NCBI GenBank assembly: GCA_021852275.1
Contig: JAJZNX010000058.1
Span: 1 to 37,099 of the forward strand
Length of the DNA: 37,099 bases
DNA from: Planctomycetota bacterium
Lineage (GTDB): Bacteria > Planctomycetota > Phycisphaerae > WQYP01
Direction: 5' to 3'
Shown: positions 1 to 37,099 of the stretch, in pieces
Numbering within the stretch: position 1 is the stretch's first letter
How the letters are laid out: each line of letters opens with the position of its first letter
Notes under the pieces: model-generated
Seen by the model: only the letters and a program-made list of their open reading frames with translations
Databases searched by the model: none
What the model was told of the DNA's origin: nothing
Program-made: the position numbers and the translations under genes

Positions 1-48
1 TAACCCTTAGTACAATCCACAAAGGTTCAGACTGTCCACAACCATGTT

Positions 49-70
49 CGGGTTGCGGATCCGCAGCCCG
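49..70. promoter_or_regulatory. 22-bp palindrome upstream of the PEP-CTERM gene
   Basis: Positions 49-59 and 60-70 are reverse complements except for one T/G pair (53/66). The dyad lies about 55 bases before the start codon at 125. It could be an operator, or a hairpin in the 5' leader or at the end of an upstream transcript. No T-run follows, so it is not a classic terminator. The function is unknown. Confidence 0.35.
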
Positions 71-124
71 CCCGGATTGGCGGGTAATTAAGAGAGGCTC
101 CCACAGGGGGCAAAGGAGTTTTAT

Positions 125-934
125 ATGTTGTTCAAGTCCAAATCAAGTTGCATTTCTTTGTCTGCAGGGGCTATGGCGGTCGTCGCGGGACTGGTTGGCG
201 GATATTCGGGTGGCTCGGCTCGGGCCAACGTCATCTACCAGGATACGTTCTATCGTTCCGGTAATCCGCAGACGCTCTTGGGCAGTGTGCCGACCACAGA
301 CAACGGTCCCGTGCCGGGAAGCGATTCTTGGGGTGGCTATACCAATCTTGGCCAGTACTGGACGACCAGCGGGACGTCTCCGGCGACGGGCGTGTTAACC
401 ATGAGTACCAATAGTGGCGGCGGGTATCTCAACGCTTCGCTACCCCTTAACAACATCGCTGCTCCAATGATCCTTTCAGCAACCATGGCAATAACGACCT
501 CCAGCAGCCAGTGCGACTTAGGCTTTGAGAGCACCAACGGCAGCACCAGCCCTATTTGGAATCAAGCGGGGGGTGTGGATCCTTGGATGGCTCTCGGCAC
601 TGGATCGGTGTTATTTTTCGAAGGCGGCACCGAGATCGCAAGTGTGTCTAGCTCCAGTGGAACGCCCGTGGCGATTGCCATTGAGATTGCGCCGGTCGTT
701 GGTGGGACGACGGTAACATTTTTTGTTAATAGCGTCAACAAGGGTAGTTACAATACTAACACTGCACTTCTTTTGAACTACGTTGCCTTGGTCCAGGAAA
801 CGAGTTTGTCTTCCAACATGAACGCGACGGTCCAAAACCTCGAGTTGCAAACAGTGCCCGAACCGGCGACGCTGGGATTAATGGCGGCTGGCGGGTTGGG
901 CATGCTGGTGATCAAGCGCCTTCGGACGGCTTGA
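125..934 (+). CDS. PEP-CTERM sorting domain-containing secreted protein
   Basis: This is a 269-residue exported protein. Residues 1 to about 35 form a signal peptide ending near SARAN. The C-terminus carries a PEP-CTERM sorting signal: the PEP motif at residues 245-247, a hydrophobic Gly/Ala-rich helix, then a basic tail (KRLRTA). In this family the C-terminal helix is recognised by an exosortase, which cuts it and sends the protein to the cell surface or extracellular matrix. The middle part is rich in Ser, Thr, Gly and Asn and is probably all-beta, but I recognise no named domain. AAAGGAG lies 7 bases before the ATG. A strong terminator at 960-990 makes this a single-gene transcript. The class is clear; the ligand or role is not. 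Confidence 0.85.
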   Translation: MLFKSKSSCISLSAGAMAVVAGLVGGYSGGSARANVIYQDTFYRSGNPQTLLGSVPTTDNGPVPGSDSWGGYTNLGQYWTTSGTSPATGVLTMSTNSGGGYLNASLPLNNIAAPMILSATMAITTSSSQCDLGFESTNGSTSPIWNQAGGVDPWMALGTGSVLFFEGGTEIASVSSSSGTPVAIAIEIAPVVGGTTVTFFVNSVNKGSYNTNTALLLNYVALVQETSLSSNMNATVQNLELQTVPEPATLGLMAAGGLGMLVIKRLRTA

Positions 935-959
935 ATCGGCGGCCGTAAGGTTGTTTTGC

Positions 960-990
960 AGAGGGGCGATGTCGCCCCTCTCTGGTTTTT
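960..990 (+). terminator. rho-independent terminator after the PEP-CTERM gene
   Basis: AGAGGGGCGA (960-969) pairs perfectly with TCGCCCCTCT (972-981), which in practice is a 9-bp GC-rich stem with a 4-base loop. CTGG and a run of five T (986-990) follow. It lies 25 bases after the stop codon of the upstream gene and separates it from the pseudopilin-like gene at 1031. Confidence 0.8.
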
Positions 991-1030
991 GATGGTGGTT
1001 TTTCCCGATGGCTGAAAAAGGAAGTTTGCC

Positions 1031-2011
1031 GTGAATACCTTGGTATGGTTGCGACCACGGGAGTCAGGAACTGCGGGGAGTCGCACGGAAACGTGTTTAA
1101 CCCACCGCCCCTCGCCGTTCGCCACCTCTTCGCGAGGGGGTTTTACTCTCGTGGAACTTCTCGTGGTGATTTTTATCGTTGCGTTGCTCGTTTCGCTGTT
1201 GCTTCCGGCGTTGGCCGCGTCACGAGCGCTTACAAATCGGATCGTGTGCGCCTCGAACTTGAGGCAGATCGGCTTGGCGTTTGCCATGTATACAGGGGAT
1301 AACGACGGAGTTTTTCCGCCAAATATATTCCTGCCAAGCGGGCAGTGGGGTGGCCCCTATCTAACGGAAACTAAACCTTTTTGGCCCGGCAACATGGAGT
1401 TCAACGCCGACGGTGTACAGGGCGGTTTTTTCGTGTTCTGGCAGGACTTCCTCTACCCGTATGTGGGTGGCCCCAGTAGTGTGGGTGCCACCATGCCGTA
1501 TTCCGGCGGGAGTGTGGGCGTCGGCAATCCGAGCGCATTGGCTGTGTTCAAATGTCCGTCCGCACGGACGTCGAATTCCTATTGGGGGCCGCAGTTCCCG
1601 ATCTATCCGGACTACGGCTACTCCGGCTACCTCGGAGGGGCCTTTCGGCCGCGCGTTTTTCCGGGGAGTACCAGCTACCAGCCGGCGAGAACCAGCGAAA
1701 TTCTAAATCCCTCCAGAACCCTGTTGGGGCTGGATGACCAAACGCTTTTTGCAAACTATGCGAATGCAGGGGACGTCGATTATTTTTATTGGGCGGAAAC
1801 GAATACTCCCGTCGGTGCCGCCTACCAATACGGGCCTTGTAACGCCCACGATGGAGTGGTCAACGTTCTCTTCGCAGACTATCACGTGGCGGCCTTGGAA
1901 CAGGCTGATCCGGACCTCATAGATCAGCCACCCGGAGCAGGTTCAATCTCGACGAATTGGGATTGGAGCGCCACGTATCCGGGCAACTACTGGAATTTCA
2001 CGAAGCAGTGA
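1031..2011 (+). CDS. type II pseudopilin-like protein with H-X9-D C-terminal motif
   Basis: This 326-residue protein has a prepilin-type N-terminal cleavage/methylation signal. A 37-residue positively charged leader ends in RGG, then comes FTLVELLVV with the prepilin peptidase site between G37 and F38 and the conserved Glu at mature position 5 (E42), followed by a hydrophobic helix to about residue 65. Near the C-terminus is [13 protein letters not shown], which matches the H-X9-DG motif of large planctomycetal families, but Tyr replaces the final Gly. Such proteins are numerous in Planctomycetota; a role in pseudopilus or envelope structure is assumed. The start is GTG at 1031, with an AAAAGGAAG purine-rich site just upstream. 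The leader is long, but starting later would remove the cleavage signal. Confidence 0.82.
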
Positions 2012-2088
2012 GGTCTAATCCTACGTTTTTTTTGAGTATTACCGGCCACTGCGTCTGGCGGCGTTTGGCCGGCCTGAGGAGATATTTC

Positions 2089-4650
2089 ATGCGAAGACTT
2101 TATGCCATAGTGGGGCTTTTCTTTAGTTTGTTGTGCTGGGCTACAGCGTCTGGGGGGACGTATGTCACATTGCGGAGCCATGTGATAGCGTTTCACATCA
2201 GCGTCCGCACCGGGGCACTGGCCGGTTCAGGAAAAGTTTTAGCACCCTGTTTTGACCGGTATACGTGGCAAGACAATAAGGCGGAAAAAAAAGGCACGGA
2301 GCGGGGCGACCGAGTCATCAGCCTAATTCGTTCGCCGGGCGGCCGGTCGGCTACTTTCGTGTGTATGAACAGCGCAACGGGACTGAAGATTACCAAGTAC
2401 TACCGTTTGCAGGGCAATCCGGCTCGGCTGCTGAAAACAGACACGTTCACGGGCGAGCGTGGGATCGTCCGATACGAGCCGGTTGTCAACGCCAATGAGC
2501 ACTTCCGAAGGGAGAGCTATTATTACCGGTTCTCATTTTGGGTTTACGGGAATCCCTCCCCGCGGATCGAATGCAGGCAGGTCCGTCGCGATACCCCGAT
2601 AATCGAACCTGGCGTCATTATGGTCAACCCCAAACAGAATGTGGTTTTAGCGGCGTATTTTCACGCGGTTAACGGCCACATTCTGATGCCACAGGAGGAA
2701 GTTAGTGTTGGGATTAACGGTGGAGTTTTTAAGGAACCGCTGAGTTTTAAGCCTCCCCCCAAGGCGGTGCAGATGAGTAATGGGTGGCTGGGTGGGGTTA
2801 TTAAGAAATGGGGCCACTCGTACATTCTTCAGAGTCCTGGGAGATGGCATCCGGGTTTGTTGACCCCTACGGGGTGGCGTATGGTCATGGCCAACGCGGT
2901 TTCGCCGAAATGTGGACATAGTTTCACAGTGGCCTACGAGATTCGCCCGGGCAACGAATTCGATTACAACTTGGCGATGGCATGCCGGCCTTCAACCTTG
3001 GCCCAACAGGGCCCCGAGCCAACGGGTTGGGGTGCGCACATAGCATGGAGGTCCGCTTTTGATATAGGGCTGTTTAAAAATAAACACGCAATGGCCGCAT
3101 TGGCTGCCGCGGCTGATCGTACGCCGTGGGGTGGTGTCGGTACGTCCACGTGGTGGGGCTGGTTCGCCCCCTATTATGGTGATTACGCCAGCCGAGAGAA
3201 GGATGCCGCCCAAGGCACGGAAAATCCGGCGAAGATCGCGGCCCAAATCCGAAAAATGGAGCACCTAAGCCCGAAACTCAAGATCGGTCTTTATGTTCTA
3301 CCCGGGATGCTCAACAAGTCTTCGAAGGCGGCCGAGACGCACCCGGATTGGATTTTGTACGGCCGAGATGGAAAACCGCGAGTAGACTCGCGCGGCGACT
3401 ATGCTCCGGAAAATCCGACCTATAGTTGGAGGATAGGCGCCTCGGGTGTACTCGACTATTGGCGGGATCGGATTCGTGGGATTATGGCTAACCTCAAAGC
3501 GCAATATATTTATCTCGATGGTGGCGTTGGCAATGGTAGCGCTGGCTTTCCCGACTGGCGTACCTATTCCGTTGGCCAGCAATACCAATGGCGCACGCTG
3601 TGGAGATCGGTCCAAAAGATCACGCACAAGTACGGTGGCGTGGTTCTTTGTAACGCTCCCGTATCGGTGTACGACGACGGCGGATTTTTGGAGTGTGACT
3701 GGTTTCCCAACTACCGCCAGAACTGGAAATACATGACAGATCGAATTACTGAGGCGCGAATCTGGACCCGCCCCGGCAATTCCCTAAGTATGGCTGGCTA
3801 CGAATGGTCCGGCGACATTCATGATCCAGCGACCCGCTTGGAAGTCGATTGGTGGTTTATCTTCGGGCTTACGCCGGATTTTCTTGCCAGCCATAACAAC
3901 ATGGTTGCGGCGATTAACTCAACATTCTCATACATTGCCGCAGATTATGAACTTCGGAGTCGGGTTATCGTCCAGGCGCATGTAAAGCCCGCATGGGAGG
4001 ATCAGGGTGTGAACGTGGAGGTACACGCACAGAAGGTTCCTGGAGGAGGCATGCTCTCAATCATGAACCACGCCGGGCACCCGGAAAAATACAATATCCA
4101 AGCGGATTTGCGGCCCTTGGGTCTTACGCCGGGCCGACCACTCTACGCTTGGGTTTACAATATGCGGCCCCTCGACAAGCCAGGACAGCGGCTGCTGGGG
4201 CCAGCACGGCTGAGGCAATGTTTCAACACCCGGCTTCTCCGTTTCACTGTGGCTGCGCCTGCTCGATTCGCATTCAACGATAGGCTCCCCGAAGGGCTTG
4301 CCCAATTGGTGGTATTGACACGAAGCCCGGCCTTGGTCTACGAGGTCGCGGGGCAGGAGTGTCCGCTGGCGCTTCCCTCGACGCTGGGTATATCGACATC
4401 GGGCGTACTGAGCCCTGGACGGCTGGACTTGCTGGTTCGCACCGGCAAGCCCGGTCGACTGCTCGCGGTTATCCCGAATAAATGGAGCAAGGTTTCGTGT
4501 ATGATTCGCCCTGTCGGATGGAGAGGTGTTCCTGAGGCCAGCGCTTCGGAATTTCCGGTGCGAGTGGAAACCATGTATGGCTCGAAGGTGGCCGTGTTTG
4601 CCTTTCCAGGACATGATTCGTACATTGTGCTGAAAAAGGTGAAAAAGTAA
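2089..4650 (+). CDS. secreted glycoside hydrolase-like protein (TIM-barrel, clan-D-like)
   Basis: This is a large exported protein of 853 residues. I chose the ATG at 2089 because it has a GAGGAG-like site 8 bases upstream and begins a proper signal peptide (residues 1 to about 22). The same frame is open upstream to 1957, but that would overlap the pseudopilin gene. Residues 25-310 look beta-rich, like the N-terminal sandwich of clan-D alpha-galactosidases. Residues 340-560 look like a TIM barrel: KIGLYVLPG (about 398-406), YIYLDGG with D477 as a candidate nucleophile, and LECDW with E535 or D537 as a candidate acid/base. The C-terminus (about 680-853) again looks like beta-sandwich. The general architecture is inferred by eye. 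The exact GH family and substrate are unknown, and a carbohydrate-binding non-enzyme is possible. Confidence 0.55.
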   Translation: MRRLYAIVGLFFSLLCWATASGGTYVTLRSHVIAFHISVRTGALAGSGKVLAPCFDRYTWQDNKAEKKGTERGDRVISLIRSPGGRSATFVCMNSATGLKITKYYRLQGNPARLLKTDTFTGERGIVRYEPVVNANEHFRRESYYYRFSFWVYGNPSPRIECRQVRRDTPIIEPGVIMVNPKQNVVLAAYFHAVNGHILMPQEEVSVGINGGVFKEPLSFKPPPKAVQMSNGWLGGVIKKWGHSYILQSPGRWHPGLLTPTGWRMVMANAVSPKCGHSFTVAYEIRPGNEFDYNLAMACRPSTLAQQGPEPTGWGAHIAWRSAFDIGLFKNKHAMAALAAAADRTPWGGVGTSTWWGWFAPYYGDYASREKDAAQGTENPAKIAAQIRKMEHLSPKLKIGLYVLPGMLNKSSKAAETHPDWILYGRDGKPRVDSRGDYAPENPTYSWRIGASGVLDYWRDRIRGIMANLKAQYIYLDGGVGNGSAGFPDWRTYSVGQQYQWRTLWRSVQKITHKYGGVVLCNAPVSVYDDGGFLECDWFPNYRQNWKYMTDRITEARIWTRPGNSLSMAGYEWSGDIHDPATRLEVDWWFIFGLTPDFLASHNNMVAAINSTFSYIAADYELRSRVIVQAHVKPAWEDQGVNVEVHAQKVPGGGMLSIMNHAGHPEKYNIQADLRPLGLTPGRPLYAWVYNMRPLDKPGQRLLGPARLRQCFNTRLLRFTVAAPARFAFNDRLPEGLAQLVVLTRSPALVYEVAGQECPLALPSTLGISTSGVLSPGRLDLLVRTGKPGRLLAVIPNKWSKVSCMIRPVGWRGVPEASASEFPVRVETMYGSKVAVFAFPGHDSYIVLKKVKK

Positions 4651-4697
4651 TCTTGGGTACCGTGGTACTAGCGACTATTTTAAAAACCGAGGAAAAT

Positions 4698-4760
4698 ATG
4701 AACGCTAGACGTTGGGGCGGACGACCTGCGTTACAGGAGTCTACCGGAGTAAAAAAATGA
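4698..4760 (+). CDS. possible 20-residue leader peptide ORF
   Basis: An ATG at 4698 has GAGG five bases upstream and opens a 20-codon basic ORF (it starts MNARRWGG and ends GVKK). Its stop, TGA at 4758-4760, overlaps the ATG of the SIS gene at 4757 as ATGA. That arrangement is typical of translational coupling or of a regulatory leader peptide. It could also be chance, since the downstream gene has its own ribosome binding site inside this ORF. No homology is recognised. Confidence 0.35.
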   Translation: MNARRWGGRPALQESTGVKK

Positions 4761-5518
4761 AAAATGAGGATTTAGGCCAAGCGTATGTTAAAAACGTCAG
4801 CGAAAAGCTGGCCAGTGTGGAGGCACATCAAGCGGCGGCGCTACGGCAGGCGGGGGTGATGATTGCCGACACCTATCAGCAAGATCGGTTGGTGCACGTT
4901 TATGGAGGTGGCGGGCATACGGTGATGATGGTCTGCGAAATGTTCTTCAGGGCGGGTGGGTTGGCGAATGTGAATCCGATTTTCGGCCATGATATCTCTC
5001 CGCTGTGTCAGGCCTTGAAGTATCTGGAAATTGAGCGCAGTACGGGGTATGGAGCGTGTCTGATTCGCTATTATAATCTGGCCAAAGATGATCTGCTGAT
5101 CATCTTTCATAACATCGGTTACAACCCGGCTACTATTGATGCGGCCGCAGAGGCTAAGCAGCGCGGCGCTAAAATTATTGCGGTTTCATCGCAGCACTGG
5201 CGGGACAATCTGCCGCGGGATCATCACATTCGCCACCCAAATAAAAAACACCTCTTTGAGTACGCGGATTTGTGCATTGATGATGAAAATCCCTTTGGGG
5301 ATGCGGATTTCAAGCTGCCGGGTTTCGACACGCCGATGGCTCCCACTTCGACAATGGTGGATGCATACCTGGCCCACCGTATGATTATGGAAGCTGTGGC
5401 GGAAATGCTGCGGCGGGGCCTGGAACCGCCGATTTTCCGCAGTGCCAATCTACCGGGCGGAGACGAATATAATGCGGCGCTGCTGGAGCGGTACCGCAAT
5501 CGGGTGAAGGATCTATGA
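4757..5518 (+). CDS. SIS-domain protein, UPF0309-like (phosphosugar binding)
   Basis: This protein of 253 residues has a single sugar isomerase (SIS) domain. Near residue 46 the string VHVYGGGGH matches the glycine-rich phosphosugar-binding loop, and FRAGGLANVNPI (about 64-75) is close to the pattern of the UPF0309/YckF-like group. The C-terminal helix includes a run of Met and Ala around STMVDAYLAHRMIMEAV. Proteins of this kind bind or isomerise phosphorylated (amino) sugars in the cytoplasm; the exact substrate is unknown. The start at 4757 is chosen because GGAGT lies 6 bases upstream. A second SIS-like gene follows at 5574 and a sugar ABC transporter converges from the other side, which suggests a sugar or amino-sugar catabolic locus. 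Confidence 0.75.
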   Translation: MKNEDLGQAYVKNVSEKLASVEAHQAAALRQAGVMIADTYQQDRLVHVYGGGGHTVMMVCEMFFRAGGLANVNPIFGHDISPLCQALKYLEIERSTGYGACLIRYYNLAKDDLLIIFHNIGYNPATIDAAAEAKQRGAKIIAVSSQHWRDNLPRDHHIRHPNKKHLFEYADLCIDDENPFGDADFKLPGFDTPMAPTSTMVDAYLAHRMIMEAVAEMLRRGLEPPIFRSANLPGGDEYNAALLERYRNRVKDL

Positions 5519-5573
5519 ACCGGGCGGATATGCGCAAGTTTTAAAATGTATTGATGCAGGAACAGGGGCTGAC

Positions 5574-6803
5574 ATGACAAGTGGAAACATGGCCGGTGGA
5601 AAATCCGCTGGCGCGCTGTATTTACAGCAGGCGCTGGTGCGTCTGGAGGGTTTGAAAAAATCGCTTGGAGAGTTGGTGGACATGAGCCGGAAAATGGCCG
5701 AGCCTTTGTTGGCCGGTGGGGCATTATTTACGCCGCCAACAACCTCCTGGTTCGGCAGCGAATATGGCTATCGTGCCGGCGGTCTTATGGGCTTGCATGA
5801 TGCCAATTATGTTCCCCAAAGCGATAAAGATGTGGCGTTTTTGGCTTTGCCGGATCCACGCCGCACCACCACTTCGGCGGGGGAGTTGCTGGAAAAGCTG
5901 GCGGCTTCGCCGGCCCGGTTGTTTGTGGTGGGCACGCCGGCGGAACTTCCGAAGAGTATGCATAAGAGAATCGCGGGTTTTACCGGCGGTGATGTGTCGA
6001 CACAGGGAGAGTACCGCTTTGGGGAGTTTAGCCCATTAGTTGGGTTTCGGGCATTCGAACAGTTTGCACGGATGTGGATGACCACTGGCGAGCTTATTTC
6101 TGCGTGTATTTGCGCCGGCAAAATGCCAATGATCTGGATGAGCGTGTGGCTGGAAGGTGCGTTTGTCCGCAACGCCAGTTTTATGAAACATAACAATACG
6201 CAAGAACCGTGGTTTTACCCGATGTTTCATGAGAACCGCTATATTCCGCCGCTGGAGCCTGGCTACGTCGGGCAGGCTTTTTTGGCGGCGCTAACGGCGA
6301 TTCATGGGCGTTTGGAATCGCAACTGACTCTGCTTCGGCAAGCGGGTACATGGATGGCTGCGGCACACGGCAGCGGCCATAAAGTTCATGCCATGGCGGT
6401 GGGCCATGCGTATCCAAAGATACTCGATATTTCCAGGCCGGAGCTCTATCCCGTTCGATGGTGGCCGCCGGTCAGTGATCTCACGCGGGCGGTACCGATG
6501 GAAATCGGCAAAGATGAAGTGGTGCTTCACCTCGGCTATGCGCCGGTGGATATCGGCGCTGTGGAGCGCATTGTAAATCGTGGCGTAAAGCTCATCTATA
6601 CTACGCCCTATGGCCGCCCGGCAGCGCTCAAAGACCATTCGAATTTGCTGTGGTTTGACTTACCCTGGCGGCCCACGGATGCTACGGTGGATGTACCGGG
6701 TTATTCGGTTCGTATTTTACCGATGAGTTCCTGTGCACAAACCCTGGCCTATAACGTCATCATGGCGGAATTTGCCCAGGCCATGCGGTGGCCACGCAAG
6801 TAA
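5574..6803 (+). CDS. uncharacterised SIS-like protein, possibly two degenerate SIS domains
   Basis: A cytoplasmic-looking protein of 409 residues with no signal peptide or clear membrane helices. Two parts look related to sugar isomerase domains. Around residues 85-120 there is a beta-alpha pattern ending RLFVVGTPAELP. Around 305-400 there is VVLHLGYAPVDIGAVE, a strand KLIYTTPYG, and a Ser-containing C-terminal helix (MSSCAQTLAYNVIMAEF) like that ending UPF0309-type SIS proteins. The canonical glycine-rich phosphosugar loop is not clear, so one or both sites may be inactive or altered. It lies 55 bases after the SIS gene and is probably its operon partner. The start at 5574 has a weak CAGGGG site. 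The SIS relation is an inference from pattern only; the function is unknown. Confidence 0.6.
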   Translation: MTSGNMAGGKSAGALYLQQALVRLEGLKKSLGELVDMSRKMAEPLLAGGALFTPPTTSWFGSEYGYRAGGLMGLHDANYVPQSDKDVAFLALPDPRRTTTSAGELLEKLAASPARLFVVGTPAELPKSMHKRIAGFTGGDVSTQGEYRFGEFSPLVGFRAFEQFARMWMTTGELISACICAGKMPMIWMSVWLEGAFVRNASFMKHNNTQEPWFYPMFHENRYIPPLEPGYVGQAFLAALTAIHGRLESQLTLLRQAGTWMAAAHGSGHKVHAMAVGHAYPKILDISRPELYPVRWWPPVSDLTRAVPMEIGKDEVVLHLGYAPVDIGAVERIVNRGVKLIYTTPYGRPAALKDHSNLLWFDLPWRPTDATVDVPGYSVRILPMSSCAQTLAYNVIMAEFAQAMRWPRK

Positions 6804-6818
6804 ATGCCGGCATTACTT
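6798..6818. terminator. possible bidirectional terminator between convergent genes
   Basis: AAGTAAATGCC (6798-6808) and GGCATTACTT (6809-6818) form an inverted repeat with one bulged A and almost no loop, followed by two further T. It spans the two convergent stop codons (6803 on plus, 6813 on minus). The stem is AT-rich outside its core and the T-run is short, so this is a weak call. Confidence 0.3.
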
Positions 6819-8687
6819 TTCAACGGGTACCACAATGCCGCGGATAATCGTGCGCTGGGCCAGCAGAAAAATCATCAGGGTGGGAATGCTGGCGATCAGC
6901 ACCGCGGCGTAGATAGCGGCAGGGGTGGATTGCTGTTCAAACTGGTAAAGCCATACCGTGATGAGCCACATGTGTTGGGCGGGGCATACAATTAAAGCCC
7001 CAAGAAAATTGGTGTAGGCACCTGCAAATGTGCCCAGTGCAACCCAGGCCAGAATAGGCTTGCTCAGGGCCAGGGTAATTTGAAAAAACATGCGAAGTTC
7101 GGACGCGCCATCAATGCGGCCGGCTTCGTAAAGCTCCCGTGGCAGAGAATCAAAGAAACCTTTGAGCAAAAATATCATGTAACCGTTGGCGATGGAAGGC
7201 AGTACCAGTGCACCGAAAGTGTTCAGCAGGTCCAGGTGTCGCAGTATGATGAATACCGGAATCATGGTGACCATGGGTGGGAAAGCCATGGTGGCCATGA
7301 GAATCAGCAGCATTTTGTACGTACCAGGCAGGCGGAAGCGGGACATGGCGTAAGCGGCCAGCGGATTCACCAGCAGTGCGGCCAGAATGGCCAGTGCGCA
7401 ATAGATGACAGTATTGACCATAGCTCGCCCATGAAAGATCATCTGGTCAAAAACGTTAACGTAGTTAAGCGTGGCAAAATCCCAACGCAACTTGAGACTA
7501 TGTTGACGTACGTATTGATACGTAAGTTGGTCCATGGGAATTTGCGCCTGGGCGAAGCTTTTGTAATGGGTGTCTTCGGTGGCATTCAGTTGGGCCAGAT
7601 TGTGGTGGTAATGCTGCCGCAACCACGCTCTCCATAAATATCCCGGACCGGTCAGACGGTAGGTGGATGGATTTAAAGTGTGAAGAAATGCGGCATAATC
7701 TTGAGCTTGGTCGCCCCCAAACCACTGGCCACGGGGTAGTGGAATCACTCCAAACGATGGATAGTGACCATGCCAACTGATATTCAGGGCCGCGATATTG
7801 GTGTAGCGTCCGGCCAAAAAGGTGTGCCAGGCGATGACGCTTACTCCCTTAAGCAACACAAATGAGGGATTCAGATCCTGGTGTACAAAACTCATCCATT
7901 CATGGCGAAGCAACGGATGATTAACCGGGGGTACACGGTCCGGAAGTACAAACGTGGTGAATGATCGCACGTGATGCACGTGGGCCTGATTGTATCCGGC
8001 CACGCTAGAAAGACCATATTTCGGTTGAATTATGGTGGCAAGAAAATAGCCGGTGATGGAACAAAAGTAGCGTTCGGCTACCGGCGACTGGCGCAGTAAT
8101 TGGAAATAAGCCGTCCAGATGGGATCGGGATGATAGTTGAACCGCTGGGAGAGCCAGTTCGGTGGGGTTGGTGTGATATCGTTCCAGGAGTTGATCGGAG
8201 CACCGATGGCCCGGCCGAAAGCCTGCAGACTGCCGTGAAAGTCCGCGGCCAGCCGCGTCCGCAGCCGCCGCAAATTGGCCGGCGTCGTGTTAAAGCCATG
8301 AATTCCGCCCAATACCCACCAATAACGCGAAACTTTGACGTGATCAAGAAAATCCCGTAAATCGGCAATTCGACCGGGAATAAGCCGGACGGGCACACGG
8401 GCATCCTTAAAAGTGTAGGCATGTTGGTGGGTGTTTTGGTTGAGAAGACTAACGCTTTGATCGTACTTGGCTTCAAGAAATTTTCGGTAAAGACTCTTTT
8501 CGCTGGTTAAAAAAGAGGGAATTAAGCCCAGGCTGGATGAATCCATTTCGCTTCGCATGGAGCCGGAAAGCATCAACAGAAAAGGATAAATCATACTCAC
8601 GCCGCCCAAAGTCAGTACTAAGATCATGCCCAGGTGCAGCAATTTGCCGCGAAAGTTTCGTGTTTCAGCTCGTGAAATAATGGGCAT
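6813..8687 (-). CDS. sugar ABC transporter permease, MalG-type, with a ~370-residue insertion
   Basis: An inner-membrane subunit of a carbohydrate importer (CUT1-like), 624 residues long where the family usually has about 280. Residues 17-41 are TM1. Residues from about 45 to 415 form a large, mostly hydrophilic region rich in Trp, Tyr and His that normal MalG proteins lack; by topology it should lie outside the cytoplasmic membrane. The typical core then follows: helices from about 423, and the cytoplasmic EAA loop at 518-537 (ELYEAGRIDGASELRMFFQI) that contacts the ATPase. The start at 8687 lies 18 bases after the stop of the upstream fusion subunit, so the two are co-transcribed. The permease identity is secure. 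The role of the insert (substrate capture, docking of the tethered binding domain) is inference. Confidence 0.85.
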   Translation of the reverse strand: MPIISRAETRNFRGKLLHLGMILVLTLGGVSMIYPFLLMLSGSMRSEMDSSSLGLIPSFLTSEKSLYRKFLEAKYDQSVSLLNQNTHQHAYTFKDARVPVRLIPGRIADLRDFLDHVKVSRYWWVLGGIHGFNTTPANLRRLRTRLAADFHGSLQAFGRAIGAPINSWNDITPTPPNWLSQRFNYHPDPIWTAYFQLLRQSPVAERYFCSITGYFLATIIQPKYGLSSVAGYNQAHVHHVRSFTTFVLPDRVPPVNHPLLRHEWMSFVHQDLNPSFVLLKGVSVIAWHTFLAGRYTNIAALNISWHGHYPSFGVIPLPRGQWFGGDQAQDYAAFLHTLNPSTYRLTGPGYLWRAWLRQHYHHNLAQLNATEDTHYKSFAQAQIPMDQLTYQYVRQHSLKLRWDFATLNYVNVFDQMIFHGRAMVNTVIYCALAILAALLVNPLAAYAMSRFRLPGTYKMLLILMATMAFPPMVTMIPVFIILRHLDLLNTFGALVLPSIANGYMIFLLKGFFDSLPRELYEAGRIDGASELRMFFQITLALSKPILAWVALGTFAGAYTNFLGALIVCPAQHMWLITVWLYQFEQQSTPAAIYAAVLIASIPTLMIFLLAQRTIIRGIVVPVEK

Positions 8688-8705
8688 TTTTACTCCAAGG
8701 TTGAT

Positions 8706-11528
8706 TCAGCGGCCGCCCTTGAACTCGGCCCTGGACAGCATTTTGAGCTGGGTGGCGGTAAACCAGATTAGAACAATGCCCAGCAGCCAGGCCATGGCTG
8801 TACCGACGCCGAATTGCAGTTTAAGGAAAGTGCGGAAGAAAATTTCCAGCGGAATGATGAGTGTGGCGTGATTCGGTCCACCTCCGGTTAAGGCCAGAAT
8901 GTAATCGGTACCGCCTTGAAAAGCGGCGATGACCGCGGCGATAAATTGTATGACGATCAGATACTTCAATTGGGGTAACGTAATATAGAATATTTTATGC
9001 CAGATACGTGCTCCATCCATTTCCGCCGCTTCGTAGAGTTCGTCAGGGACCGTTTTCAACGCTGCCAGGTACAAAATGGAGCCGGCTCCGGAACCCGCCC
9101 AGATCGTGGGCAATACCACGCAAAGCATGGCCATGCCCGGCGATTGTATCCATCCCAGCGGGGTCAGATGGAAGGGGCCGATCAATCCTTTCAAAATTCC
9201 CAGAGCCGCCATCGGGCCGCCTCCGCGGAAGCCGATCACTATGGGTTTGAGCGTCACGGCCACCAAAGTTCCCGCCACCACCCACAGCGAGACTTTGAGA
9301 AAGCGGCTCATTTCCTCAATTCGGATCGGCAGCATGATGAGAATCGCAATAAATGCAAGCCACAGACCCAGGGCCAACAGTTTTATGAGGGTGGCAGGTA
9401 TTGGCCCGCATAAATTCAACACCAGCAGAAGGTGGTTAAGTACGCCATATTTGGATGGATCAAAAAGCTGCCGCCACAGGAACATAATCAACACCCCGCT
9501 GATCACCGAGGGCAAATAATAGACAGTGCGGAAAATATATTTCAGCGGAGCGGTGGGAACCTCCTGGAGTAAAATGGCCAGCAGAATGGGCGGCCAGAAT
9601 CCAAGGCCAATGGTCAGGGCAACGAAATAAATGGTCCGTTCGAAAGATGTCCAGAACCGGGCATCAAAAAGCACCTTGGCAAAATTGTCTACGCCTGCCC
9701 AGGCGCTGTTTCGGACCAGTTCAAAATGCGAGAAAGCCATGCCCAGTCCGCCCGCAAGTGGAATATAGGCCCAGACAAGCATCAGCAGGAATGCCGGCAG
9801 CAAAAGTGCATATCCACCCCAAAGTCGCCGCCATCCGGACCGGCTGGTGAAAACTGCATCCGCGCGGGTGAAGTACCGCCACACGCGCCAAAGCTCAAAC
9901 AAAAACAGGGCACCAATCACCAAAATGGTAATTGTCGCAATGATTCTACGTATTCGCATAACGTTAAGCGGTATGGCCCCCAGCAGTTGATAGTTAATGC
10001 GCTGCGAAGCCTGCTTGAGCAAACGGCTGATTTGTGCAATCGCCTGGTGACGCGGCACGTTGCCTAAATTATGTTCCAATGCGGAGTTAATGGGCGTGGA
10101 CATGGGAGCATAGATATTCTGTGTGTTGTGCTGGTAGGGTTCCGGTACGCCGTTGGCCAGTGCAATGTCAAAGGCTTTAGCCCATCCGGCGGGCACTTGA
10201 CGCAGCAGCCAGGTATAGCCAAACTTTCGCAGCAGATCAGGATTTACGAATTGCCCGTACCCGGACTGCACAAAAGTTTGTACGCTTAACCGCTGGGCCT
10301 GCGGACTGGTGATAAACCAGATATAGCGCATCACGCCGATCTGTTGCTGCGGCGTGGATTTGGCAAATACACCGAGCATGGTCGCGTTTAATTCGCCGCT
10401 GCTGGTTCCGCCGGGCGGATGCGGTATTGGAGCAATACCCACTATCTGCGGGTTAGTGGCCTGAATTAATTCCTGTGACAGGGTACCAAACATCATGGCA
10501 ATATGACCCTGGCTCCAAAGCCAGAACATATTACTGCCACCGTTTACACTAACATAGGCGGCTCCGCGAATGCTTTTTCCTGCAGTGGTGAAACGACCCT
10601 GGGCAAGTTTACAAAAATAATAAATGGCCTGAGCTGATTGTGGCGAATCGTAAACCGAATGCCATTGGCCCATGGAGTTTCGGGCAATGATGCGTCCGCC
10701 ACTGGATGCCAGCAGTGGGAACATGCTGTAACTGATGTCGCGACCGCCACCAAAGGCAATACCGTATTGACGTTGGGATGGAATGGTCAACTTGCGGGCA
10801 TCTTGAAGTAATTGATCCCATGTGCGCGGTGGCTTGCGCGGATTCAGCCCCGCAGCTCGGAACAGATCCTTGCGATACAGTAAGGCACTAACCAGAATGC
10901 TGGTGGGCATCGACCAGACGTGCTTTTTATGTCTGTGATCGCCGTGGCGATAAATTACCGGCCAGGCGGCTTTGGGTACGCGCCGGTGCATAAGTTTCAG
11001 GGCCTGGGCGATGTCGGCAGGACTGGGGTTGGCCATCCATTGGCCTTGGGCATTGACGTGCCGCTGCGCCGGGTTATTGCTGAGCACTCGGGCTAACAGC
11101 ACTTCCATGGGGGCTAAAAATCCATGTTCAATGTAGGTGGAAGACTGCCGGAAGTTTACGTAAATGGCATTCGGAGGCATGCCTGCTGCAATGGCCATCA
11201 GTGGGCCGGTATCCATGGACGATCCCTGGATGGTCGGCATGGCAAACGCTTTGATCTTGTATTGAGGATATTTTTTGCGAAAGGCCCGCAGCACACGTCG
11301 TGCGGCCATGGAACCCACATCGGTACTGCCAGGATACGGCAAACCTGCGGCTACAAATTCGATGGGGGTAGAGGCGGCATTGACCAGCAAGCCTCTCATC
11401 AGCAGTACGGCCAGAAACGCCAGGCAACTTGTGGAGAGCACTTTCCTCCCGCCCCTGGGAACGCAATGACGGCGGATTCCAGGGCCGGCCCACCAACCAC
11501 TGTGGCTATACCAGTTGATGGGGAGCAT
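8706..11528 (-). CDS. fused solute-binding protein / MalF-type ABC permease
   Basis: A 940-residue fusion. Residues 29-51 are a hydrophobic signal or anchor. Residues from about 55 to 510 are an extracellular solute-binding domain (family 1 type): the RKDLFRAAGLNPRKPPRTWDQL segment and the GHIAMMFGT segment are characteristic. A linker helix at 529-548 leads to a MalF-like permease: TM from about 572, the conserved YLPSVISGVLIMFLWRQLFDP region (about 671-691), and the EAA loop at 830-850 (ELYEAAEMDGARIWHKIFY). The permease part also has about 70 extra residues between 715 and 790, with hydrophobic stretches. AGGA lies 7 bases before the ATG (11528). Domain fusion places the binding protein permanently at its permease. 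No ATPase is encoded nearby, so a shared MsmK/UgpC-type ATPase is probably supplied from elsewhere. The substrate is probably a sugar. Confidence 0.87.
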   Translation of the reverse strand: MLPINWYSHSGWWAGPGIRRHCVPRGGRKVLSTSCLAFLAVLLMRGLLVNAASTPIEFVAAGLPYPGSTDVGSMAARRVLRAFRKKYPQYKIKAFAMPTIQGSSMDTGPLMAIAAGMPPNAIYVNFRQSSTYIEHGFLAPMEVLLARVLSNNPAQRHVNAQGQWMANPSPADIAQALKLMHRRVPKAAWPVIYRHGDHRHKKHVWSMPTSILVSALLYRKDLFRAAGLNPRKPPRTWDQLLQDARKLTIPSQRQYGIAFGGGRDISYSMFPLLASSGGRIIARNSMGQWHSVYDSPQSAQAIYYFCKLAQGRFTTAGKSIRGAAYVSVNGGSNMFWLWSQGHIAMMFGTLSQELIQATNPQIVGIAPIPHPPGGTSSGELNATMLGVFAKSTPQQQIGVMRYIWFITSPQAQRLSVQTFVQSGYGQFVNPDLLRKFGYTWLLRQVPAGWAKAFDIALANGVPEPYQHNTQNIYAPMSTPINSALEHNLGNVPRHQAIAQISRLLKQASQRINYQLLGAIPLNVMRIRRIIATITILVIGALFLFELWRVWRYFTRADAVFTSRSGWRRLWGGYALLLPAFLLMLVWAYIPLAGGLGMAFSHFELVRNSAWAGVDNFAKVLFDARFWTSFERTIYFVALTIGLGFWPPILLAILLQEVPTAPLKYIFRTVYYLPSVISGVLIMFLWRQLFDPSKYGVLNHLLLVLNLCGPIPATLIKLLALGLWLAFIAILIMLPIRIEEMSRFLKVSLWVVAGTLVAVTLKPIVIGFRGGGPMAALGILKGLIGPFHLTPLGWIQSPGMAMLCVVLPTIWAGSGAGSILYLAALKTVPDELYEAAEMDGARIWHKIFYITLPQLKYLIVIQFIAAVIAAFQGGTDYILALTGGGPNHATLIIPLEIFFRTFLKLQFGVGTAMAWLLGIVLIWFTATQLKMLSRAEFKGGR

Positions 11529-11840
11529 ATTTTTATCCTATCGCGGTTCATACTCTTAGGTGCCAAGCATATTTTAAACGCTCCTCCCGTGGGAGTCTTG
11601 CATGGAACAGCCGCTTGCGTCGGTTCAAGACAAGAGCCGGAATATGGACTCTATCAGCACCATTTTGGCCATGCTTCATTTCGGCAGGATAATATTTCAG
11701 GGCACAATGGTTTGCCCATAAAGTCCAGCCGTTGCAGGTGATCATTCGCACGATTCACAGCTAATATCTCGGCTACCCCATGATTGGCATTCAACGGTAT
11801 AATCCCACCGTTGGAATGAACCAGGAGTCACTATAGTCTC
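11529..11840. other. divergent intergenic region (transporter / ubiD operon)
   Basis: This 312-base gap separates divergent genes and should hold both promoters. TATAAT at 11798-11803 is a good -10 box facing the UbiD-type gene, but I see no matching -35. On the minus strand a TTTAAAATA stretch about 45 bases before the fusion gene could be a -10 region. A small CTCCC-GT-GGGAG hairpin lies near 11583-11594. I see no convincing gene. Confidence 0.4.
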
Positions 11841-13367
11841 ATGCCATATGATACATTGCAAGAATTTCTCCAGGTGTTGGAGTCTCAGGGTGAACTGCGC
11901 CGCATTACCACTCCAGTGGATCCAGTATTGGAAGTTGCGGAAATAACCGATCGTGTGAGCAAATCACTGACGCGTGATGGCCAATATCCGGCTGTGGGCA
12001 AAGCTCCGTTTGCAACACCCAACCCGCAGCATGGCACCGCGGCCGTGAATCAGGCCCTGCTTTTTGAACATGTCTGCGGCAGTGATATTCCGCTGGCGAT
12101 TAATACCTTTGGTTCTTTTCAGCGGGTGCATCAGGCTTTGGGCTGCGAAAACCTTGATGAACTGGCAGGGCGCATTGCTGAATTAGTCCGACCAGAAATG
12201 CCTGCCCGGTTGATGGATAAGCTCAAAAAAGGGCTGGATCTGCTGAAAATTGGCAGTTACGCGCCGAAAATTCGCACCAGCGCAGCCCTGTGTCAGCAGG
12301 TGGTGCTGACCGAGCAAGCCGATTTGACCCGCCTGCCCATCATTCAATGCTGGCCCAAGGACGGCGGAAAATATATTACGTTTGGACAGGTGGTCACGAA
12401 GCATCCAGAGACGGGAGCACGCAATTTGGGCATGTATCGGGTGCAAGTGCTGGATAAAAAGCTGACCGCCATGCACTGGCATAAACATCACGATGGTGCC
12501 AGGCATTTTCGGGCGTGGGCATCTTTAAACATGCCGTGCCCGCTGGCCATTACCCTGGGCGGCGAAAGCGTGCTGCCATACGCGGCCACCGCTCCGCTGC
12601 CAGCGGGAGTGGATGAGCATTTGTTTGCGGGATTTTTGATGGGGCGCGGGCTGGACCTGGTGCCGTGCAAAACCATTCCGCTGGAGGTCTCCGCCAACTG
12701 TGAGATGGTCATTGAAGGCTTTGTAGACCCTCAACAAACGGTGCTGGAAGGCCCCTTCGGCGACCACACCGGCTTTTATTCGCTGGCGGATCAATATCCC
12801 GTTTTCCGGGTGACAGCGATTACCCATCGGCACAATCCTGTTTATCCGACTACCATTGTCGGCAAACCCCCACAGGAGGATTTTTATCTGGGCAAAGCGA
12901 CGGAGCGCATATTTCTGCCACTGTTGAAGTTGATGATACCCGACATCATCGATTACGAACTGCCGATGTTCGGAGTCTTTCACAACTGTGCCTTTATCAA
13001 AATTCGCAAGGAATATCCGTACCATGCTCGCAAGGTGATGCATGCGGTGTGGGGGGCGGGCCAGATGGCCTGGACGAAAATGATAGTGGTGGTGGATGAA
13101 CATGTGGATGTGCATAGTGTGGATGATGTGATGTTTCACGTGGCGGCCAATGTGGATCCGCGACGTGACACGGTTCTCGTAGATGGTCCGCTGGATATTC
13201 TGGATCACGCTGCTCCGGCGCTTGGCGCGGGTTCTAAACTCGGTATTGATGCCACCAAAAAATGGGCGGGGGAGGGACAGGTACGCGAATGGCCGGAGGA
13301 GCTTTTGATGGATGACGCCACCGTGGCCCGGGTGAGTCGGCGCTGGAGGGAATATGGTTTCTCATGA
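11841..13367 (+). CDS. UbiD-family prenylated-FMN decarboxylase
   Basis: A cytoplasmic protein of 508 residues, close to the usual UbiD length of about 500. Members decarboxylate aromatic or alpha,beta-unsaturated acids using prenylated FMN made by UbiX. Visible marks are NLGMYRVQV around 195-203 (R200, cofactor/metal region), E292 in VIEGFV, and E303 in LEGPFGDHTGFY, which fit the Arg-Glu-Glu catalytic set of the family. The start at 11841 has AGGAG 13 bases upstream, a little far. The gene ends 14 bases inside a sugar-kinase gene, so the two are translationally linked. It may be the 4-hydroxybenzoate or menaquinone-route decarboxylase, but the family is broad and no ubiquinone or menaquinone genes are next to it, so I give no symbol. 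Confidence 0.9.
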   Translation: MPYDTLQEFLQVLESQGELRRITTPVDPVLEVAEITDRVSKSLTRDGQYPAVGKAPFATPNPQHGTAAVNQALLFEHVCGSDIPLAINTFGSFQRVHQALGCENLDELAGRIAELVRPEMPARLMDKLKKGLDLLKIGSYAPKIRTSAALCQQVVLTEQADLTRLPIIQCWPKDGGKYITFGQVVTKHPETGARNLGMYRVQVLDKKLTAMHWHKHHDGARHFRAWASLNMPCPLAITLGGESVLPYAATAPLPAGVDEHLFAGFLMGRGLDLVPCKTIPLEVSANCEMVIEGFVDPQQTVLEGPFGDHTGFYSLADQYPVFRVTAITHRHNPVYPTTIVGKPPQEDFYLGKATERIFLPLLKLMIPDIIDYELPMFGVFHNCAFIKIRKEYPYHARKVMHAVWGAGQMAWTKMIVVVDEHVDVHSVDDVMFHVAANVDPRRDTVLVDGPLDILDHAAPALGAGSKLGIDATKKWAGEGQVREWPEELLMDDATVARVSRRWREYGFS

Positions 13368-14820
13368 ACGACCAGATACGATCGGTTCAGCGGATCGCGG
13401 ATTACCGGAACTGGTGGGCGAACTGCTGGCCAAAATCCGTGCGGATTCGGAATGGCGATCCGTTCTGAAAGGGGAAGCACATATCGGCCAGGCACCGGGC
13501 CGGCTGGATGTCATGGGGGGAATTGCGGACTACACCGGTTCTCTGGTTTGCCAAATGCCGTTGGCCCTGTCCACGGCAGTGCTCGTGCAAAGACGGACCG
13601 ATCGTTTGCTGGTCCTCAAAAGCTACAACAATCCTGTGGATTCGCGCGGCGGGCCGGCGAATTTTCGTATGAGTTTGGATGACCTTTATGGTTCCGGATC
13701 CCTGTTGGCAGATGCAGTCGTTCGCGCCCGATTTACCGGAACTAATCACTGGGCGGCGTATGTGGCGGGAATTTTTTGGGTGCTGGCAAAAGGTCGTCAC
13801 CTCACCGGGCGGACCAAAGGGGCCAACATCTGCTGCTATTCCAATATACCCATGGGTGCGGGACTCTCCAGCAGTGCGGCGCTGGAAGTGGCGGCTTTGA
13901 ATGCGGTTGCGGGTGCCTACCATCTTACGCTGGATCCTCTGGAAACGGCGGTATTGGCCCAAAAAGTGGAAAATCAAATTGCCCAGGCTCCCTGTGGCAT
14001 TATGGATCAGGTGGCCAGTTCACTGGGTCGGCGGGGAAAACTCCTGTTGCTGAAGTGTCAGCCGCATACGGTGGCAGGCTATGAAGACTTGCCGGCTGGA
14101 ACCGCGGTGGTGGCCATCAACAGTGGAGTGAAACATTCGATCGCAGGGAGTGCGTACAGGCGGGTGCGGGTGGCGGCTTTTATGGCCCACGCGATTGTGG
14201 CTGCCATGGTGCGAGAATTGGGCCTGAAATCGGATCCAACCGGTGGTTATCTGGCCAATGTGCAGCCGGGCTTCTACCGGCGTTATTTGCGGCTCATCCT
14301 GCCGCGTGAAATGTCCGGGCGGGATTTTCTTCGGAGCTACAGGCATACCGCTGATACCATGACGCATATTGAACCAGATGAAAAATATGCAATACGTGCT
14401 GCAGCAGAGCATCACATTATGGAAAACCAACGGGTTGAAAGGTTTATCACGGCGTTAAAAGCTGCGGCCCAAGATCGCGAAAAAAATCTTCGGCGGGCTG
14501 GACGATTGATGCTTGCTGCCCATGCCAGTTACACTAATCGAGTGGCACTGGGTTGCAGGGAGACAGATTTTCTCGTGCGTGCCGTGGTCCATAACGGGCC
14601 AAACAAGGGCTTTTATGGTGCCAAAGCCACCGGCGGTGGCGGCGGTGGAAGCATTGCCATACTGATGGATGATTCCCCGCAGAACTATGGCATCTTGGAC
14701 GACATTGTACATGCCTGCAATGGGAAATTCTCCACTCAGGCGTTGGTCATCCGCGGTTCCGGCCCCGGCGCGTCGGAATTGGGCATATTGACGCTGGTTG
14801 ATGGCGGGATCGTCGGCTAA
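13354..14820 (+). CDS. GHMP sugar kinase (galactokinase / L-arabinokinase type)
   Basis: A cytoplasmic ATP-dependent sugar-1-kinase of 488 residues. All three GHMP motifs are present: motif 1 GRLDVMGGIADYTGS (49-63), which resembles plant ARA1 L-arabinokinase more than the GRVNLIGEHTDY of ordinary galactokinases; motif 2 PMGAGLSSSAA (166-176); and motif 3 GAKATGGGGGGS (422-433). D218 in CGIMDQ is the likely catalytic base. At 488 residues it is longer than a typical galactokinase (about 380-400), with an extra region around 290-350. The ATG at 13354 has CTGGAGGG just upstream and overlaps the end of the UbiD-type gene by 14 bases. The substrate could be galactose, arabinose or another hexose or pentose; the motif 1 resemblance is recalled and was not aligned. 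Confidence 0.82.
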   Translation: MVSHERPDTIGSADRGLPELVGELLAKIRADSEWRSVLKGEAHIGQAPGRLDVMGGIADYTGSLVCQMPLALSTAVLVQRRTDRLLVLKSYNNPVDSRGGPANFRMSLDDLYGSGSLLADAVVRARFTGTNHWAAYVAGIFWVLAKGRHLTGRTKGANICCYSNIPMGAGLSSSAALEVAALNAVAGAYHLTLDPLETAVLAQKVENQIAQAPCGIMDQVASSLGRRGKLLLLKCQPHTVAGYEDLPAGTAVVAINSGVKHSIAGSAYRRVRVAAFMAHAIVAAMVRELGLKSDPTGGYLANVQPGFYRRYLRLILPREMSGRDFLRSYRHTADTMTHIEPDEKYAIRAAAEHHIMENQRVERFITALKAAAQDREKNLRRAGRLMLAAHASYTNRVALGCRETDFLVRAVVHNGPNKGFYGAKATGGGGGGSIAILMDDSPQNYGILDDIVHACNGKFSTQALVIRGSGPGASELGILTLVDGGIVG

Positions 14821-14890
14821 TATCGCCAACCGCTCTGGTGCGGATAACTGATGAAAAGTAAAAATATCCCCAGGACAAAGGACAGTCTCC

Positions 14891-16483
14891 ATGATGAAAA
14901 CCAGATTTGCTCCATCCCCTACCGGCTTTTTGCATGTCGGCGGCGCGCGAACAGCCTTGTTCAACTGGCTTTATGCCCGTCGTCTGGGCGGCAAGTTCAT
15001 TTTGCGCATTGAAGATACGGATCAGGTGCGCTCGACTGCAGAATCCGCAGCAGGAATTCTGCAGGATTTGCTATGGCTGGGGTTGAATTGGGATGAAGGC
15101 CCGCAGGTCGGGGGCGGTAAAAATGAATATTTTCAGAGCATGCGCCTGACAACATACGAAGAACTGATCCAGAAGCTGTTAAAGGACGGTCAGGCTTACG
15201 AATGTTACGAAACGCCGGAACAGCTTGCGGCCATGCGGGCCACGTTTGATAAAGCCAAACGCCCATTTCGCTATCGTCGGGCTATGCCGGGACGAGCTCC
15301 GCGGACGGAGGGCCCAACGGTGATCCGTTTTGACATGCCCTACGAAGACATCACCATTCACGATGCTATTCTTGGTCCGGTAACGGTGCGGGCCGATGAA
15401 CATGATGATATTATCATTCGTAAATCCGATGGCTTTCCTACGTATCACTTTGCAGTGGTGGCGGATGACCATTCCATGGGTGTTACGCATGTATTGCGAG
15501 CGCAGGAGCACCTGATGAATACGCCCAAGCACTTGGCGCTTTACCGGGCGTTTGGATGGGAGCCGCCAACATATGCCCATACGCCGCTGGTGTTCAATAT
15601 GGATTCTACAAAAATGTCCAAACGGGACAAAACCAGGGTCGCCCGCGCCGGATTGCAGGCCTATGCGAAGCGGACGGTGGATGAGGACTATTCCAAATTA
15701 GCGGTAGTTGCCAAGGTTTCCCTTGATCAGATACAGGCATTTATGACCAAAAAAGTGGATGATACCGCACTGGCGGCCACACTGGCCGGCGCTATTGGGC
15801 TGGATCTTCCAGAGATAGACGTACAGGATTTTCGCCGGAGCGGCTACATGGCTGACGCATTGCTTAATTTTATAGCCCTTATCGGTTGGGCTCCGGGAGA
15901 AAATCGTGAATTGCTTTCCCGCCAGGAAATGCTGAATTTATTTTCTGTTGAAACCATCGGCAAGACCAACGGCCGCTTTGATCGCAAAAAGCTTACTTGG
16001 ATGAATGGGGAATACATTCGTAAGGCCTCCATGGATGAACTTCTAGCCGCCCTGAAAAGTTTCATCGAGGTGACAGATTATCCATTGAAGGCAACTTCCG
16101 ACGCGGTATTGCGGGAACTATTGATTATGTATAAGGACCGCATGGCCACATTTGCCGAAATGGCAAAAAACTCCGCCTTTTTTTTTCAGGAACCCGTCTA
16201 CGATGAAAAAGCCTTGAACAAGTTTGTCCGCACTCAGGAAGGTCTTGCCTTTTTGCAGCAACTTTATCCGATATTAGCCGCGGTGGAGGATTGGCGCAAG
16301 GAGACCTTGACTCCAGCCATGGAACAGATTTTATCTTTAGGAGAAAAGAAGGGGGCTGCGGCTCAGGCCATGCGCGTGGCGATCAGCGGCGGAGCGGTCT
16401 CCCCACCGCTGCTGGAAACCATCGCCTTGCTGGGTCGTGATAAAACGCTATCCCGCCTCAAGGCTTTCATTCCGTCTCATTGA
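14891..16483 (+). CDS. gltX: glutamyl-tRNA synthetase
   Basis: A class I aminoacyl-tRNA synthetase of 530 residues that charges tRNA(Glu) with glutamate. The HIGH-type motif is TGFLHVGGART (about 11-21), and the KMSKS motif is STKMSKRDK (around 240), both at the normal places. LRIEDTDQVRS follows the first motif, as is typical. The C-terminal half is helical anticodon-binding domain (from about 340). It is a little longer than bacterial GltX (about 470-490). The extra length includes residues 250-300, just after KMSKS. The start could be either of two adjacent ATG codons (14891 or 14894); an AAAGGA site lies upstream. It sits 70 bases after the sugar kinase, probably in the same operon. It could charge tRNA(Gln) as well (non-discriminating); this cannot be told here. 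Confidence 0.95.
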   Translation: MMKTRFAPSPTGFLHVGGARTALFNWLYARRLGGKFILRIEDTDQVRSTAESAAGILQDLLWLGLNWDEGPQVGGGKNEYFQSMRLTTYEELIQKLLKDGQAYECYETPEQLAAMRATFDKAKRPFRYRRAMPGRAPRTEGPTVIRFDMPYEDITIHDAILGPVTVRADEHDDIIIRKSDGFPTYHFAVVADDHSMGVTHVLRAQEHLMNTPKHLALYRAFGWEPPTYAHTPLVFNMDSTKMSKRDKTRVARAGLQAYAKRTVDEDYSKLAVVAKVSLDQIQAFMTKKVDDTALAATLAGAIGLDLPEIDVQDFRRSGYMADALLNFIALIGWAPGENRELLSRQEMLNLFSVETIGKTNGRFDRKKLTWMNGEYIRKASMDELLAALKSFIEVTDYPLKATSDAVLRELLIMYKDRMATFAEMAKNSAFFFQEPVYDEKALNKFVRTQEGLAFLQQLYPILAAVEDWRKETLTPAMEQILSLGEKKGAAAQAMRVAISGGAVSPPLLETIALLGRDKTLSRLKAFIPSH

Positions 16484-16631
16484 TAATGGTCCGGCAACGC
16501 ATTCGAATGCCTCGTTTATCAGGCAGTATTCCGCGCAATTTATACATGTTCGCCTAGACTTTAGGCAGAAACAGGTGAACCTATCGGCTTACCGTTGGGC
16601 TGCTGCAAGCCTGCATCGATTATGCAGGCAG

Positions 16632-16647
16632 TGGCACAGTGTTTGCT
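16632..16647 (+). promoter_or_regulatory. sigma-54 (RpoN) promoter upstream of first amtB
   Basis: TGGCACAGTGTTTGCT matches the -24/-12 consensus TGGCACR-N4-TTGCW at every defined position, with GG (16633-16634) and GC (16645-16646) twelve bases apart. Transcription would start near 16658, about 330 bases before the ATG at 16991. Ammonium transporters are classic RpoN/NtrC targets, so the context fits. Confidence 0.75.
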
Positions 16648-16787
16648 AATTCTATCTGGCGAGATGGCCAGTGTTATTAAGGCTGTCCATCTGCGGCAAT
16701 AGGTGATTGCCGGAGTGAATTTACCAAGGTCGCAGCGCATGACCCTGACCGTGAGAGGTGCGCGCTAAAAAGGAAAAGGAGGTCAAC

Positions 16788-16799
16788 ATGATGAAATAG
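16788..16799 (+). other. three-codon mini-ORF with strong ribosome binding site in the amtB leader
   Basis: AAAAGGAGG followed five bases later by ATG ATG AAA TAG (16788-16799) gives a Met-Met-Lys peptide and stop. The Shine-Dalgarno sequence is the strongest in the neighbourhood, yet no gene of normal size follows in frame. It may be a regulatory mini-ORF, a ribosome standby site, or the remnant of a lost gene. I cannot decide between these. Confidence 0.35.
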
Positions 16800-16990
16800 C
16801 AGCGTGGGTTGAGTCAGTCAGGGAGAGGGGAAGGCAGGTTCGCATGCCGGGAACGCCCGGATGTCACGATGGCTCAGCATAGTTACCTGTGTCGTTTCTT
16901 TTGGAAGTTGTACAGTGATCCGCAATTTTTTTCCGCGTGTGCCGGAGAAGTGGATCCGCTTCCTGTATTACGCTTAATGGAGATACTTCG

Positions 16991-18499
16991 ATGCTTTCAG
17001 AAAACCTGTTCTCACGGGAGCGGATACGCTGGTTTTCGATCATGGCTTTGGTCATGATGGTGATCATGCTCGCCGCTCCCTTGTTCGCGCAAACAACAAC
17101 CGCTCCGGCTCTGCCAACCAGTGCGCCGGCGGCGGTCAATTATGCCACTCCCACATGGCTATCGCATGGCGATACGGCCTGGCAGCTCATTGCCGCCACG
17201 ATCGTAGGCATGCAAAGCATTCCGGGTTTGGCCATCCTTTACGGCGGCGTGGTGAAGAAAAAGTGGGCCGTCAATTCCGCCTTCATGGTGTTTTACGCTT
17301 TTTCAGCCGTGCTTATCGCGTGGCTGCTGTGGGCTTACAACATGGGCTTTGGTCCGCAGTGGACGGTGTTTCTCGGACACCCGACGCCGGTGGCCAGTAT
17401 GCTGGATGAATTAAATCAGGCCATTGTGCCGGGTCCGAATCCGGCGTCCCCCTTTGCTACGGCGGCGTTTCCGATGGCCGCGATGGTTTACTTCCAGTTT
17501 GTATTTGCGGCCATTACGCTGATTTTAATTGCCGGATCGCTTTTTGGTCGCATGAGTTTTGTGGCCTGGATGCTGTTTGTTCCGCTGTGGCTGACTTTTT
17601 CCTACACCGTTGGGGCCTTCACCTTGTGGGGCGGAGGCTGGTTGGCTCAATGGGGCGTGATTGACTATTCAGGTGGATATGTGATTCACCTGGCTGCGGG
17701 TGCCAGTGCCTTCACTGCCGCGGCAATCATCGGCCCGCGACTTCCGCAGGATCGCAGCAACTTCAAAGCTAACAATATCCTGATGGTGTTGGCCGGTGCC
17801 GGTATGGTCTGGCTGGGCTGGAACGGCTTCAACGGTGGTGATCCATATTCGGCTAATGCCGATGCCGCAGTTGCGGTCTTGAATACCAATGTGGCCACTG
17901 CCGCTGCTCTTTTGGTGTGGATGCTTTGCGATTACGCCAAATATGGCAAACCGTCAGTCCTGGGTGCGGTCAATGGTATGATTGCCGGCTTGGTGGCAAT
18001 TACACCCTCCGCCGGTGTGTGCAACGGATACGGGGCGCTGATTGTAGGATTGTGCGCCGGCACCATTCCGTGGTTCACCATGAATGTTCTTGGCTCCAAG
18101 CTTGCCATCTTCAAAAAGGTGGACGACTGCCTGGGTGTTGTGCATACGCACGGAGTGGCCGGCTTGACCGGTGGCCTGTTGGTTGGCCTCTTGGCCACGA
18201 CTCAGGGTGAATCTGCCTTCGCGTGTGTGAATACCAACGGCGGCTTGTTTTACGGTGGTGGAATACATCAGTTGCAATTACAGCTTTGGGGTGCATTTTT
18301 CATCATTGCCCTCAATGTGATTGTGACGGCTGTAATTCTCTACGTGATCAAGATCTTTGTGCCGTTGCGCATGTCGGATGCCATGCTCAAGATTGGAGAT
18401 CATGCAGTCCACGGTGAAGAAGCTTATGGGCTTGCCGAGGACGACTACAGCGACTCAGACCCCGCAGCGGCGGGGCACGCTGCGAGTGTGTCAGTGTAA
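16991..18499 (+). CDS. amtB: ammonium transporter (AmtB family), first copy
   Basis: A polytopic inner-membrane channel for ammonium uptake, 502 residues from the ATG at 16991 (GGAG 8 bases upstream; an in-frame GTG at 16937 lacks this and would spoil the signal peptide). Residues 14-33 are a cleavable-type signal peptide ending near LFAQ, followed by a Thr/Ala/Pro linker. The Amt core has about eleven helices. Pore histidines are H233 in GGYVIHLAAG and H387 in VVHTHGVAG, the twin-His pair of the family. The short C-terminal tail contains GDHAVHGEEAYG, the segment that contacts P-II proteins. A sigma-54 promoter lies upstream and hairpins at 18508-18604 follow. It diverges clearly from the second copy at 20236. 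Confidence 0.93.
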   Translation: MLSENLFSRERIRWFSIMALVMMVIMLAAPLFAQTTTAPALPTSAPAAVNYATPTWLSHGDTAWQLIAATIVGMQSIPGLAILYGGVVKKKWAVNSAFMVFYAFSAVLIAWLLWAYNMGFGPQWTVFLGHPTPVASMLDELNQAIVPGPNPASPFATAAFPMAAMVYFQFVFAAITLILIAGSLFGRMSFVAWMLFVPLWLTFSYTVGAFTLWGGGWLAQWGVIDYSGGYVIHLAAGASAFTAAAIIGPRLPQDRSNFKANNILMVLAGAGMVWLGWNGFNGGDPYSANADAAVAVLNTNVATAAALLVWMLCDYAKYGKPSVLGAVNGMIAGLVAITPSAGVCNGYGALIVGLCAGTIPWFTMNVLGSKLAIFKKVDDCLGVVHTHGVAGLTGGLLVGLLATTQGESAFACVNTNGGLFYGGGIHQLQLQLWGAFFIIALNVIVTAVILYVIKIFVPLRMSDAMLKIGDHAVHGEEAYGLAEDDYSDSDPAAAGHAASVSV

Positions 18500-18507
18500 G
18501 TTGCATG

Positions 18508-18545
18508 GGTATCGCCGCCTGTGGTTTGCCCAGGGCGGCGATACC
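18508..18545 (+). terminator. 12-bp stem hairpin after first amtB
   Basis: GGTATCGCCGCC (18508-18519) pairs perfectly with GGCGGCGATACC (18534-18545) across a 14-base loop, 9 bases after the amtB stop. The following TGTTTACGAGTGTTTT is only mildly T-rich, so termination may be partial or the hairpin may stabilise the 3' end of the transcript. Confidence 0.6.
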
Positions 18546-18574
18546 TGTTTACGAGTGTTTTGGATTGATGGTGC

Positions 18575-18604
18575 ATGAGCCTCGGCTTGACCGCCGAGGC
18601 TCAT
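18575..18604 (+). terminator. second 12-bp stem hairpin, before the methyltransferase gene
   Basis: ATGAGCCTCGGC (18575-18586) pairs perfectly with GCCGAGGCTCAT (18593-18604) around a 6-base loop; the flanking GGTGC and GCACC extend it with one bulged C. It ends 6 bases before the AGGAGG ribosome binding site of the next gene, so it could affect initiation there rather than terminate. No T-run follows. Confidence 0.45.
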
Positions 18605-18626
18605 CGCACCAGGAGGCGGACCGGAG

Positions 18627-19391
18627 TTGCCGAAACGCCACTATGACTTAGAGTTGCAAGGGATGTTTAAGAACATCCCTGGCATTGCTTCAATAACTCC
18701 CGTGACGGAGGAAAAGTACCCGCGTCGGGATGGTTATCACCTGCACTATAAAACGCTCGTGCGCCGGAGCGAAACTGCTTTCGAAGGTGCCAAACTGGAG
18801 ATCGGAGCCGGGGACACAGTGCTGGACTGGGGGTGCTCGGAGGGTGTCTCCACCGTGGTGCTGGCCAACCAGCTTAAAAACAGTACGGTCATTGGCCTGG
18901 ACATATCCGAAACGAGAATACGAATTGCCACGCGCCGTACAATTCGGCAGGCGCTAGATGGCTATGTAAGCGTATACAGCCCGACCATTGGCAGCCTGAT
19001 CCACGAATACCTTGATACGTACCAATGCGCCCCCCGGGGTTTTGTGGTGGCCGACGGATACCAGTCGCCATTCGCGGACGGCATATTTCAGGCTGTGTAC
19101 TGTAATCACAACTTGTACTACGTGATGGAGGAGATGGAACCTGAAACTCTGCGTGCCCGGATGCACAGTATTGTCAGGTTGATTAAGCCAGGAGGATATC
19201 TGCTTATTTCGGGATGGGACGATTATGACATGCCCGCTGCCGTGATCTTCCAGCGCCACGGCGGGGTGATGGATCCTATTCTATGTAACATATGGCCACA
19301 GCCGAGAGGATATGAGCCGAAGAATCCAGTTGCTTTACGAGGCGTGCCGCTAGTGTGGTGTCCCAGAGAAAGATTGACGCCATGCACTTAA
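18627..19391 (+). CDS. class I SAM-dependent methyltransferase, 3' end altered by a MITE-like element
   Basis: A cytoplasmic methyltransferase-like protein of 254 residues. Motif I is VLDWGCSEG (65-73); the acidic post-strand-2 segment is IGLDIS (89-94); ADGYQSPFADGIFQAVYCN (142-160) is the motif IV region; and VRLIKPGGYLLISGW (183-197) is motif VI-like. The start is TTG at 18627 with AGGAGG 7 bases upstream. The last 13 or so residues (after VALRGVP) are encoded inside an inverted-repeat element at 19350-19494, so the native C-terminus may be lost. The methyl acceptor is unknown. It lies between two ammonium transporter genes but shows no obvious nitrogen role. Confidence 0.75.
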   Translation: MPKRHYDLELQGMFKNIPGIASITPVTEEKYPRRDGYHLHYKTLVRRSETAFEGAKLEIGAGDTVLDWGCSEGVSTVVLANQLKNSTVIGLDISETRIRIATRRTIRQALDGYVSVYSPTIGSLIHEYLDTYQCAPRGFVVADGYQSPFADGIFQAVYCNHNLYYVMEEMEPETLRARMHSIVRLIKPGGYLLISGWDDYDMPAAVIFQRHGGVMDPILCNIWPQPRGYEPKNPVALRGVPLVWCPRERLTPCT

Positions 19392-19494
19392 CAAAGTTCT
19401 CAAGTATTCTGACCCAAGCGGGCAATTTGCGAAACGTACCCAGCGGGACATGACGGCCAGCAACTGTAAACGTCCGTTAGGGACACTACACTAG
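19350..19494. mobile_element. MITE-like element with 15-bp terminal inverted repeats
   Basis: CTAGTGTGGTGTCCC (19350-19364) and GGGACACTACACTAG (19480-19494) are inverted repeats matching at 14 of 15 positions and bounding 145 bases with no gene. Both ends begin with CTAG, and TA target duplication as in IS630/Tc1-like elements is possible. The left end lies inside the methyltransferase frame. It is probably a non-autonomous element or solo relic; no transposase is present in the window. Confidence 0.5.
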
Positions 19495-19856
19495 ACATTC
19501 ATCCAGGTAACCGCAGCACACAGCACAGCAATCTTAAAAACTGCTGTGCAGGCATCAAGTCTGCCCCTTTTTGTGCTTCCGGGCGCATATAGTTCGCCAC
19601 AGAATTACCTTGTTAAAAGTCAAGCCAAAACAGGCGTCAATTCGAGTTTAGTATTTTGCCGGAAATGATCCCAATTATTGGCCTGCTTGAGCATACTGTT
19701 GAGCAGAATCAAAAAAGCTCATACAGGAAAACAGAGCGATATTATATGCCGGCATTGGAAAGAGATGGGAATCAACCGGCGAAGCGTTTTCGCATGGAGT
19801 GCGGAAGTTGCACTTTTATGATCTAACGAACGATTTCTAACTCATGACATTTACCT

Positions 19857-19871
19857 TGGCACTATGGTTGC
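19857..19871 (+). promoter_or_regulatory. distal sigma-54-like promoter upstream of second amtB
   Basis: TGGCACTATGGTTGC fits TGGCAC-N5-TTGC with the GG and GC doublets twelve bases apart; position 7 is T rather than a purine. It lies about 380 bases before the start codon. It may be a second, weaker RpoN promoter or a decoy site. Confidence 0.45.
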
Positions 19872-20025
19872 CTAAATTCAATGCAACTATCGCATTCGTG
19901 TCTTCATATGCGCATTTCATGCCTAATTGATAAGCGTTGTGTTTTATGCCAATCCTGGCAGAAAATGCTTTAAAACATGGCGTTATTGCGAATATGCTCA
20001 TTATTTAAGCCGACGATGCTAAATA

Positions 20026-20040
20026 TGGCACGAAAATTGC
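20026..20040 (+). promoter_or_regulatory. proximal sigma-54 (RpoN) promoter upstream of second amtB
   Basis: TGGCACGAAAATTGC matches the -24/-12 consensus TGGCACR-N4-TTGC exactly, with GG and GC twelve bases apart; only the final W position is C. Transcription would start near 20052, about 185 bases before the ATG at 20236. The AT-rich spacer and the downstream ammonium transporter make this convincing. Confidence 0.75.
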
Positions 20041-20235
20041 CTTATGTATTGGCGTAGCACATGGGAGATTGACATTGGTGCTTGTGTAGGCGCTGGTCAG
20101 TCTATCTATAGGTTGCTTGGCAGGCGTTGAAAAGGTTTATTCAGTACCTGCCTCCATGGTTTTGAGTGTTGAAGGTTGGGTCGACTTCTACGTGAAACCG
20201 ACCTTGGTGGAGTGGCATTAATGAAAGGAACTCAC

Positions 20236-21801
20236 ATGAAGCGTCCATTTGCTCGTCATCTTCAAGGTTTACATCGTCTAGGGCTTAGTCCGGGGCGCAG
20301 GCTCGTGGACTGGCTGCATCCCTGGAGGCCTACGGCCAGAATTTTTGTCGTAGCCGTCTTGCTGTTGGGTTGGCTTGGCTCGGCAGTTCCGTCTCTGGCC
20401 CAGACCGCAGCACCGGTCGTAACCGCCACAACCACCCAACCGGCGGTGCCAGCCAATATTACCAAGGCCATTAACACGGCGGTAGCCGCGGCGACCAGCA
20501 ATGTGCCCCCGGCCTACAACGCCGGAGACACTGCCTGGATGCTTACCTCCACGGCATTGGTCATGGTGATGATGCCCGGCCTGGCCCTTTATTACGGCGG
20601 TATTGTCCGTAAAAAGAACTGGCTGGCCACCATGTGGACTTCTTATGTAGCCTTGGGCGTGATCACGCTGCAATGGTTCATGTTCGGATACTGCCTGGCG
20701 TTCGGCCATAGTGTGCTCGGCGGCTTCATCGGGTGGAGCCCCAACACACTCTTTTTATGGAAGGATTTTAATGCCGCTGGCGGTGGTTACGTGATGGATC
20801 GGATGTCCTCGGCACCGCATACCATTCCGGATCTCGTCTTCTGTATGTTCCAGTTGATGTTTGCCATCATCACACCGGCCCTGATTGCCGGCTCGGTGGC
20901 CGAGCGCGTGAGCTTCCGTGGATTTGTGGCCTTTATTTTCCTTTGGGCCACATTTGTGTACGATCCGCTGGCCCATGCTGTGTGGGTTCCCACAGGTTGG
21001 CTGGCCCATATGGGCGCAGTGGATTTCGCCGGTGGAACCGTAGTGCATATTTCTTCGGGTGTAGCCGGTCTGGCCTTTTGTCTGGTGCTGGGAAAACGCA
21101 TTGGTTATCCCAAGCATGTCATACAACCAAATGCCTTGGGCATGACTCTCACCGGTGCAGGCTTGCTATGGTTCGGGTGGTACGGCTTTAATGCCGGATC
21201 GGCCAACGCCGCCAATAATCTGGCCTGCATGGCTTTTACCAACACCACCATCGCCACGGCTATCGGCGGTCTGGCCTGGAACTTTGCGGAATATCTGCAT
21301 CACCGCCGATGCACCACTTTGGGCATGGCCTCGGGTTTCGTGGCCGGCCTGGTGGCCATTACCCCGGCTTGCGGCTACATTCAGCCGTGGTCGGCAGCCG
21401 TGTTGGGTGTGATGGCTGGTATGGTTTGTTACTGGGGTGCTCAGATCAAAAACATCTTTGGCTACGATGATGCCTTGGATGCCTTTGGCGTGCACGCCGT
21501 CGGCGGATATTTGGGTGCGGTGATGACCGGTGTGTTTGCAGCCTACGCTACCAATTCCGCCTGCCGTGGCTGGATCATGGATGGGCACTTCGCCCAGGTG
21601 GGTCTGCAATTCCTGGCTGCCTCCAATGCTGCCATCTATTCTTTCGTGGTGTCGCTGATTCTGGCTTTGGTTCTCGATAAAACCATTGGTATCCGGGTGC
21701 CAGACCACGTCGAGATCCAGGGTTTGGATATCGGTGTCCATGGTGAAAACGGCTGGGATATCGGCACGCTGCCCGAGCCTGCGGTTTCCATGATCGCATA
21801 A
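20236..21801 (+). CDS. amtB: ammonium transporter (AmtB family), second copy
   Basis: An inner-membrane ammonium channel of 521 residues from the ATG at 20236 (AAAGGA 6 bases upstream). An ATG 15 bases earlier at 20221, with GGTGGAG 8 bases before it, is an equal alternative. There is a long N-terminal extension with a signal peptide (hydrophobic 36-53, ending near SLAQ) and a Thr/Ala/Val-rich linker. The core has the family marks: GLALYYGGIVRKKN, the AHMGAVDFAGGTVVHISSG segment with pore H271, and GVHAVGGYLG with pore H420. The tail holds GLDIGVHGENGW, the P-II contact region. It is closer to textbook AmtB than the first copy. The gene is followed by a P-II gene, the usual glnK-amtB partner but in reverse order. 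Confidence 0.94.
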   Translation: MKRPFARHLQGLHRLGLSPGRRLVDWLHPWRPTARIFVVAVLLLGWLGSAVPSLAQTAAPVVTATTTQPAVPANITKAINTAVAAATSNVPPAYNAGDTAWMLTSTALVMVMMPGLALYYGGIVRKKNWLATMWTSYVALGVITLQWFMFGYCLAFGHSVLGGFIGWSPNTLFLWKDFNAAGGGYVMDRMSSAPHTIPDLVFCMFQLMFAIITPALIAGSVAERVSFRGFVAFIFLWATFVYDPLAHAVWVPTGWLAHMGAVDFAGGTVVHISSGVAGLAFCLVLGKRIGYPKHVIQPNALGMTLTGAGLLWFGWYGFNAGSANAANNLACMAFTNTTIATAIGGLAWNFAEYLHHRRCTTLGMASGFVAGLVAITPACGYIQPWSAAVLGVMAGMVCYWGAQIKNIFGYDDALDAFGVHAVGGYLGAVMTGVFAAYATNSACRGWIMDGHFAQVGLQFLAASNAAIYSFVVSLILALVLDKTIGIRVPDHVEIQGLDIGVHGENGWDIGTLPEPAVSMIA

Positions 21802-21822
21802 TCGGGTAGAATATATATGGTA

Positions 21823-21868
21823 AAGAAGGGCTTTGGTAGACAGCCAGGCCAAAGCCCTTCTTATTTTA
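21823..21868 (+). terminator. terminator or attenuator between second amtB and P-II gene
   Basis: AAGAAGGGCTTTGG (21823-21836) pairs perfectly with CCAAAGCCCTTCTT (21849-21862), a 14-bp stem with a 12-base loop, followed by ATTTTAT. It lies in the 94-base gap between stop and next start. It could set a lower level of P-II message relative to the transporter by partial readthrough, unless the P-II gene has its own promoter. Confidence 0.7.
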
Positions 21869-21895
21869 TCAGCAACCTCTACATGGAGAACCAAC

Positions 21896-22249
21896 ATGAA
21901 ATGGATCGTCGCAATCATTCAGCCGCATCGGCTTGATGCCGTTAAGCAAGCCCTGACCGATGTGGAAGTATTTCGCCTGACCGTGGCCGATGTCCAGGGA
22001 TATGGTCGTCAAAAGGGGCACACGGAATACTTTCGCGGCCAGACCATGCAGGTGAATCTGCTCCGCAAAGTTCGCCTGGATATCGCCGTGAACGATAATT
22101 TCGTGCAACCCACCATCAACGCCATTCTCAAGGGTGCCCGTAGTGGACCGGGCGGCAAAGGTCAGATTGGCGACGGTAAAGTGTTTGTGCTGCCTTTGGA
22201 TAACGTCACCCGTATCAGCGACGGTGTGCAGGGCAGTGAGGCTATCTAA
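21896..22249 (+). CDS. glnK: P-II family nitrogen regulator, GlnK-like
   Basis: A cytoplasmic trimeric sensor of 117 residues that reads ATP/ADP and 2-oxoglutarate and blocks AmtB. The T-loop contains GYGRQKGHTEYFRG (35-48), as in GlnB/GlnK, but the position equal to E. coli Tyr51 is Met51 (RGQTMQV), so the usual uridylylation site is absent. The B-loop region reads SGPGGKGQIGDGKVFV, with a few residues more than the E. coli TGKIGDGK. The start at 21896 has GGAGA 7 bases upstream. Gene order after amtB and the amtB tails that contact P-II support a GlnK role. Control may be by ligand binding alone or by modification at another residue. GlnB cannot be excluded, hence the modest confidence in the symbol. 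Confidence 0.88.
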   Translation: MKWIVAIIQPHRLDAVKQALTDVEVFRLTVADVQGYGRQKGHTEYFRGQTMQVNLLRKVRLDIAVNDNFVQPTINAILKGARSGPGGKGQIGDGKVFVLPLDNVTRISDGVQGSEAI

Positions 22250-22277
22250 GCCTCGAAAGACACCGGAAATTTCAGTT

Positions 22278-22310
22278 CCCCGAACGCCCCATGCGTTCGG
22301 GGGCCTTTTT
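22278..22310 (+). terminator. rho-independent terminator after the P-II gene
   Basis: CCCCGAACGC (22278-22287), loop CCCAT, GCGTTCGGGG (22293-22302), then GCC and TTTTT (22306-22310). It is a perfect 10-bp GC-rich stem with a T-run, 28 bases after the stop. It closes the nitrogen block. Confidence 0.9.
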
Positions 22311-22414
22311 ATGCAGGGTGGATGGTTGCCGCCGCGCCGCTATGGTGCCGTTAACCTGTTTTGACGGTACAATCACCGCAAGATGGGTTTTGTTTCCCAT
22401 CAGAGGCGGGCCGC

Positions 22415-23221
22415 GTGGCAGCATTTATTTCCCATTTAAAGCCAGACCAAACGCTGATTACGGTGGCGTTTTTGGGGCTTTTTGTGGGTATGGTGCTGTG
22501 GCTGACGGGCTTTCGCATGGCCCGGCCTGCTTTAACCATGGTACTCGCCGCGCTGGGGGCGTTTTGTGGATACTTGGCCCCATTGCTGTGGCATTGGCCC
22601 ATAGTAAATATTGCCAGTGCGATCATCATGGCGATTATCGGTGCACTGCTGGGCTCCATCGGTTTTCGCTTTATGCAGGCGATACTTGTGGCCGTGCTGG
22701 TGACCATCACCATTCTATCTGCGTTTGCCATGTCCACCCCCTTGACCACCGCACCGCTCGCCAAACCTGTTCCGCACGGGGTGGCCCAGGCCGCGCCGGC
22801 CCCCACTCATCACCAGCCGGACGCCCGAATGTGGCAGATATGCCACAACGCCCGGCATCGTTGGTTGGCCTGGTGGCATACTGTATTACGAATGCCGGCG
22901 GCAAGGCGCAATAAGGCCAAGGCCGTTGCTTTTGGGTCCGGACTGATCGCCCTGCTGCTGGCTTGGCTGTTCTGGCGAACCGCTTCCGTATTGGCCAGTG
23001 CTTGCGTAGGTGCAGTTGTACTGGGACTTTCATTGGCGGTGCTGGTGCGGGCGTTTGCTCCAGCATTCCTTTCCCAATGGCTGGATCGCGTGAATTTATT
23101 AGGGTTGGTCCTGGGTGCCGCGGGCGCAGGAATTTTGTTTCAGTTGGCGCAGGTCTTGCACCAATCGCGACGTCACAAAAAAGAAACGGCCAAAAAGTCG
23201 GAAGCAAAAAAAGCCGGCTGA
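22415..23221 (+). CDS. polytopic membrane protein of unknown function
   Basis: About 268 residues from the GTG at 22415, chosen because AGAGG lies about 8 bases upstream; an in-frame TTG at 22361 is the outer limit. There are about seven hydrophobic segments in two groups. The first four fall in residues 15-105 and are rich in Gly and Ala, with GxxxG-like spacing (ALGAFCGY, IIGALLGSIGF). A hydrophilic stretch follows with PAPTHHQPD and NARHRW, then about three helices (about 160-250) and a strongly basic tail with many Lys (RRHKKETAKK). The glycine-zipper pattern is reminiscent of DUF4203/TMEM198-like proteins, but this is a guess. A second protein of similar make-up follows 48 bases later, so they may work together. 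Confidence 0.65.
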   Translation: MAAFISHLKPDQTLITVAFLGLFVGMVLWLTGFRMARPALTMVLAALGAFCGYLAPLLWHWPIVNIASAIIMAIIGALLGSIGFRFMQAILVAVLVTITILSAFAMSTPLTTAPLAKPVPHGVAQAAPAPTHHQPDARMWQICHNARHRWLAWWHTVLRMPAARRNKAKAVAFGSGLIALLLAWLFWRTASVLASACVGAVVLGLSLAVLVRAFAPAFLSQWLDRVNLLGLVLGAAGAGILFQLAQVLHQSRRHKKETAKKSEAKKAG

Positions 23222-23269
23222 TGGTCCTGATTTAAGAGGCAATGTGCCGGCCATCTGTTCTGTTGTTCC

Positions 23270-23974
23270 ATGCGCTTGTTGAACCATCAAGGATTCCATG
23301 TGCAAAAACCGGATGCAAATTTGTGGCCGCATCACTTCGATCACGGTTTTGCCGGCCATTTCATTGCCCTGTTGCAGCAGGAAAAATTTCTTTCTGGTGT
23401 CATTCTGGTGGTACTGGGATTGCTGTTATTGCTTTTATCCCGGTGGATTTATCGCTGGATCATTGCGGTTGACGTGATTGCCATGGGCTGGATACTGGCT
23501 ATGGTCGTGGCGGACAAATCTCTCATGGCTGCGGTGGCCGTAGTGGTGGCTGCCGTAATTGCGGCCATCGCATTTGTGCCCATGCTGGAAATGGTCTTTG
23601 CGCTGGTGGGTGCCGTAGCCGGCTGTTTAATGGGCATGGCTGTATCTCACTGGATGCATTCCCCGCCGGAAATGGAACTCTTGGTCGCGATCCTGGGACT
23701 TATTGCAGTGGGTGCGATCGCCTTTGTGGTTTTCCGCGCGGCACTTATTTTTTCTTTCACGCTGCAAGGAGCAGCTATGTTGATTGGCGGTTCCCTGGTG
23801 CTGCTACATGATGATGCGCCGGCTTCCTGGAACCAATGGGCCGTGAAAGCTCGGTGGCTCACGCCCACTGGATTATTACTTCTGACTCTGGGTGTCGCCT
23901 GCCTGGGCACTTTAGTTCAGCAGTGGCACTGGGCCGCCCGAACAGAAAAAAAACAAGCGTCAGGTTCACGGTAA
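23270..23974 (+). CDS. second polytopic membrane protein, unknown function
   Basis: A 234-residue protein, or about 224 if the GTG at 23300 is used (AAGGA lies 7 bases before it; the ATG at 23270 has no clear site). An N-terminal hydrophilic part with several His (WPHHFDHGFAGH) precedes about six or seven hydrophobic helices rich in Val, Ala, Leu and Gly: LSGVILVVLGLLLLL, VDVIAMGWILAMVV, AAVAVVVAAVIAAIAF, ALVGAVAGCLMG, ILGLIAVGAIAF and two later ones. The tail is basic. It resembles the preceding gene product in composition and spacing and may be its distant paralogue. The neighbours are a nitrogen operon (terminated upstream) and a convergent protease gene, so context gives no functional hint. 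Confidence 0.62.
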   Translation: MRLLNHQGFHVQKPDANLWPHHFDHGFAGHFIALLQQEKFLSGVILVVLGLLLLLLSRWIYRWIIAVDVIAMGWILAMVVADKSLMAAVAVVVAAVIAAIAFVPMLEMVFALVGAVAGCLMGMAVSHWMHSPPEMELLVAILGLIAVGAIAFVVFRAALIFSFTLQGAAMLIGGSLVLLHDDAPASWNQWAVKARWLTPTGLLLLTLGVACLGTLVQQWHWAARTEKKQASGSR

Positions 23975-24032
23975 CAATAAAGATGCCCGGACTGGCCGCA
24001 CTGCAGTGCGCCGCTGCCGCGATCGAGCAACC

Positions 24033-25598
<1,566 letters not shown>

Positions 25599-25660
25599 CG
25601 GCGACCTTGGCTGAAAGATGGAGAACATGGATACCATAACGGTCTTTCCGCAAATGTGCA

Positions 25661-26899
25661 TCAGGGCAAACGCAATGGCCCGGCACCTGGTTGTGGTTGG
25701 TGATAACGAATCAAATGCCCGATTCCGGCAAAACGCATGAGCGGTTGGGATCGTAGATGTATTCGGCTCCAGGGAAGTTTGATCATTCGCCATGGAATCA
25801 TGGGGCCGCCAAATCGTTTTGCCAAAGCCCCGTACGCGGGTGAAATCCAATTACCTGCACCTTTCACATTTTGCCAACGTCCGCCGTTGATGCAATCAAC
25901 CAATACAGCCCGGCGCGACGGATTGATAATCTTGTTGTCCACCATCACCAGCTTGGCACCTGGTGCCGAAAGTACCAGCGCTCCGGTATAATAGGGAGTG
26001 AAAATGGTATTGTGAACCAGGTACAAGGTTCCGGTATGGTTCGCATTGCCGTCCCGTCCAAAGTTAATGACTTGCCGGTTCCCGGACATGTTCTTCTTCT
26101 TGATGATGAAGCATCCCATCACCACCGCATCGCTGTGCGGTTGATCCGTGTTGCCGCGGTCATCCACCAGGTCCAGTTCGCGGTTAGCCGAGCCGTGAAT
26201 ATAGCAATATTCTACCCAGGTGATGTGGGCCCGGCTTTTGAGGTTATGGCCGGTAAGACTGTCGGAAATCTCACAGCCACTGATCAGTGCGCTGGTTCCA
26301 CCCAGATATAAATTGTGGTTGTACCCGGCTTGATGAAACGTGCCATTGTTTGTAATCAGGCAGTCTTCAATGACTTGCTGCGAACCCGTATGCCGGGCTA
26401 GTTCGCCATTGCTCATGATGCCCATATCATTGCCGTGAATGTAGCAGTTGCGAATAAGGATATTATTTGCGGCATTAATACGTACGCCAGCACCGTTGGA
26501 TGAGTTATTGTGGGCGCCGGTAAGATCAAAGCCTCGCAGCGTGCAGCCGCTGGCGGTGGGGTCAAATTGAAAAATTGCCCGTGGCAGCGGTTGACGTCCG
26601 GAATAATCAAACCCCTGGCCGTTAATTTTCACGTATCGCTCAGGAATGGCTGATTCAATGGTAATGCGGGGCTTTTGCAGCAGCACCGCTACGCGGCGAT
26701 AGGCCCGTCCTTCCGGTAACGGCCAAACTTTAATAATATCCCCGGGCCGGGCTGCACGCACCGCCTGGACGATGTTGTGAAACTGTCGGCCAGGGCCTAC
26801 TTGCAAAACCGCAGCTTCCGTTAACGATGGAATCACCATCGCCGGCAGCAGCATACAGATCAGTCGTATCTGGAGCTTTGTAATGAACTGCAAAGCCAT
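25661..26899 (-). CDS. secreted right-handed parallel beta-helix repeat protein
   Basis: About 412 residues from the ATG at 26899; a TTG one codon earlier is also in frame, and no clear ribosome binding site is seen for either. The signal peptide spans about residues 8-30. The mature part starts with AAVLQVGPGRQFHNIVQAV, the usual opening of parallel beta-helix (pectate lyase-like) proteins. Repeated coils of the type NILIRNCYIHGNDMGI, QQVIEDCLITNNGTF, SALISGCEISDS and VEYCYIHGSA follow (about 145-260). Members bind or cleave acidic polysaccharides. I see no clear catalytic signature, so enzyme action is not claimed. It lies upstream of the protease on the same strand (62 bases apart) and may share a transcript. 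Confidence 0.82.
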   Translation of the reverse strand: MALQFITKLQIRLICMLLPAMVIPSLTEAAVLQVGPGRQFHNIVQAVRAARPGDIIKVWPLPEGRAYRRVAVLLQKPRITIESAIPERYVKINGQGFDYSGRQPLPRAIFQFDPTASGCTLRGFDLTGAHNNSSNGAGVRINAANNILIRNCYIHGNDMGIMSNGELARHTGSQQVIEDCLITNNGTFHQAGYNHNLYLGGTSALISGCEISDSLTGHNLKSRAHITWVEYCYIHGSANRELDLVDDRGNTDQPHSDAVVMGCFIIKKKNMSGNRQVINFGRDGNANHTGTLYLVHNTIFTPYYTGALVLSAPGAKLVMVDNKIINPSRRAVLVDCINGGRWQNVKGAGNWISPAYGALAKRFGGPMIPWRMIKLPWSRIHLRSQPLMRFAGIGHLIRYHQPQPGAGPLRLP

Positions 26900-27014
26900 C
26901 AAGGAGTTCTCATATATCAGCTACCGACCCGTGGATGCCCCAGTCTTGTTTGAGGATCAAGCCAACATCATCATCATTGTATCCACTTATGGTAAATATA
27001 GAGAAGATTCGTGC

Positions 27015-27410
27015 TTACATGATTTGGGTTTGCACCGCCGGCGGATGCCGCAGCGTTTGCAGTACCGGACATGTTTCCACGGCGGCACGCACGCGATCAT
27101 GAAGTTCGGGCGGCAGTTTGCTAAATACATTGCTGAGCACCACCTGCATGTCCCCCAGGCGTGATGGATCTTTGAAATACTGTTTGGTAACCGTGGCCTG
27201 CACGTCCGACAGCGGATTGCCGGCTTTCTTGGCAGTCAGCAGGGCCAGCATCATTTCACAAGCCGCCAGAGCAATTGGTACTAAATCCGTTGGCCCAGGC
27301 CCTGTACCGCCGCCGCCCTGGCCTGGCATCAGGTCAATGCGCAACTTCCAGCTTTCGTGTTCCACATCAATGGCAAAATTACCCACTTGCTTCAATGTAA
27401 ACGTAGTCAT
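27015..27410 (-). CDS. OsmC family protein
   Basis: A small cytoplasmic protein of 131 residues, matching the usual OsmC length of about 130-140. The two redox cysteines are C51 in ALAACEMM and C114 in VETCPVLQTL. The signature GPGPTDLVPIALAAC (37-51) is that of the OsmC/YhfA fold. Members reduce organic hydroperoxides with a cysteine pair; some YhfA-like members have other roles. The ATG at 27410 has a GGAG about 12 bases upstream, rather far. It is the next gene after yidD (72 bases), and the order rnpA-yidD-osmC is unusual, since yidC normally follows yidD. Confidence 0.85.
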   Translation of the reverse strand: MTTFTLKQVGNFAIDVEHESWKLRIDLMPGQGGGGTGPGPTDLVPIALAACEMMLALLTAKKAGNPLSDVQATVTKQYFKDPSRLGDMQVVLSNVFSKLPPELHDRVRAAVETCPVLQTLRHPPAVQTQIM

Positions 27411-27481
27411 TATAAAACAAAACTCCAGAAAGACCGACGGGGTAATGCTATGCGGTGTTACAAAAAAAATCCAGTACCCGG

Positions 27482-27742
27482 CTATCGGTTATCTTCCCAC
27501 TGCCGGACCGGAGGCGGTGGCACCGGATCGTACCCGCCTTTGACAAACGGATGACAGCGGGCGATACGCATCAGCGTCATCCATCCACCGCGCCACGGTC
27601 CATACGTTTTAATGGCCTCCAGCCCATAGTTGCTGCACGTGGGTTGATAACGGCAGTGTCCACCTAAAAATGGTGAAAGTGTTACCTGGTACAGTCGAAT
27701 CAGCATCAGAAAAAGCCATCCAAATATCCGGCGCATGTTCAT
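27482..27742 (-). CDS. yidD: membrane protein insertion efficiency factor YidD
   Basis: A short protein of 86 residues with an N-terminal amphipathic/hydrophobic segment (5-20) and the family core [20 protein letters not shown], followed by [20 protein letters not shown], all characteristic of YidD. It helps YidC insert proteins into the inner membrane. The ATG at 27742 directly follows the rnpA stop TAA. A second in-frame ATG at 27736 has the better distance from GAGG and may be the true start. The rnpA-yidD order is the standard one in bacteria. Confidence 0.95.
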
Positions 27743-28117
27743 TTACCTCAACACGCAGCGCAAAATATCCTGGTATTTTACCACGGACAATCGCCGATGC
27801 GGGCGTACCACCAGCAAAGCGTCCACCCCCGGCGGTAACTCGTGTTGCATCAGACGGTGTGCTTCGCGAATGCGCCGACGAATTGCATTTCTTTCTACCG
27901 CGCCCCCGCATTTTTTTGAAACCGATATCGCGATGCGCATCAGACCATTATCCGCTCGTCGGTGACAGCACGCCAGGATCGGGTGATGCGTGCGCCGCCG
28001 CCCGCTGCGAAATACCTGATCCACTGTTCGCTTGCCGCCCAGTCGCTGGTTTTTCATTAGCGTTAATGTTCTCCCGCGGTTCGGTTCAATCGTGGGAGGT
28101 GACTGTGGATTTTCCAT
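27743..28117 (-). CDS. rnpA: ribonuclease P protein component
   Basis: A basic protein of 124 residues (from the ATG at 28117, with GAGG 6 bases upstream). It binds RNase P RNA and helps mature the 5' ends of tRNAs. The family core is RIAISVSKKCGGAVERNAIRRR followed by IREAHRL, with the RNR-like basic helix. Other in-frame ATGs are at 28156 and 28057. The latter would give the usual length (about 104) starting MKNQRLGG, but its ribosome site is 12 bases away. No rpmH reading frame is visible directly upstream, although rpmH-rnpA is the common order. It is followed without a gap by yidD. Confidence 0.93.
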   Translation of the reverse strand: MENPQSPPTIEPNRGRTLTLMKNQRLGGKRTVDQVFRSGRRRTHHPILACCHRRADNGLMRIAISVSKKCGGAVERNAIRRRIREAHRLMQHELPPGVDALLVVRPHRRLSVVKYQDILRCVLR

Positions 28118-28255
28118 GGTATGCCTCGATCGGCTTGTCCGTCTTTCTCCAACCACTATAACTTGTCGGCCACGTGGTTGAAAATGAACGCCGAATCTAT
28201 TCGGTTGGAGTTTAGCATTTCCCGTCCAGAACGCGACACATGCCGCCGGTCGTCC

Positions 28256-28283
28256 TTGGACATTCCATATCCTTCCCTATAAT
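28256..28283 (+). promoter_or_regulatory. sigma-70 type promoter of the aldolase gene
   Basis: TTGGAC (28256-28261) and a perfect TATAAT (28278-28283) are 16 bases apart. The predicted start is near 28290, giving a leader of about 100 bases before the ATG at 28393. The divergent rnpA cluster begins on the other side, so a promoter is expected here. Confidence 0.6.
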
Positions 28284-28392
28284 AAAGCATGCCGGTGCCA
28301 ATGGCGGCCATAAAGGTGTCGGTTGTCACAGATGCCAACCTTCTCTGTTCGCCGCCGGGACATCCCGTGGTACTGGCAGAAAGGAAAATCCC

Positions 28393-29421
28393 ATGAATGT
28401 AACGCAACTTATCGATACGGCCAACGCCCTGATGATCGACGGCAAGGGATTGCTCGCCATGGACGAAAGCAACCCTACCTGCAATAAGCGATTCGCGGCA
28501 CTGGGCATCGCTCAGACGGCGGAAAACCGCCGCGCCTATCGCAATCTCATTGTTACCACACCTGGCTTGGGTGATTTTATCAGCGGTGCCATTCTCTTTG
28601 ATGAAACCATGCGCCAGCAGACCAACGCCGGTATTTCATTTGTCGAGGCTCTCAAGAAAGCAGGCATCATTCCCGGCATCAAGGTGGACATGGGGGCCAA
28701 AGACATGGCCGGTTTTCCCGGCGAAAAGGTTACCGAGGGATTGGATGGTTTGCGTTCGCGCCTGGCCGAATATGCGGCCATGGGGGCGAAATTTGCCAAG
28801 TGGCGGGCCGTGATCACCATAGGGGAGGGCATCCCCACGCAGGCTTGTATTGACGGCAATATGCACGCCCTGGCTCGCTACGCGGCACTCTGCCAGGAAG
28901 CGGGGCTGGTGCCCATTGTGGAACCCGAAGTGCTTATGGATGGCAGTCATATGTTGGAGCTATGCCTGGCCGCCACGGAAAAAGCGCAGCATGCGCTTTT
29001 TGATCAGCTCTATCAAATGCGCGTAGACCTGCGCGGAGTTATTCTCAAACCCAATATGGTATTGCCTGGCAAAGGGTGCGCGCATCAGGACAATGTAGAC
29101 CGCGTGGCAGATGCCACCGTGGGGTGCCTGCTCCAGCATGTTCCCGCCATCCTGCCGGGCGTGGCTTTTCTCTCCGGCGGCCAATCGGCTGAATTGGCGT
29201 CGCAGCGTCTTAGCGCCATGAATGTGCGTTTCAAGGGACGCATGCCCTGGGCATTAACTTTTTCCTACTCGCGGGCTATTCAGCAGCCCGCTCTGGAATT
29301 ATGGAAGGGTCAGCCGGCCAATATCACCCTGGCCCAGCGGGCACTGCATCATCGAGCGGCATGCAACAGCGCGGCCCGACGTGGTCTATATAACGCCGCC
29401 ATGGAAAAACAGCTTGTTTGA
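28393..29421 (+). CDS. class I fructose-bisphosphate aldolase
   Basis: A glycolytic and gluconeogenic enzyme of 342 residues that splits fructose 1,6-bisphosphate into glyceraldehyde 3-phosphate and dihydroxyacetone phosphate by a Schiff-base mechanism. The N-terminal GLLAMDESNPTCNKRF (about 19-34), the Schiff-base lysine K219 in VILKPNMVLPG, and FLSGGQS identify the animal/plant type class I enzyme (usual length about 340-360). The start is ATG 28393 with AAGGAAA 7 bases upstream; the longer frame upstream to 28240 is not supported. A promoter lies at 28256. A polyphosphate kinase gene follows closely. Most bacteria use the metal-dependent class II form. Confidence 0.96.
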   Translation: MNVTQLIDTANALMIDGKGLLAMDESNPTCNKRFAALGIAQTAENRRAYRNLIVTTPGLGDFISGAILFDETMRQQTNAGISFVEALKKAGIIPGIKVDMGAKDMAGFPGEKVTEGLDGLRSRLAEYAAMGAKFAKWRAVITIGEGIPTQACIDGNMHALARYAALCQEAGLVPIVEPEVLMDGSHMLELCLAATEKAQHALFDQLYQMRVDLRGVILKPNMVLPGKGCAHQDNVDRVADATVGCLLQHVPAILPGVAFLSGGQSAELASQRLSAMNVRFKGRMPWALTFSYSRAIQQPALELWKGQPANITLAQRALHHRAACNSAARRGLYNAAMEKQLV

Positions 29422-29474
29422 ATCTCACCATAAAGCGCCGCAAACTATCTTCTTCAGGAATCAGGAATATGCTT

Positions 29475-30305
29475 ATGAATTATGAAAAGAATTTCCGGGT
29501 AAAACCGGGCACCAACGTCAAGCTATCCCGCATGGATCCCGCCTTCACCGGCAATCACAAGCACCACAAACAGGCGGCTGATGAAATTGAACATTATCGC
29601 CAGCGGCTTTGGGACCTGCAGGAGTTGCTCTACGCAGATCACCGCTGGTCGCTGCTGATTTGCCTGCAGGGAATGGATGCCGGCGGCAAAGATGGCACCA
29701 TCAATCACGTGCTTGGTGCAATGAACCCGCAGGGGTGCCGGGTGGTGGGGTTCAAGCAGCCGTCGGCGGAAGAATTAAGCCATGATTTTTTATGGCGCGT
29801 GCATCGGTCCGCCCCACGACAGGGTGAAGTCGTTATTTTTAATCGTTCCCACTATGAAGATGTCCTCATTGCCCGCGTACATAACCTGGTACCCCAAAAA
29901 GTCTGGTCCCTTCGCTATGATGCTATCAACGCCTTCGAACAGGAATTGATTGACTCGGGTGTTCATATCATCAAGTTTTTCCTGCACATTTCCAAGGCAG
30001 AACAGCTCAAACGCTTCCATCAGCGGCTCGACGATCCCGCCAAACAATGGAAAATCAGCGAGGCGGACTATCAAGAAAGACCCTTCTGGAATGATTACAC
30101 CGCGGCCTACGAAGATGCACTTTCGCGTTGCAGCACTGCCGATGCACCATGGTACGTCATTCCGTCAAATCATAAATGGTTCCGTAATCTGGCGGTAGCC
30201 TGTATTGTTGTGGAGCATCTGGAATCCTTGAAGATGAAATTCCCCAAGCCTGCCGTAGATATTCAACACATCCGGAAAGAATATCACGCCGCCGCAAAGG
30301 ACTGA
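29475..30305 (+). CDS. ppk2: polyphosphate kinase 2 (PPK2) family protein
   Basis: A cytoplasmic protein of 276 residues that transfers phosphate between inorganic polyphosphate and nucleotides. Walker A is GMDAGGKDGT (66-75); the Walker B-like lid region is VVIFNRSHYEDVLIARVH (about 119-136); and EADYQERPFWNDYTAAYEDAL is the family's C-terminal stretch. It is a single-domain PPK2 (about 230-300 residues). The ADP-, AMP- or dual-specific class cannot be decided by eye. The ATG at 29475 is chosen because AGGA lies 8 bases upstream; the earlier ATG at 29469 is too close to it. It follows the aldolase by 53 bases, so both may share a transcript with the phosphoglucomutase gene. Confidence 0.93.
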   Translation: MNYEKNFRVKPGTNVKLSRMDPAFTGNHKHHKQAADEIEHYRQRLWDLQELLYADHRWSLLICLQGMDAGGKDGTINHVLGAMNPQGCRVVGFKQPSAEELSHDFLWRVHRSAPRQGEVVIFNRSHYEDVLIARVHNLVPQKVWSLRYDAINAFEQELIDSGVHIIKFFLHISKAEQLKRFHQRLDDPAKQWKISEADYQERPFWNDYTAAYEDALSRCSTADAPWYVIPSNHKWFRNLAVACIVVEHLESLKMKFPKPAVDIQHIRKEYHAAAKD

Positions 30306-30355
30306 CCCACGCACCACGTGGTCGGCTTTGTCTGTTTCATTGGAGTTTAAAAAGC

Positions 30356-32011
30356 ATGAGTATTTCTCTCATGGCGGGCAAGCCGCCTCCGGCCAATATC
30401 CTTATTGATCCGCAGCGTCTGAACCGCGAGTATCTGCAGCGACAGCCCGATCTGTCAGACCCACGCCAACAGGTTGCCTTTGGTACCAGCGGTCATCGCG
30501 GCACGCCCGAAGATGGTACCTTTACCGAGGCCCACGTATTGGCCATAACCCAGGCCATCTGCGAATACCGACAAAGCAGAGGCATCGATGGGCCGCTGTT
30601 TCTCGCCAAAGATACCCACGCCGTAGATACCGCCGCACACAACACCGCCCTGGAAGTGCTGGCGGCTAACAACGTAGAAGCGGTTATCGCCGACGGTGAT
30701 GATTACACTCCGGTGCCCGTTCTCTCTCATGCTATTCTGGTATACAACCGTGGCCGTGTGGCAGGCTACGCTGATGGTATTGCTGTTACACCTTCCCATA
30801 ATCCTCCACGCGATGGCGGCTTCAAATACAACCCTCCCACCGGTGGCCCCGCGGATGTCGATATTACCCAATGGGTGCAGGACCGGGCCAACGCCATACT
30901 GCGCGGTGGCAACCGGGAAGTAAAACGCCTGACTTACCAGAAAGCCGCAGCCTCCGGCACCACGCACCGCCAGAATCTGCTGCGGCCTTATGTGGAAGAT
31001 TTAAACTCCGTCATCGATATGGATGTTATACGTGCATCCGGTCTGCGCATTGCCGCCGATCCGCTGGGTGGGGCAGCCGTCCATCTGTGGGATATCGTGC
31101 GCGAACGTTACAAGCTGGATCTGACAGTGGTTAATCCCGGAGTCGATTTTACCTTTCGCTTTATGCGGGTGGACCATGACGGACAGATTCGCATGGATTG
31201 CTCCAGCCCTTATGCCATGGCCGGTCTGGTGGCTCTCAAAGATCAATATCAAATCACCTTCGGTACGGATACCGATGCTGATCGCCATGGTATTGTCGCA
31301 CCTTCGGTCGGCCTGCTGCCGCCGAATCATAATCTCGCCGTGGCGATACGGTACCTCTTTACCCAGCGCCCCGGTTGGCCTGCTACGGTCATGATCGGTA
31401 AAACCCTGGTCAGCAGCAGTATTATTGATCGAGTCTGCGGGAGTGTCGGGCGTAAAGTATGGGAAGTACCCGTTGGATTCAAATGGTTTGTGGAAGGTCT
31501 TGCCGCCGGCACGCTGGGTTTTGTCGGCGAAGAATCCGCCGGTGCCACGCTGCTGCGGCGGGATGGAATGGTTTGGACCACCGATAAGGACGGACCCGTG
31601 ATGGGCCTGCTGGCCTGTGAAATCACCGCCCGTACCGGCCAGGACCCTGGCCAGCATTATGCCCGGATTGAAAAGGAATTTGGCCGATCTATTTATCGGC
31701 GTGAAGATCAGCCCGCTACGCCTCGCGAAAAGAACATTCTTAAAAATCTCAGCCCCGCCGCAGTCCGGCATACCACCTTGGCCGGCGAACCAATTCTGGC
31801 CGTTTTGACCGCCGCTCCCGGTAACCATGCTCCCATAGGCGGACTCAAGGTGGTAACGGACAACGGCTGGTTTGCCGCCCGGCCCTCCGGTACCGAACCG
31901 CAGTATAAAATTTATGCCGAAAGTCTCATGGACGAATCGCATTTAGACCGCATCATGCAGGAGGCCAGGGAACTGGTGAAAAAGGCCCTGGCTTCCACGG
32001 ATAAAGGATAA
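30356..32011 (+). CDS. pgm: phosphoglucomutase (alpha-D-glucose phosphate-specific)
   Basis: A cytoplasmic enzyme of 551 residues that interconverts glucose 1-phosphate and glucose 6-phosphate, a key step in glycogen and sugar-nucleotide metabolism. VAFGTSGHRGT (40-50) is the N-terminal substrate region. The phosphoserine loop is TPSHNPPRDGG with Ser147. The metal loop is GTDTDADRHG (303-312) with D305, D307 and D309. The sugar-binding loop is GEESAG (near 391), and the phosphate-binding loop RPSGTEPQ lies near 508. The length agrees with the bacterial Pgm family (about 545). The start has GGAG about 12 bases upstream. The glucosidase gene follows after 304 bases. Confidence 0.96.
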   Translation: MSISLMAGKPPPANILIDPQRLNREYLQRQPDLSDPRQQVAFGTSGHRGTPEDGTFTEAHVLAITQAICEYRQSRGIDGPLFLAKDTHAVDTAAHNTALEVLAANNVEAVIADGDDYTPVPVLSHAILVYNRGRVAGYADGIAVTPSHNPPRDGGFKYNPPTGGPADVDITQWVQDRANAILRGGNREVKRLTYQKAAASGTTHRQNLLRPYVEDLNSVIDMDVIRASGLRIAADPLGGAAVHLWDIVRERYKLDLTVVNPGVDFTFRFMRVDHDGQIRMDCSSPYAMAGLVALKDQYQITFGTDTDADRHGIVAPSVGLLPPNHNLAVAIRYLFTQRPGWPATVMIGKTLVSSSIIDRVCGSVGRKVWEVPVGFKWFVEGLAAGTLGFVGEESAGATLLRRDGMVWTTDKDGPVMGLLACEITARTGQDPGQHYARIEKEFGRSIYRREDQPATPREKNILKNLSPAAVRHTTLAGEPILAVLTAAPGNHAPIGGLKVVTDNGWFAARPSGTEPQYKIYAESLMDESHLDRIMQEARELVKKALASTDKG

Positions 32012-32315
32012 AACCTCCGGTGTGGAAAAGATGTTGGAGTTGTCCTGGCAGCCAATCTTTCGGCTCCGTCCATCCGATTAATCGCTCCAGTAATACGTAT
32101 AACTATCATGCCTGTCGACATGTGTGTTATCTGGCTTTTACGCCGTTTGACCGGGTTACGCTGCACCACGCGGGCGGTTTGCAGGAATTGCCCAAACTAT
32201 TTTTGGGCGGTGTCTCACGCGAAAAAAGCCGCTATAATCTGCCGTTGCTGGACTGGCCCTCCCCGCAGGGATATCCATCTAGCGTATCCCGTCGTTAGAT
32301 AAGGAGTCTTATACC
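32012..32315 (+). other. intergenic region with hairpin and putative promoter of the glucosidase gene
   Basis: This 304-base gap contains a 7-bp hairpin GCCCAAA/TTTGGGC (32190-32196 and 32202-32208), which may end the pgm transcript although it has no T-run. Downstream is TATAAT at 32233-32238 with only a weak -35. This would give a leader of about 70 bases for the glucosidase. Small ORFs here look like chance. Confidence 0.4.
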
Positions 32316-35018
32316 ATGAAGCCATCTTCTCCAGAAAATCATGCCCACCAGACTCTGTCTGTCACCGTGGAACATCAGCGACTCGCTTCTCCTGATTCGG
32401 CCAAATTGTGGGCCAAATGGGGGCCTTATCTTTCGGATCGGGCCTGGGGTACTGTTCGCGAAGATTATTCGCCCGATGGCAACGCATGGAATTATTTTTC
32501 CCATGATATGGCCCGCAGCCGGGCCTACCGTTGGAGCGAAGACGGTATTGGGGGTATTTCCGACGAACAGCAGATCCTTTGCTTCGCTCCCGCCTTTTGG
32601 AATGGCCGCGATCCTATTCTTAAGGAACGCTTTTTCGGTTTAACCAACCAGGAAGGCAACCATGGCGAAGATGTCAAAGAATACTGGTTTCATCTGGATA
32701 ATCTCCCTTCGCATGCCTACATGAAAATGCTCTACCGCTATCCTCTGGCCGAATTCCCTTACCGCGAACTGGTGGAAATTAACCGCCGCCGCGGTGCCGA
32801 CCAGCCCGAATATGAGCTGGCGGATACCGGTATTTTTGCCGACAACGCCTTTTTTGACATCCAGATCGAATACGCCAAGGCCGATCCGGGCACCATACTG
32901 TGTCGCTGTACGGTCACCAACAGATCCACGGAAATTGCCACGCTGCACGTATTGCCAACCCTCTGGTTCCGCAATACCTGGGCTTGGGATAAAACCGCCG
33001 CTTCCGAACCCGCGATCCGCGCCCGGGACCTCGGCCGGCCGGATGAAACGCTTCTGGTGGCCCGGCACGCCGAACTAGGTGAAGTCTATCTGTATGGGCG
33101 CGAGTCGGCGGAAACCCTTTTTACCTTTAACGAAACCAATCGCCGAAAACTCTTCAATGCTCCCAATACCCATCCCGCCGTCAAAGATGCCTTCCATGAT
33201 TATCTCATTGCCCGCAACCCTGCAGCCGTGCATCAGGAAGCCTTTGGTACCAAAGCCGCACTGCATTACCAGTTGCATCTGGGGGCGGGTGCCAGCCATA
33301 CCATCCAGATCGTTCTTTCCGAGCAGGCCCGGCCCAGACCCTACGAAAACTTTGATGCCGTTTTCACAGCCAGAATTGCCGAGGCCGACGCATTTTATGC
33401 TTCCATGCTTCCGCAGGTTTGTGATGAGCAGATGCGTTTGATTCAAAGGCGAGCCTTTGCCGGATTGCTTTGGAGCAAGCAATTTTATAATTACGATGTT
33501 ACTACCTGGCTCAAGGGTGACAGCGGCGCGCCGGCACCAAAGGACCGCGCATGCGGCCGCAATTCTCATTGGAAGCATCTCGCATCCAGGGATATCATCG
33601 TCATGCCCGATAAATGGGAATACCCATGGTTTGCCGCCTGGGATTGGGTCTTCCACGCACTGACCCTGGGTTATGTGGATGTGGCCATGGCCAAAAGCCA
33701 GTTAGAACTCATCTGCTCCGAACGCTACCAGAATCTTTCCGGCCAATTGCCCGCTTACGAATGGGCTTTTGGCGATGTCAATCCGCCAGTGCAGGCCTTG
33801 GCCGTCTGGCGCATCTATAACCTGGATAAACGCCGTAACGGAGGCTGCGGAGATTTCGGCTTCCTTGAACGCATGTACCACAAATTGCTCGTCAATTTCG
33901 TCTGGTGGGTCAACCGCAAGGACCGCCGCGGTAATAACATTTTTGAAGGCGGATTTCTCGGCCTCGATAATATCTCCGTCTTCGATCGCAGCCGCCCTCT
34001 TCCCAATGGCGAACATCTCGAGCAGGCCGACGCCACCGGCTGGATGGGCCTATTTTGCCTGAACATGATGACCATCGGCCTGGAGCTTTCCCAGAAGGAT
34101 CCCAATTATTCCCATCTGGTCGTCAAATTTCTGGACCACTTCGCCGCCATTTCCAGCGCCATCAATTCCCCCGGCCATCACGGTCTGTGCCTCTGGGATG
34201 AAACCGACGGCTTTTACTATGACACCATCGCCCAGAATCATTCCGCCAAATTTCCCCTGCGTGTGCGTTCGCTCGTCGGCCTGATCCCGCTTCTGGCCGT
34301 ACAGATCATCGATCGCAGTTGGATCGAAAATCTCCCCGCATTCAAGGACCGCTCGCAATCCGATCTGATCCGCAAATACATCGGCGAAGAAAATATCGGA
34401 TGGACCTGGTCCGCCGATTCCAGCCGCTGCCTGCTGAGCATTGCCAACAAGGACCGTCTGCAACGGGCCTTGCGCTACGTAGTGGATGAAAATGAATTTC
34501 TTTCACCTTTCGGCCTGCGCAGCGTTTCCAAGTTTCATCACGAACACCCCTTCAGCCTGGGATTGGATAACCGCCAGTGGGAAATTCGTTACGAACCCGC
34601 CGAATCCACCAACGGTCTCTTTGGCGGAAATTCCAACTGGCGCGGACCCATCTGGTTTCCCACCGCTTATCTGCTGGTAACCGCTTTGCGAACATATCAT
34701 CACTTTTATGGCTCTGGCCTCACGGTACCCATCCCCGGTCAGAACGGTAAATCCATGAATCTGCTGCAGCTTTCCGAAGAAATTTCCCGTCGCATGATTG
34801 CCATTTTCATGACCGATAAAAATGGACGTCGGCCCGTGCATGGCGGACAGAAGCTTTTTCAGGACAACTCCCTGTGGAAAGATATGATCCCATTTCACGA
34901 ATATTTTAACGGCGACGATGGCGCGGGCCTCGGCGCATCTCACCAGACCGGCTGGACGGCTCTGGTAGTGCAGCTTATTGACTATGTAACCCGCAGCTAC
35001 GGAAAAACCGGCGGCTAA
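32316..35018 (+). CDS. glucosidase, GH63-like (mannosylglycerate hydrolase / alpha-glucosidase type)
   Basis: A 900-residue protein without a clear signal peptide, so probably cytoplasmic. The N-terminal half (about 30-370) looks like a beta-sandwich, and the rest is an (alpha/alpha)6 barrel. Marks of the GH63 family are WKHLASRDIIVMPDKWEYPW (about 419-438) then FAAWDWVFHALTLG, the AYEWAFGDVNPP loop, and GGNSNWRGPIWFPTAYLL near residue 770. Acidic residues in these loops (such as D in AAWDW and E or D in YEWAFGD) are candidates for catalysis. Members cut alpha-glucosides or mannosyl/glucosyl-glycerate; the substrate is unknown here. AAGGAG lies 11 bases before the ATG. With pgm, aldolase and ppk2 upstream, a role in storage carbohydrate use is likely. 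Confidence 0.85.
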   Translation: MKPSSPENHAHQTLSVTVEHQRLASPDSAKLWAKWGPYLSDRAWGTVREDYSPDGNAWNYFSHDMARSRAYRWSEDGIGGISDEQQILCFAPAFWNGRDPILKERFFGLTNQEGNHGEDVKEYWFHLDNLPSHAYMKMLYRYPLAEFPYRELVEINRRRGADQPEYELADTGIFADNAFFDIQIEYAKADPGTILCRCTVTNRSTEIATLHVLPTLWFRNTWAWDKTAASEPAIRARDLGRPDETLLVARHAELGEVYLYGRESAETLFTFNETNRRKLFNAPNTHPAVKDAFHDYLIARNPAAVHQEAFGTKAALHYQLHLGAGASHTIQIVLSEQARPRPYENFDAVFTARIAEADAFYASMLPQVCDEQMRLIQRRAFAGLLWSKQFYNYDVTTWLKGDSGAPAPKDRACGRNSHWKHLASRDIIVMPDKWEYPWFAAWDWVFHALTLGYVDVAMAKSQLELICSERYQNLSGQLPAYEWAFGDVNPPVQALAVWRIYNLDKRRNGGCGDFGFLERMYHKLLVNFVWWVNRKDRRGNNIFEGGFLGLDNISVFDRSRPLPNGEHLEQADATGWMGLFCLNMMTIGLELSQKDPNYSHLVVKFLDHFAAISSAINSPGHHGLCLWDETDGFYYDTIAQNHSAKFPLRVRSLVGLIPLLAVQIIDRSWIENLPAFKDRSQSDLIRKYIGEENIGWTWSADSSRCLLSIANKDRLQRALRYVVDENEFLSPFGLRSVSKFHHEHPFSLGLDNRQWEIRYEPAESTNGLFGGNSNWRGPIWFPTAYLLVTALRTYHHFYGSGLTVPIPGQNGKSMNLLQLSEEISRRMIAIFMTDKNGRRPVHGGQKLFQDNSLWKDMIPFHEYFNGDDGAGLGASHQTGWTALVVQLIDYVTRSYGKTGG

Positions 35019-35486
35019 GCCAGCTCCGCCATCTGAAAATATAGTCTGTTGCAACATCGATAGGGATCGTGAAGTCTGTCCAACTCTCATTTATGACTCC
35101 ACTTGAACGTATAGGTTTCAAACACATTCACATCACTTTAATAGTATAACATTGCTATGTATGTGTGCATCATAGGAACCTGAATTCGTCTTGGACAGGA
35201 TTGTGCTTCGGCAGGAGGGAGCAGAGTTGCAAGGTCGGATGGGGGATCGGGGGTTGGTGGAAGTAACCACCCTCGCGTTGCGTGCCGTAAACTCATCGTG
35301 CATACGGTATTGCAGGCGCGAATGCGGACGCTACCGGTTGAATTCCCGACGATACAGTTAGCAAACGGCCTGTGCATGCGCTACGGTGCCAAGCCTTTCC
35401 ATAGCCAGATTCTCCTGACTCGCGGGCCACAGCCCGCGCCCATACTCCCACTTCATAATTGTGATGAAATTGTTGATCTTGTTAAT

Positions 35487-35671
35487 CTTAGCTCGACTTT
35501 TGCCGTTTTTGGTTGAGCCGAATAGCCCGATTACACAGGCCATTGAAGGTGCCCCGGAGTTTCTGCACATCCGTGCAAAACATGGGATGTGCAAAAACTC
35601 GCCCCACAATTGCGAATTCCGGAGGATTCGACCATTTACGCCTCTGAAAATCGGCAAAAGTCGAGCTTAGG
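35487..35671. repeat. large imperfect palindrome, about 180 bp (MITE- or REP-like)
   Basis: The outer arms AGCTCGACTTTTGCCG (35490-35505) and CGGCAAAAGTCGAGCT (35652-35667) are perfect 16-bp inverted repeats. The inner arms (35558-35572 and 35585-35599) match at 14 of 15 positions. Both pairs share exactly the same centre, 35578.5, so this is a single symmetrical structure with a less conserved middle of each arm. Likely a non-autonomous mobile repeat or a structured RNA element. Confidence 0.6.
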
Positions 35672-35675
35672 AACC

Positions 35676-35828
35676 GGGCAAAAATAACTTCGCACTTTCC
35701 GGCTGGCCCTTTTGGCCGCCAGCTTCGTTGTTCGCTCGTTCCAGACCCACTGCCGGGGTATGCGCCTCGCTCACGCCTCGCCAGCGGCCAAAATTTCTGC
35801 GCCCTAAAACACGAATTTATTTTTGCGC
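35676..35828. repeat. second large imperfect palindrome, about 150 bp
   Basis: The outer arms (35676-35692 and 35812-35828) are inverted repeats matching at 15 of 17 positions. Inner TTTTGGCCG (35710-35718) pairs with CGGCCAAAA (35785-35793). The centres (35752 and 35751.5) agree within one base. It starts only 5 bases after the first palindrome, so the two may be parts of one compound repeat. Confidence 0.5.
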
Positions 35829-35975
35829 GGTCCCTTACCGCTCCACACAGACCGCTACAGATGTATTTGGCGGAATCGGTGGCGGCGGCTATAGTTTGCG
35901 GGGCCAAAGCGGTTGCCTGTGCCGCAGACAGGCAGGCGAAATATGTGCAGACAGGCCTAAGCCAAAGGAAAGTGC

Positions 35976-37064
35976 ATGGAAGTTGGAATTGTCGGTTTGC
36001 CCAATGCAGGCAAGTCCACGTTGTTTAACGCCTTGACCAATGCCGGGGCATTGGCGGCGAATTATCCCTTCGCCACCATTGAACCCAATATCGGGGTAGT
36101 GCCGGTGCCGGATGGGCGTCTGGCCCAGATACGCCAATGGATTCCAACAGAAAAGGTTATTCCCGCGCTGCTGCGTGTGGTGGATATTGCCGGCATTGTA
36201 AGAGGGGCCAGCAAGGGCGAAGGGCTGGGCAATAAATTTCTCTCTCATATCCGCGAGGTCGATGCTATTTTGCACGTGGTACGTTGCTTTAACGATCCGG
36301 ATGTGATTCATGTGGATGGCGGGGCGGATCCGCTGCGCGATATGGATACCGTGGATACTGAACTGATTCTGGCGGATTTGGAAACGCTGGAACGCAGTCT
36401 GGATAAACAGCGCCGCACCGCTCGCTCCGGCGATAAAGATGCCCTGGCCGCGGTGACCGTAATGGAAATGGCCTTGGAGCACCTGCAAAAAGGCATCGGC
36501 GTGAGGGCCATTGCGGGCACCAAACCGGAAGAGCTTAAAATTCTTAACACCCTGGGGCTGCTTAGCGCCAAACGGGTTTTGTACATCGCCAATGTCGATG
36601 AGTCCGATTTGCATGGAAAAAGCGAACTGGTAGAAAAAGTGCGGCAGCGGGCCAAAACGGAATCCGGCCTGGTGGTAAGCGTATGTGCTAAGCTGGAGGC
36701 GGAACTGGCCGAGCTATCAGAGCAGGACCGCGCTGCCATGCTGGCGGATCTGGGCATGGCCGAACCGGCATTGGCCACCGTAGCCCATGAGGCGTATAAG
36801 CTCCTGGGACTGCAAAGTTATTTCACCGCCGGCCCCAAGGAAATTCGGGCCTGGACCATCCACCGCGGCTGCACTGCGCCGCAGGCTGCGGGCGTGATTC
36901 ACAGTGATTTTGAAAATGGTTTTATCCGCGCGGAAGTATACAGCGTGGCTGACTTAATGGAATACAAAACCGAAGCGGCGATCAAAGCCGCCGGTAAAAT
37001 GAGGTCCGAAGGAAAAACCTATATCTTCCAGGACGGCGATATTGCCCACTTTCTGTTTCATTAA
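35976..37064 (+). CDS. ychF: redox-regulated ATPase/GTPase YchF
   Basis: A conserved cytoplasmic P-loop protein of 362 residues of the Obg-related YchF/OLA1 family, which binds ATP in preference to GTP and associates with ribosomes. G1 is [11 protein letters not shown] (7-17); the [12 protein letters not shown] switch I region follows; G3 is [21 protein letters not shown]; the TGS-like C-terminal domain includes [14 protein letters not shown] and ends GDIAHFLF. Family length is about 363, a perfect fit. The start has AAAGGAAAG 5 bases upstream. The gene stands alone after a long repeat-containing gap and ends 35 bases before the window edge. Confidence 0.97.
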
Positions 37065-37099
37065 GAGGCCGCGAACAAATAACTTTGCAGTCCCAGGAG

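Follow-up and report, generated by a model that had tools for sequence, protein, structure and literature searches.

The window (the whole 37,099-nucleotide stretch of DNA that was analyzed) carries two adjacent permease genes on the minus strand. The gene at 8706-11528 is a single uninterrupted frame of 940 codons in the ORF list and its translation, and it joins a solute-binding protein (SBP) domain to a MalF-type permease. A MalG-type permease gene lies 18 nt downstream on the same strand, and the top PDB profile match of its product is E. coli MalG (6e-20). The features of the fusion gene and the extent of its partner are as follows.

8706-11528, minus strand: SBP-permease fusion gene, 940 codons (ORF, Pfam, NCBIfam, AlphaFold2)
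11373-11450, minus strand: putative Sec signal sequence, residues ~27-52 (hydropathy, read by eye)
9984-11366, minus strand: SBP_bac_1 solute-binding domain, residues 55-515 (Pfam, AlphaFold2, Foldseek)
9858-9968, minus strand: extra membrane helix TM0, residues 521-557 (hydropathy, AlphaFold2, dN/dS 0.10-0.12)
8721-9839, minus strand: UgpA/MalF-type permease domain, residues 564-936 (Pfam, NCBIfam, AlphaFold2)
9219-9404, minus strand: two added helices (709-736, 742-770) between permease core TM3 and TM4 (hydropathy, alignment, AlphaFold2)
8973-9035, minus strand: EAA (coupling) loop of the fusion protein, residues 832-852, YEAAEMDGARIWHKIFYITLP (alignment A1)
6813-8687, minus strand: MalG-type partner permease, 624 codons (Pfam, NCBIfam, PDB profile)

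Searches of domain and structure databases, which an earlier note on this DNA had proposed, matched SBP_bac_1, a CUT1-type permease and a maltose-type SBP fold. The Pfam match to SBP_bac_1 (E=8.8e-18) covers residues 169-412, and NCBIfam gives a UgpB-like match at residues 200-249. A Foldseek search of this domain against the PDB gave sugar SBPs of maltose type, such as MalE3 of T. maritima (E=3e-15; TM-score of 0.76 on the target). Toward the C-terminal end, BPD_transp_1 matches residues 723-924 with E=1.1e-5, which is 0.7 bits below the Pfam gathering score, and NCBIfam places a UgpA-like match at 726-931 (8.6e-19) and a MalF-like match at 792-887. Residues E833, A834, A835, D838, G839 and A840 of the EAA loop are invariant in alignment A1.

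The AlphaFold2 model of the fusion protein, made from a 40-sequence alignment (mean pLDDT 85, pTM 0.78), assigns residues 56-515 to the SBP fold and 564-932 to the permease; between them run a long helix (521-557) and a short link in the cytoplasm. In this model, TM0 is predicted to tether the SBP domain and to bring the chain back into the cytoplasm. The predicted topology is self-consistent, with a signal sequence, the SBP domain outside, TM0 running inward, and a permease that begins inside. No lipobox was seen by eye in the putative signal sequence at residues ~27-52. Residues 1-54 are weakly conserved (dN/dS 0.6-1.0 in the window lineage), and because this stretch is little constrained, the listed ATG is doubtful and the real start may lie further downstream. 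The uninterrupted frame, a binding domain at about residues 55-510, and a permease with an EAA loop at 830-850 had all been proposed in the earlier note and were borne out, the loop being intact at 832-852; the joining helix was also recovered, with limits of 521-557 in the model in place of the proposed 529-548.

Among the subclades compared, that of the window has a two-helix insert in the MalF half, between TM3 and TM4. Another subclade (L044-L047) has a two-helix insert in the corresponding place of the MalG half instead (alignment A2, columns ~530-592).

Conservation and disruption of the fused frame

A sequencing or assembly error that joined two separate genes, named in the earlier note as a way in which the fusion could be false, had to be weighed for a window that is a MAG contig. 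Full-length orthologues in the same frame are present in the independent assemblies of two sister species (G001 and G003), at 84% identity, and the frame is also continuous in more than 25 other loci. Identity over the continuous fusion frame falls to 53% in G057 and to 30-40% in many further families. In comparisons of the window with G001 and G003, dN/dS is 0.10-0.11 for the SBP domain, 0.10-0.12 for TM0 and the linker, and 0.095 for the TMD. The similarity of the TM0 and linker values to those of the flanking domains implies that the junction is held by selection about as strictly as they are. Thus, frame conservation in sister species and distant relatives and the junction dN/dS rule out such an error, to which we give practically no chance.

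Disrupted copies raise a second alternative, that the fused gene is what remains of an importer that is decaying or no longer works. Orthologues in three close relatives are disrupted (loci L027, L030 and L011 of G004, G002 and G018): in the first, the fusion gene contains a nonsense codon and malG a 1-nt deletion; the second has a clean 188-nt deletion over TM1, and the third an in-frame TAG. The fused frame of copy 3 in G149 is broken by a frameshift, and in G584 (L173:2715-5603) an in-frame TAG interrupts the gene where TM1 begins and is followed after three bases by an ATG. Against decay, dN/dS is near 0.1 across all parts in the window lineage, and even the disrupted G004 copy is dominated by third-position changes (95/57/296). 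We therefore regard decay as very improbable. Errors in MAG sequences may account for part of the disruptions. From their sequences, the G149 copy 3 and G584 genes, which are apparent cases of a separate SBP, look like broken fused frames; the TAG and ATG of G584 could possibly also be a natural split in which the SBP is still anchored by TM0.

The window's genome holds a second fused CUT1 gene (family 2; G000:C85:138975-141388, loci L031 and L089), which is frameshifted into parts of 649 and 305 aa. Its counterpart is one frame of 813-853 aa in four sister species.

Distribution of fused genes in Planctomycetota

Window-type fusions (family 1) were found in 25 of 298 genomes of the class and in 18 of 219 genera, and the pair of fusion and MalG genes is kept across many families. 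For the phylum, a family-2 profile was run over 392 genomes, followed by ORF checks. Counting families 1 and 2 together, at least 33 of these genomes encode one ORF with both CUT1 domains, and about six further genomes have long frames beyond those ORF-checked. Fused CUT1 SBP-permease genes belong to at least two permease lineages. These surveys of class and phylum imply that the fusion is not a one-off, and they rule out a single-gene oddity. A survey of SBP_bac_1 plus BPD_transp_1 fusions across Planctomycetota, as the earlier note had suggested, thus finds the architecture to be recurrent, and its expectation that such fusions are much rarer among CUT1 systems fails in so far as the present gene is far from isolated. 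One fused homologue (L048:5806-10290, G035) is 1,495 aa long and has a much enlarged SBP region.

Family-1 fusions form one clade (SH-aLRT 99-100). A first tree of fused and unfused genes needed several changes between the two states; when long branches were removed, three sufficed, and a single fused clade was not rejected (AU p=0.27). Because of this result, we do not claim that the fusion originated repeatedly.

The search beyond the phylum covered plasmids and is not a survey of other phyla. In tblastn against plasmids, 0 of 1,563 matching records reached 80% coverage of the window protein, compared to 169 of 2,471 for the family-2 protein. Six plasmid matches outside Planctomycetota (five to the family-2 protein and one to the window protein) were inspected, and the fusion was absent in all of them. 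The SBP is annotated as a separate gene in two Enterococcus plasmid records and one from Deinococcus, and permease ORFs of 310-322 aa occur in plasmid records from Rhizobium, Sinorhizobium, Subdoligranulum and Deinococcus.

Module array in the MalG partner

The MalG partner, whose repeat domain went unmentioned in the earlier note on the fusion, has a P1 domain of ~350 residues between TM1 and TM2.

7458-8519, minus strand: periplasmic loop P1 domain of MalG, residues 57-410 (AlphaFold2; dN/dS 0.12-0.14)
8397-8510, minus strand: module 1 (partial), residues 60-97 (module HMM)
8166-8372, minus strand: module 2, residues 106-174 (module HMM)
7932-8141, minus strand: module 3, residues 183-252 (module HMM)
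7731-7928, minus strand: module 4, residues 254-319 (module HMM)
7536-7736, minus strand: module 5, residues 318-384 (module HMM)
7068-7130, minus strand: EAA loop of the MalG partner, residues 520-540 (alignment A2)

About five modules, which share the motif [FW]LxxKYgdIxxLNxxygTxYxSFxxI and resemble a 40-residue segment of GH42 beta-galactosidase, are present in the window copy. The AlphaFold2 model, made from nine sequences, shows the insert as tandem helix-strand-helix-helix units, with pLDDT of 70-93 over most of 60-410. The membrane domain of MalG was modelled poorly (pLDDT 30-50, unreliable), and this model therefore does not fix how the insert is placed with respect to the membrane. 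In the window lineage, dN/dS is 0.12-0.14 for the P1 insert and 0.03-0.04 for the MalG TMD.

In E. coli, the MalF-P2 loop lies between core TM1 and TM2 and is the counterpart of MalG-P1. Because the module domain occupies the MalG-P1 loop, the simplest idea is that it serves in docking or orientation; the array would hold or orient the tethered receptor, as the E. coli MalF-P2 loop does. MalE of E. coli is reported to contact MalF-P2 and MalG-P1 (Daus 2007, by its title as cited in PMC3150292).

The main rival to the docking role is glycan capture: the array would be a piece of a glycosidase, recruited as a surface that binds carbohydrate in advance, close to the tethered SBP. A profile built from 16 repeats of seven loci matched in the PDB only glycosidases and their close kin (GH42, GH50 agarases, a beta-amylase, one GH167 enzyme and one glucosyltransferase; best E=1.1e-4), among them residues 150-195 of the Thermus enzyme 1kwg, a segment with the motif WLxxKYGDIxxLNxxYGTxYxSFxxI. 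Pfam GH42 matched the MalG repeats of two relatives (2.8e-10 and 8.3e-9), over short parts only of the 376-position profile (153-206 or 151-260), and all Foldseek matches of the insert were to glycosidases of GH42-like kind. On the other hand, those Foldseek matches have E >1 and are not significant, the GH42 match of the window copy is insignificant as well (E=3.8), and the likeness covers ~40 residues without a global fold match. No TIM barrel was found in the insert by model, profile or Foldseek, and a five-residue stretch of the enzyme is absent from the modules in the alignment. The missing barrel and the five missing residues imply that the array is not an enzyme: unlike the glycosidase, it consists of a short fragment repeated in tandem within a permease loop. 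Thus, membership of the insert in the GH42 enzymes was rejected for want of a complete TIM barrel with catalytic glutamates, and a motif-level relation was kept. Glycan capture in place of docking is a serious possibility that we nevertheless hold to be unlikely.

The modules go with the window's fusion family. MalG proteins were sorted into families by their membrane domain alone, and duplicate rows were removed. The module HMM matched 40 of 41 distinct MalG loci of the window's family, with one to seven modules each, the exception being an N-terminally cut fragment; it matched 0 of 62 MalG rows of the other type. Since the HMM was trained on seven of the window-family loci, matches in these seven follow from the training itself; among the loci on which it was not trained, distant members match too. 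Wherever both genes could be read, the MalF-type partner of a module-bearing MalG is of the fused type. Other fused lineages have no module array, which implies that tethering does not require it. A general tie between enlarged MalG P1 loops and the fusion was rejected, because P1 inserts of unrelated kinds are present in unfused systems too (e.g., L128, L132, L134 and L138). The MalG insert had no match in the plasmid search. A MalG-type partner in G060 (L040:1-3900) has an apparent insert of >800 residues between TM1 and TM2.

Proposed importer and comparison with known systems

We consider it likely that 8706-11528 and 6813-8687 specify the membrane subunits of a CUT1-type (MalFGK2-like) importer whose receptor is tethered, whose MalG bears a periplasmic domain, and whose MalK-type ATPase is shared; within this reading, the docking step, the choice of ATPase and the substrate are inferences. 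In the periplasm, the sugar-binding domain, which TM0 and then a short stretch in the cytoplasm connect with TM1 of the MalF-type half, would pass sugar to the MalF-MalG heterodimer. Because the receptor is fused to the MalF half of the heterodimer, there would be one receptor per transporter. By analogy with OpuA, this receptor may alternate between capture and docking inside one complex. The 1:1 ratio and the dispensable diffusible receptor, both proposed in the earlier note, would follow from the fused anatomy, although a free SBP could conceivably act in trans.

Neither a linked ATPase gene nor a free SBP gene is present in the window. The sole TOBE_2 (MalK-type) ATPase match in the genome, which is 82% complete, is an unlinked 377-aa protein on G000:C85 with readable Walker A, signature and Walker B motifs. 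This ATPase, probably common to other sugar importers, would supply the energy of ATP, and the complex would consist of the fusion protein, MalG and two copies of the C85 ATPase. MsmX/MsiK-type ATPases are shared among importers (PMC11466899, PMC3924187).

It might also be that the tethered SBP is mainly a sensor and that the complex reports sugar to a regulator with little transport, given the general reasoning that covalent 1:1 receptors capture less than abundant free SBPs. This is very improbable in our view: EAA loops are conserved in both permeases (alignments A1 and A2), the permease cores are strongly conserved (the MalG TMD has a low dN/dS), and Pfam detects no signalling domain in the fusion or the MalG partner. 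Purifying selection across the SBP domain, linker, TMD and MalG insert is consistent with an importer.

Like the CUT1 (TC 3.A.1.1) systems MalFGK2-MalE and UgpBAEC of E. coli, the proposed importer combines an SBP_bac_1 receptor fold with MalF/UgpA-type and MalG/UgpE-type permeases that have EAA loops. The genome also encodes a MalK-type ATPase, unlinked to these two genes, as a candidate partner. Unlike in those systems, the receptor is fused to the MalF half through TM0, and the large periplasmic domain sits in loop P1 of MalG rather than in loop P2 of MalF. A separate soluble or lipid-anchored receptor, a usual but not strictly defining CUT1 trait, is thus replaced by one 940-codon frame. 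The family-2 fused CUT1 genes of Planctomycetota have the same order of SBP, TM0 and permease, mostly in 755-950 aa. In contrast to the window's family, they belong to other permease clades, and their MalG P1 is normal or has an unrelated insert without modules.

OpuA, GlnPQ and ArtP are published cases of a tethered SBP; the earlier note had pointed to known fusions in glutamine and glycine-betaine systems. In OpuA, the SBD is tethered by a short linker and an anchoring helix (PMC11065425). The chimeric SBD-translocator importers OpuA, GlnPQ and ArtRQP have an SBD covalently linked to the permease (PMC11466899, PMC8025302), and ArtRQP of B. subtilis has been called unique among type I importers for its tethered SBP (PMC11466899). 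The present protein shares the covalent link of SBD to TMD; its SBP and TMD match CUT1 and not the glycine-betaine or polar-amino-acid families. Compared to OpuA and GlnPQ, with two or four SBDs per complex, the MalG partner has no SBP domain by Pfam. Since only one of two non-identical permeases bears an SBD, the complex would have one receptor, not two or more.

Tethered SBPs as such are therefore known; we found no description in the open-access literature of a CUT1 SBP-permease fusion or of the MalG P1 modules. The possibility raised in the earlier note, that the architecture is common and already described for CUT1 importers, thus holds for its commonness in the phylum and not, among open-access papers, for a published description. 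We tentatively suggest, as an idea that is somewhat doubtful, that CUT1 importers include a class, so far encountered only in Planctomycetota, with the receptor in MalF, no diffusible receptor, and a MalG P1 array of modules that may derive from a GH42-like glycosidase and may act as a cradle for the receptor or a guide for glycans.

Tethered receptors have so far been studied almost solely in osmolyte and amino-acid importers. A tethered family of MalFGK2 type, spread across a phylum, is natural material for three questions: for what reason free SBP is in large excess in most importers, what is lost or gained by fixing the ratio at 1:1, and how a receptor docks when the large periplasmic domain sits on the opposite subunit. 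Moreover, sugar importers of Planctomycetota will be miscounted if an inventory seeks separate SBP genes.

The substrate is probably an oligosaccharide, as suggested by neighboring genes. Family-1 loci of several relatives lie beside GH95, GH31/Melibiase, GH3 and GH42M glycoside hydrolases, and the window has a weak Melibiase match, an SIS sugar isomerase and a galactokinase-like GHMP kinase (Pfam, NCBIfam). Beside the SIS isomerase, 5574-6803 on the plus strand encodes a 409-aa protein that is conserved in the genus and has no Pfam match; its sole NCBIfam match is a weak one of the C-terminus to a sugar isomerase domain. Elsewhere in the window, two ammonium transporter genes lie near each other on the plus strand, at 16937-18499 and 20176-21801.
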